A program made the position numbers and the translations under genes. A stretch of 64,000 nt of DNA from Zingiber officinale. Its lineage: Eukaryota > Streptophyta > Magnoliopsida > Zingiberales > Zingiberaceae. The DNA is taken from assembly GCF_018446385.1 (NCBI RefSeq), contig NC_055990.1:137714996-137778995 (forward strand), read 5' to 3'. Shown here piece after piece: positions 1 to 64,000 of this stretch (position 1 is the stretch's first letter; each line of letters starts with the position of its first letter). The notes beneath the pieces are model-generated. The model was given only the letters and a program-made list of their open reading frames with translations. It searched no databases and was not told where the DNA came from.

Positions 1-2257
1 TCTTCTGAAAATTATAAATTGTTTCGTAAATTTATTTTTACTCAGAAAATTCTCAAAGATTTATGTTAGATTTTTTTTTTCAAAAATATTTTTTGCAAAA
101 TATCTAACTTAGAAGTTTGTTTAACATAGAAATTTTTTTCTTAAGAAATTCTCAAAATTAATTTTTGCAAAAATGTAAATGTTTTTTTGGTTTTATTGAT
201 TGCAAAAACTTAGAAATTTTTTTTAGAAATGTTCAAAATTTTCTAAATTTTAACCTTTACATTTTTCTTGCAACCCCATATTTTTTATGTGATCAAAGGG
301 GGTGAAGTAAAAGTATAAGTCTAGGGGGAGGTAGACTAATTTTTCTATCTTTTTACACTTAATTGCAAATTTAGTGTTAGCTAAAGCCCTAGAACCAATC
401 ATTTGATGATTGTATTTTGGACTTGTTGTATCATATTCTATATAAATAAAGGCATTTGGTTTTTGGTTATTATACTTACTTGTATTAGTGCCAAATAAAC
501 TAAGTATAATAACGTCCTTGAGTAGAAGGTTCTTACCTATATCAATTGATTGGTTGAATCGATAGTGAGATGATATAGGGAACACTACTCTTAATCATTC
601 CTAGTCGAGTATTAACATTCAGGGACAATGTTAATGCAATAAGACTAGCATGTAGGTCAACTCGATGACTTGATCTCACAAGTCATGGATATAGAGATAT
701 CAAGTTGACACATAAGTATACATTGGAGAATGTATACTGAATGACCCGCCATGAGAAAGTATCATGAATCGTTATATGAGTGTCATATACTTTCTCATGT
801 GGCTATTAGTATGACTATTAGTCTTTAGACCTGAAGTCACCATGGATCCCTACATAAGGAGTTATGTACTTTAGTTTCGTCAAACGTCACCCGTAACTGG
901 GTGGACTATAAAGGCGATTACTGGGTATGTAACGAATTATGCAGAGGGATGTGAGTGATGTAGATGGGATCTATCCCTCCTATATGACGGGAGAGACATC
1001 GATATTCTTGATAGAGTGAGACCACGAAGTGCATGGCCATGCCCAAATGAGTCAATATGAGATATTGAGCTCATTTGATTTAGTGAGTCTACTTGGAGTT
1101 CAAGATTTAGATTGATTAGAGGATGACACGGTCTATGCCTCACATTGATCAATCTAGATGTCTAGGATAGAAGGACACTTGTCATATATTGTGAGGAGTC
1201 ACAATTAGTAGTCACAAGGTGATGTTGGATCTCAACATTCTTGTAACTTGGGTAGTAATGATGTGTTGCTAGATACCGCTCATTACTTATGCTTCTAAAT
1301 GGGTTTAGGAGCATTGCCAACGTTACAAGAACCTATAGGGTCACACACAAAGGGCAATTAGATGGAGATTAGGTTCATTTGATGAACCTAAAGGATTAGG
1401 TTCATTTGATGAACCAAATTGAATTAAGAGTAATCCAAGGTAGGCTAATTGAGTTGGACTCAATTTGGTTCATGTGTTAAGTGTGTCTAATTTGGACTTA
1501 GACTCATTTAATTAATTTAATTCAATGAATAGAGATTCATTAAATTAAAATTGACTTGAACCAATGGTTATATTAGATCAACCAAGGGAGAGAAGTGGTC
1601 AAGTTTGACTTGACATAAGTAGGAAGATGAACAGTCAAGTTTTGACTTGACTTTGATTTGACCAATGCCACATCATCAAGGCTTCTTCATTTGGCCAAGT
1701 TTGACTTGACCAAATGCCACCTCATGGGAGTTACCAAGAGTGGTGACTCTTGATATTCCATGGGAGTTACAAGCCAAAAATATGGCTGGCCACTTTTATT
1801 TATGAAAAGGAGTTTCATTTTTCATGTGTAACTCTATCTTCTTCTTCCTTGGTTCTCTTCTCTCCCTCTCCTCCACTACTGATCTCTAAGGTTGCTAGCA
1901 CATCCTTAGAGGTTTTTCTCCATCTCTTGCTTGTGTGGATACACATAGAGAAGTGTCTACTTTGACACTTTCGAGATCCGGCGAACCGAGGACGAACGGG
2001 ATTGCGAAGGGCTTCGCTACAAAGGTATAAAAGGTTTATCCTTATGTAGATCTACTGTAGATCAACGTTTAAACTCGTACTCGTATTTTTCGAATGATTT
2101 TCTTCGCACGAGATCCAGTGGCTAGGGTGATTCGAGGTTTTCGCGACGCGAAAAAGCGGTTTTCGCGGCCCGAAAAACCCAACATTTAGTTAGTTTATTT
2201 TTATATCTAGTTTTACCCTAGCTTAACTTGGGTTGCTAACTTCAAAAAGGGAGAGAT
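1..2257 (+). mobile_element. 3' internal part of a left copy of the gag-only Copia element, interrupted
   Basis: Positions 1-374 and 2190-2257 match 10989-11429, the 3' noncoding part of the gag-only element further right, including the purine-rich tract just before the LTR at 2258. This is therefore the end of another internal region, whose left part lies outside the window. No reading frame is credible here: it is AT-rich sequence with many poly-T runs. A solo LTR (375-2184) splits it. Because this unit shares the LTR at 2258-9107 with the next unit, the array reads internal, LTR, internal, LTR. Confidence 0.85.
375..2184 (+). mobile_element. Solo LTR, 1.8 kb, family S copy 1
   Basis: The segment starts TGTTAGCTAAAG and ends CCCAACA. 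It is flanked by the 5-bp target duplication TTTAG (370-374 and 2185-2189), and removing it restores the continuous sequence seen at 11341-11370. No coding domain is present, so it is a solo LTR left by LTR-LTR recombination. A reverse-oriented relative lies at 54762-56730. A cluster of TTGAC-containing dyads (about 1590-1740) precedes a weak TATA-like stretch near 1795. The ends are exact; the parent family (Copia or Gypsy) is not identified. Confidence 0.9.
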
Positions 2258-2784
2258 TGTTGGAACTCCAAGGTTGTTTTGGTGTGATCAACAAGTTAAG
2301 TTAGGTCCTATGTGTTTGTTTAACCTTGTGTCTAAGTGTGCATGAGCTTAGGATCACAGGTAGTCGAGCGGAAGATGCAACTAGCGAGAAGGATGGCACG
2401 CGGTACATCCGAGAGACGAGGCGCCGCGGAAGAGTACATCGACGGACGAGAAGGAAGCATGCGGTGGTTCCGAGGGACGAGAAGCCGGAGAGGAAGACTG
2501 CTCGAGGAGTAAGAGACGCAGCTAGCGAGAAGATCGACACAGGGTGTGACTAGGGACGAAGACTGCGGATGAGTACGCTGGCAGACAAGAAGGAAGCACG
2601 CGGCGATTCCGAGGGACGAGAAGCCGGAGTGGAAGCATGCTCGAGAAGACCGGAAGTTGGGTCCGGGTGAGCCCTATTCCGGTTGGCAGAGATCACCCAA
2701 GAAAGCAGAAGACTCGTTCTGAGATGAACGGAGCCGGAGCAGAAGACCCGACTTAAAAAAAGTCAACGAGCTTGACTTTCCCAG

Positions 2785-2935
2785 CCGGGGCGCCCGGAAC
2801 AGTCCGGGGAGCCCGGAATGCTTCCGGGTGCCCAGACCTGAACTTTGACCAAGATCATGTCAATCACGATCTGAATGTTGGGGAATAAAGTTTTATCCCC
2901 CTCAGGGCATCTGAAACCCTTCGGGGCGCCCCAAC
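2785..2935 (+). promoter_or_regulatory. GGCGCC palindrome cluster upstream of the LTR TATA box
   Basis: Several copies of GGGGCGCCCGG or GGGGCGCCCC (for example 2787-2797 and 2923-2932) stand in the 150 bp before the TATAAATA at 2942. The equivalent cluster recurs at about 11959-12104 in the partner LTR, before TATAAAT at 12114. A role in LTR transcription is inferred only from position. Confidence 0.5.
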
Positions 2936-3085
2936 CAAGGTTATAAATATAGCCTTGGTCCAGAAGTTTTTCAACAACACAAGTAATTCTTCCAACACTT
3001 GTACGCTCAATTTCTATATTAGCTTCTTTATTTGTGTGCTTAATTACTGTAAGAGGCTTCCCCGCCTGAAGGAGATAGTTAGTGT

Positions 3086-3142
3086 TGTTAATGTGTATAC
3101 TGAAAGCCTAATCTTTTGTAGACATTTATTTTGAATAAAGAA
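3086..3142 (+). repeat. 57-bp remnant of the 5' LTR
   Basis: Matches the first 57 or so bases of the 3' LTR at 7048 (shared stretch ending AATAAAGAA) and then runs straight into gag codons at 3144. The missing piece is nearly the whole 5' LTR, the primer binding site and the gag start. The short AAGAA overlap at the join suggests a microhomology-mediated deletion. Confidence 0.85.
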
Positions 3143-3143
3143 C

Positions 3144-3932
3144 CTGGACATTGTTCTTACTGCTGAAAGCTATAAGTTTGTACTGACTGAGTCTTGCCCT
3201 GATGCACCCACTGATGAATCTACCCAAGAGGAGATTGAATATCATAAGAAATGGTTAAAAGCATATGAGATGGTGCGGTGTTACATTTTGGCTTCAATGT
3301 CAAATGTATTGCAACATCAGCATCAAGATTTACCAACAACTTATGATATTATGAACAATCTCAAGGAACTCTTTGGTCACCAGGATCGGGCCTCTAGGCA
3401 AGAAGCCATGAGAAATATAATGGCGGCCACCATACAAGAGGGTACTCCTGTGAGGGATCATATCCTAAAGATGATGGCCTATTTGAATGAAATACAAATC
3501 CTTGGAGGAGAAATTGATGGGGAACCCCAGATCGATATGATCCTCCAAACGCTACCTAGAAGTTTTGAGCAATTCCGCCTGAATTACAATATGAATAAAA
3601 GGGTATATTCATTGGCGGAACTACTAACAGAACTTCAGGCAGCAGAAGGTTTGTTTCGTCACAATTCTCAGATTCACTATGCTGAAAATGGTTCTATTTC
3701 TAAATCGAAAGGAAAGAAGAAGAAGAAACAAGTTAGCTCAGCAAAGAAGGTGAATAAATCTCAGAGTACAAGATCTAAAGATGGAGTGAAGAAGCCGAAG
3801 GGCAAGTGCTTCATCTGCAAACAGTCAGGGCATTGGAAGGTGGACTGTCCTCGTAGGAATCAAAACAACAAAGGTATATCTCATGCTCTAGTTGTTGAAA
3901 CATGTTTAGCGGTGTTATCTACCAGCACCTGA
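3144..3932 (+). pseudogene. Copia gag, 5'-truncated
   Basis: The frame opens at the deletion junction and reads through a UBN2-type Copia gag domain. It then passes a lysine-rich linker and an intact CCHC zinc knuckle (C-F-I-C...H...C, coded near 3808-3851) that binds the element RNA. It ends at a TGA (3930-3932) just before the protease motif. The TGA lies where Trp is usual (W-C-V-D-T-G-A-T), so it is probably a TGG to TGA change rather than the natural end. The N-terminal part is lost with the 5' LTR. Confidence 0.85.
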
Positions 3933-6900
3933 TGTGTAGATACGGGAGCCACTGATCATGTCTGTAATTCTTTGCAGGGGTTCCAGGAAACCCGACGACT
4001 ATATGAAGGAGAGATAAACCGTCTACATGGGCAATGCTACTAAGGTGACGACTGTTGCAGTGCGAGACGTCTACTTATCTTTTGATAGAAATAGAAAATT
4101 GGTTTTAAGAAATTGTCTTTATGTACCCAGTTTTAGAAAGAATTTAATTTCAGTTTCTAAACTGTATTTGGATGGATATTCTGTTTCCTTTAATAACAAT
4201 GTAGTTATAAAGAGAAATCAAGTGATTATCTATTCTGGTGCATTAGTTGGCAATTTATATACTTTAAATCCAATTTCTCCCACGAAGCAAAATATGGAAA
4301 TTTATAACACATCTTCTAACACTAATAAGAGAAAACAACCTTCGAAAATGAACCAAGCGTATCTTTGGCATCTAAGGCTTGGACATATTAACTTAAGTAG
4401 GATTCAAAGGCTTATAGCTGATGGACTCTTGGGTTCATTAGAGTTGGAAAATTTTCCAACTTGTGAATCTTGCTTGGAAGGTAAAATGACCAAGATGCCT
4501 TTTAAGGCTAAGGGGTATAGAGCCAAAGAAGCGTTAGAATTGGTTCATTCTGATTTGTGTGGTCCTATGCCTATCCAGGCGAGAGGTGGTTTTAAATATT
4601 TTGTCTCTTTTATAGATTATTATTTAAGATATGGATACATTTACCTAATGCGCTACAAGTCCGAGTGCTTTGATAAGTTCAAAAAGTACAAGGCTGATGT
4701 GGAGAAACGACTAGGTAAAAGTATCAAGACACTACGGTCTAATCGTGGTGGCGAATACCTCTTAGGAGAGTTTAGGAATTACTTATCAGAGGTCGGGATT
4801 CAATCCCAATTGTCCGCACCTGGTACACCCCAACAGAATGGTGTGGCAGAACGAAGGAATAGGACTCTTATGGAGATGGTTAGATCGATGATGAGTTATT
4901 CAGAATTACCAAATTCATTTTAGGGATACACTCTGGAAATGACAGCGTACATTCTGAACTTAGTACCTTCTAAATCAGTATCTTCTACTCCCACAGAATT
5001 GTGGAATGGGCGAAAATCCAGTCTAAGACATATTCGGATTTGGGGTAGTCTAGCACATGTGCTGAAACCAGATGCTGATAAGTTAGAATCCCGTACAAAA
5101 GTTCACATGTTTGTGGGTTATCCCAAAGGAACGAAAGGTGGTTTATTTTATAGTCCTAAAGACTAGAAGGTCATTGTTAGCACCAATGCCCAATTTTTAG
5201 AAGAAGACTATATAATGGATCACAAGTCCAGTAGCAAAATTGTTTTAGAAGAACTTAGATAGGACACGTCTACTTTAGTACCAACAGTACAAGATGAAGT
5301 ACCACAAGAGACTGCAACACGTGTCACACATGATACACAACCACAGACTGTGCCTCGTCGTAGTGGGAGAGTTGTGAGGGAACCTGAGAGATTCATATTT
5401 TTGGGAGAGTCTTCGGACTTGATCTCGGGTAAACATGAATCTGATCCTCGAACATATGACGAAGCACTCTAAGATATAGATGCAATATCTTGGCAAAAGG
5501 CAATTAATTATGAAATAGAGTCTATGTACTCTAATAAGGTCTGGGAGCTTGTAGAACCACCTGATGGTGTAAAAGTCGTTGGATGCAAGTGAATCTACAA
5601 AAGGAAAAGAGGGACAGATGGAAAGGTAGAAACCTTCAAAGCAAGGCTTGTTGCGAAAGGGTATACTCAGAAAGAGGGAATCGATTATGAGGAAACCTTT
5701 TCACCGGTAGTCATGCTTAAGTCTATCCGGATACTCTTATCCATTGCCACTCATATGGATTATGAGATTTGGCAAATAGATGTCAAGACAGCTTTCCTTA
5801 ATGGAAGTCTTGAAGAAAACATCCATATGAAGCAACCAGAAGGGTTCATTGAAAAAGGCAAAGAGCATCTAGTGTGCAAACTCAATCAGTCCATTTATGG
5901 ACTGAAGCAAGCTTCAAGATCTTGGAACATCCGGTTTAATGAAGTAATCCAGTCATATGGATTTATTCAGTGTCCAGATGAGTCTTGTGTATACAAGAAG
6001 TGTAACGAAAACGTGGTGGTATTTCTTGTACTATACATAGATGATATTTTGTTAATTGACAACAATGTCAAGGTATTATCGGACGTAAGGGTATGGTTGT
6101 CCAAACAATTTGATATGAAGGACTTAGGAGATTATGCACACATTCTTGGGATTAAAGTTATAAGGGATCACAAGAAAAGAATATTGTGTCTATCCCAAGC
6201 TTCATATATAGATACAATCCTTGCTCGTTTTAGCATGCAGAATTCCAAGAAAGGTTTCTTACCTTTTAGGCATGGAGTAGCTCTATCTAAAGAGATGTCT
6301 CCGAAGACATCAAAGGAAATAGAGGACATGAAAGCAGTTCCTTATGCTTCGGCTGTAGGAAGCCTTATGTATGCAATGATGTGTACGAGATCTGATATCT
6401 ATTTTGCCGTGGGCATGGTTAGCAGATATCAGAGTAACCCTGGACAAGGACATTGGACTACGGTAAAGCATATATTAAAGTACCTGAGAAGGACTAGAGA
6501 TTATATGCTAGTTTACCAAGCAGACGATTTGCTCCCTGTGGGTTACACGGATTCAGATTTTCAATCGGAGAGGGACAACAGTAAGTCTACATCATGCTAT
6601 GTGTTTACTTTAGGAGGTGGAGCCATTGCATGGAGGAGTGTTAAGCAGAAATACTTTTCGGACTCAACCATGGAAGCTGAGTATATGGCAGTCTCTGAGG
6701 CAGCTAAGGAAGCAGTATGTCTCAGGAACTTTCTAATGGATTTAGATGTGATTCCTGGTTTGCCCAAAATCATCACAATTTATTGTGATAATAGCGGTGC
6801 AGTTGCAAACTCGAAGGAACCACGAGCCCATAAGGCAAGAAAACATATAGAGCGCAAGTACCACCTGATACGAGATATCGTGAAGTGAGGAGAAGTTGTC

Positions 6901-7026
6901 ATCGCCAAGATTGCATCAGCAGATAACCTGGCAGATCCTTTCACTAAGGCCCTTCCAGCAAAAGCTTTCGATCGGCATGTGGAGGGGATGGGAATCAGAT
7001 GTATGACAACAGATATGGCAGCTTAA
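3933..7026 (+). pseudogene. Copia pol: protease, integrase, RT, RNase H (decayed)
   Basis: In order: the protease active site DTGAT directly after 3933; a GAG-pre-integrase segment with the H-H-C-C zinc site (about 4350-4490); the integrase core (about 4530-4900); RT from about 5470 with the YIDD motif (about 6034-6045); and RNase H (about 6530-6960). A frameshift lies between 3950 and 4027. From there one frame is kept to the final TAA at 7024. It is broken by stops at 4921, 5164, 5260, 5470, 5590 and 6886, most of them explained by C-to-T or G-to-A change. The second catalytic Asp of integrase is Asn (SNRGGEY). No active polyprotein can be made. Confidence 0.9.
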
Positions 7027-7035
7027 TCATTAGTA

Positions 7036-7047
7036 TAAGTGGGAGAT
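7036..7047 (+). other. Polypurine tract of the nested Copia
   Basis: A purine-rich run (AAGTGGGAGAT) lies immediately before the TG that opens the 3' LTR. This is the usual primer site for plus-strand DNA synthesis. Confidence 0.7.
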
Positions 7048-8918
7048 TGTTAAAGTGTAACTGAAAGTCTAAGCTTTTGTAGACATTTATTTTGAATAAA
7101 GAATCACATTTGGTCAAAATTATCTACATTTGTTTGTAGATTGTTCAATTAATTTATATTATAGATAACATGGTATGTGGTGTCACATACAGAAGATAAT
7201 GTTATCAGTACCTTATAAATTATAAACAGTAGCTTACGACCAAGATGGAAAGGAACAAACCATTGGAAGGTCGTAGTGTAATTAGGAATTAGTTTATCTT
7301 AACTATATAATTACACTAGTACACTAAGAATGTATTGAGTAGGACCATTAGAGGTCGTTTCTTTTATACTGACTTCATAAAGGAATAAAGACCTCAGTTA
7401 TTATGGAAGTGTGTGCTCTTAATCCTAATATAATAACAAGCACATATATTTGATATTTATTTCTTTAATTTATCAATGGATGAGAACCAAGCTAGGGTCG
7501 GCCAAGCCTTGGTCCATGGGTGGCCGATCCTAGCTTGAACCCAAGCTTAGGTGGCCGACCCTATTAAAATAGAAAAGAATTTTAATTTTAATTTTTTTTT
7601 TATGTGGAAGATATAATTTAAAAGAGAGATTAAAAATTAAAATATATCTTTATAAGTTTCTACAAAAGATTAAGAAAAGAGATTAAATCTCTTTCCTTAT
7701 TTGTAGATTAAAAGTATATTTTATTTTTCTTCTTTGTAAATTATTCACATGTTGAAAAATTAAAATTATAGAAATTTCTTTTTATCAACCATGAAGGGAT
7801 TTTAAAGGGAAATTTTATTTTTTAAAATTTCCAGAAACAGATAAGGAAATTTAATTAGTTGATTGAAAATAACCTTATTTGCTCTTCCATGAGGTGGTCG
7901 GCCATGACATGGGTTATTAGGAAATTTTATTTAATTTTTCTTAATTAATTAATGTCAAGGAAAGTTAAAGAAATTTTATTGTAATTAAATTTCCTTATTT
8001 GCTAAAGCTAAGGATTATAAAAGAGGGGGTTTGGGTGCCTTTAAGGTGAACAACCTCTATTCTATTTTCTCCCTCTTTTCTTCCTTGGTGTGGCCTGCCC
8101 CTTCAAGTTCTCTTCTCTCCTTTGGTGTGGCCGAACCTCTCATCCTTCTTGGAGATCAAGTGGTGGTTGGATCTTAGCTTGGAGAAGAAGAAGAGAAAGC
8201 TTGCATCCCTTGGAGCTTGGTTGGTGGAAAAATATCTTCATCCTTTGGAAGCTTTGTGCTTGGTCGAAACTTGAAGGAAGGAGAAGAAGGTGCTAGGTGG
8301 TCCTCGTCTCGGAAGATCGTTGCCCACACAACGTCCGAGATTAGAAGAGGAATACGGTAGAAGATCAAGAGGTCATTATTCATAAAGAAAGGTATAACTA
8401 ATAATTGTTTTCCGCATCATGTTAGTTTTGTTTCTTTGTAAAAATACCAAATACAAAAGGCATGCGATTCTAGTTTTTCGAATTAGTTTTTGAAGTTGTG
8501 TTCTTTTATTTTTTTTCTTTTCCTTGTGATTTGATTGTTCTTAGCGGTTAACCTAGGGTTACTATGGGAAGGTTAAATATTTAATTTCCTTAAAAGGCTT
8601 TGTCTAGTCGGTGGTGGTTGCTCTCATATCCAAGAAGGCCATGTGCCTCGCCATGTAGTACTGGAAGCTGATTTTGGAAATAGATATTTAATTGTCTTTG
8701 TGACCTAGATGATTTGGATCGAACGTGTTATGTTCCGCAGGAGATCCAAGTCTAAACCTAAAAGAACAAATAAATTAAACTTAGGATCAAACGTGTTAAG
8801 TTCCGCAGGCGATCCAAGTTTAATTTAAAAGAACACATGGTAGTTAGGAAAAGATTCAGATCTTTGTACAAAATTTTTGTACAGTGGAACCGATAGGTTT
8901 TCTGAGTAGCAACCAACA
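7048..8918 (+). repeat. 3' LTR of the nested Angela-like Copia
   Basis: About 1.87 kb, starting TGTTAAAGTG and ending CAACA. It is collinear with 46734-48903 but lacks about 0.5 kb present there (between roughly 7480 and 7490), so this copy has an internal deletion. A TATA box (TATAAAAG, 8016-8023) is preserved. Short open frames at 8090-8383 are not considered genes. Confidence 0.88.
8016..8023 (+). promoter_or_regulatory. TATA box of the nested LTR
   Basis: TATAAAAG in a GC-richer context, at the same relative place as TATAAAA at 48229-48235 in the related truncated LTR. Confidence 0.6.
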
Positions 8919-9109
8919 AGTGTGACAGTTTCCTTAGATTAACAACCTCCCCGGTTGTAACCAAGTAAATCCTCTTGCCTCTTCTTTTCTGTTTATTGCT
9001 TTTACATTTTATGCAAGTGTGCTGTTAAAAGATCGAGAAGGGTTGTGCTTTTGTTTTTTGCAGGCTATTCAACCCCCCCCCCCTATAGCCGGCCTAGCGA
9101 TCCAACAAG

Positions 9110-9122
9110 TGGTATCAGAGCC
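9110..9122 (+). other. Primer binding site complementary to initiator tRNA-Met
   Basis: TGGTATCAGAGCC lies two bases after the LTR end (9107). This is the standard plant Copia primer site and fixes both the orientation and the LTR boundary. Confidence 0.9.
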
Positions 9123-9164
9123 AAGGCGCTTCAGGAGGACTAACCGCCGATCGAAGCAAAGACG

Positions 9165-10615
9165 ATGGCTGGACCGAGCATCTACCCGCCGAAGTTCAAA
9201 GGGGATTTCACTACCTGGAAAAAGAGAATGTATGTATTTTTTACAACAAATTTTGAGTTAATTCTAATAATGAAATTTAGTTTTGTAGCTCCAGAGGGCA
9301 AAGAAAAATATCAATCGACGAAAAAAGAGGGCACCAACTACGTGGCGAACGACAAAGCAGAGTACCATCTGCTAAGCATTCTCCCGCTACAAGAAGTCAA
9401 CCGGATCGGGAATTACGACTCGACAAAGGAACTTTGGGAGAAGTTCCTGGAGCTGCACAAAGGAATGTCTGAAGGCAAGCTCGCTAGACGAGATCTACTT
9501 CGTAATCAGCTCACCAACCTGCGACTTGGGGAAGATGAGACAGTTGCGCATCTGCACTCAAGAATTAAAGAAATCATCATCGGATTATCGAATCTCGGAG
9601 AAAAGGTAAGTAACCAAGATTCTCTAAGGTACGCGCTAAATTATTTTCCGAGAAATTCAAAATGGGCATCACTAGTAGATGCCATGTATATTTCAAAAGA
9701 TTTAGAAAAATTACATTAGAAGAATTATTCTCAACATTTGAAGTGCACAAATCAAGATGTGCAGGTTTGAAGGAGCCCAAACACAACATCGCCCTCAAAG
9801 ATCCGAGAGATGAACCTGAGTCGAAGTCTTCTCTCGACGACGAGGAAATGGTAATGATGGTAAGACGGTTTAAAAAGTTTTGTAAATCTAGAACCTCTAA
9901 CCATCCGCAGGGTAAAAAGAAAAGGATGATCCGCTGCTACCATTGCGACGAAGAAGGGCATGTCAAGGACAACTGCCCTAAGCTAAAGAACAAGGACAAG
10001 GATAAAGGTAAGAAGCCTATCCAAAAGCACAAGGTCCTAAAGGCGACGTGGGACTATACGTCGTCTGAATCAGAAGTCGAGGCGTTCTCCAGGCTCGTAT
10101 TAATGGCGAGTCATCAAGACGACGACTGCAATTCAATCTCTTCCGAAATGAGCATCGAGAGCATCGATCAAGGGGGAGCTACGTCAGAAGAAAATAGCAG
10201 TTCAGGGGGAGACACGAATAATGAGATCGACAAGGTAAGTCAGGTACGATCTCTTCCTCCAGATAAACTCTTTAAATTCATTAAATTGTTAACAAAAGAT
10301 TGCTGTAAATTAGAAAAAAAAATAAAAATTTAAAAGTAATACTAGTTAAATCTTGCCCTCTAGAAGATTTAGACAAATCAAAATTAGAAAATGAAAAATT
10401 GAAATATGAAAATGTAAATCTGAAAATTAAAGTAGAAAATTTGAAAAACCGTGCATGCTCATCCAATGCAAATTTTAGAAGATTTAATCATTTAAATTGG
10501 GATTTTAGATATCACCAGGGATAAATTAGGAATATTTCAAAAATGTATGCCCCTTAGAAATTTTTAGTTAATCCAGTTGGTTGGAACCTATATTGGGTTC
10601 CTAAGTTTTGTTTAA
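9165..10615 (+). pseudogene. Gag of a gag-only (TR-GAG type) Copia element
   Basis: The first frame (9165-9719) gives a Maximus/SIRE-like gag with the usual opening, P-K-F-K-G-D-F-T-T-W. A frameshift in an A/T run near 9706 moves the reading to another frame (to 10333). That frame carries a CCHC knuckle (C-Y-H-C-D-E-E-G-H...C, about 9937-9978), a Lys/Asp-rich tail and a serine/acid-rich region. Weak coiled-coil coding continues in a third frame to a W-V-P-K-like end near 10600. Protease, integrase and RT are absent, and the 3' noncoding region follows at once. The protein would package RNA while depending on another element's enzymes. Confidence 0.85.
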
Positions 10616-11429
10616 CTTGAACTTTTAATCGGATTTAGCGCTTTCAGTGAGAAAATTAAACAGTGAGTTTTTTTATCAGGCTTTGTCTAAGGAAGTGGTT
10701 TTTGCTCCAATAACCAAGAAGGCCTAGTGCCTCGTCACGACCTGAAAGCCAAAATATTAAAATAAAATATTTAATTAACTTTCTGATAAAACATTAAGGT
10801 TGAAATTAATAATGCTTTGAAAAAGTTTTTTAACATGTTTTGGTAATTTAAAAAAAAATAAAAAAAATAATCAATAATTTTTATACTTAGGAAAAAATTT
10901 TCTTGCGTGAAATTTTCACTTAGAAAATTTTCAAAGTTGTTTAAAGGGACTAAGAAATTTCTTTAATTTTTTTGCTTAAATTAAAAATTCTTCTGAAAAT
11001 TATAAATTGTTTCGTAAATTTTTTTTTATTCAGAAAATTCTCAAAGATTTATGTTAGAATTTTTTTTTCAAAAATATTTTTTGTAAAATATCTAACTTAG
11101 AAGTTTGTTTAACTTAGAAATTTTTTGCTTAAGAAATTCTCAAAATTATTTTTTGCAAAAACGTAATTTTTTTTTTAGTTTTATTGATTGCAAAAATTTA
11201 GAATTTTTTTTAGAAATGTTCAAAATTTTCTAAATTTTAACCCTTACATTTTTCTTGCAACCCCATATTTTTTATGTGATCAAAGGGGGAGAAGGAAAAA
11301 TATAAGTCTAGGGGGAGGTAGACTAATTTTTCTATATTTTTACACTTAATTGTAAATTTAGTTAGTTTATTTTTATGTCTAGTTTTACCCTAGCTTAACT
11401 TGGGTTGGTCACATCAAAAAGGGAGAGAT
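10616..11429 (+). other. 3' noncoding region of the gag-only element
   Basis: AT-rich, poly-T and poly-A rich, without coding potential. It ends in the purine tract AAAAAGGGAGAGAT before the LTR. The last 440 bp are duplicated at the left edge of the window (1-374 and 2190-2257). Confidence 0.75.
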
Positions 11430-12452
11430 TGTTAGAACTCCAAAGTTATTTTGGTGTGATCAACAAGTTAAGTTAGGTCCTATGTGTTTTTTAACCTTGT
11501 GTCTAAGTGTACAGGAGCTTAGGAACACAGGTAGTTGAGCGGAAGATGCAGCTAGTGAGAAGGACGGCACGCGGTGCGTCCGAGAGACGAGGCGCTGCGG
11601 AAGAGTACATCGACGGATGAGAAGGAAGCGTGCGGTGGTTCCAAGGGACAAGAAGCCGGAGATGAAGACTGCTCGAGGATTAAGAGACACAGCTAGCGAG
11701 AAGGTCGGCATAGGGTATGACTGAGGGACAAAGACTGCGGATGAGTACGCTGGTGGACGAGAAGGAAGCACGCGCCGATTCCGAAGGACGAGAAGCCGGA
11801 GCGGAAGCCTGCTCGAGAAGATAGAAAGTTGGGTTCGGGTGAGCCCTATTCCGGATGGCAGAGATCACCCAAGCAAGCGGAAGACTTGGTCTGAGGTGAA
11901 CGGAGCCAGAGCAGAAGACCCGGGGTGAAAAAAGTCAATGGGATTGACTTTCCCAGCTGGGGCGCCCGGACTAGTCCGGGGCGCTCAGAATGCTTCCGGG
12001 TGCCCGGACCTGAACTTTGACTAGGATCGCGTCAATCGCGATCTGAACATTAGGGGATAAAGTTTTATCCCCCTCAGGGTGCCTGGAACCCTTCGGGACG
12101 CCCCGACGAAGGCTATAAATATAGCTTTGGTCCAAAAGTTTTTCATCAATACAAATAATTCATTTCCAACACTTGTACGCTCAATTTCTAGATTAGCTTT
12201 TTTATTTGTGCGCTTAATTGATGTAAGAGGCTTCTACGCCTGAAGGAGATAGTTAGTGCAACATTTTCCTTGGATTAACAACCTCCCCGGTTGTAACTAA
12301 GTAAATTCTCTTACCTCTTCTTTTCTGTTTATTGCTTTTACATTTTATGCAAATGTTCTGTTAAAAGATCAAGAAGGGTTGTGCTTTTATTTTTTGTAGG
12401 CTATTCCCCCCCCCCCCCCCCCCCCCCTTCTAGCTGGCCCAGCGGTCCAACA
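11430..12452 (+). repeat. Right LTR of the gag-only tandem element
   Basis: 1,023 bp from TGTTAGAACTCC to CCAACA. It matches the split LTR at 2258-9107 along its length. It holds GGCGCC palindromes at about 11959-12104, a TATA box at 12114-12120 and a pure C22 run at 12406-12427. The likely target copy to its right is GTTAG (12453-12457); the left one lies outside the window. Confidence 0.9.
12406..12427 (+). repeat. C22 homopolymer
   Basis: Twenty-two consecutive C residues 25 bp from the LTR end. The partner LTR has 11 at the same place (9073-9083). Length there is unstable and could also contain sequencing error. Confidence 0.9.
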
Positions 12453-12721
12453 GTTAGTATTCATGATTACTCCCCATGTTGAGCATATCATCTACATATA
12501 AGCAGACAATGACAAATGAGTTAGGTGTGACTTTGATATATATGCATTTGTCTCAGTTGTTAATTTTAAATTCATTTGACATCATACTTTTATTAAATTT
12601 TTTGTGCCACTGTTTGGTGCTTATTTTAGCCCATACAGTGATTTTACAAGTTTGCACACCTTATTTTTTGTTTTTTTTGTCCTAGAGTCACAAACCCTTT
12701 AGGTTGCTTCATATATATTTC
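12453..12721 (-). pseudogene. Cop-1 reverse transcriptase fragment
   Basis: Read on the minus strand, this codes for the middle of a Copia RT. It begins I-Y-M-K-Q-P-K-G-F-V, passes S-L-Y-G-L-K and W-H-K-K-F, and reaches Y-V-D-D-M-L next to the array end. It contains stops and small frameshifts. It joins exactly, through the ATTTC target copy, to the RT N-terminal part at 19392 onward. The rest of RT and RNase H lie beyond the left side of the tandem array, outside the window. Confidence 0.85.
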
Positions 12722-13137
12722 TGTTATGACATCTTTAGGAACTAGAGGGGGTGATTAGTTTCAATAGCTTCATTGATGAGTTGTTGCAGCAAAAACTAAC
12801 ACATTCGTTTTACTTGGTGGATACCTCCTCGAGGTGACTCATCTAAGGGTCCACTCTCCTCACTCATAGATACACTATGAAAACCTCCTTCTTAGAGATG
12901 GAGAAGCCTCGTACAATCTCAACGAGAGAATACAATAAAAATATAACAAGAACAAGGAAGTAAATAGAATAATGAAAAACCTTGCTCTTGATCTCTTGTT
13001 GCTCTGGACTGCCTCTTGATTCTTAGAAAGTGCAACAGCACTTCTCTTCCAAAACCTCAAGAACTGGTAAAACCTGTGGAGAAGAAGTGTCTATTTATAT
13101 CTTCATGAAATCCTTTTTATCACCCTGATTTAGAGCT

Positions 13138-13540
13138 CCCAATTGGTTAGTCATACTCACAATTAGTTACCACGTCAGATCAGATTCAATCCAGCCATCC
13201 AAACCTTACAACAACTCTTTTTTGCTTCTTACAATCGATCACCTAATCAATTCACTTTTGGCAGAATTAATTACTTAATCGATTCACCAAGCTTTTATTT
13301 TTGCAGAAACCTCCTAATCGATCAGCCAATTAATCTGAGAGCTTTCTATTCTCGCGAAGAGGGCTTCTCAATCGATCTGAGAACTTTCTGTTCTCACGAA
13401 GAAGGCTTCTCCCAATTGATTAGGAAAGGCTGAATCGATTACTCAATCAATTCACTAAACCTTTCACGACAAACCTCCCAACCGATTGAGAACCTTCCTA
13501 ATCGATTACTTTAATCAATTGTCTAACCCTATCTCACTTA
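13138..13540 (-). promoter_or_regulatory. AATCGATT palindrome array upstream of the TATA box
   Basis: More than ten full or decayed copies of a CCAATCGATTGG-like palindrome are scattered over 400 bp just upstream of the minus-strand TATA at 13092-13099. The same array recurs at 18308-18740 in the other LTR. Confidence 0.55.
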
Positions 13541-13559
13541 TCCAAGTTTAGGGTTCTCT

Positions 13560-14060
13560 TGGCTCAACATCCAATCAATCGTGATCTTATGGGACTTCCT
13601 CACCAAATGTTCGATCAACTCTTGACCAACTTGGACTTTCCCTTATCTAGTTGCCAACTAGGACTTTTCTCATGCCAATTGTTTAGCTCACAGCTAACCC
13701 ACCTTGAACTTAACCTAGTTCCCAACTAAGTTTGGCTAGTTCCACTAGAACTTCACTTGTGCCAAGTGTTTAGCTCTTAGCTAACCTATCTTGGACTTAA
13801 CCTAGTTCCCAACTAGGTTTGCCTAGTCCTAATAGAACTTTTCTTATTCCAAGTGTTTAGCTCCCAGTTAACCCACCTTGGACTTAACCTAGTTCTCAAT
13901 TAGGTTTGCCTAGTGCGACTAAGACTTTCATTTGCCTAACCTCCAGTTAGGACTTCTCTTCGCCAACGTATAGTGCTCCTTGACCAACTTAGACTTTCTT
14001 TTTCCTAACTCTCGAATTAGGACTTTACCTTGTTTAAATTTTAGTTAGGACTTTTGCCAG
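13560..14060 (-). repeat. Stem-loop array in U3 of the gag-only LTR
   Basis: A series of short inverted repeats such as CCTAGTT-ccc-AACTAGG (13801-13817) and CCTAAC-loop-GTTAGG. Most are followed on the plus strand by GGACTT, that is preceded by AAGTCC on the element strand. The frame is shared with the arrays at 34211-34868 and 52860-53200. Confidence 0.75.
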
Positions 14061-14193
14061 TCGAGTCTCCAATCAACCTTGACCTACTAGACTTTTGATT
14101 CACACATATTGTCCAAACATCGAAACTCAAGCTCGAGCCAACTCAAGCTTAGTCAACTTGGTCAAGCTTAACACAAGGAAGATTGCACTAACA

Positions 14194-16390
14194 ATTTTCT
14201 CCTTTTTGATGTTTGATAATATGTTTAAGTTATACTACTCATTAGCCCAACTTCCATCTTCATCTCATGTCAAAGCATGAATAAGGCTTTCTAACTTAAA
14301 TCCCACATTTCTACCCCTTTAACACACATCAAAAACTCTTTCTGAGAGTTAATTTGTTCAAAGGGGCCCAATGAATATCTCATACCTTTCATTATAACAT
14401 ATGCTTAACCTAGAGAATTTATCCGTAAAAATAACATCCCTTTAAGGAGAATCTCCCCCTTAAAACATGCTCCAACTTCTATCATTGCATTAATAATGAT
14501 ATGAAGTTTCTAAACCTTTAGGAAATTGTAAAAATATGAAGTTGTGAGGTTAAAAATTCAATATTGAAACTAAACCTCCTCCTTAACTCTAAGTTAGCCC
14601 CATTTTAACCATTCCTTTCTTATTTTCATCAAGAAAATTACCTATAAATATCTATCAAAACATTTTATAGAGTTAGGGATGGTTAATTTGACTAAATGTG
14701 GCTTAACCAATTGAAATCAAATAATTTCAATCAAAATCAGCAACATTAAGCAATTAGTTTCAACTACCAATCGATTACGACCTATGCTAATCGATTAGTG
14801 TTGGGTCTCAATCGATTAGGCCACATCTTAATTGATTAGAGTTGGATTCCAATCAATTATGCCCTTACCAATCGATCGCTTAATCGATCCCGCGAGCTTT
14901 TGTGCTCATAGAAATTCACCATTAATTGATCATTCGATCAATTACGCCATGCCCCAATCGATCACCTGATTGATTAGATTTTTTGATTTCTGAATTCAAT
15001 TTCATATTTAATTTCAAAAACTCATAAATAATTCTACGATTATCTAAAAATTATGAAATTTTATGTATACATTACCTATGTCATATACTATTAGGAAAAA
15101 ATAGTTTTTAATGAAAATATATCTCCCTTTTAAAGATTGACACAAAATTAGAAATAATTAAAAATCTCAATGTTTCCCTCTAACTTAGTGTCCACTTAAT
15201 CAATGGTGACTTCTATCAAAAGATATACTTTACCAAGGTTTTTAAAAATGATTTTGAAATGATTTTTAAAATAAATTTTCAACCACGATCTTTGGGCTAA
15301 ATATGCATGACTTATACGCCAACCTTCTCCATGATTGGACTTCATATAATCATTTGTTTTGATGATATTAAAACTCAAAAAGATACATTAAATCAATATC
15401 TTGAGTTTTGTTCATCTTTATAACATCTCACTTGTATCTAACGTGTCTCAGTACACATAAAAGTCAACCTTATGATTTTTGTGAAATGTAAATTAGGTTT
15501 TTTCTAAACTAAGGGATCATATATTTTTTTAACTAAGCATTTAAACTTTGATCATCCAACCTAGGATGCCAATTAATGTCATTATCCTTAACTACAAAGA
15601 ATTAAAAACAATGCATGATAATGATCATGACATACATCAAATGCATATTTTTAAAAAGAAATTTATGATATCTTGATCTAAATTATGTATGTATGATATG
15701 TATCATTTTCCATGCAAGATGTATGATATGATGACATGACATGTGATAGGGCACACAAAACATGGCAATTTTAACATAAAGAAAATATCTAGGTTTTCTA
15801 TCTAGGTATCATTATTAATCGCTAAGTCAAAAAATAAACCTAGGTTTGCCCTTATCTCCCTAGAAAATGTTAAAATCCCAACTTGGTATTTCTTGAGTTT
15901 TATCCTATTTGTTCCAATTTGATCAAGATCAATTCTTCAAATTTTATTAGCACATTTTTACTCTTTCAAGAATAAAAATCCACTTCTCATTTTCAAGGTG
16001 TCACAATACCTTTAAAATTTCCTAAAGTGTCAACTTTACCGTGGTTGAGTTAACTACTCTTCCAATTAGAGTTGACACACTCTAAACTAATTTAGGATGT
16101 AGAGAACACACTTTTAGGAACTCAAAATCTATTGGTGCTCCTTGGGTATTTTAGATATTCATTTAGGATAACTTCCCCTAATACCTTCCTAATGACTTTC
16201 TTAGGCTTCTTAGAAGTCTTAGTCACACTAGACTCTTCTAGGTCAACTCTTGGGATAACTTCATTTGTAACCTTCTTAATGACTTCCCTTGGCTTCTTAA
16301 AAGCATTAGCCATGTTAGACTTCTCAAGGTTAACTTTAGAGATAATTTTCCTTGAAATATTGGCTTGACTCCTAAACCTAAGGTTGGTTC
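14194..16390 (-). other. 3' noncoding interior of the gag-only element
   Basis: AT-rich, with a purine tract beside the 3' LTR (AAAAAGGAGAAAA on the minus strand, about 14196-14210). A patch of AATCGATT-type motifs lies at about 14768-14965. No reading frame with known domains was found. Confidence 0.6.
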
Positions 16391-17616
16391 CATAATTATA
16401 TAGAACTCTATGGTATGAGGGCACATTCTCCTTGGCTTTTAGTTTGTATCTCAAACCTCTCTTGCCATTGAATGACTCATGTCTATTTTGACATAGGTTT
16501 TGCTTCTTTGACCCTATGACATCATTTGTTATTTTCTTAAAGGTCTTCTCTAATTTATCAAGTCTTTACCTCAAGACTTGATTTTCTATCCTTAAATCCT
16601 CAAATTTAGATTTTCCTTATTGCCTTGGATATTGTTCCTTTTAGGCATATATATAGATTGTTTTAGTTTCTTTCCTAAACCATTTTCTACCTTCATATCC
16701 TTGGGGCAGATGGTTCTAGCATGAAATGCTTTGTAATTTTCCCTAGGATGATTATGCTTCCTATTTTCATAGTAACATGCTCTAAAATCATAAAATTTAT
16801 TTCTAGCATGGTTATTATATTAAAATGAAGAATTACCATTAACTAATGGTACTTTAATTCTACTTTTAGAAGCTCTCCCTTGATTTGAACTTCCTCCCTT
16901 GTTAAGCTTCCCCTTTGGACATAGATTCTAATAATATCCTTTTTGGTTGTATGTGAAGCACACAATGTGCTCTTTATCTTTGTGTATCATGGATAAAGCT
17001 CCTTTGGCTTCTCCTTCACTTTGGGTGCCACTTGGGTCTTCTTCTTCTCCAATTTAGGATACTTGCTCTTATAGTATCCTTTTTCTCTACACTCAAAATA
17101 AATAATATGATCTCTATTTTTAATGCACAAAATTGATATACCTTCTCAATTTACGCTTTCTTGACTTGTGGAGGTGATACCATCTTCTTTCTCATTGACT
17201 CCGGATGATGAGATTTCTTCTTGTTATGATGTCAATGATCTCTCCCCATTAATCCTTGAGGTGGATGCTTCTTTAATTTCCTCCTCGGATGTTGAGTACC
17301 GCTCAACCTTTGAATTCTCTTGTATTTGAAACAAAGAGTTTCCCTCTTTTCCTTTTTCTCCATTTTCCCTTGAGGATGGATCTTCATGGAGCTTGACCAA
17401 TTTGCTCCATAACTCATATGCACTCTTGAAATCTCCTATTTTGCATAAGATATTGTTAGATAATAAATTAACTAAAAGTTTGGTTACCTTATCATTAGCC
17501 TCAGATTTTTTTAGTTGCTCATCGGTCCATTTGTTTTTATTAAAGAGCTTTCCTTTTCTATTTGTTGGAGCTATAAATTTCTCCATTAGAGCAAACCATT
17601 GCTCTATCTCCATCAT
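16390..17616 (-). pseudogene. Decayed Copia gag of the gag-only element
   Basis: The N-terminal gag part is open at 17224-17616 (W-F-A-L-M-E-K-F at the start, then the Y-E-L-W-S-K-L-V-K-L-H-E segment typical of this family). Downstream a degraded zinc knuckle is recognisable near 17080-17110 (F-E-C-R-E-K-G-Y-Y-K-S-K-Y-P, with His and the last Cys changed to Tyr). A second Cys-rich patch follows, then a V-P-K end near 16440. Several stops and frameshifts interrupt it. No protease follows. Confidence 0.75.
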
Positions 17617-17853
17617 GAAGAAATTTTAACCCCTTGATTTGAAAGATTGAAGCTTCTGATTTTAAATGGTGGAGGTGTTTGAATGTCATATCCGAATTCA
17701 TCTCTAACTCCATTTTGAACTTGAGCTCTCTTGATGATTATCCTTTTGACATGTTAAAATTATGGCTCAAATCTTCAACTTCTTCTTCTTCCTCTAGCTC
17801 TTTGCTCTTTCCGGCGATTAGTCCAAAGAAGAGCGACCTCACTAGGATACCAG

Positions 17854-19391
17854 TTATTAGGACACTTTGGGAGCTAGAAAGGGGGGGGGGGGGTGATTAG
17901 CTTCAATCACTTCAATGATGATTTGTTGCAGTAGAAACTTGGAACAATTGCTAACGCACTCATTTTACTTGATATTCACCTTTTTGAGGTGACTAATCCA
18001 AAGATCGACTCTCCTCACTCACAGATATACTATGAAAACCTCCTTCTCAAAGATGGAGAAGTCTCATACAATCTCAACACGAGAAATACAATGAGAAAAT
18101 ACAATAAAAATACAACAAGAATAAGGAAGTAAATACAACAATAAAAAATCTTGCTCTTAATCTCTTATTGCTCTGGACTGCCTCTTGATACTTGGATAGT
18201 GCAGTAACACTTCTCTTTCAAAACCTCAAGAACTGGCGAAAATTGGCGGAGAAGAAGTGTCTATTTGAATCTTCACTAAATCCCTTTATCACGTTAATTT
18301 ATGTCTCCCAATCGATTGGTCTTACTCCCAATCGATTACCACGTTAGATCAGATTCAATCTAGCAATCTAAACCTTGCAATGGATCTTTTTTGCTTCTCC
18401 CAGTTGATCACCTGATCGATTCACTTTTGACTAAATCGATTCACCAAGCTTCTATTTTTGCGACGAACCTCCCAATTGATCAACCAATAAATTTGAGAGC
18501 TTTCTATTCTCACAAAGAGGGCTTCTCAATCGATTGGTAGTTCCGTAATCAATCTGCCAATTGATTTGAGAACTTTTTGTTCTCGCAAAGAAGGCTTCTC
18601 CCAATCGATTACCCAATCGATTAGGAAAGGCTGAATCGATTATTCAATCAATTCACCAAGCCTTTCGCAGCAAACCTCCCAATCGATTAGGCACCTTCCC
18701 AATCGATTGGCTTAGGGTCAATCAATTAGTTTAATCAATTGCCCAACTCTAGCTCACTTATCCTAAGTATAGGGTTTCCTTAGCCCAACATCTGATAAAC
18801 CATGACTCACTAGGACTTCCTCATCAAATGTTCGATCCACCCTTGACCAACTTAGACTTTCCCTTTCCTTGTTCCTAGCTAGGACTACTCTCGTGCCAAG
18901 TGTTTAGGTCCTATCTAATCCACCTTAAACTTAACCTAGTTCCCAACTAAATTTTCTACTCATACTAAAACTTCACTTGTGTCAAGTGTTTAGCTCTCAA
19001 CTAACCCATCTTGAACTTAACCTAGTTCCCAACTAAGTATTCCTAGTCCCACTAGGACTTTACTTGTGTCAAGTGTTTAGCTCTCAACTAACCCACCTTG
19101 GACTTAACCTAGTTCCCAATTAGGTTTGCCTAGTGCCACTAGGACTTCCATTTTCCTAACCTCCAGTTAGAAACATGCAATCCTCCTTAATCCACTTGAA
19201 CTTTCCTTTGTCTAACCCTTGAGTTAGGACTTTATCTTGCCTAACCTCCGTTAGGACTTTGTCAGTCAAGTCTCTGATGACCTACTAGACTTCTAATTCA
19301 CACATATTGTCCAAACATCGAAACTCAAGCTCGAACCAACACAAGCTTAGTAAACCTGGTCAACATTGACGCAAGGAGGATTGCACTAACA
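17854..19391 (-). repeat. 5' LTR of the minus-strand gag-only element
   Basis: 1,538 bp, partner of 12722-14193. A degraded primer site (TGGTATC on the minus strand, 17846-17852) lies at its inner edge. A G13 run (17881-17893) corresponds to the poly-C tract near the LTR end. The TATA box is mutated here (TTGAAT near 18265). Confidence 0.88.
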
Positions 19392-20690
19392 ATTTCTTCC
19401 TCTAATTCGTCATTTAAAAAGATTACTTTCACATCTATTTGATGTATCTCAAGGTTATGCATTACAATAATTGCAAGAAGTACTTGAATGGATGTGATCC
19501 TTGTTATTGGTCTCAAAGAAGTCAAGGTGTTCCTTTTATTAGAATCCCTTTGTCATTAGTTTTGCCTTGTACTTGTCAATAGTTACATCAGTTTTATATT
19601 TTTCTTTAAAATCTATTTACATTCTAAAGGCTTAATTCTAGGTGGAATATCCACCAATTCTCTAGTATAATTTTGCATGATGAATCTATTTCACTATTAA
19701 TGACTTCTTTCCAAAAAAGAGCATCAAGACTTAATAAGACTTCGATTATTATCCTTAGTTCATTTTCCAATATATAAGTCATAAAATTAGGTCCAGATGA
19801 TTTTACTATTTTGACCTTCTTATTATGTCTTGGTTCTTCATTATTTCCAAGACTATCTATATTCACGCTTTCATGAGTTTTTTATTTAAACTTTCTTCTT
19901 TCCACTCTTTGCAAGGAAAAATATCTTCAAAAAATATAACATTCCTTGAATTTATAATTGTTCTAACATGTTCATCAATAATTGCTAATTTATGCATCAA
20001 AATCAATATGAACTATTGTTATTGACATATCAAATAAAAATACAATTGATTGTTTTTGATCTTATCTTGCTTTACTTTGACTTAGGTACTTCCATCTTAG
20101 CCAAACCCCCTCATACTTTTAGATATTTATAAAAGGTTTATGACCCTTCTATAACTCATAAAGAGTTTTATTTTTATTTTTGTAAGATATTTTATTGAGA
20201 ATTTGGTTTGCTGATAAAATAGTTTCCCCCATAAATTTTGGATTAAATCTGAACTTATCAACATAGCATTTATTATTTCTTTAAGTGTTTGATTCTTATG
20301 CTCGATAATATCATTTGATTGAGGAGAGTAAGGTTCTCTTGTTTGATGAATAATGTTATAATCTATGCAAAATTCATCAAATGGACCATCATATTATTCT
20401 TCTCGATCACTTTGATTTATTTTAATTTGTTGACCAATTTGATTCTCAACTTCATTCGTACAATTTTTAAATGATTTTAAGGATTTGTCTTTGTTTTTCA
20501 TAGACACATATAATAATATCTAGTATAGTCATTAATAAAATTAAAAAATTAATTTTTATCTCCTTTAATTTATATAACTTTAAATCACATATATCACTGT
20601 GAATTAATGCTAGAGGGGTCATACTTCTTTTCATTGAATGGGAAAATAACTATATTATTTTAGCTTCAACATATATTTTACATTTATGTG
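19392..20690 (-). pseudogene. Cop-1 RT N-terminus and integrase, decayed
   Basis: On the minus strand 19397-19525 encodes the RT start (R-I-T-S-I-Q-V-L-L-A, then H-Q-I-D-V-K...F-L-N). The segment 19624-19866 encodes the region before RT. About 19900-20690 gives integrase C-terminal and core pieces with many stops. It is continuous with 12453-12721 on the left and 27725 on the right once the inserted elements are removed. Confidence 0.8.
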
Positions 20691-22638
20691 TGTTATGATT
20701 CCGTAAGTGCACGGATTCATCGTCAGTAATATATAAGATTGTCGAACCATAGGGATTGTTGATTAAGCACTAGAGATGTCGCAAAGTAAGTTATCTAGAC
20801 GGTCGAAAGTTGGCTTTGATGCTTGCAAACTAACGAGAGTGATTGAAGAGAGAAAGAGAAGGATGAGAGAATCGATCTTGGAGAAATTTTAGATTTGGGA
20901 AATGGATTCTAGGATTTCAGTTTCGTTGTGGTGGAACCTGATGCATCATGTTCTATCTTTTACTCATTGTCAATCAACATACCTTCGCCGAAAGTTAAAG
21001 CAACTATCCTTAAGTACTGATCAGAGAAGACCCCTGTGAAATCCTGTTATGGTTAACCCCTGTCACTAGGGCGCCTCGGTAGATCACAAAAATACAAATC
21101 TAATCTGTATAATTAGGGATAGAGATGGGGGTTTGGTTTGGTCTCTTACTTCCTTGTGGAGAAGTTGCCTCTCCTTTCAAGGGAATATCCTAGACGTCCG
21201 TGAATGAGTTATCCCTGTCACTAGGGCCCCTAGGGTATACGATCTAAGATCCTCTCTTTATAAAATTAGCAGTTCTTACACAATCAATTAACATGACAAA
21301 GCAACTAGTCTCATGCATATCAAATAGAAACAAAGCAAGAGAAATCATCCAACGAGTAAAGGTACAAACATGAGTCTTACATCAAACCCTATCCAAAACT
21401 ACTCCCTACATCCATAGAAAAGGAGATCTACTGCATTGTGAGGAAAGAACAACCCCAAAATATAAAGTAAAACATACTTACAACCCTTGATATGAGAACA
21501 ACGGGAAGAAGAGATGTTTGCCGAGGTTTCCGATGTCTTGGGGATGCCTTCTTGCTCTGGAGATGGACGGAACGTCAAGGGACGATGGTGAATGAAGCTC
21601 TAGGGTTTCCCCTGAAGGGGAGAACCCTTTCCCAAGGAGAGGAATGAAGTCTCGAACCAAAGATCCCCCAATGAATAGGGTTCTTGACACTTTTATAGGG
21701 TAAGGTACAGGTGCCGCACAGCCCATGTCACGACCGTGTGAGATCCACACGGCCATGCCTATCTTCTGCACTGGTTAAGTGGCACGACCATGCAAGTTGA
21801 CACGGCCATACCTATCTTTTGCACTGGTTAATTGGCACAGCCGTGCGAGTTGGCATGGCTATGCCTATCTTCTGCACTGGTTAAGTGGCACGGCCGTGCA
21901 GAATTGGCACAGCCGTGTATCAAGGTCGTGCCTCTACTTGTAAGCCATTTTAGTATCTCTTAACGTGGTAATCTTGAGTTGGGGTCTTCCTAAAAGTTGT
22001 ATATCTTGAAGTTAGCTACAATTTGGTATACAGAACAGCCCAAAATGCCAACGGACCACAAAGTTATACCTGTTTTACTCTTGGTGTGTAGTGCAGGATT
22101 TGACACGGTCGTGTGCCAAGGATGCGTCTCATAGAAACGAACTTTAGACCTTCAAGACTTGGTTTTATCTGGTTGAAGTCTTCATCAAAGTTTTAGATCT
22201 TGATGTTATCTACAAATTGGTAAAAAGAACAGCCCAAAACCCCAACCAAGCACAAAGTTATGGTTATTTTACTTTTGGTATGCAGTGCTGAAAATTCCAC
22301 ATGGCCTTCACACGGCCATGTGACATTCACACGATCTCAAGACGCCCCCCACACGGCCTTAGCACGGCCGTGTGGTCTCCGCACAGCCAAAACTTGGAGG
22401 AACTTAGTTTTCGCATGCCCATGACACTCTGGAAGCTCTAGACTTCATTTAAGCTCTGTTTTTGCTCCAAATCACGTCCTATCAATCAAAACAAGCAAAG
22501 AGTAGATCTCCGAACAAAATATAATGGAAGTATGACATTATAATGAAATAGGGTACAATAAGCATAGATTATGCTAATGAAATGCAAGTAGATGTGCCTC
22601 AAACCATGCATAAATTATCATAAGATCTACGCATATCA
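20691..22638 (-). repeat. 3' LTR of Athila-1
   Basis: 1,948 bp, from TGTTATGATTCC at 20691 to the inner edge before the purine tract. It carries a TATA box (TATAAAA on the minus strand, 21691-21697) directly beside a CACGGCCGTG palindrome array (about 21715-22385). It holds about 0.45 kb (roughly 20773-21250) that is deleted in the 5' LTR. Confidence 0.9.
21715..22385 (-). promoter_or_regulatory. CACGGCCGTG palindrome array upstream of the Athila TATA box
   Basis: Dispersed copies of the palindrome CACGGCCGTG and one-base variants, in pairs around phrases such as ACACGGCC and GGCCGTGT. They begin next to the TATA box and extend about 650 bp upstream on the element strand. The partner LTR has the same array at 26775-27475. 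Confidence 0.6.
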
Positions 22639-23901
22639 CACCCCCAGACTTAAATCTTTGCTTGTCCTCAAGCAAAACCCGCAATCTAGATTTATGTGCA
22701 TAGATGACATTTAATAATCCCTAATGAATCAATATAAACCTATCATATAGTTTCATTGATGAGCATGATATAAGAATTATTTGAGTGTGGCCTAAGTAGA
22801 AGTTCTCCGTGTTGAGTGTAATAAGTGGCCTAACTTTTTCAAGTATCAATCTCTAAGCCTAGTCAATTTTTCATTTAACCGTGTTCCTCATACTTCCGGC
22901 GATAGACACTTACCTGCCACACGCAAGGTTCGTTCCACTCAAAAATTCTATGCATTGTCTACATAAGGTCTCAAAGGAATACTCAGTATTAAGAGAAACA
23001 TAGCATTCATTTCTCCAGTAACCTAACTCGGTCTCAAAGGGGTGAATTGCTAGTTTCCACTCACGATAACTATTTTTTTATCCCTTATTTTTTTTCTTTT
23101 TTTTTTATGTTTGCAAAGTATTAAACTTGAACAAACTTTTATTTATTTTTTTATTTTTTGGGATTAATTTTTCCAAATGAACTTATATGATCTGAGTTTA
23201 TCCAGTAACCAAAATGTAGTCGAGAGGTCACCATAGAAGCAATAGTACTAGTCCGGTTCTATGAATCATGACTATTTTCAAAAATATCTACCATCAAAGT
23301 CAAGCATAATGTGAAGAGATCCTAAAACTAGGCTAACATTCAAATTCTTCTAGTAATAACAATGCTCACTTCATGCTACTATGGATAGGAAAATAAAGAT
23401 CAATAGACATACTAGCATACCAAATCACACAACATAAATATCTAGATAAAACGTGCTAGTATTTTGCATTAAGGAACAAACAATCATGGTATGATGAATG
23501 ATGCAACTAACAAATTTTATTAGGCAAAAAGAAGTATGCAAAAGCAAAAACTAAACTAAACCTAATGCATCTAATGCATCCCCCCAGACTTTAAACTTTT
23601 CATTGTCCCAATGAAAACTAAAAACAATGTGGAGGAGATTTAAAGTAGAGAAGTTTCCAAATGATGTGTGTCAAATGCCCATGTCATTAACTTCTCCACT
23701 ATGTAGTTGCACTCCTCCTAATCTTTAAGTTCTATAAAAGAAAGTAGATAACAAAAATTAAGTAGAGGATACATGTTTATTATAAAGAAAGAAATGAAAC
23801 TAGAAAGAACTAAACCAATGAATGAAAACAAAGAAAATGAACTTGGGTTGCCTCCCAAGAAGCGCTTGTTTAAGGTCATTAGCTCGACCACCTCATTAAA
23901 T
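22639..23901 (-). other. 3' noncoding interior of Athila-1
   Basis: It begins with the purine tract (TAAGTCTGGGGGTG on the minus strand, about 22639-22652). It is otherwise AT-rich without domains. A second tract, also reading AAGTCTGGGGG on the minus strand, lies near 23580-23590. The conserved hairpin CTTGGG-ttgcct-CCCAAG is at 23842-23859. Confidence 0.7.
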
Positions 23902-24963
23902 TCATTGAAATCTCACTCTTGGAGGGGCAAGATATTTCAACACCCTCTTACAAAGAGCTCTTATTATGGAGAGAGCTTTCATCAAAGGAGCTACACAGTA
24001 AAGTATAACTATCTCCATCTTCGTCTTCTTTGAAGTTCTTTTAGGTGGTCGAAGACGATTCAGATCAAGCTTCCAATTATAAGCCCCATGAAAATCTGCA
24101 CACCCAAAAGAAAAATATACCTCTCCCAAGCATGCTATATTAGATAGAACTAGAATCTTATTAAGATGAACTGAGTATGTATCACAAATTGAATCACATC
24201 CAACAAAATTAATTATAGATACCTCTATAAAATTTTCCAAAAGATCACTAAAAATACTAACCTTGCATTGCTGAGAAATACCTGAAAGGTCTAAACATGT
24301 GGATGTGACCTCTTCTGAATTAAATGATGGCTCTAGCTCTGGCTTAAGTGGTGGTGCCTCTAAAAGTGATGATTCTTGGGGCGTTGCTTCTATTGCACAA
24401 GTCCCTACACATTGGTCCACAACATGTTCAATCCTTGCAACTCTCATAATCTCATAAGGTTGTGTGGATAAAGGAGGTGATTCTTGAGATGCTGCTTCCA
24501 CAACACATCTCCCTACACTTCCTTTCATAACATCATCATCAACACAAGCATCAAAAAATAAATCAACATCAATATCCTCAGTGGGAGACTCATCTATAGG
24601 AGGATCACTAATTTCATTTGCAGTTTTAAGTTGATCTACCACATCACATTCATCATCTAAAAATTTAATTTCATCATAACACCCTACAAACCCAAAAGGT
24701 AGATATGAAAACTTGTTATCCGCTGCATTATCATCACAATCCTCATTTGAAGAGTCCTCATCTTCATATATATCCAGAAATCTACACTCAACCATATTAG
24801 TGTCATAGAATTTGCCAAAGTCTTCGTCTTCATTGACCCTCACTAGCCTTTGTGGGAAAGGAACCTTTAGTGAAGGTCTTGGGAAAGGTACTTCTTTTTT
24901 CCCATATTCCCTTTGAGTTTGCGGAGGAGGTCCAACTTGCTTATCTAGTGTAGATGTGATCAA
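23902..24963 (-). CDS. Acidic 353-codon ORF of Athila-1, unknown function
   Basis: An uninterrupted frame in an otherwise decayed element. It opens with repeats of P-F-P-Q-R-L / P-F-P-R-P, like the Athila gag-protease linker; the frame stays open upstream of this Met, so the true start is uncertain. The middle is very rich in Asp, Glu and Ser. The C-terminus turns basic (R-P-P-K-R-T-S-K-K) and ends with a hydrophobic-basic helix-like tail. No protease triad, zinc site or RT motif was seen. It occupies the place where protease and RT would be. It could be a diverged gag extension or a captured sequence. Confidence 0.5.
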   Translation of the reverse strand: MITSTLDKQVGPPPQTQREYGKKEVPFPRPSLKVPFPQRLVRVNEDEDFGKFYDTNMVECRFLDIYEDEDSSNEDCDDNAADNKFSYLPFGFVGCYDEIKFLDDECDVVDQLKTANEISDPPIDESPTEDIDVDLFFDACVDDDVMKGSVGRCVVEAASQESPPLSTQPYEIMRVARIEHVVDQCVGTCAIEATPQESSLLEAPPLKPELEPSFNSEEVTSTCLDLSGISQQCKVSIFSDLLENFIEVSIINFVGCDSICDTYSVHLNKILVLSNIACLGEVYFSFGCADFHGAYNWKLDLNRLRPPKRTSKKTKMEIVILYCVAPLMKALSIIRALCKRVLKYLAPPRVRFQ

Positions 24964-25202
24964 TCGTTGAGGGAAAGGTACTTGTGGCCTTTGGTAACTT
25001 CCTGGAGTAATGAAACTGAGTTCTTGAGGTCTTCTATTGTTCTTCTCCTCAATTCTAAAAAATCCTTCTTCAGTAGTTCATCATGATTCTTGCCACTTCT
25101 CAACTTAAAATTATTATGATTTACACTAGATCTTATCTATGTAGGAGGAAGGTCTTCCTTGAATCATTTTGAGACTATGCTATTAATCTTTTCCCCCAAA
25201 TG

Positions 25203-26039
25203 TTAGAACTTCTCATTCTGTGACTTGTGAATTTTAACATTCTTGGGTGGTTGAACTGCATTTTGTTTGACAGACTCTCTTGTATATATGGCTTCTACTT
25301 CTTGAATTTCTGAGGAAGATTCCATCCAACTTTTGCTTGACCATTTATGGAGGTTCAATGCTACTTGATCAATCAATGTATATGCTTCGTCTACACTCTT
25401 GTCCATAAAAGAACCTCTAACTGATGAATCTAACAAACACTTATCTGAGAAAAAAATTCTCCTATAGAATATGTGAAAGGTCAGCCATTTTTCCAAACCA
25501 TGATGAGGGCACTATCTTTGTAGACTCTTGAATCTGTCTCATGCTTCAAATAATGATTTTCTATATGCCTGAGCAAAATTTGTGATGCAATTCCTCATAT
25601 AAATTGTTCTACTTGGAGGGAAAAAATAATCTAGAAATTGCTTCTCCAATTGTTCCCAACTTGAGATGCTTTGAGGACGGAGAGAATATAACCAAGTCCT
25701 TGCTTTATCCTTGATACTAAAAGGAAATGCCATCAAACGAACTGCATCTGCCGACACTCCTTCACAATTCACCATATCACAAAGCTTTAGAAATGTCTCA
25801 AGGTGCAGGTAAGGACTTTCTGATACTTCTCCTCCAAATTTGTAACCTTGTATCATGAAAATTAACTCTGGGTCTAGTTGAAAACTTTCTGCTTCAATAT
25901 GAGGATGCACAATGGGAGATAAAAATCTTACAAAAATGGGTGCAAAGAAATCTCTTAAGGACCTGCTTGACATGTTAGTGCTCATGGTATCTAAAAAAAA
26001 ATTATGAGAAAAGAACAAAAAATAAAGAATTAAAGACAA
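25203..26039 (-). pseudogene. Athila-1 gag
   Basis: The start is near 26039, with the likely real Met slightly inside at M-S-T-N-M. The Retrotrans_gag core (about residues 60-150: R-L-M-A-F-P-F-S-I-K-D-K-A-R-T-W-L, then W-E-Q-L-E-K-Q-F-L-D-Y-F-F) is clear. The same frame resumes at 25496 after two stops, at sites where Trp and Gln codons are usual, consistent with C-to-T decay. It ends at 25203. The protein would form the particle coat and bind RNA; as it stands the copy is broken. Confidence 0.8.
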
Positions 26040-26194
26040 GAAATAAAATGTTATACGAAAAGTAAGAAAGAAAATGCAGAATTTAAATTACAAGAAAGAA
26101 AGTGCATAATGAAAACAAGAAAGAAAATGCAAAGGGAAAAGAAAAATGTCTAGGGTAACTCATATGCTAATCAACTAATGTTAATCGAAAACAG

Positions 26195-26212
26195 TCCCCG
26201 GCAACGGCGCCA
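26195..26212 (-). other. Primer binding site complementary to tRNA-Asp
   Basis: The minus strand reads TGGCGCCGTTGCCGGGGA, the exact complement of the tRNA-Asp 3' end as used by Athila elements. It is separated by a six-base A-rich spacer from the LTR at 26219. Confidence 0.9.
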
Positions 26213-26218
26213 AAAACT

Positions 26219-27724
26219 TGTTATGATTTCGCAAGTGCACGGATTCGTCGTCAGTAATATATAAGATTGTCGAACCACAGAGACTGTTGATTAAGCACTA
26301 AAGATTCTCTCTTTATGAAATTAGCAGTTATTACACAATCAATTAACATGACAAGGCAACAAGTCTCATGCATATCAAATAGAAATGAAGCAAGAGAAGT
26401 CATCCAACGAGTAAAGGTACAAACATGAGTCTTACATCAAACCCTATCCAAAACTACTCCCTACATCCATAGAAAAGGAGATCTACTCCATTGTGAGGGA
26501 AGAACAACCCCAAAACATAAAGTAAAGCATACTTACAACCCTTGATATGAAAAGAAGGGGAAGAAGAGATGCTTATCGAGGTTTCCGATGTCTTGGGGAT
26601 GCCTCCTTGATCTGGAGATGAATGGAACGTTAAGGGACGCCGGTAGATGAAGCTCTAGGGTTTCCCCCAAAGGGGAGAACCCTTTCCCAATGAGAGGAAC
26701 GAAGTCCCGAACCAAAGATCCCCCAATGAATAGGGTTCTTTACCCATTTACAGGGTAAGCTACGGGTGCCTCACGACCTGTGTCACGGCCGTGTGAGATC
26801 CACACGACCATGCCTATCTTTTGCACTGGTTAAGTGGCACGACCATGTCAACGGCTGTGCGAGTTGACATGGCCATGCCTATCTTCTGCACTGGTTGAGT
26901 GGCATGGTCGTACGAGTTGACACGGCCATGCCTATCTTCTGCACTGGTTAAGTGGCACGACCGTGCAGAATTGGCACGGCCGTGCAGAATTGGCACGGCC
27001 GTGTATCAAGGTTGTGCATCTACTTGTAAGTCATTTTAGTGCCTCTTAACGTGGTAATCTTGAGTTTGGGTCTTCCTAAGAGTTGTAGATCTTGAAGTTA
27101 TCTACAATTAGGTATAAATAACAGCCTAAAACTCCAACGGACCACAAAGTTATGCCTGTTTTACTCTTGGTGTGCAGTGCAGTATTTGACACGGCCGTGT
27201 GCCAAGGCTGTGTCTAATAGAAACGAACTTTAGACCTTCAAGACTTGGATTTCTCTGGTTGAAGTCTTCATCAAAGTTGTAGATCTTGTAGTTATATATA
27301 AATTGGTAAGAAGAACATCCCAAAATTCCATCCGAGCACAAAGTTATGGTCATTTTACTTTTAGTCTACAGTGCTGAAAATTTTGCACGGCCTTCACACG
27401 GCCGTGTGACATTCAAACGGCCTCAACACGCCCCCCACATGGGCTTCGTACGGCTGTGTAGCCTCCGCATGGCCAGAACTTGGAAGAACATAGTTTTCGC
27501 ATGCCCGTGACACTCTGTAAGCTCTAGACTTCATTTAAACTTCGTTTTTGCTCCAAATCACGTCCTATCAATCAAAACAAGAAAAGAGTAGATCTCCGAA
27601 CAAAATATAATGGAAGTATGACATTAGAATGAAATAGGGTACAATAAACATAGATTATGTTAATGAAATATAAATAGATGTGCGTTAAAGTATGCATAAA
27701 TGATCATAAGATCTACGCACATCA
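26219..27724 (-). repeat. 5' LTR of Athila-1
   Basis: 1,506 bp, about 440 bp shorter than its partner through one deletion near 26300. The TATA box is lost (TGTAAATG at the equivalent place near 26746). It carries the CACGGCCGTG array at 26775-27475. Confidence 0.88.
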
Positions 27725-29188
27725 ATGTGTTAGATCAACATTAAATATTAGTAATAAATTTAAATTCATAAGTCATTACAAAGTGTTATAATTTACATAT
27801 CCAAATCCAACATGTCATAAATTATGGTAGTCCATCAAATAAGCAGAATTTATAATTTTATGTTATTGAAGTCATGGTCAACTATGACATTCATTTTGAA
27901 TAGATTGTTCTTCATGTACCCTCTATCTATGAATTGACTATTGTTTGTTAATACATATTTATTGGACTCAAATACTAGCTTGAAACCAATCTTGACAAGT
28001 GTCAACCTTGACACTAAATTCTTTCGGGTGTTGGGGACATGAAACACATCAATTAATATCACTTATTTGTCTAATGTCATCTTCAGTACTACTTAGAATT
28101 TATAGAATTACCCATATTAGCTTTCTCCCACTTATAGGGATATAAGTTAAAAATTGGGTCTTATCAGAGTAAATGTGTTGTGTAGAGCTAGTATCGATCC
28201 ATCACTATCTGAGATTGTCCACCAAGTTAGCTTCAAATACATCAATAGTTAAGTCTAATTCTTACATGTCTGTTGGCACTGACTTATCTTCGGTCATGTA
28301 CATTTGAGTGACTTTTTTTTGGACGTCAGCAGGCTTTGACTTTGTGATTCAGTTTGCTACAGTTGTGACATGTTTCTTGAAACTTCTTGGCCTTCTCTTG
28401 GCTCTATCCTTTGCCAAATACATTTTCTTCTTACTAGTGTTTGATTCCATCAAATTTACCTTATAATAAATAGACATTTTTATTAATTCTGAATGCTTAC
28501 GATTATTTTCTTCAATTCATAATCTTACAATCAGATCCTCAAGTCTCAACTCCTTTCGCTTGTACTTTAGATAATTTTTGAATTTCCTCCACGAAAGTTT
28601 CTCTATTATCATGACAACTTGAAAGGACTCATTCATTATCAGGCTCTCAGCATGCAGATTATGTAGGATCAACTGTAACTCTTGGACTTGAGTCATCACG
28701 ATTTTGGAATCAATCATCTTGAAGTCTAAGAATTCACCGATGATGAATTTCTTCAGTCTGATATCTTCTATTTTGTACTTACTTTCAAGAAATTCTCATA
28801 ATTCCTTGGTAGTTGTCATTGGACTATATATATTGTATAACATGTTGTCCAAGCCATTGAGAATATAATTTTGACATAAAGAATTACTATGTCCCCAAGC
28901 TATCATATGTCACCCTCTTCTCTTTATTAGGCAAGTCTTGCCTTAAGATAAGGAGGGGACATATTCATGTAGGAATCTTGTAAGGTTCAATATGGTCATT
29001 GAAAATAATATATTTTGCTGTCACTTCTTGAAATTAGTACCTATAAACTTGTTTGATTTCTCACCATGTGCTAGTGGAATAGGAGTTGTTGATGATGAAT
29101 CCATCATATTTGCATGAAAAATCATCTTCAAATTGTTGTATCTTGTGGTGGTAGGATCTGAGCACAGGTAGAATGATGATATAATACC
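27725..29188 (-). pseudogene. Cop-1 gag, protease and pre-integrase region
   Basis: Minus-strand order: gag start near 29110; the UBN2 gag core at 28517-28717; an intact CCHC knuckle (C-H-N-C...H...C) near 28340-28385; a protease active-site remnant (D-T-S-S-T) near 28190; and the GAG-pre-integrase segment at 27850-28062 with the H-V-P-N-T-R-K-N-L-V-S phrase. Stops and frameshifts are frequent. A degraded tRNA-Met primer site (GGTATTATATC) may lie at 29180-29190. Confidence 0.8.
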
Positions 29189-29690
29189 GCTTAGGTGAAG
29201 TCGAGACTAGAGTTGAATTATATCTCTTTTAGATAAATTTGTCAAGCACACGATGTTCACAGAATGTGACAATCGTCTTCCAAAATATAATAATTTTATT
29301 TTGTAATAATAGTACAACAAATTATAAAATCTCTTACTCGAAGAAGTTTATCGAACTCTTTGAATACAAGTATAAAATGTAATATTTACTTCACTTTGAA
29401 TTGAATGAATAAAATGACAAAATGTGAGACATTTATACCTTTTTAAAGTGTTCAAAGAATTTCTCGATTCAATCAAATTTCATCCATCCGATTTGAATTG
29501 GATGATTCATATCTTTGAATTGGATGAATACATCTCTTTTCAAGGAACAAAATGTTTCTTTATTGGGTTCATCTAATGCATCTATTTTGAAATTAACGGC
29601 TCAGATCAAGTGGCAAGTACTTTTCTCTTCATTTGATGCATCTGAGTCTTCCACGCACTTAGTTCAAAATCAATTTTCCAACGGATTTGA
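29189..29690 (-). repeat. Probable 5' LTR of Cop-1
   Basis: This AT-rich stretch follows the degraded primer site and contains a minus-strand TATA box (TATAAAT, 29432-29438). The outer end is not defined: no target copy could be matched, because the other end lies outside the window. It abuts the RNase III-like gene and would hold that gene's promoter region. Confidence 0.4.
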
Positions 29691-29721
29691 CGTCAACCGG
29701 CGACGGAGATCGAGGTGTTCG

Positions 29722-31212
29722 ATGGAGGTGGAGGCGATCGAGCGCATTCTCGGCGATTACAAGTTCAAGGACCGCTTGCTGTTGGAGGAGGCCTTCACCC
29801 ACTCCTCCGTCGACGGCCAGCCCTCGTACCAACGTCTCGAGTTCGTCGGCGACGCCGTCCTCGGCCTCGCAGTCACTAAGTTCGTCTTCCTCACCAACCC
29901 CACCCTCGACCCTGGCCCCCTCACGCTCCTCCGCGCCGCCAACATCTCCACCGAGAAGCTCGCCCGCGTTGCGGTCCGCCACGGCCTCTACCGCTTCCTC
30001 CGCCACAACTCCGCGACCCTCGACCACTTGGTTCATGAACGAACCCTCTGTTTCCCAGCTTTCCTTTTGGTGATGGAGCTAACCCTAATGTTCTTCGTCT
30101 CCGATCAGGTGGAGGACTTCACGGCGATGGTGATGAAGGAAGCGATGGAGGACGCGGGGAGGTTGCAGCACGGCGGCTCCATCAAGGCCCCCAAAGTGCT
30201 CGCCGACATCGTCGAGTCCTTCGCCGCCGCCGTCTACATCGACTGCGATTACAACCTCGAGACCTTCTGGAAGGTAAAATCTCGATAAGAAAAACAACAA
30301 CAAAAACCCTCTTTTCTCTCCCTTAATTTCCGCTGACTGCTCCAAGATTCAAACTCGGAAATCAGGTTTTCCGGGGGATGCTGGAACCCATCATCACCGA
30401 GGAGACTGTGGAGGAGCAGCCGGTGGCTGCCCTCTACATGTTCTGCCAAAAGAACGGCCGAAGGCTGGGCATCAAGAACCAGATTGAGGGCTCTTTGAAC
30501 ATCGTCTCCATTCTCGTGGACGGACAGCTTGTCTGCACGGCGTCCTCGGAGCAGAAACTAATGGCTAGGATCAATGCGGCGCGGATGGCCCTGCGACTGT
30601 TGTCAGCCTCCCCGGTGGCCGAATCGTGCTCTGTAACCACCGGAAATGAAGCAGCAGGGAAGAAAGACGTTGAATGCAAGCAGAGACTTCACAGTCTGTG
30701 TGGCAAAAACCATTGGGGGTGTCCTGTATATAGGTCAGTAATCCAAAATCCTACCTTTATCAGCTAATCTAGCAAGTGCACGAAACCTGCAGAATAATAT
30801 CTAACGATCAAGCAAACTGTACGAGACCTGCAGGATTGTTGAGGAGGACGGCCCTGCACATAAGAAAGAATACATATCCTCTGTTCAGGTTGAGATAGAC
30901 AATAACTCCGTCCTTGTTAGCTTTGGGGATCGAAAGCCGAGAGTGAAGGATTCAGAGAAGTCAGCAGCAATGAAGTTGTTATCTGATCTGTTGATTGAGG
31001 GAGGAGAGAAGAGGAGGAGGCTTCTTCCAGCAGCGATGAACCATGCAGTCTTTCATGGCTTTAGATCTTCAGGTTTTTTTACAGGTGAAATGCAGAAGCG
31101 AGACAGATATAGTACAGGGAGTGTCATGTGGCAAAAGATGAAACGCTCTCTCCCAGTGCCTCCGTCAGCTTGTCCCAAGACCAACACAGAGAAAATAAAT
31201 AACAATCACTGA
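29722..31212 (+). CDS. RTL2: RNase III-like protein with two dsRNA-binding domains, four exons
   Basis: Exons 29722-30030, 30109-30273, 30366-30733 and 30834-31212, all with GT-AG introns of 78, 92 and 100 bp, give about 406 residues. The RNase III domain (about 5-165) shows R-L-E-F-V-G-D-A. The four metal-binding acids are E40, D44, D136 and E139. A first dsRBD follows (about 171-235) and a second (about 258-330), then a basic tail. The family cleaves double-stranded RNA; plant RTL2 acts on rRNA precursors and small-RNA precursors. One RNase III plus two dsRBDs and the length match RTL2 rather than Dicer-like or RTL3. The start chosen is the Met just before the family's usual opening. The frame stays open upstream to 29515 inside probable LTR sequence. 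Exon 1 is GC-rich, as in many monocot genes. No disabling change was seen. Confidence 0.85.
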
Positions 31213-31396
31213 AGAGGCAAGCGGATGGGGATAAGTTATATGAGGTGTAGAGATTTACGTCCCACTAATCCAAAGGTTCGACTCTTCGACCTCAAGTGGT
31301 AAACTTTCATCCACTTACTATCTCAGCTATACCCGTGTAGGCTAGTACAAGAAGTGTCATGCATGTATGATAATTAGATTTGCTTCATAGGCTTTG

Positions 31397-31904
31397 TGTT
31401 GGATTTAATATCTCTTATGGTGATTTCACATGTGATTTAAAATTTGCGATATCAAAACCTATTAAGTGATTTAACTTAAGGTTATTGGGTATCGAGTTAT
31501 TGGATATGGGCATAGTATGTGAGAACTCATTATTTGTATCCATAATCATCTATGAGTTGATAATAAATGTCTATTATATATAGGGTTGCTCTCCAAGGGT
31601 TTAGGGATCTTGACTTAACTTCTTGTTTCGCAGAAGTTTTGCGATGTCATCACCCCTTAATTTCCTTGAAAGATTTTCTCTCTTTACTTCTGCTCCTTTT
31701 GCCTTAAGGATTTCTAGATTACTTGGACGACTCTAAAGATAAGGATGATTCTTCAATTAAGTTTCTTTTAGTTATTTGTTTATGCTTTTAATTGCTATGT
31801 CATGATCCGATGAAACAAAATCTATGTTTCGTGTTTTTTTAATCTCTTTGATTTCTTTATTTGTTGTTAAAATTTATGAGATTCGAGAAAACATGAACTT
31901 ATCA
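31397..31904 (+). repeat. 5' LTR of Cop-2 Copia
   Basis: 508 bp from TGTTGGATTTAAT to TTATCA, followed by a primer site. A TATA box (TATATATA, 31575-31582) is present. It begins only 184 bp after the RNase III-like stop codon; that 184 bp is the whole space for the gene's 3' UTR before the repeat. Confidence 0.75.
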
Positions 31905-31906
31905 AT

Positions 31907-31920
31907 TAGTATCATAGCCA
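31907..31920 (+). other. Degraded primer binding site of Cop-2
   Basis: TAGTATCATAGCCA differs from the tRNA-Met complement TGGTATCAGAGCCA at two positions, and lies two bases after the LTR end. Confidence 0.7.
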
Positions 31921-33420
31921 TGACTTTGTCTCATCGTTTTCTATGGCTATATAATTTAAATTGTTTTCTTCGATTTATTATGTTAATGCTAGATTAGGTT
32001 TCGCTAGTATATACCATGTTTAATCGTTGAAAACTCTTGTAGAAGAAAACCTAGGAAAGTCTTGAGTTTTTGAGCTTTCTCATTTTTGTTAAGAACATGA
32101 AGAATAGCGAACGAATTACGACTTTCTTTGTTGAAAACCATCGCCTTTGATTTAATGTTACGTCAAATCATGATGGTGCAATCGATTGGCTTGGTCAGTC
32201 AATCGATTACCGAGCCTAAAATTATGAAACCTTCAAGAATCGATTGATTTAATAATCCATTGGCCCTAATTGATTGTGTTGATTTCGTAATCGATTGGCT
32301 CAACGAAATTCGAATACACGATTGATTTTAATTGATTACAGGTTCGATCATGGATATCAAATCAATTGGTTATTTTCGTCAATCGATTGAACACTTTAAA
32401 ATCGAACATAAAAATACTTGAAATCGATTAATCAATTGATTAAAGTTATTCAGATTGATTAGAAAAGTTTCAATCGATTAATAATTTGAAAAAAGATAAA
32501 AAAAATTCTTGATTAATAATTTTGAAGGATAAATTAATTTCCAATCGATTAACAACCTTGTACCTGAGAATGCAATCGATTGGAATTTAATCCAATCAAG
32601 TAAATGGTATAAAAAAATTGCATGTGTCAGGAAAACAAAAAAAAGTTGAGAATGAAATTAAATACAAAGATGCATCCAAACAGAAATAACATTCTCACCG
32701 AATTATGCCATTACAGAAATTGCATATATATAGTAGGCTTTTAAATTAGTTGAGATAATTGATGCTAAACGATTATTATAAGATATCAATCAATTAATAA
32801 ATTTAATTTTGAGTTGTTTAGATTGATTAAATAATTATCCATTTAGTTAAAGCTCTTAAGATTTTCTTGGATCTATTTATACGTGTTACTAAATTGAATT
32901 ATTGTGTCAATCCAAAGGAAAATACTTTAAGTAGATTTAATATATTTGAGTCAATTACTTTTATACTAGATATATGTTCACGGTAGCCTACAATTATAGA
33001 ACAAAATTTATTTTATTCAGATCACTTACAAAATATGTTAGCCCAAAGAAAAATATGTTATATGGTAGATTAAGGTTATTATAGGTTATTGACTAATTTA
33101 TAACTCATATAAAGTGTTGAATTATGTGCATAATGGATTGGCCCAAAGGAAAGTTTATTATGTGGCTAATTAAAATTTAAGTTATATTAGAGAGTTGCTA
33201 ATAGATTATACTTTAGTCCACAGAGTAAAATGCAATGCTATATTTGATATTTCATAAAAAGTTTATTTATATGCATTTACAATTTTATTTTAGTTGCATA
33301 ATTTCATGTTATACATATTCTTAACTTTATTAAATCATGAGCTTATATAATCTACACTCTTTTAATTTTAGTGCAACCTGTTACTGTCAATATTAATATC
33401 ATCCCCACATTAACCAATTT
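31921..33420 (+). other. Leader region of Cop-2 with AATCGATT motifs
   Basis: AT-rich and without credible coding. About 15 copies of AATCGATTG-like palindromes lie between 32179 and 32585, the same motif as in the unrelated LTRs at 12722-19391. Origin of the rest (32590-33420) is unclear; it may hold a further decayed insertion. Confidence 0.5.
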
Positions 33421-33959
33421 TGAATTTTACTGAAAGGATAGAATATGTAATTGTAGTCTTAGCTACATAGATTTGGATTATGCATTAAGGTATTATTACC
33501 CTATACCCCTGATTAGTTCTAGCACTATAGAGCAAAGGAATGAATTTAAAAATGAGAGTGATCAAATCGCATGTGTTTGAGTATCATGAGGCGGCTTTCC
33601 ATTTCAGCACCAATTAAGAGCTCAATAACTGAGGAAGAGGATGCTAGAAATTTCCTTAGCCAATTAGTAGATTGTTTTATGGTAAACGAAAAGGTCGAGA
33701 ATACCATACTTCTTTCGAAGTTGGTAATTATGTGATATAATGGTAAAGGAAACACCATAAAGTATATTATGGAGATGAATAATATCGCTACAAGTTTGAA
33801 AGCACTTAAATTCAATATGTCCGAGTTTATGTTAGTGTCTTTCATCTTGATGTCTCTGCCTTCATGGTCCACTACTTTTAAGATTTTATATAATACTCAA
33901 AAGAAAAAGTGGACATTGAATGAACTTATAGCTCAATGTGTGTAAGAGGAGGAGAGACT
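33421..33959 (+). pseudogene. Cop-2 gag remnant
   Basis: Plus-strand pieces recall a Copia gag: an M-E-M-N-N segment, S-L-P-S-W-S-T-T-F-K, then N-T-Q-K-K-K-W-T-L-N-E-L-I-A-Q-C-V, with stops and frameshifts throughout. It is cut by the solo LTR at 33960 and continues at 35811. A small open frame on the opposite strand here (33546-33872) is chance. Confidence 0.75.
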
Positions 33960-34210
33960 TGTTGGTGCAACCTTAGGTCAAGGTTGACCTGGTTGACCCG
34001 ACTCGAGGTGACTTGACTCGAGTTGTATTTTGATGTTTGACTTGGGAAGATTGTCGGTGCAACCTTAGGTCAAGGTTGACCTAGTTGAGTTGCATGTCGA
34101 TGTTTGACGAGAAGAGAGTTGTATTCTTGATGTTTGACAAGAATAGGTGTTTGGGAGATTGTATGTGCAACCTTAGGTCAAGGTTGACCTGGTTGACCTG
34201 ATTCGCGAAA

Positions 34211-34868
34211 AGTCCAAGTATGGAGACTTGGCACTAGAAAGTCCAAGTACGGAGACTTGGCACGGGGAAAAGTCCAAGCAGGTAGCTTGGCACGCGGAAA
34301 GTCCAAGTATGGAGACTTGGCACGGGGAAAGTCCTAACTGGGATGTTAGGCAGTGTGGAAAGTCCTGGTGAGTGAAGCCAGGCAGTGGGAAAGTCCTAAC
34401 TGGGATGTTAGGCAGTGTGGAAAGTCCTGGTGAGTGAAGCCAGGCAGTGGGAAAGTCCTAACTGGGATGTTAGGCAGTGTGGAAAGTCCTGGTGAGTGAA
34501 GCCAGGCAATGGGAAAGTCCTAACTGGGATGTTAGGCAGTTGGAAAGTCCTGGTGAGTGAAGCCAGGCAGTGAGAAAGTCCTAACTGGGATGTTAGGCAG
34601 TGTGAAAACCCTAGTGAGTGAAGCTAGGTGAAAGTCCTGGTGAGTGAAGCCGGGCAAGGGAAAATCCAGATGGATCAAGGATGATCGGACATCTGGTGTT
34701 GAGAAGGTCAAGTAGGTCAAGGGAGTGACCGGATACTTGACACGAAGAGAAAAGTCCAAGTGGGTCAAAGGGATTGACCGGACACTTGGTGAGGAGTCTT
34801 AGCAGGTCAAGGGAGTGACCGGATGCTAAGCATGATGTACCAACAGGTCAAGGTTGACCGGATGTTGG
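34211..34868 (+). repeat. Array of about 20 stem-loops with varying complementary arms
   Basis: Each unit reads about AAGTC, arm, loop, complementary arm, then often GGCA. Arms seen: CCAAGT/ACTTGG (34214-34231), CCAAGC/GCTTGG (34274-34290), CCTAAC/GTTAGG (five copies from 34333), CCTGG/CCAGG (four copies), CCTAG/CTAGG, CCAGAT/ATCTGG (34666-34696), CAAGTA/TACTTG (34709-34739), CCAAGTG/CACTTGG (34756-34789), CTTAGCA/TGCTAAG (34798-34830) and CCAACA/TGTTGG (34840-34868). The last four enclose an inner GGTCA...TGACC stem. A 61-bp unit of two hairpins is repeated in tandem at 34325-34630. Confidence 0.9.
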
Positions 34869-34911
34869 TTTGGGAGACTTGGGACTTGGTTTGGGCAAAA
34901 ACCAAGCTCTG

Positions 34912-35190
34912 GATCGGTCTGCAGACCGATCCAGCGATATGTTTACTGATCGGTCTGGGGACCGATCAGAATGGAGCCTAGACCGATCAGAATGGAGCCT
35001 GATCGGTCCCCGGGACCGATCAGGGACAGGTGGGATCGGTCCGGGGACCGATCAGATTCCACACAGAGAGTTGGGCAACTCTCTGTGAAGCCTTCTGATC
35101 GGTCTGGGGACCGATCAGCACAGGGCCTGATCGGTCCCCACGACCGATCAGGCAAGGCCCAGACCGATCAGGCTTCAGCCTGATCGGTCC
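34912..35190 (+). promoter_or_regulatory. GATCGGTC palindrome array before the TATA box
   Basis: About seven pairs of GATCGGTC and GACCGATC, several meeting as near-perfect palindromes around a short G/C core. They lie 55-330 bp upstream of TATAAA at 35245. Position suggests a promoter role; this is inference. Confidence 0.6.
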
Positions 35191-35244
35191 ACGTCCTAGC
35201 CGTTGCGTAGCAATGGCTAGTTTCTTCGCTGTCTTCTTTGCAGG

Positions 35245-35250
35245 TATAAA
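35245..35250 (+). promoter_or_regulatory. TATA box of the solo LTR
   Basis: TATAAA in the context CAGGTATAAAGGGG, at about two thirds of the LTR length as expected for the U3/R border. Confidence 0.65.
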
Positions 35251-35810
35251 GGGGTCGAGGGCTGCTGCTGCACTGTGACTTCTTCTTTTCTTCTAGAACT
35301 TCTGTTCTTCTGCTGCTGAAGCTTCTGCTTCAACTGAGCTTTGATTGAGCTCGCCTCCGAAGCTTCGCGTGAGCTTCCAGTCGTCGACCAGCTGCTGCGT
35401 TTGGGTTGTGAAGTTGTTGCTTCACCTCCAGTCGACAAAAAAGCAAGCAATTGGTAGAGTGCTATTGTATTCATATTGTATTGCTTTTCTTACTGTTCTT
35501 GTACTCTTTGTTTGTTGTTGCAAACGTTTGTGGCGAGGTTTCTCCACCCACAAGGAGTATATTGTATTAGCCGGTTCTCCGGGGGCTCATCCACCGACGG
35601 ATTGACTGGACTCGTCCACCTTACGGACACGCCGAGGAGTAGGAGCCCTAATCTCCGAACCTCGTTACATCCTTGTGTTAAGGTTTGGTTTTCTTCTCTT
35701 TCGTTTCTTTGTATTTTCCGCTGCGCTAACACGTTTTGTAGAAAGAAACGACGATTTGGGGTCGGCTATTCACACCCCCCCTCTCTAGCTCCGTACGAAG
35801 GATCCTAACA

Positions 35811-37578
35811 AGACTAAGGTGTGAGACACCTAAAAGTGCTCACCTAGCATCTGGTTCGTAAGGTTTAGGCAAAATGAGAAAGAGAATCAATAAAGGAAAA
35901 AAGAAAACAAACTGCAGATTTTAGAGGTGTTAGCCATAAGGGGCAAAAGAGTAGGATAAGAAATCCACTTGTTTCTTCTGTAAGAAGAAAGAACATATGA
36001 AGAAAAACTATTCCAAGTACGCCAACTGACCTTTAAAAAGGGTAAATTTCTCACTCTTATTAATTCAAAAGTCAATTTGGCTATTGTACCTATTGACACT
36101 TGATGGATAGATATTGGTGCTACTACTCACATAAATGTCACTATGTAGGGTTGTCTCAAGAGCAAACTTCTGCTTAATGGTGAAAAATATATCTATATAG
36201 GTAATGAAAAAAAGATTAAAGTCGAGTCTATTGGTGTTTTTAGATTTTATTTAGGAACTAATAGGTCTTTTGGATTTGGAAAATATATTTATTATATGAT
36301 TTTTTGATAGATTTTAATTTCAATTTCTTGGTCGAATAAATAAGTTATTCTTGTTCGTTTAGAAATATTTTTTTTGTATTTTCTTTAATTTTATGTTGGT
36401 TGATAATGATTTCATAGTTGATAAGCCTTATAAATTAAACATCATAACTCCTAAGGATGACAACATGATTATGCATGGTATATGTATGAAACACAAATTG
36501 ACTAATGAGAATTCATCCATATTGTGGCATAAGCATTTATGACATATATCGAGATAATAGCTAGAAAAGTTAATATCACATAAAATTTTCGATTCCCTTG
36601 ACATATCATATTTTGATGTCTGTATAGAGTGTGTTAAGGGAAAGATAACTAACAAAAGGAATAAGGGAGCAAGTCGATGTAGTGACGTCTTGGAGCTAGT
36701 ACATACGGATGTTTGTGGACTAGTCCCTAAGGCATCTTGGAATAATCAAACATATTTTATTAGTTTCATAGAAGACTACTCTCGATTCGACTATTTATAC
36801 TTTATTCATAAGAAGTCACAATCTTTGTATAAGTTTAAGATTGTCAAAATCGAAGTTGAACTTCAACTAGGTAAAAAAATTAAAGTCATTTGATCCAACC
36901 ATGGAGGTGAATAGTACTGTGGACATGATGAATTAGGTGAACAACTTCCAGGATTTTTATGAACTACCTTGTTGAGTGTGAGATTGTGCATCAGTATACT
37001 ATGCCTAATACACCTAGTTTAAATAATGTAGCTAAACGACACAATCGAACCCTAAAAGATATAGTAAGAAGTATGATGACTTTTACTTCTTTGCCTAAAT
37101 TTTTATGGGGGTGAAGCATTCAAGACTACATTTTATCTACGTATCAAAGTACCTAGTAAGGTAGTAATTAAAATATCATTTGAGATGTGAATGGGTAGGA
37201 AGCCTAGCATTAGGCATTTACACGTCTAGGGTTGTCCAACTAAGGTTAGGTCTTACATGCCTAACGAAATGAAACTGGACTCAAGAACAATTGACTGTAA
37301 TTTTGTAAGTTACACTGAGAAGTCTAGGGGGTATAAATTTTATGATCCCTCTAAGATATCCTTCTTCGAAACAGAAAACACCAAATTCATTGAGGGCAGT
37401 AGAAGTGACAAATCAGGAAAGTATCTTTCGAGGAAAACGTTAGCGATCCTCGTATGATCACTACTAGTGCGATAAGTAACGATATGGTTACAAGACCATA
37501 CATTATAGATATTGCACATCTAGTGAGCATATTGAACCAAGATATTTCCATGATATCTCCAATGTAATTGGAGGAACC
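35811..37578 (+). pseudogene. Cop-2 pol remnant: zinc knuckle, protease, integrase
   Basis: After the target copy AGACT the Copia frame resumes with a knuckle (C-K-K-K-E-H-M-K near 35980). It continues with a protease site (W-I-D-I-G-A-T-T-H near 36105), a zinc-binding integrase segment (H-K-H-L...C-I-E-C-V-K-G-K near 36530-36640), the integrase core start (open at 36690-36893), and a later integrase/linker segment (37257-37457). Many stops occur. RT would follow, but the sequence is cut at 37579 by the LTR of Cop-3. Confidence 0.8.
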
Positions 37579-38955
37579 TATAGGGTCGGTGCACTTGAGA
37601 GGGAGGTGAATCACGTGTATTTTTTTTGAAAATAGTCTTTTTAGAAATTTAAAACAAAATGCAGCAAAAAATAGAGATTGAAAAAGTAATAAAAGAAATG
37701 AACAAAGAGACAGAACATAAGTAGTTTATTTGATTTGGAGCCTTTAACGACTCCTACTTCAATACTCACAATCTCTCGGACCGTATCGATAGTCAATCCA
37801 CTATAAACCTCTTTCGAAACAATCAAAAGAGGGAATCGAATACAAGTATAAAAAATGAGAAAGTGTAACAGCCTATACTTTCCTTTTGCAAGTATGAAAG
37901 AAGTACAAGAATATTAAATTGTTACTAACACTTTAGAATTATAGAATTTGAAACGGGCTCATGTGTCGATGTCAGCCTATGGGTAGTTGTCAAATGTCTC
38001 AGAGTAGTAGCACAGCAGCAAAGCATAGTCAAAGCAATAGAAGAGTCATTAAAGCTTATAGAAGGGAGATTCATTATGCTGCTCAAACACTTCTTTTAAA
38101 GAGTGTTGAGGGTACCTCCAAGCTCATTGGAGGTGCCTCCAACCTTAAGTTTAATCCCTTAAACCCTGGTCATGATAAACAACATAGACTCGGCTTTTAT
38201 CCACTCAAGGGTGCCTTCCAAGCGCTCCAAGGTGCCTTTGAGCACGCATTAGGGGTGCCTCCAGTGCACTCCTCGGTGCCTCTCCGCAGCGTAAACTTTA
38301 TCTCCTTGAGGGCCCCTACAACAGGTCTAGGGTAGCTCCAAGCCTACTCCAAGCCAACTCTTAGGCGCCTTAGATACTATTCATCCGAGGCTGATTTTTG
38401 CTACTTTAGTCCTGCAAAATATGTTTGTCCAAAAATAAAGTGTAACTTACAAAACAAGGTTAGCATAATATAGAAAAGCATTATTAATTAGATCATCTCT
38501 GCCTAAAATTAGGATCTAGTCATGGTCTCAGTTTAGGTATCCAAAATAGACCTAAACTGGAACAACACCTAAGTCCCTAATTGAAACTCATCCTCACTAG
38601 AACATTCTCCTCTAATGACTTACTTTACTTACCTGCAGAATCGCCTGACTTTCCTTTGACCCAATAGTTCTTCCCACTAGTTATCAGGTTTGTAGACCCA
38701 ACTAGATTTCGGCCAGCTATCAGGTCTCGAGACCCAGCCAAACTTTTTTCCAAATATCAGGTCACTCCTTGACCTATCCGGACTTTCCACCAGTTATCAG
38801 ATCCAACAGACCTAGCTGGATTTCAAACTAGTATCAAGTCCTCTAGACCCGTCAAATCCTGCACACTTGATAACAAAGTTAGATCACACATAACTTTAAT
38901 CTATTCGTCATTCATCAGAACTTAGATTTGACTATTGGTATCAACTACACCAACA
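37579..38955 (-). repeat. 3' LTR of Cop-3 Copia
   Basis: On the minus strand it runs from TGTTGGTGTAGTTG at 38955 to a decayed end at 37579. A stem-loop array (38640-38900), GGTGCC-type palindromes (38109-38360), a TTTAAAAG TATA-like site (about 38094-38101) and a CACCTCCCTCTC tract (about 37590-37605) follow the same order as in the other arrays. It is related to the solo LTR at 52022-53288. No target copy was matched. Confidence 0.8.
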
Positions 38956-40180
38956 ATCTCTCCCTTTTTTTGATGCAATAACAACCTGGGATAAAGTTAG
39001 AAAAATATGCAATAAGAAACAACAATATAGAAAATGATTTATAAAAACTTAAGTAACTTGAAATTCTATTTTATTCTCTTAATCATTTTAAGGTTAAGAT
39101 TTTCAGATATTCTTATTTTTCTTATGTAATCTCTTACCCTCTCTCTTTGACATTCATAAAAAAATATACAAATCAATATAACAAAAATATGAAATAGGCA
39201 AACAAACTAAGTAAATTTATTAAGCACTAAAGATAGAAGTTTATTTCAGGGAGGAGTTGTTAAAAATGATTGTTTAAAAAGCCAAGAATGTTCATAGTAA
39301 AATTCAAAATTAAGGTATTTTTTTGCAAGTATTTTACAAAACATTGTTAAGTATTTTCAAACAAGTGTTTCAAAGGAAATTTCAAAATACTTATAAAGCA
39401 ATTTTTAAAAACACTTTTTGAAACAATTTAAAACTAGTAATATTTTATAATGTTATTGAAAGATATTTTTCAGAGTGATTTTTAACGGAGATGTTTCAAA
39501 TTAATTTTTCAAAAGTGAGTAAAGTTAATTTTCAAAGTAATTTCATAGAGTAATTTTTAAAGTAAATTTTCAAAGAAACTTTTGAAAGGTATTTTCAATG
39601 TAAATGTCGGAACCCATTTTCCAAAATAGATAATGATATTTTCAAACTATTATTAAATATTTTTACAAAGTAAAAGAATAATCTCTTTTAAGAATTTTGT
39701 AAAATATTTTTCAATTAAGTTTTCAAAACTTTTCAAATATTTTCAAAGTACTTTTCAAAATAATTTTTGAAGTATTTTCTAAAACATCTTATAAAATATT
39801 TTTCAAGGTAATTTCAAAGAATAATTTTTAAAGGAGTTTTTTTTAAAAAAAATATCCTCCCCCTGAACTTGATATTACTTTGAAAATAAATATCTAAAAA
39901 TTTGTCCTTAATTGTTTACTATTTCGTTACTAATTAGCTACCAGAAGATAGTAGTGTTCACTTGGTTAGTCAAATTAAGTACATGTGTCTAATTAGTTAT
40001 CTACTAAGAAAGACTATTTAACTTGATCACTGTATGTTTGTATTTTTTGCTCAGGCTTATGTTGAAGCACTGATATAAGCATTTGAAGTCCAGGTAAAAT
40101 TTTAAGCATCTTAAACTATTCTATCTTTTTGAATATACAAGCAAGGTAACTCTAATGTTCTTGTGAGATGCTAGCTACCT
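38956..40180 (-). other. 3' noncoding region of Cop-3
   Basis: Begins with the purine tract (AAAAAAAGGGAGAGAT on the minus strand, just after 38955). It continues with AT-rich runs of TTTTCAAAGTA-like words (39250-39860). It has no coding content and continues at 42560 after the inserted LTR. Confidence 0.7.
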
Positions 40181-42559
40181 TGTAACGCCCCGCCTTCTAC
40201 TACTAGGCTGTAAGGCCGGTCGCTACAATAATGCTAAACTAAATGACTAATGCGGAAAAACTAGATTGATGAAAATCTTACTAAACTAATTTCTATAAAA
40301 TCTAAACTTAACATTCTAGGTGTACCTAAGGGTTGTACACATGTTAGGGAAGACAATCTATGCCTCTCAGATGACCTGCTAGCTGTAATCAGGCATTTCA
40401 ATCGATCCCTAGATCGATTGGCAATCCTGGATCCAGCTGATACTGGCACGGAAGAAAACTCTGGATCGGTCGGTGGACCGATCCATAAGTAGTACGTCAG
40501 AGGTGGATCGGTCTACCGACCGATCCGAGTGCCGATCGGTCGGTGACCGATCCGATGGCTCAGCGATCGGTCGGCGGACCGATCGGCAAGCTTTGTAACC
40601 TCTCGCGAAGGCCAACTTTACATTGGATCGGTCGGTGGCCGATCCGATGTGCGATACCATTTGCATCCGGATCGGTCGACCGATCCAAGGTTCGGTCGAC
40701 CGATCCATCGATCAGAGTTCTGATTTCGCTCCTGGAACTCCGATTTCAACACTTGTTCGTGCTAAAACATCACACAACAGTTATGCATGTAAAACGTTCT
40801 AATATCTATTAACTAGCATTCTAACATGATCTAGTGCAAAGCTTATTAATTCATAGCATTTAAAACCACTAGAACTGCATAAAAGTATCTTAAAACAAAA
40901 ACTAAGTTCTTAATCTGCTAACTCCCTAAGGATCTTTTATTCCAGTTCCTGCCACACACATCTTGATCTGCATTGACCTCCAACCTCCACTGCTAGTCCA
41001 TTTTCCTTTTACCTGTGTCTGCAGTATAAGGAAAATAGTATCTATAAGCTAAAAGCTTAGTAAGAAACCATCTACTCACAAAAACAATGCATACGATGCA
41101 ACTCATGATTTGAAAACATGCTATTTGAAACATATGAACACTGAATATACTAAGCATGGCATGACATACATCATACAACATGGCAATCATAACTGAACAT
41201 AGAATTATCATGCATATTCACAGGAAAAACTAAGCTGGGCATGATACTGAAACTGAAGCTGAAACTAAGCTAAAACTGATCTTAAACTATAATCACTGGA
41301 TTAGATTAAGAGTTTGAAAGCTAATATCATAGTAAGTGAAAATAGTAATCATGCTGTTTGGGCCCGGCAACTGTACTTGCTATGCGCGCATCCCTAACTA
41401 GACCCGGGTTTGCAAGTCCCGAATTTAGTAGGGTTAACTAGGTTATCTAAACCTAGAACTAGGTTATCTAAACCTAGGGACCGACTATGGGAGCCCAGCC
41501 CAATGGATATCTAATCCAGTACAGTGCCATTGAAAATAAAATACTGAATATAGCTACTAATTGCTTATTTTGCTGTTTCTAGGTTATCTAAACTTAGAGC
41601 TAGGTTATCTAAACCTAGAGGCGACTATGGGAGCCCACCCATTGGACCGTAGTCCCATGTAAGCTGAAACTAGACTAACATACTGATTTAAATTCTACTA
41701 ATGCATTTAACTGAGCTATTAAACATAACTGAGGTGGTATTTAGCTACAGTAACATTTTACCGAACACTTGGTGTGCTCCAACTCTCTCCTCTAATAGGG
41801 AGATCACCTCTAGGCACCCGACAACGTCTAGAATCTCCAACTAAAGGAGACCAACGTGTCCGGCCCGTCTAGAGGTGCTCAACTAGATCCCTAATCCTCG
41901 AGGAGGGTTCAAACACACCCTATGTGCCGAAAAACCTGCATATAGCTAAAACTAATGCGTAGAAAACCAAACGGAGCTATTATACTGCAGGTGAGGGGTT
42001 TCTTACCTCGTACGCTAATTTTCTTACAATTCCTTTCGTTAGAAATTCCGGTGGAGACGACTTCTCGACGATTCGCTCACGTCTTCGCGTTCCTCTCGCG
42101 GAGAAGGACCTTTTTCGTGTTGGAGTCGTCGCCGGAAGATGTTCCCTTGGCCCTTGGGGGCTTGGTGTGCCGTGAGAAGGAGGAGGAAGAGGGGCGCCGA
42201 GAGAAGGAGGAAGAGGAGAAGGGTGGCGTGAGGGTTTCGGTGGTGAGGAGAGGGCTGCCGAACCAAATTAAACCAAACCCACTTATGTTTTCCTATTTAT
42301 ACTAAATATTTAATTCGGCCAAACCAATTATAAATATAATTGATTCCCTTTCCTTTCAGCACGGCCCTGCTGGGTTCAACCGGTTACTAACATTATCCCG
42401 AAACCATAGGTCTCGGGTTCGATTCCCGCCTAAGCTATTTTGCGGTTCTAATTATTTTTGCTACTTCCGATACTCGGAAAATTCCGGAAAAATATCTAAA
42501 AATTCCAGAAAAATTATTGAATAATTCTAAAATAGTTTTAAGAATTTTCGGGCGTTACA
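40181..42559 (-). mobile_element. Gypsy-type (Tekay-like) solo LTR, minus strand
   Basis: Target duplication TACCT (40176-40180 and 42560-42564), with terminal inverted ends TGTAACGCCC and GGGCGTTACA. A minus-strand TATA box (TATAAATAG, about 42294-42302) places U3 at the right, so the element runs leftwards. It contains a GATCGGTC palindrome array (40463-40712) near its 3' end, four CTAGGTT-atcta-AACCTAG inverted repeats (41438-41618) and a tRNA B-box-like GGTTCGATTCC (about 42417-42427). No genes are inside. Confidence 0.88.
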
Positions 42560-43403
42560 TACCTAAAGCTATAGGATCATGCTGTCTAAGGAAACACCTA
42601 GGCTAAGTCCATAACCGATTTTGAAAAACTAGAAAAATAGGGATTTTAAGAAAACATAATTAAGGAATTTGCCTAGAATTTGAAAATTACTTGCAGATAA
42701 AATGAAGTAAGTTCTAATCTATCGTGCATATTCCTAACTGTTGGTGTAAATTGCTAAATTCATATTCAGGGAATGGTTTAGTAAAGATATCAGCTAGATT
42801 TGACTTGGAATCAACGTAGTTGAGTTCAATGTCTCCTTTAGCGAAATAATCTCTGATAAAGTAATGTTTAATTTCAATCTGTTTAGTTCTTGAATGATGC
42901 ACTAGATTTTTGATTAAGTTGATTGAGCTAATGCTATCAATAAATATTTTTACATTTTTATAGTGTAGGTTAAAGTCTTTTAAAGTATGCATCATCCATA
43001 ATAACTGTTCTACACATTCCCCCATTGATATATACTCTGCTTTAGTAATAGATAAAATAACACAGTATTATTTTCTACTAAACCAGTTGACAAGTGATGG
43101 TCCAAGGAGTTAGTATCCACCACTTGTACTTTTTTGATCTAATTTATAGCCGACATAATCTTAATTAGAGTAACCAATGAGTTCAAAATTAGTTCTTATA
43201 GGGTACCAAATTCCTACATTGGGTGTGCCTTTTAAGTATCTAAAGATTCCTTTTACATTTGCAAGATGAGATTCCTTAGTATAGGTTTGGTATCTAACAC
43301 ACATACTAACACCAAATAAAATAGTAGGTCAACTTGCAGTTAAGTATAATAGATTACCTATGACACTTCTATAATATTTTAGATCTACTGGTATAAGATC
43401 CAA
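42560..43403 (-). pseudogene. Cop-3 RT C-terminus and RNase H
   Basis: Read on the minus strand from 43403: the end of RT (G-N-L-L-Y-L-T-A), then RNase H with K-S-T-S-G and T-K-A-E-Y. The open piece 42714-43025 has I-D-S-I-S-S-I-N-L and ends with the A-D-I-F-T-K-P-F motif near the element stop. Upstream RT, integrase, gag and the 5' LTR are absent: the element is cut at about 43403. Confidence 0.85.
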
Positions 43404-45098
43404 CAATTAAATAATAAGTGTTATTAGAGAAATAATCTTATTGGATTTTTGAGATTTTTTTTTTAAAATAGAATTTAAATGGAGTTCGTATGACACGTTT
43501 AAGGGAATGAATTAATTAGGATTAGGAAAAGTCTGTTTGATATACCCATTTAAGTTGGGAATTAATTAATTTCATTAACCTAAATATGGAAGTATTTAAC
43601 CTAAGCTATTAATCAAAATCCCTCAGTTCACTTCTCCTCTCTTCATCCCTTTGCCCGATCCCGATCCAATCGCCCTTCCCCTCTTCATGTCTGCTTCATC
43701 GTCGGCACCACCACCTCAGGTACCCTTCAGTCGACCATCGTCGTGCAACCTCTCCTCCCAACTGGTGCCTTAGCACTCCATTGATTGGAGTTGCTTAGTC
43801 TATTGATCGAATTTATGAAGTCGATCATCGGCGAGACCACCGTGTTGGTGTGTATTAGTATGTTATTGATCTGTGCCCTAGATCTTCGATCGATGACATT
43901 GTTTGCGACCTCTAGTCAATCACTGCTGACAGCGCTGCCTTTTCTCTAAAGCCATCGCAGTACCTTCTCACATGCTTGCATCAGCATTGCCTCAAAATTT
44001 CCTTTCCCTCCATTGTGGTCACTTGGGGCCACCACCAACCTTCTATCGCCAGGAATCTATCATCGCTGGAGCACTAACGATAGGGGTAACGACTTTGCCT
44101 TACCTAAATGGTTTCATATAGATTATTTAACTTATAGCTTCCAAGTAGAATATGAATTTGGAGATTTGTGAATGTTGTTGTGGATTGGGATAGGGAAGTT
44201 GATGTCAATGGTGGATTGATGGGTTAATCTCTTTCAATGATCATAGAAGGTCAATCCAGTTGTAGATTACAGTGAGGTTGATGGGTATTAGATTTTAATT
44301 TTCTTGTGGTGGTTGGATTATTTAGTTGATAGGTTGATTTGGATGATGCATAGTTGATCTAAGATATGGATTAAATGATTGGTTGGATTAATAGGTGTTA
44401 CCTAATCAGATTAGGATTAGGTTTTTGCTACTTGATGTATGATAGAACCTAGTTATGATACATAATTCTGTTACAGATTGGATGGGTTAATGAACCATTC
44501 ATTTGAAGAGTTATTAATGTGGAATAATTAAAGAGTGATTGATAGATGGATTAATGCATTACCATAGGAATTAATCCATAGGCAGACTAAATGATTTATA
44601 GATCCTTATATATTCTTTGTGCCTTGATATGTAGGATGTGACCTTGAGACGGAGCCTTGGATTGGAAGACGACTACTAGAATGCTCTACACTAAAGGCGG
44701 GTACTTTTTCCTTGGATTCTATAGTTTATTGAACTTAGTGTATGTTTATTTTTAATTGATGGATTATGTTGCTTTACCTTGAATCTACTTATATTTACCT
44801 ATGCTTGATACTTGTGTTCTTGATTTTAGAGATGATCTAGTTATTTTTTATATAGTTTTGGATTTGGATATTTATATTCTGTTGTGTATACACATGTAGA
44901 ATGTGTACTGTAGGGGATATCTTGTTGATTGAGTTAACATGCTGATTATATATATGATGTTGAGTCTTTGGCCAAAGCATCATATATTAAGAGTATGAAA
45001 CTCTTGAATACATGTATGAGTAATTTGAATCCATAGAATGAGGAAGTATTACTTGGGCTAGGTGTAATGTAGTCAGTCTAGTGGGAACAGACACATAG
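43404..45098. other. Unassigned intergenic or repeat-derived stretch
   Basis: No gene, LTR boundary or known domain recognised. It holds a C/T-rich patch (about 43620-43740) followed by AT-rich sequence. It may be a further decayed LTR or host intergenic DNA. Confidence 0.4.
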
Positions 45099-46733
45099 TG
45101 TCACGCCCTAGGGGAGTCCCTGTCAGAGGAAATTCCGACAGCATCTCCCTTGTACGGGTGACAATCTGATACTTGACTACATAGCCCTCACGACCTCTCA
45201 ATCCTCGGCCAACACGGCCAGAACATATATAATAATATAAATAAACTTCCACGCAGTTTATAATAAATTAGCCTATGACTGACCACACAACCACGCAAGG
45301 GCGGATCTAGCGGCGGCGGCGGCGGCGGGGGGGGCGCTAGTATTATGGGATCCATCAATGGAGATAGAGGATTCCACCCCCTTGTTCCGTGTAAAAATTG
45401 CCCCTCCATGCTTAAATTCCTGGATCCGCCACTGCAACCATGCAGTTAATAATAATACCTACTCCACTACTCGAGGAAAACACAACCCACAACAGAAAAC
45501 CAACGCGGCAGAAAATAAGGGTAGTAGACCAAAACTCGATATAACATCCACAAGTACAAGATCTACACATCACATGCATGTAGATCACAAAACAAGGACA
45601 CAAAGTCTGAAAGTAGAAAATCAATGGAAATAGAGGATACTGCCCCTTGTTCCATGTAAAAATCGCCCCTCCATGCTTGAATTCCTGGATCTGCCACTAC
45701 AACCACACAGTTTATAATAATACCTACTACACTACTCGAGGAAAACACAACCCACAACGAAAAACTAACATGGCGGAAAATAAGAGTAGTAGACCAAAAC
45801 TCGATATAACATCCACGAGTACAAGATCTACACATCACATGCATGTAGATCACAAAACAAGGAAATAAAGTCTAAAAGTAGAAAACTATATCTACACGAG
45901 GTGGGGGACTAGTGATTGGAACCTCTTGATAGCCTCAACCTGAAATAGAAATAAAGCAACGGGGTGAGTTTAACAACTCAACGGTTATCAAACTGACATG
46001 CATAGTAAGATATATCTATAAGTAATAATCATGGAGTACAATCTCCTAATCAATAACAAGAAATGTAAAACTGAGCAACAAAAGAAGAACTGTACTCACT
46101 TGGCCTCCTATCCTGACATAAGGGTTATCAGACCAAATACCTCATGTCTCCTGTATGCATATCAAACATATGCATCCATAAAAATGGAGCATCCAAAATG
46201 CAACAATCATAAGCAATAGATGCAATCCATGCATATGATGTAAATGTCATGGTCACCCTTGACACCAGTTAGTCATCTCACACATGATGGTGAGACCGAG
46301 TGGGTAGGGCTATGACAATTGTGCACTCTATCATCACTACTCCTAAGTGACCGAGTAGACAAGATGTTGTCGGAGTACACCTATCCTCTTACTCCAAATC
46401 ATAGTGGGGGAGCGCAATGCTCTCATCTCCCTGTGTCATAATCAAGAGGAGGGATCCCTGTCCTGCTACCACGCTACAATCACACTACCCACGAGCGGAC
46501 CAGTGGAGCCCTGACAGAGCAAACTGCACACACCCTGTCTGATATACCACTAACCCATGAGTGGTTGTGTGTACAGATCCATGTATTTGATGATGTGCTC
46601 AACAATAATGGAGTCGACAATCGCTCAGCATACAAAAATGGTACATGACACTAAGTATGTAACTCCTGAAAATATCAACCTCCTCATAATGTGTACCAAA
46701 AGGAAAACTAAGTCCATAATAATGATCTAGGTG
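45099..46733 (+). repeat. Probable Gypsy LTR fragment
   Basis: Begins TGTCACGCCCTAGGG, a start common in plant Gypsy LTRs. It is followed by phrases usual in such LTRs, with GGGTGAGTTTAACAACTCA near 45961. The other end is not found: an Angela-family LTR starts at 46734. Includes a CGG-repeat (about 45310-45328) and a 266-bp tandem duplication. Confidence 0.45.
45355..45886. repeat. 266-bp tandem duplication
   Basis: Unit 1 at 45355-45620 and unit 2 at 45621-45886 run collinear with scattered substitutions, so the duplication is not recent. Short frames on both strands inside are repeated in parallel and not considered genes. Confidence 0.85.
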
Positions 46734-48903
46734 TTGGAGTGTATACTGAAAGCCTAAGCTTTTGTAAACATTTATTTGAAATAAAGAATCACATTTGGTC
46801 AAATTATCTACATTTGTTTGTAGTTGTTCAATTAATTTATATTGTAGATAACATAGTATGTGGTGTCACATGCAGAAGATGATGTTATCAGTACCTTATA
46901 AATTATAAACAGTAGCTCACGACCAAAATGAAAAGGAACAAATCGTTAGAAGATCGTAGTGTAATTAGGTATTAGTTTATCTTGAATATATAATTACACT
47001 AGTACACTCAGAGTGTATTGAGTAGGACCATTTGAGGTCGTTTCTTTTATACTGACTTTATAAAGGAACAAAGACCTCGGTTATTATGGAGGTGTGTGCT
47101 CTTAATCCTAATATAATAACAAACACATATATTTGATATTTATTTCTTTAATTTATCAATAAGTGAGATTTAGTTCGATGAATCAATAAACCCGATAAGT
47201 TGAGAAATGATATCACTTATAGTGTGTGTTGTTGATTATAGAAGGAAACTGTGTCCTAGAGATACTAGGTTGATAATGTCCTCAAGAGGAGCTCGTAAGG
47301 ATTGTCATGTTAAACCCTGCAGGTGGACTTAGTCCGACATGACGATAAGGTTGAGTGGTACTACTCTTGGACTAAGATATTAATTAAATGAGTTGTCAGT
47401 AACTCACTTAATTAGTGAACATTCGATATCTTAAACACATGGAGACTAACACACTCATAATAAGAAGGAGCCCAAAAATGTAATTTGGGATTGGTGCGGT
47501 AATTCAATAATAGTTCTCTAGTGGAATGAATTATTATTGATAAAATTAAGTTGTGTGTTCGGGGCGAACACGGGATGCTTAATTTTATCAGGAGACCAAA
47601 ACCAATTTCTCCTCTCGGTCTCTATCGTAGCCTCTTATTTATAGAGTACTATACCCACCTTCTATACCCACCTAAAGGGGGCCGGCCAAGCTAGCTTGGA
47701 ATCAAGCTAAGGCCGGCCTAAGCATGGTTTAGGGTGGCCGGCCCTAGCTTGAACCCAAGCTAGAGGGGGCCGGCCATAATTAAATTAAAAAAGAATTTTA
47801 ATTTTAATTTTTATTATGTGGAAGATATAATTTATTAAAGAGAATTAAAATTAAAATATCTCTCTTAAAAGGATCTACAAAAGATTAAAGAAAGAGATTA
47901 GATCTCTTTCCTTATTTGTAGATTGGAAAGATATTTTATTTTCTCTTTAAAAATTATTCACATGTTGAAAAATTAAAATTATAGAAATTTCTTTTTATCA
48001 ACCATGAAGGGATTTTTGAAGAGAAATTTTATTTTTAAAATTTCCGTAAACAAATTAGGAAGTTTTAATTTGTTGATTGAAACTTGTCTAATTTGCCTCT
48101 CTATGATGTGGCCGGCCATTAAGAGTTTAATTGGGAAATTTTATTTTATTTTTCTCAATTAAATCATGTCAAGGAAATTAAGGAAATTTTATTGTAATTA
48201 AATTTCATAATTTACCAAGGCTAAGGAATATAAAAGAAGGGGTGGGGGTGCCTTCATTGTGTACAACCTCTATTATTTTTCCTTCCTCTCTTATTCCTTG
48301 GTGTGGCCGGCCAACATCCTCTCCCTCTCTTCCTCTTTGTGGTGGCCGAAACATCCCTCTTGCTTGGAGCTCTTGTGGTGGCCGGATATTACTTGGAGAA
48401 GAAGAAGAACAAGAAGAAGGAGAGAAAGCTTGCATCCCTTGGAGCTTGGTTGGTGTTTTTCTTCTTCCTTGGTGAAGCTCTCTTGTGTTGGCCGAACCTA
48501 GCTAGGAGGAGAAGAAGGTTCATTGGTGGTTTCTCATCTCGGAAGATCGTTGCCCACACAACGTCCGAGGTTAGAAGAGGAATACGGTAGAAGATCTAGA
48601 GGTCTTTCTAAAAGGTATAACTAGTAATTTTTCTTTCCGCATCATACTAGTTATTTTTGGAAATAATACCAAATACAAGAGGTTTACGATTCTAGTATTT
48701 CAAATATATTTTTCGATGTTGTGTTCTTTTGTTTTATTTTTTCCTTGTGATTTGATTGTTCCTTTTGGTTAACCTAAAGTTATTTTAGGAAATTAAATAT
48801 TAGCTTTCCATAATTGGTTTTGTCTAGTCGGTGGTGGTTGCTCCCATATCCAAGAAGGTCATGTGCGTCGCCACGTCAGTACTGGGAACCAATTAAATAT
48901 AGA
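46734..48903 (+). repeat. Truncated Angela-family LTR
   Basis: Starts TGTTGGAGTGTATACTG and matches the 3' LTR at 7048-8918, with about 0.5 kb extra (about 47160-47680). GGCCGGCC palindromes stand at 47680-47780 and 48305 and a TATA box at 48229-48235. The match stops at about 48903, leaving off the last 220 bp or so, where Athila-2 sequence begins. Neither internal sequence nor a second LTR adjoins it. Confidence 0.85.
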
Positions 48904-50090
48904 ATGACCCGTACCATAAGCAAAAGAATGTCTAGCAAGTTCCGGATGTCCGGAAGGATGCAGGTGTCCAGATGAAGAGGGCTTAAGGTGGGGCTCAGTG
49001 TCTCCGAATAAAGAAGGGACATTCTCAGGATCTACATTAGTGATCACCCAATTAGAGGGTTGCGAACAGAAGTCCGTTCGGGATAAGGAAGGGGTAGTGG
49101 GAAACCATTCCTTCTAGGAAAATAAAAATCATTCTCACCCCGGCAAATCATTTTCATAGCAAGACATGCATCAATATCGATCATGTTATTGCCATGAATA
49201 ATCTCTAGCTCATCAATATCACAACCCAAATTTATAGCTACTTATGTAATCAAACCACCAAAAATAATCAATCCTGAGGATGCCTTCCCAGCTCTCACCA
49301 AGGTTTGCAAAAAATGGAAGCTAGAATCAAAATCAACCTTATGTAACATAGCCCACAAAGCATAAAGTTCCACTTTCCTAACAACTCCAAATCTTTCCCC
49401 TCTACCAAAAATAGTTTTACTCATAACTCGATGTAAGTACCTAAAGATGGGGTTTTGCATATGGGAAGCTTTAGCTCTAGAGGGCTCATAAGATTGATCC
49501 AAACCAGTAATTGAATTCCAAAAATGATTCCAATTAAATCTAGAGTCAAACCTGTGAGAGCTACCGGTAGACAATCCAAAACAATTATTGAAGTCACTAA
49601 ACACCCACTGAAATTCTTGATTCATTAATCTAAAAGTTATTTTACCAATGTAATCATCTTCATTAGCAAAGTGAACATCTAATGAACTCAAAAACTCAAG
49701 TATAATACCAGGATATGTAGGTAAATGTGTGTACATGATATCATTCCAATCAAGGGAACCAATCACCAATCAACATCATCTCTAATCCCTAAAATATTTA
49801 AAATAGTTGGATCCATGTACCGTGTGCACAGAATCTTTCTATTGACAAAAATATCAAATCTAGACTTTTGATCTTCATTTCTAAAATATTAAATTCATTG
49901 TCAATACCTTCATCGCGTGAAATCCTCTTTCCTTTGCCCTTTGTGGCCTTTCCATTCCCTTTTCCTTTGTTGGCTCCCTTCCTTCGCTTGATATACCGCT
50001 TCCCTTACAAAGTTTCTTCAAAAGATTAGACATATTGTCAAGTTCAAATAGGGAAAGGTTTTGTTTTGTTGGAAAAGCATGATCTTGCAA
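48904..50090 (-). pseudogene. ATHILA ORF-1-like protein gene, decayed
   Basis: The main piece (49242-49769) gives T-Y-P-G-I-I-L-E-F-L-S-S-L, then I-T-F-R-L-M-N-Q-E-F and N-P-I-F-R-Y-L-H-R-V. These phrases mark the ATHILA ORF-1 / plant-transposon protein family, whose function is unknown. One in-frame stop separates the C-terminal piece at 49044-49229. The N-terminal basic piece (49881-50090) is in the same phase, but the linker between needs a frameshift. The gene stands downstream of protease, where env-like ORFs occur in Athila. Confidence 0.65.
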
Positions 50091-50272
50091 AAATAGATCT
50101 TGAAAAGTGAAAAGAAGTTATAGATCTTGAAAATAGGAGACGAAAATTATTGTTAAGATCTAGATCTTGATGAAGGTTATGGATAAAAATGAGTTTGAGA
50201 TCTAGATCTGCGAAGTTGAGAAGAAGGGTTGAAGATGAGAAGAGTTTGGGAGAAAGAAGCAGCTAGGGATGT

Positions 50273-50680
50273 GGCAGACACAGCCTAGGCACGGTCGTGT
50301 CTTATAGACACGACCAAGGTCGAACTGCTCCGCACGGCCACGTAGATCTACACGACCCAAGGTTTCTCCTTCTTGGGTATGTCCACATGGCCATGTCAAT
50401 TAACACGGGCTTTGTATTCTCCTTCCCAGCTTGATTTACACGGCCGTGTGCGGTAACGGTCGTATCCTGCTTCTTCTCGGGAATTTCTACACGGGCGTGT
50501 CAATTTACACGGGTTGTGTAGCCTTCCTCTCGGGTATACTCACACGGCCAGTGTGTGGTACACGACCGAGTACATCTCTTCCTCGGGTAAGTTCACACGG
50601 CCAGTGTGTGGTACACGGCCGAATACTCCTCCTCCTCTGTAAACTTAACACGGTCGTGTTTGGTACATGGCTGAGCTCTG
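50273..50680 (-). repeat. CACGGCCGTG-type motifs in the Athila-2 interior
   Basis: Repeated ACACGGCC, GGCCGTGT and variants over 400 bp between ORF-1 and the protease region. They resemble the LTR arrays at 21715-22385 and 57775-58175 but lie outside any recognised LTR. Confidence 0.7.
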
Positions 50681-50860
50681 TTTATCTTGACATTGATGAT
50701 TTGCCTCCTTTCCGACTTCTCCAACGCTTCCATGCCCATGAAGAAATCATGGCCAGCTCATGGAAGCGAAACTCAACTTGAAAACAAAAATTAACAACAA
50801 ACTTAAAATCATTAATTAACGAAAAAGACAATTACAAGTTAAATCTAATCTAAAAGAACA

Positions 50861-50908
50861 CTTGGGTTGCCTCCCAAGAAGTGCTTGTTTAAGGTCATTA
50901 GCTCGACT
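50861..50908 (-). other. Conserved Athila hairpin block
   Basis: Starts with CTTGGG-ttgcct-CCCAAG, then continues about 30 bp nearly identical to 23842-23890 in Athila-1. In both elements it directly follows the 3' end of the coding part. Confidence 0.7.
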
Positions 50909-50915
50909 GGTCTCC

Positions 50916-52016
50916 TTAATTTTCTTCTCGTTTTCTTGCCCTCGGAGGGTAGATATACTTTTCATTTTTGATGGGAGGCCTTCTCCCCATGCTTGCCAGA
51001 TCGTGTCCTTCATCCGGCGGCCTCCCATGAGGATGGAAATTCCAATCCTCTAATTTGTAAGTGTCCACCCCCTTGCAGACACTCACTAAAAGAGAAGAGA
51101 CATGGTTTGAAGATTTTGGTAAATCATATTCCAACCTTTCCTTACCAATTACCAATGCAAGTTTATGATTTTTAACATCAATTATAGTTCCAACTGTAGC
51201 AAGAAAGGGTCTTCCTAATATGATCAGAATTTTTGGGTCTTCTTCCATGTCAAGTACCACAAAATCTGTGGTAATAATGATCCCACCAACTTCTACCGAC
51301 ACATCCTCTATAATATCCATAGGGTACCTGTAAGAATGATCAGCTAATTGCAGTACCATGGTAGTAAGTTTAAAGTTTTTGAGACCTAACTTATTACAAA
51401 TTGAATACGGAATGAGGCTAACACTCACCCCTAAATCATAAAAAAAAATCTATAAATTCAACTCCTATAGTGCAAGGTATATAAAAACTTCCTCGATTTT
51501 TGAGCTTCGGGGAAGTGTTCTTCTCGAATAAAGCGCTACATTCCTCAGTAAGTGCTATGGTCTCGATGTCTCCTTTCGTCCTCTTGTTGGACATGATGTC
51601 CTTCAGGAATTTGGCAAACTTTGGCATTTATTGAATGACATCAATTAGAGGAACCTCCACACAAATATCTTTAACTTTATCTAAAAATCTGCTAAATTCT
51701 TTATCCTTTTTCAGCATGACTAAGATTTGAGGAAAAGGGACTACTTGACTTTGTGGGTTAAGTGGAAGAGTCTCTTCAACTTTATTGGTACTCTCCTCTT
51801 CATCTTGAATCTGAATTGGTTCAAGTGTTGGAGGAGAGAGCTCTTCTTTAATTTTCATTCCTTTTAGAGCAGTCACTTGAGGATCACTCAAGGTCCGTCC
51901 GCTCCAAAGTTCTATTCTATTAAAGTGTTCCATGGGGTTTATATCAGGCTTTCCTAGAAACTGTCCTGGCGCTCTTGAAGATGATGAAGCTACCTGGACA
52001 ATTTGGCTATCTTGAA
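50916..52016 (-). pseudogene. Athila-2 gag C-terminus and aspartic protease
   Basis: On the minus strand 51628-51933 is the acidic gag linker and 51436-51627 the part before protease. The piece 50916-51428 holds most of the retropepsin fold (Y-S-I-C-N-K-L-G-L, then I-I-L-G-R-P-F-L-A-T). The active-site phrase D-L-G-V-S lies at about 51420-51436, just outside the open frame, because a T-run near 51439-51446 shifts the frame. The enzyme would cut the polyprotein; here it is disabled. Confidence 0.8.
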
Positions 52017-52438
52017 TTTTCTGTTGGATCGAGACCGCGCTAGAGGGGGGGTGAATAGCGCTCGTGGCTATTTTGTTCGATTATCGGAAACGTAAGAATT
52101 ATCGGAGTAATTAAGCAGCGGAATAAAACAAAACAAGCACACAGAGACAGGAGGATTTTTACTTCGTTCGGAGCCTTGATCGACTCCTACTCGAAGGCCC
52201 GCGATCCTTGATCGCTTCCGGTGGGCAACAACTATAATCTCGATAAGAATTACAAGCTTCTTACAAAGAAAGTATAATAAAGTTATACCGACAACTTAAA
52301 GAAGAAGAAAGCAGAGCTCCGGGTCGTCGGAATGTTGTAGCAGCGCTTCGGAATGATTTTGTTAGCAGCACGTTGAAGAAGGAAAGCCTCAAACTTTATA
52401 CCTTGAAGTGCTGGTCGAAACCCCCTTATAAAGGGTGT

Positions 52439-52645
52439 TCAAGGCGCCTTGAAGAGCCGCCTCAAGCCGCGTCACCCGCGTGGATCAAAACCGACCTGGT
52501 CGAATTTCATCCATTCAAGGCGCCTTATAGCCCTCTCAAGGCGCCTTCAAGGCGCCTTCTGCCCTCAGTGGTGCTTTGCAGCCAGCTCAGCTTTTGCATC
52601 CGAGGCGCCTCAAGCTCCATGGAGGGCGCTGTTCATCCGAGGCTT
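52439..52645 (-). promoter_or_regulatory. AAGGCGCCTT palindrome array before the TATA box
   Basis: Six or more copies of CAAGGCGCCTT or GAGGCGCCTC lie immediately upstream, on the element strand, of the TATA-like CTTTATAAGG at 52423-52433. Confidence 0.6.
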
Positions 52646-52859
52646 TAGGTTGCTCCTTTGCACCTGCAAGATACGTTAGTCCCAAACACTATCCTGCAGC
52701 ACAAAGTTAGCATAATAAACATGATAAATGAAGTATAGACAGTCTCCGGACTGTCCGAGTCTGACTTTGGATTTCCAACCGGAAACCCTAGGTCGACCCG
52801 ACGCCTACTATTCCCTCTACGGGGAACGCGTCCTCACCTACTCCACTCAGGATATTTAC

Positions 52860-53200
52860 CTGTTGCCAGTCGATCCTCCAGATCGACTGGACTTTTGCTC
52901 AGCACTCGATGCTTCTGAACTTTCTGCTGAACATCCGCTTCCCCGGCTAGTCCAGTCTTTCACCTGGTTCGCGATACCAGGACTTTCCACCTAGGGTTAC
53001 CACCCCCTAGGACTTTTGCCTGAAGCCATCGACCTACCAAGATTTTTCGCATAGGGTTACCACCCCCTATGACCTAGGGTTACCACCCTCTAGGGTTTTC
53101 CTCTACCTAGGGTTACCACCCCCTAGGGTTTTCCATTTGCCTAACCGCAGCTAGGACTTATGCTTAAGTTCCACTTAGGACTTTCCTGCAAACTTGTTCA
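52860..53200 (-). repeat. Stem-loop array in U3 of the solo LTR
   Basis: Arms include CCAGTCGATC/GATCGACTGG (52866-52890, ten perfect pairs), CCTGGT/ACCAGG (52963-52981), CCTAGG/CCTAGG around 52990-53011 and CATAGG/CCTATG around 53050-53071. Each of the first three is followed on the plus strand by ACTTT, the complement of the AAAGT frame seen at 34211-34868. Confidence 0.85.
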
Positions 53201-53293
53201 ACATATTAGAAACCAAAACACCTTAACTTTGAACCCTTTGACATAATCAAAACATAGGTTCGATCGTCGGATGCTTCCCTCACCAACATTTTC

Positions 53294-54620
53294 TAGTGCT
53301 TTTCTGAATTATCAATTCTTTGAGTTAACACCTTTAATTCTTGCTTCATTTCGTTTTGACTCAAGATGAGCTCTTCAATCATTTTCTCTAATCTAGAAAT
53401 TTGATTGCTCTGAGAAGGTTGTTGTTGAAAATTTTGTTGCCCAGGCTGGAAACTTGGTCTAGCCCCCATAGATGGCCCTTGTTCTTGATTATTTTTATAA
53501 GAGAAATTTGGATGATTCTTCCACCCAGGATTGTATGTGTTTGAATATGAATTGTTCTGTCTCCGATTGTAACTAACAATGGCATCACACTGCTCAAGTT
53601 GATTAATTTATGCAGAAATAGCTCCTAAAGGATATGAGTCTTGAGCATAATCAGAACTTCCATATGTTTCACAACAACATATTATGGCATTGATCGTGCT
53701 AGTATTTGTTCCCATATTTTCCATCTTCTTTGTAAGAGCATCCAATTTTACAGACATTATATTAATTGCATCCACATCAAATTTTCTTGATGCTTTAGTT
53801 GGGTTTGAAAATGAATAGCCTCCACTTCTTTCTGTGGCTCACTGATGATGGTTTTGTGCTACACTTTCAATAATATCTTCGGCTTCATCCAAACTTTTAT
53901 TCATAAGTGCCCCTCCAGCAGCAAAATCTAATGACACCTTAGTATGATAATTGATACCATTATAGAATGTATGCAACACCAGTCACTTCTCCAATCCATG
54001 ATGTGGGCATTGTCTGAGCATGTTATTGTGTCTATCTCATGCTTCAAATAAGGATTCTGAATCTGACTGTCTGAAGCTTGCAATAAGATTTCTCATATGA
54101 GCAGTCTTGCTTGAAGGATAGAATTTATCAAGGAATTATTGCTCACATTGTTCCCAAGTGGTAATGCTATTTGCTAGTAGTAAATTTAGCCATTGTTTGG
54201 CTCTATCTATTAAAGAAAACCCAAATAATAATAATCTCACGGCTTCAGATGGAACACCATTCATCTTCATAGTTCAGCAGATTTCATAAAAAACTTCTAA
54301 GTGTTGATTAGGATCTTCATGTGGTCCACCCCCAAATTGATTCTATTGGACCATACTGATTATCACAGGCTTGATCTTAAAATTATTAATTTCAACAGAG
54401 GGTCTTGTGATGCTAGAACGAAATCCTTTGGTATAAGGTGCTGCGTAATCTTTAAGCAGTTTGTTTGTCATATTTGAATGTACTTGTTCTTCTAAATGTC
54501 TTTGCGAGGTTTTCCTTTTATGAAAGGTTCTATCAATTTTGGGATCAAAAGGTAGCAAATCACCTACAAAGTTAGATCTTCGCATACATGAACAAGATTA
54601 TAGAATTTGATTCATAAACA
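53294..54620 (-). pseudogene. Athila-2 gag, decayed
   Basis: The N-terminal part is open at 54343-54585. The Retrotrans_gag core follows at about 54060-54330 (R-L-L-L-F-G-F-S-L...W-L-N, then W-E-Q-C-E-Q...F-L-D-K-F-Y), with stops. A Gln/Asn-rich part lies at 53388-53597 and a coiled-coil end stops at the solo LTR. Coding resumes at 52016. Confidence 0.8.
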
Positions 54621-54739
54621 AAAAGAACAAAGAATGCAAAGAAAAATTATAGAACAGAATTACAAAACTAGTTACAAGTTAGATGTGAGAAAAGCAAAGA
54701 AAAGTTTCGTCTAACTCAAATGATAATCTCTAATGTTAT

Positions 54740-54761
54740 AGACGCAGTCCCAGGCAACAGC
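54740..54761 (-). other. Athila-2 primer binding site, split by a solo LTR
   Basis: AGTCCCAGGCAACAGC here and GCGCCAAAAAC after 56735 together form the tRNA-Asp primer site with two mismatches. The solo LTR and its ACAGC target copies sit in the middle of it. Confidence 0.8.
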
Positions 54762-56730
54762 TGTTGGGTTTTTCGGGCCGCGAAAACAGCTTTTTCGCGT
54801 CGCGGAAACCCCGAAACCCCCTAGCCATTGGATCCGTGCGAAGAAAACTTTCGAAAATACGAGTACGAGTTTCAAACTATGATCTACAGTAGATCTACAA
54901 AGGAAAAACATTTTATACCTTCGATGTGTGCCCTTCACGAATCCCGCTCGTCCAAGGTACGCCGGATCTCGTGATTGTCAACGTAGACAATCCTCTAGAA
55001 GTATCCACACGAACAAGATGTGTTCTCTAACACACAAGGATGGAGAAGAGAGCACCACAAGTGTGCTAGCACTCTCTAGGTCTCTCGGGTAGGATTGGAA
55101 GAAGAAGAAAGGAAAAGAAGAGAACACACTCCTCTAAAATCTCTATGTGACTTTCACTAACCTTTCTTCTTGGATTAGATTCACTCTCCTTTCTTCTCCC
55201 TTGCTTGAAACCCACGACCAAGAGAAGAGAAGGAGCAAGAAGAGAGCTTAGGAGGAGGAAGATCACTTGAATGAGAGTTACTCTTGCAAAATGAAACTCT
55301 TTTCATCTAATTAAGTGGTTTGTAACCTCCATGGGATACCAAGAGTCACAACTCTTGGTAACTCCCATGAGGTGGCACTTCACTTAAGTAACCATGATGA
55401 TGTGGAGCATCATCATTGGTCCACTTAATGCCAACTCACCAATGAGGTGGCATAAAGTCAAGTCAAACTTGACTCTTCATCTTCCTCTCAAGTCAAGTCA
55501 AACTTGACTTAATCTCTCTCATGGTTGATCTAATCCAACCATTTAATTCAAGCCAATTTAATATAATGAATCTAATTCATTTAATTAAATTGATTCAATG
55601 AGTCATAATCTAAATTAGACTCATTGAACACATGAATCAACTTGAGTCCAACTCAATTAGCCCAATTAGGATTACTCTTAATCCAATTTGATTCATCAAA
55701 TGAATCTAATCCTCTTGGTTCATCATATGAACCTAATCTCCATCCACTTGTTCTTTGTGTGTGACCCAATAGGTTCTTGTAACGTTGGCAATGCCCCTAA
55801 ACTCATTTAGAAACATAAGTAATGAGCGGTATCTAGCAATACATCATTACTACCCAAGTTACAAGAATGTTGAGATCCAACATCACCTTGTGACTACTAA
55901 TTGTGACTCCTCACAATATATGACAAGTATCCTTCTATCCTAGACATCTAGATTGATCAATGTGAGACATAGACCGTGTCATCCTCTAATCAATCTAAAT
56001 CTTGAACTCCAAGTAGACTCACTCAATCAAATGAGCTCAATATCTCATATTGACTCATTTGGGCATGGCCATGCACTTCGTGGTCTCACTCTATCAAAAA
56101 TACCAATGTCTCTCTCGTCATATAGGAGGGATAGATCCCATCTACATCACTCACATCCCTCCGCATACTTTGTTACATACCCAGTAATCGCCTTTATAGT
56201 CCACCCAGTTACGGGTGATGTTTGACGAAACTAAAGTACATACCTCCTTATGTAGGGAACCATGGTGACTTCAGGTCTAAGGACTAGTAGTCATACTAAT
56301 AGCCACATGAGAAAGTATATGACACTCATATAACGATCCATGATACTTTCTCATGGTGGGTCATTCAGTATACATTCTCCAATGCATACCCATGTGTCAA
56401 CTTGATATCTCTATATCCATGACTTGTGAGATCAAGTCATCGAGTTGACCTACATGCTAGTCTTATTGCATTAACATTGTCCCTGAATGTTAATACTCGA
56501 CTAGGAATGATTAAGAGTAGTGTTCCCTATATCATCTCACTATCGGTTCAACTAACCGATTGATATAGGTGAGAACCTTCTACTCAAGGACATTATTATA
56601 CTTAGTTTATTTGGCACCAATACAAGTAAGTATAATAACCAAAAACTAAATGCCTTTATTTATATAGAATATGATACAACAAGTCCAAAATACAATCATC
56701 AAATGATTGACTCTAGGGTTCTAACTAACA
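54762..56730 (-). mobile_element. Solo LTR, 2.0 kb, family S copy 2
   Basis: Target duplication ACAGC (54757-54761 and 56731-56735). It is the reverse-oriented relative of 375-2184: begins TGTTGGGTTTTTCGGG on the plus strand and ends CTAACTAACA. It is about 160 bp longer than copy 1. A short frame on the strand opposite to the LTR is shared with copy 1 (55953-56225 here, 937-1152 there) but shows no known domain. Confidence 0.92.
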
Positions 56731-56745
56731 ACAGCGCCAAAAACT

Positions 56746-58401
56746 TGTTACTCAACCACAAGTGCACGGTTTCATCATCAGTAATAAAAAGATATCATAT
56801 CCACAAGGGCTGGTTATAACCACTAAAGATATCTCAAAGTGGATTAGCTAAACAATCAACTAGAATTACACGTACTAAGAAGCAACCAGAAAATAGAAAT
56901 AAAAAAGTAATGCAGAAACTAGATTTTATGAAAGTTCTATGAGATTTGGTTTCTTTGTGATACTTATCAATGTAATATAATTTTACCAATTATATCCTCA
57001 ATTGTCATGCATTTGTAAGAATTTACCGGTTATCTCTTACATAAAACACCGACAAGGGACTTGTATCTACACCTTAAGCAATTAAATAGTTATGATCCCT
57101 ATAAAGTCTGTTAGCGAGCCAACCCTGTCATGACGCCCCTCGGTCATACAACATAGAAACACATCACTAATTAATTCACATCAAGATATAGGGAACAACT
57201 CATCTATCTATCCCACTTCTTTATAGATTCTTGCTTCACCCTTCAAGGTGATTCTCAAGATGTCTGTTAACGGGGCAACGCTGTCACGACGCCCCTTGGT
57301 CATACAATCTAGAGAATTCCTCTACAAGATCCACAAGTAATACAAACATCCAATCAAGAATGGTAATTAAATCCAAACTCAACAATCCATACCAAATTGA
57401 ATTGATACAAAACATAACAACATCATTGAAACAAGAAATTGGCAAATCCATGAAATCTTACATCACAAATACTCCCTCCATCCTAGAACAAGAAGATCTA
57501 CTCCATAAAACAAAGGAAAAGATCCAAAGACAAGAAGGTTGTAAACATTTTGATAAAAATCAAGAAGATAGAAAATAAATGCTTATCTAAAGACGACGAG
57601 TAATCTTCGGAACCAATCCTTGCTACTGGAATTGAATCGGGAATGGAGACGTCTTTAGATCACTGGATCGACACCCAAAGGATGGAGAAAAGCCTTCAGA
57701 TTGGATCTCCCCAAAGGGAGAGCCTCCCCCTTTCAAAGAGGAAGAAACCCTTTATATAGAGCAAGGGGTACACGACTCGTGTCACGGCCGTTGGGCCTCA
57801 CTTGACCTCACCTGCTTAGCTCTCGGCCAGAGTCACACGGTCTTGTGAGATTCACATGGGTGTGTCATGCTTCACCTCTGGACAGCTCACACGGTCATGT
57901 GGCACACACGACCATGCCAATCTTGGCCACTAGAAAGGTTGCACGGTCGTGTGGTACACACGACCTAGCAATGCTTGGCCTTTGGAAGGGTTGCACGACC
58001 GTGTAGTTCTACACGACTATTTTCTGATTCTTCTTCAAAAGTGACCCAGTCGTATGAAACCACACGACCATGTCAACCCCCTCTTCTGCTGATGCTCCAC
58101 GCCCAGTCTACTTCACACGACCAAGACCATTTTCCTTCCTGTTCCTTTGACATGGTCGTGTGGCACACATGGCTGGCGCTGACGTTCTTCGTTTGTTGAT
58201 CAGAATCATGATGAACATAATTTCCTTTCCAAATTTGATTCCTGTAGATAGAAAATACAAAAGAGCAGATCTCCGAATAAAGAAGAGTAAATATGCTAAA
58301 AGTAAAGCAAGGAGGATGAAAATGCATAGATAAAGCATGCATAAAATATAGGAATGTGCGTCAAAATATGCTAAACAAGTGTATAAAACCTACGCACATC
58401 A
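56746..58401 (-). repeat. 5' LTR of Athila-2
   Basis: 1,656 bp starting TGTTACTCAACC on the plus strand, ending GCACATCA. A minus-strand TATA box (TATATAAA, 57751-57758) lies beside a CACGGCCGTG-type array (57775-58175). It is only distantly related to the Athila-1 LTRs, though it shares the AAGTGCACGG phrase near its inner end. The right target copy may be CATCT; the left one is lost. Confidence 0.85.
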
Positions 58402-59038
58402 CATCTCGAGCCTCCGATGGTGATCGGAGCGAAAACCCCCTTGCCCTAGGTGTTCTGGTGGTGGATCGCATCCGTGATGAGGAAAGAGAAGACAGATCAT
58501 GGCGATAGATGGCACGACGACAATAGCACTGCACAGAGGGTGATGTGATCGGAAGAGGGGCAGTGGGTCCAAGCTAGGGCACGCCTCAGCGATGGATGGC
58601 CTCCCCTACGATCGGGAAAATGCTCGATCTAGATCTGCATCGGAGATGAAGAGAGGAGGTGGCTCTCGTGATCGCTGGTGACGAGCGATGACATGTGATG
58701 GCCGGCGGCATTACAGAGAGGGGAAAAGAGAGGAATCGACGTGGGGTGGAGAAGGATGGAAGAGGGAGGAGTTGTGCCCGATCTCCCTTGGCCAACGGGT
58801 TTTGTTCGTGAGGGAGAAGAGGCGTCGCGTGGCATCAGGTTAGCGGTGGCGACGGCGAGTCAGTTGGGGGAAGAGAAGGAGAAGAGACGATGAGAAGAGG
58901 AGGGAATGGGTTCGATGAGGGGAGAAATAGGGCACGACACAGTAAGAGGAAAATAAAACACTAAAAAACATTTAAGCATTTTCTCGTTCAAATAGGATAG
59001 CTTAATCAGGCTTTCCCCTAGCCCAATAATTTATCCCC
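58402..59038. other. GC-rich spacer between Athila-2 and the CACTA element
   Basis: Open frames exist on the minus strand (58586-58835, Ser/Pro-rich) but no domain, splice pattern or conservation supports a gene. It could be a 5' leader or first exon of something displaced by the insertions. Confidence 0.4.
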
Positions 59039-59053
59039 CACTACAAGAAAAAA
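59039..59053 (+). repeat. CACTA terminal inverted repeat
   Basis: CACTACAAGAAAAAA is the classic end of plant CACTA elements and is recognised by their transposase. Confidence 0.85.
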
Positions 59054-59063
59054 TACATACAAT

Positions 59064-59470
59064 AACGGTTTTTCACCGTTGTCGTAGGCCATTTTTAACT
59101 GTTGTTAAAGGCTGTGTTGTTAAAAGGGGTGGCAAACGACAACAGTTTTTAACCGTTGTCTGCGAAGGCAAAGACAACATTTTAACAACGGTGAAAAACT
59201 GTTGTCTTTTCCTACAAAGACAATAGTTTTTCACCGTTGTCTTTGAGCGTATGCCTAGGCTCAACAGTTTTGAACTGTCTATGACAACGGCTAAAAAGCG
59301 TTGTCTTTTTATCCAATGACATCGGTTTGACAACGGTTAAAAACCGTTGTCTTTTTAGGCAACGATGTTAAATAACATCAGTTTGTCACTATTGTCTTAT
59401 AACGCCATTGACAACAGTTTGACATATTTAAACTGATGTCTTTGGGTACAATATACAACATTTTGACAAT
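59064..59470. repeat. CACTA subterminal repeat array
   Basis: About nine copies of a dyad of the type GACAACGGTnAAAAACCGTTGTC, in both orientations, for example near 59068-59085, 59138-59160, 59178-59205, 59218-59240 and 59327-59353. Such arrays bind the element's TnpA-type protein in known CACTA systems. Confidence 0.8.
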
Positions 59471-60880
59471 AAATAAAAAACTTATTAATCTTTTCCTACT
59501 CAATGGTTTATAAAAAACATCCAGTGCAAATTTCATTGATAAAAAACCTACATAATCAATATTTACAATGCAAATATTCCAACATTCAAGCATCACAAAA
59601 GTACCAAACATCAACATTCAAACATCACAAAAGTTTACACAGCCAAAAGTTTATATATATCACACATATAGTCCAAAATATCATGTTTTGTTGGAGCATG
59701 TCTTCTCTACCTGTGCATCTTCTAAACAGCCTGTGCATCTTCTAAACTGCAGCCTTTTCTGGTTTCTCCTCCCTCCTAGCTTCTCTTTTCTTCTCCTTTC
59801 ACAGAAACTGCAGCATATGATTGCAAGTTAATTCATTTCCCAGGAGTAAATGGCATAAAAAATGGATCTCTAGCTTGGAAATTTCACACGTACCTGACCT
59901 TATTACAGTTTTACAAAAACTCAGAGTAGTATGTCTTAAAAGACCAGCTCTATGGCTTTACAAGTAACTCTTAAGTATGGTAAACCAAACCTATCAACTT
60001 TACATATACCAAAAAAAATTCTATCCAATTTGAAGCATATAGAATCTAGCTAAATTCACAGAGCAAGCAATGGCTTAGAGCAACAACCAGATTCTGGTTC
60101 TATCATCGAGCATCAAAAAAGCATTATAGAATCTAGCTAAATTAGACATGAAAAATCAAGTTCTAACTTATTTCCGGAGCATACAAAATCACAAATACAA
60201 ACAAGGGCTGAAGCAACAAAGCAGCACACAGAGAATTAAACAAACAAGCTTTACTAATTTAAATTCACAGAGCAAGCAAATTGATCAACCCACAATTATC
60301 ATAAGGATCTACTCTCTTGATACTCAAATAGACTCAGTAAACGGCCTAACTTCTAGCACGAATCAAAATTCCTAACTATATTAGCATTTTCCCCAATTCA
60401 TATTCGAATAAAATTCTCCGACAATTATGCAAAAGCATAGAGATGGTTTATTTAGTTTTTACACGGAATAGAGAGTAGAAAAGAGCAATCCAAACTTCCG
60501 ACAACATCATAGAGGATACCGCTAATTAGATCATGGAAATCACATAGATAGAACTAGTAAAGAACATAAAAGCCCAAGATTTAACGATGAGACTGAGGGA
60601 TTTAACAAAGGACCTGCATCTAACCATGTATCAAACCAGAAATTAATATGATCTTCACCTAAACGCCATCTAATCTGCTCTTCTGCTATGTTTCTCATCT
60701 GTAATGTCCTGTGCAGTTTTGTGAACTCATGTGTGCAGTTTAGTCATGCGGATTGGATTTGGTAAATGGACTCAGAGACAGATATCTCCAAATCAAGTGC
60801 AATCAAGTATAAGCAGCATGTATTCAATTTAACTGAATATTATTATTGTCAAATGCAATAAGATGAACTCATGTATATAC
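59471..60880. other. Noncoding part of the CACTA element
   Basis: AT-rich sequence between the subterminal repeats and the last exon. Small open frames show no domain or codon-use signal. Confidence 0.5.
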
Positions 60881-63602
60881 CTATTCATAAATATGATCTT
60901 GTATGCATTCTGCTATCTCAGAGCGCACTTCATCAATTTCTTCTTGAGAGTACTCCGCTTTTGTGAACTGTGAACACACATAAATTATATGATCTTAAAG
61001 AACAAAATATAATTAATTGGAAAAAAATAATAACTAAATTGTTTCGCATCTGGCTGCCTAGGAACCTACGTTAAAGGCAATTGATATTGTTAATGATAAA
61101 TATACACATACCTTGGTTGATTGAAATAGAAGTACCCATACCTTGATTACTTCCCATTGTACATGCTTTCTTCCTTTCCTTCCATTGTTCGAATTAAACA
61201 ATCTTAACGCCCTTCATATATACATTCAACATAGTTGATATATAAGTGTTTTATGACTAAATTAAATACATAATAAAAAGCATATATAAACTCACATTTC
61301 CACAACATATTTCCAATCTTCATCACGAATGCGATGACTTAAAGAATCCAACAAGTAAACAATCTCCTTATGAGGTTTAATGACAGTCAAATTCCAATGG
61401 AAACTACACACAAATACAAAATTAGTGCATACAATTCACTAAAATAATCAATTGAAAATGATATTAAAGATGTTCATTACCCATTGCAACTTGGCACCAA
61501 AACTAATTGATTAATTGATGCACCACTCATCCTATCTGCTAAGAAACTTGCCCTCTGGTTCAACCGTTCAATTTTACCTATTTTGTCTTGTGTGGGTTTT
61601 TGAAAGTTTGGGATGCTATGCGGATTTACAAATCTGAATTTATCAATCTTATTTTCTTTTACCAACTTTTTATAAAGATGCCTGTCATTTGAAATAAAAA
61701 AAATCAGAACTATATTAGATATTAAATACTGATCTAATAAAGTATGTGCTTCTTATATACTAAATTTAAAAAAGAACAAACAATACTACAAGGTAATTCG
61801 AAGACTTACCATATGTAAACAACCACACAATTTCCTGAAATTGGCTCCAAGTGATACAAAGCACTAATGTCCTCAAGATGCAAGTTCAGTTCATAATCAT
61901 CTTGAAATACCTCATGATCTAAAGCAATTGACAATTTCCTTCCATTCTCAAGAGCACGCTTACAATAACAATACACCACGCGCAATGATCTTGGCACACT
62001 TGATAACAAAGTCTGGTTATTTTCTACATGTGCTGTTTTCTTCATTTGACGCTTCTAATAATTGTAATTGTAAACTTTTTAGATAGGTGCAATACTAAAT
62101 AGTTTCATAGATATTTACTTTGAAATATTATCTTAGATGTACCTTTTGTCGTAGCATCAGCAGGTGTTTTGGCCAAGCCACATGGGTTCCAACAGCATCA
62201 CCAATAGTTTCACATTCATTGGGAATCGGAACTGGCAAACATGCTGATTTCTGCATTGCTTCATCGATGGATACACGCATACAATTCTTGGGTAACGGAA
62301 CACCATGGAGAGAGTGATTAACTCCAATGACCTCAACAACTGTACCATATGCAACAATGTCTGTGCTAGAATCCAATGTCAAAATAACTGATTTACCCTA
62401 AAAGATAAATAGTTGTGTCATTGAATTATACTAACTCTTTATTTTAATAATAAATATAACCACAACTTATATACCTGTAAAGCAACTTCTTTATCCACAA
62501 CTTGCATTTCGACATCATTGAACTCTTCATGACTGGGGAAAGTCTTATCGGTGTTCAGTTTATTGTCATTTTGCTGAGGTAACTTTACCGAGCAACTTCC
62601 TTTGTCATCAATGTCACTGCCCCATGCACCCTTTTTGTAGACAATTGCTTCAAGGTTTTGAATGCGTGTATCTTGGTCTTGAATTAATTTTCTAGCCTCC
62701 ACCAACTCTCTCTTTTGCTCAATCAGTAGCTCTCTATCAACATGGTCAGTCTTCCATCTACTACCATTAAAGAACAATGATGGAGTGATATGACCTCCAA
62801 CAGCCCTCACACGTCCACTATGTTCTCTTGAATTGAGTGCTTTCGTAAGAATATCTTCTTTTGTCCCATTAATTTCGAGTGTGCCCTCACGCTTCTGTTG
62901 TATATAATCATCCTGTCATCCAAATAAAAAAAAATTACTTTAAAAGTTTCTTTGAAATACAATAATTGATTTTTACTCATAGCTTCTCACAATCTTGTCT
63001 ATTGTTTGTTTCAACTCTTGGCCATCAAATTTCCCTTCTTTATTAACCCTTCCTTTCTTCCAAATAATAGCTCTATTGATTTCATCATCGTCACATAATT
63101 CATTTGCCTAAGAACAAGAATAATTGAATGATATATGTTAAATAAAAATGATTATTAAATGCTAAACAAAATCGTTATACGAATTTTATAAGCAAAATAT
63201 ACTTACTATTTCTTCAGCATATCGTGCATATCCTTTACGAGCAAGGCGATGGGGGTATATGTTCTTCTTTCTTTTCTCCTTCTGTTGTTCACTTAGTTTC
63301 TAGTCAAGTGAAACATTACACATATCAAATTTACTAATTCATCATTTACCTTAATATCTACTTATTTTGAAAGAACAAAAGACTAAACTTACAATAAAGT
63401 CATCAGACATGCGAGTCCTGACAAAAGAAATCCAATCATCTCTTGCAAGATCATAGCCGCTAGGTGGTTCATCCAACTCTTCGAGTTTGTCAAGCTTCTT
63501 CGAAATGAATGTCTGAGTGAGATGGGATTTAAACTGACGCCACTTATTACTTGCTGAATTCAAACATCCCTTCTTCCAACTTGGGGGAACATCATATGTC
63601 AG
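60881..63602 (-). CDS. CACTA gene: Transposase_24, DUF8039 and Ulp1-like domains (partial)
   Basis: Minus-strand exons, deduced from GT-AG borders and family wording: 63393-63602, 63207-63299, 62991-63107, 62475-62912, 62143-62397, 61810-62054, 61481-61681, 61296-61403, 61142-61211, a small one starting at 61065, and 60881-60967 with a stop. The first exons carry the Transposase_24 domain (W-K-K-G...W-R-Q-F-K). A coiled coil lies at about 62640-62750. DUF8039 is in 62143-62397 (G-V-P-L-P, then H-V-A-W-P). The end resembles a C48/Ulp1 peptidase, with the His in F-H-W and the Asp in Y-L-L-D. The expected catalytic Cys segment is not visible after P-R-Q-P. The 5' end may lie beyond the window. 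Role in transposition is known only loosely for this family. Confidence 0.65.
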
Positions 63603-64000
63603 CTATAAAACACAATTGGGAATACAATAAACTGATTAGTACCTATATTCATCATTGACACCATAAGCAAACACAATTTCTGGAAATTATTCTAGCATTG
63701 AAACAACACACACATACATTAAGTTTAAGGCATTCTCATCATTGAGTGTTTTGGAGATCTGAAATTACCAAAACAAAGCTAATGCAGGAGTGCTCGTGGC
63801 TTTTGATTTGCCCTATTTGTTTATTAGTTTAATTGTGGATCTATTTTCAATCTGGATGATTTAGTTAACGATAGAGTCTCAGCGCTGTTAACATCGTTCG
63901 CCTTATTATAGGAGGTTATTATACACCCATAATAATTTGGTTGACAGTAGGGTTGTAATATCTAAAACAGAAAACATTTGATATTCAAGTTATTAGATGG

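Follow-up and report, generated by a model that had tools for sequence, protein, structure and literature searches.

A tandem hairpin array with covarying arms in the U3 of an abundant ginger LTR retrotransposon family: a possible structured RNA element

What keeps the arms of a run of short inverted repeats complementary when their sequences differ, and does the folding concern the RNA or the DNA of the element that carries them? The question was raised by one long terminal repeat (LTR) of ginger (Zingiber officinale), located in the stretch of 64,000 nucleotides analyzed here (the window). LTRs are commonly viewed at the DNA level, that is, as promoters and integration ends. A first-pass annotation of this locus had proposed that the matched arms are the mark of selection for pairing or of a copying mechanism that regenerates hairpins. 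We therefore looked at the array, at its relatives in the same element family and at the way in which the arms change.

The sequence at 33960-35810 has TG..CA ends and a 5-bp target site duplication (TSD), as LTR retrotransposon sequences do. As the TSD flanks both sides and no second LTR copy was found among direct repeats of at least 100 nt in the 64,000-nt window, this LTR is solo, and by eye its insertion site looks like a decayed Copia coding region. The array had been placed within one LTR; this LTR is a solo one, and it holds two palindrome arrays, the hairpin array being the first of them (Table 1). The LTR ends are similar, few substitutions apart, in 39 aligned copies. In family copies, the primer binding site (PBS) TGGTATCAGAGC, presumably matching the initiator Met tRNA, stands directly 3' of 5' LTRs, and the polypurine tract (PPT) AAAAAGGGGGAGA directly 5' of 3' LTRs. 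A 185-aa open frame with a gag-like look follows the PBS in one sampled LTR copy (L005) and gave no Pfam match at 1e-3, and no frames of at least 63 aa were found in the 1.25 kb upstream of one 3' LTR (L002). We took the Copia label of the family from the look of this frame and of the LTR ends. Nine pairs of neighboring hits are spaced by 5.24-5.44 kb and were regarded as the 5' and 3' LTR of a single element; this spacing is short for an autonomous Copia, and therefore the family is probably non-autonomous. The arrays of the two LTRs in these nine presumed pairs are 97.5-99.7% identical, so that some elements are young.

Table 1. Features of the solo LTR and of its hairpin array (window positions).
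Feature	Position	Strand	Description
Target site duplication, 5' copy	33955..33959	+	AGACT
Solo LTR, ginger Copia-like family	33960..35810	+	1851 bp, TGTTGG...CTAACA, TSD on both sides
U3 head	33960..34204	+	three copies of TTGTNNGTGCAACCTTAGGTCAAGGTTGACC (starts 33959, 34051, 34159); TTGAC motifs, which we take to be W-box-like
Hairpin array	34210..34869	+	20 units in tandem, inside U3
Four short units	34210..34325	+	CCAAGT/ACTTGG (3) and CCAAGC/GCTTGG (1)
Alternating short units	34327..34601	+	CCTAAC/GTTAGG (5) and CCTGG/CCAGG (4), 62-bp higher-order period
Two units with a common loop	34604..34658	+	CCTAG/CTAGG and CCTGG/CCGGG, loop TGAGTGAAG
Composite unit K	34666..34696	+	CCAGATG/CATCTGG, inner GATCA/TGATC
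Composite unit L	34707..34741	+	GTCAAGTA/TACTTGAC, inner GGTCA/TGACC
Composite unit M	34756..34789	+	CCAAGTG/CACTTGG; CTAAGTG/CACTTAG in other copies
Composite unit N	34798..34830	+	CTTAGCA/TGCTAAG; CCTAGCA/TGCTAGG in other copies
Composite unit O	34839..34869	+	ACCAACA/TGTTGGT; ACCAATA/TATTGGT in other copies
Second palindrome array	34909..35193	+	arms (CTG)GATCGGTC/GACCGATC(CAG), arm sequence nearly constant; between hairpin array and TATA box
TATA-box-like motif	35245..35251	+	TATAAAG, about 375 bp downstream of hairpin array
Target site duplication, 3' copy	35811..35815	+	AGACT

About 20 successive stem-loops had been noticed, and we counted exactly 20 between 34210 and 34869: 15 short hairpins with arms of 5-6 and loops of 5-9 nucleotides, and 5 composite ones in which an outer arm of 7-8 is combined with an inner stem of 5-6 (e.g., GGTCA/TGACC) and then GGA. 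Arms are perfect in 19 of the 20, the exception being the hairpin at 34636-34654 with one T.G pair. At least ten different complementary arm pairs had been claimed; all ten named pairs are present, distinct and perfectly Watson-Crick complementary, and three of them are longer than noted by at least one pair (CCAGATG, GTCAAGTA and ACCAACA). The frame described as AAGTC..GGCA was found as AGTC..GGCA in 14 of the 15 short units (exception 34604-34630), while the composite units deviate from it. A cmscan of the window gave no Rfam match above the gathering score inside the array; its only hits in the window were two matches of the plant snoRNA family snoR71, 28.5 kb apart, at 25495-25600 (47.9 bits) and 53993-54099 (49.9 bits).

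Many units are tandem duplicates with the 62-bp period, so that the number of independent units is about 10 rather than 20, and the higher-order repeat of two alternating units indicates that tandem duplication is part of the history of the array. A chance collection of inverted repeats was rejected in two ways. When the 3' arms of the 10 distinct units were dealt out again at random, 32.7 +/- 4.8 pairs matched, with a maximum of 57 in 20,000 deals, against 64 observed; moreover, the window array holds 20 non-overlapping perfect hairpins versus 7.2 in dinucleotide shuffles.

We also asked how far the array extends in the family. PPT-LTR junctions numbered 20,862 genome-wide at up to 2 mismatches, with 0 for a reversed-pattern control. 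From 100 listed junction places we used 90 LTRs, which are not a random genome sample because all lie on one contig (C1) with an exact junction match. The array is present in 89 of these 90, which rejects the idea, put forward with the annotation as a way in which it could fail, that the array is unique to the window copy. Sampled arrays contain 9-23 non-overlapping perfect hairpins (median 15, shuffled mean 5.8), and the number and order of units differ between LTRs. Some copies (L051, L071, L074 and others) carry an extra unit that has no window counterpart, made of CGGAGA or CAGAGA, loop GGGCTCGGTAGCTCGT, and TCTCCG or TCTCTG. In addition, a diverged LTR pair on the minus strand (13500-14230 and 18720-19440), starting with TGTTAGTGCAA, has a similar AAGTC hairpin array with other arms, e.g., CCTAGT/ACTAGG and, by eye, inner TTAGC/GCTAA; downstream, AATCGATT words are found where GATCGGTC otherwise stands.

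The variation between these copies allowed comparing the two sides of each stem. Under the fixed loop TGAGTGAAG (372 copies in 70 LTRs), arms occur as CCTGG/CCAGG in 134, CCTAG/CTAGG in 56 and CCAAG/CTTGG in 9 copies. For a list of covarying pairs, we retained those with two Watson-Crick states in at least 2 LTRs and left out nanopore-suspect changes, namely K pair 3 and pair 3 of CCTGG/CCAGG changing to CCCGG/CCGGG. The list, given as copies in the 90 LTRs, comprises CCAAG pair 5 (GC 130, AT 8), pair 4 of the TGAGTGAAG unit (GC 178, AT 76) and pair 3 of its CCTAG form (TA 76, AT 12), pair 2 of the CGGAGA unit, that is, the extra unit (GC 34, AT 30), the unit L pair (TA 11, CG 3), unit M pair 2 (CG 16, TA 12), unit N pair 2 (TA 19, CG 8) and unit O pair 6 (CG 23, TA 15); inner L pair 2 also has two states (GC 24, AT 4 copies).

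We then used a parsimony tree test on 67 rows and 61 pairs with 5000 permutations, leaving out pair 34668/34694. Results showed 14 same-branch co-changes of paired columns versus a permutation mean of 3.37 (maximum 11), and 7 on internal branches versus a mean of 0.54 (maximum 5); none of the 5000 permutations reached either value. Six of the 7 internal co-changes go from Watson-Crick to Watson-Crick. When partners were slid by 1-4 columns, 3-10 co-changes remained in all and 0-2 on internal branches. An earlier version of the test (54 rows, 62 pairs including 34668/34694, 2000 permutations) gave 18 co-changes, 8 of them internal, with permutation means of 6.6 (maximum 15) and 1.6 (maximum 6), respectively; since slid partners reached 7-14 in all and 1-4 internally, the internal count of this version stands out more clearly than its total. 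Pair 34668/34694, which is K pair 3, was dropped as evidence because it stands in a CAG/CTG context and may be a nanopore miscall.

The 24 of 90 LTRs that could not be matched as far as the end of unit O did not enter the tail tests, and a 63-row alignment was built from 62 of the remaining 66 (length filter) together with the window copy. Over units M-O, 97.2% of its cells are paired. Cells changed on both sides numbered 66 versus 21.3 +/- 7.8 in shuffles (0/500), at 8 pairs versus 3.5 (0/500), and slid partners gave at most 13 double-changed cells. The signal is concentrated, as 61 of the 66 cells fall in three pairs. Three of the eight pairs are represented by a single cell each, from one LTR (L079) in which unit M has been replaced and reads as K-type, and the same three are among the seven tip co-changes of the 67-row test. 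Further standard pair types showed no excess in this alignment (25 vs 24.6), and RNAalifold recovered most of the N and O outer stems and a different stem for M. Unit replacement also accounts for the co-changes at 34711, 34712 and 34714 in the 54-row test (alignment by eye). As the source of all covariation it was rejected, considering that units M, N and O keep orthologous loops and flanks while single pairs switch. Arm covariation above a phylogeny-aware null is thus real, and is carried by about nine pairs; at these pairs, the check for unmatched arm changes found that the changes which distinguish subfamilies have their counterpart in the opposite arm.

The ginger assembly was made from nanopore (ONT) reads with Illumina polishing, according to PMC8342452, and it is one assembly of one genome. 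It could be argued that the covariation is an artifact, produced either by nanopore miscalling of methylated CHG sites or by the alignment of units that are not orthologous. Indeed, CCTGG/CCAGG arms show CCCGG/CCGGG variants, the TGAGTGAAG unit has its arms, and unit O its pair 6, in CWG contexts, and unit replacement does occur (L079; co-changes at 34711-34714). We presume the CCCGG/CCGGG variants to be of the kind that nanopore errors could make, and did not trust them. On the contrary, the sole pair changing from CAG/CTG to CGG/CCG (K pair 3) had been left out of the 67-row test, the other alternative paired states are common to 4 to 44 LTRs each, and those of M, N and O accompany orthologous loops and flanking subfamily differences. 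We consider the artifact the least probable of all the explanations weighed here.

The second palindrome array was treated differently. In copies (L009-L047) whose first arrays are less than 1% different, it differs by 12% with many small indels, while the same copies are mostly 98-99% identical just upstream of it. By eye these changes center on CAG/CTG, and they look like methylation-related nanopore miscalling that polishing did not fix; because the indel patterns resemble basecalling errors, this array was set aside as evidence. The palindromic word GATCGGTC..GACCGATC is arrayed here, immediately upstream of the TATA-like box, and again at 40460-40715.

Other repeats were seen in the window. 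Short perfect hairpins (arm of at least 7 with at least 3 G/C, loop 3-30) number 198 over positions 1-64000 versus 43.6 +/- 5.5 in 30 local Markov simulations, and cluster in several different LTR-like regions. GACTT/AAGTC-rich hairpin clusters lie at 1495-1703 and 55456-55510 (AGTCAAGT..ACTTGACT), the element being apparently present in both orientations. Palindromes GGCCGGCC with CTAGCTTG..CAAGCTAG and repeated AAGGCGCCTT at 47680-47776 and 52517-52558 are possibly more palindrome arrays, and a 265-bp unit is present in two tandem copies, 90% matching, at 45354-45885.

We then considered what happens to the arms after insertion. In 40 young copies chosen by array similarity (the window copy and 39 others), columns differ by 0.91% when paired and by 0.97% when unpaired, and nearly all changes are one-sided; the only double change common to several copies is 34844/34864 (CG 28, TA 11, TG 1). 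As paired and unpaired positions differ equally, the constraint is not on resident DNA; as the arms of young copies decay as fast as the rest, it acts only in replicating lineages. At the tips of the 67-row tree, one-sided departures from Watson-Crick outnumber double Watson-Crick changes by 111 to 5, and on internal branches by 30 to 6. Multiplied lineages also carry non-pairs, namely M pair 7 A.C (9 LTRs), K pair 6 T.T (7) and O pair 6 G.A (3), and mismatches of the outermost pair in L (T.C 8, T.T 6) and N (G.G 4, G.A 3), mostly at stem ends. Therefore, the proposal of selection for pairing or of copying stands in that the array is widespread and its arms are matched at about nine pairs, and needs to be qualified, since the arms of young copies change mostly on one side, as fast as unpaired positions, and some multiplied lineages hold unpaired positions.

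These observations led us to favor, with a probability of roughly 0.45, the reading of the array as a structured RNA element of U3, with arm pairing kept by selection in multiplying lineages. Being in U3, the array lies near the 3' end of the genomic RNA. It would have expanded as a hairpin unit was duplicated in tandem and, in lineages still multiplying, selection would keep the pairing of the arms and not their sequence. Arm steps would mostly run through wobble states (C-G to U.G to U-A, and G-C to G.U to A-U), while loops and spacers would stay purine-rich and single-stranded. The likeliest use, which is a guess, would be that of a multivalent landing site on genomic RNA for a protein such as Gag/NC or a host RNA-binding protein, and such binding might aid packaging, dimerization or stability, which is equally guessed.

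The array might also act as DNA. U3 repeats drive expression in Tnt1 and Tto1, and palindromic cores in promoter or enhancer repeats could bind dimeric transcription factors (e.g., WRKY at TTGAC) upstream of TATA. The array indeed lies 375-1035 bp upstream of the TATA-like box, and internal changes per column are lowest (0.29) in the inner stems with TTGACC/GGTCAA. However, outer arms change sequence yet keep pairing, a behavior that a factor recognizing sequence would not require, and a palindromic site should work either way round, yet nine unit words gave 1144 forward matches and 0 reversed ones in the 90 LTRs. Promoter repeats are for these reasons an improbable explanation of the arms.

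Half-changed states were also compared; a G.U pair is a wobble in the sense RNA, and the corresponding A.C state is one in the antisense. At 8 covarying pairs, sense-wobble states (T.G/G.T) were found in 27 LTRs and antisense-wobble states (C.A/A.C) in 4, a count that includes LTRs related by descent. All six informative pairs lean to sense wobble, two of them by one LTR, and one of these two is 3:3 by copies. The 40 young copies hold one sense-wobble half-state, T.G at O, and one antisense-wobble half-state, C.A at N. Departures from Watson-Crick in the 67-row tree are GU 16, AC 4 and other 10 on internal branches, and GU 38, AC 29 and other 44 at tips; with a Fisher p of 0.07 for GU:AC and 0.09 for GU:rest, the wobble bias is suggestive only. 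Moreover, purines make up 75% of the unpaired array positions and C makes up 6% (24/376), while C accounts for 28% of the paired ones (82/292). Internal-to-tip ratios of change also favor the sense RNA, being lower in inner stems (0.39) and loops (0.38) than between units (0.74); outer arms and the GGA spacer share 0.53, and that the outer arms are no slower than this spacer on internal branches counts against it. We also predicted folding. The mean probability of the designated pairs was 0.46 in sense RNA and 0.65 in antisense RNA, and 0.73 and 0.79 with DNA parameters; in sense RNA, 8 of the 15 short units fell below 0.2 and composite units K-O ranged over 0.42-0.98. Folding z-scores (20 shuffles each) were -4.6 for sense and -11.4 for antisense. 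The predicted folding is less clean for the sense strand than for the antisense, which counts against the RNA reading.

The strongest competitor of RNA selection is templated hairpin repair without function, in which the nascent strand would fold back at a near-palindrome during reverse transcription or replication and copy one arm from the other, so that mutation by itself would keep the arms complementary. PMC8794818 gives this mechanism a published precedent, in that template switching there both produces hairpins and preserves them, and is able to introduce compensatory changes of several bases. It would explain the free decay of resident copies, which are not reverse transcribed any more, and the hairpin excess across the window and several LTRs (198 versus 43.6) is what a general mutational process would give. 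The change from CCTAG/CTAGG to CCAAG/CTTGG also speaks for it: here T-A turned into A-T, and among 89 copies of the unit type neither a T.T nor an A.A half-state was seen. On the contrary, templated repair predicts neither the sense G.U over A.C half-states nor the purine-rich unpaired positions, and multiplied lineages with uncorrected mismatches exist. The absence of reversed words among the 1144 argues against it as well, though its intrastrand form would leave loops uninverted. Considering the G.U lean, the purine-rich unpaired positions and the fixed orientation, we favor sense-RNA selection over DNA palindromes and templated repair, and rank RNA selection first and templated copying, which we hold to be unlikely, second. 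The folded molecule would accordingly be RNA rather than DNA, and kept by selection, as we infer from the pattern of sequence changes.

Twenty stacked stems in a region of the element RNA could, by inference, also be processed into small RNAs or act as silencing decoys. With 5-8 and at most 13 base pairs, the stems are on the short side for a plant Dicer, and we regard this explanation as very improbable.

Taken as a whole, the sequence data are tentatively described, with slightly less confidence than RNA selection itself, by an expandable array of RNA hairpins in U3, in which stem sequence would be free, pairing would be held by compensatory change in the sense RNA, growth would occur by unit duplication, and an advantage would be present while the element multiplies, e.g., as a many-site Gag-binding platform. 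The shape of the unit outlasts its sequence in a family with more than 20,000 LTR junctions, and its thousands of variants are a natural experiment to separate selection for RNA pairing from templated repair, two processes that are rarely separable. If RNA selection is true, plant retrotransposons gain a structured, modular 3' RNA element; if copying is true, hairpin regeneration is at work in a mobile element.

In the literature searched, which left subscription journals mostly outside, we found no hairpin arrays with covarying arms in LTRs, and a hairpin array in LTRs is not described in the available portions of PMC10794571 or PMC4558846. Several known systems share part of its features. 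Like the U3 promoter repeats of Tnt1 and Tto1, the ginger array consists of short U3 repeats upstream of TATA with possible W-box content, and unlike them it has some 20 units whose arms vary but keep their pairing, and purine-rich loops. Tat/Ogre LTR retrotransposons have tandem repeats in a hypervariable 3'UTR (PMC7004042, which lists Macas et al. 2009 among its references); the repeats resemble ours as short tandem units, variable in number and sequence, of an abundant plant LTR retrotransposon. The ginger array differs in its location, the LTR (U3) of a different family, and in that its units are hairpins with covarying arms, a property absent from the consulted passages of PMC7004042, in whose text the word "stem-loop" occurs 0 times. 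Template-switch hairpins (PMC8794818) have perfect arms and compensatory changes as ours do; those concern rRNA and microRNA genes, whereas here we deal with a mobile element, half-states leaning to G.U and a strict orientation. Retroviral packaging signals likewise gather several stem-loops, bound by Gag, in one region of the genomic RNA, but Psi is at the 5' end and has few stems. In conclusion, tandem repeats in U3 are already known, and what would be new in the ginger array is repeats held by structure.
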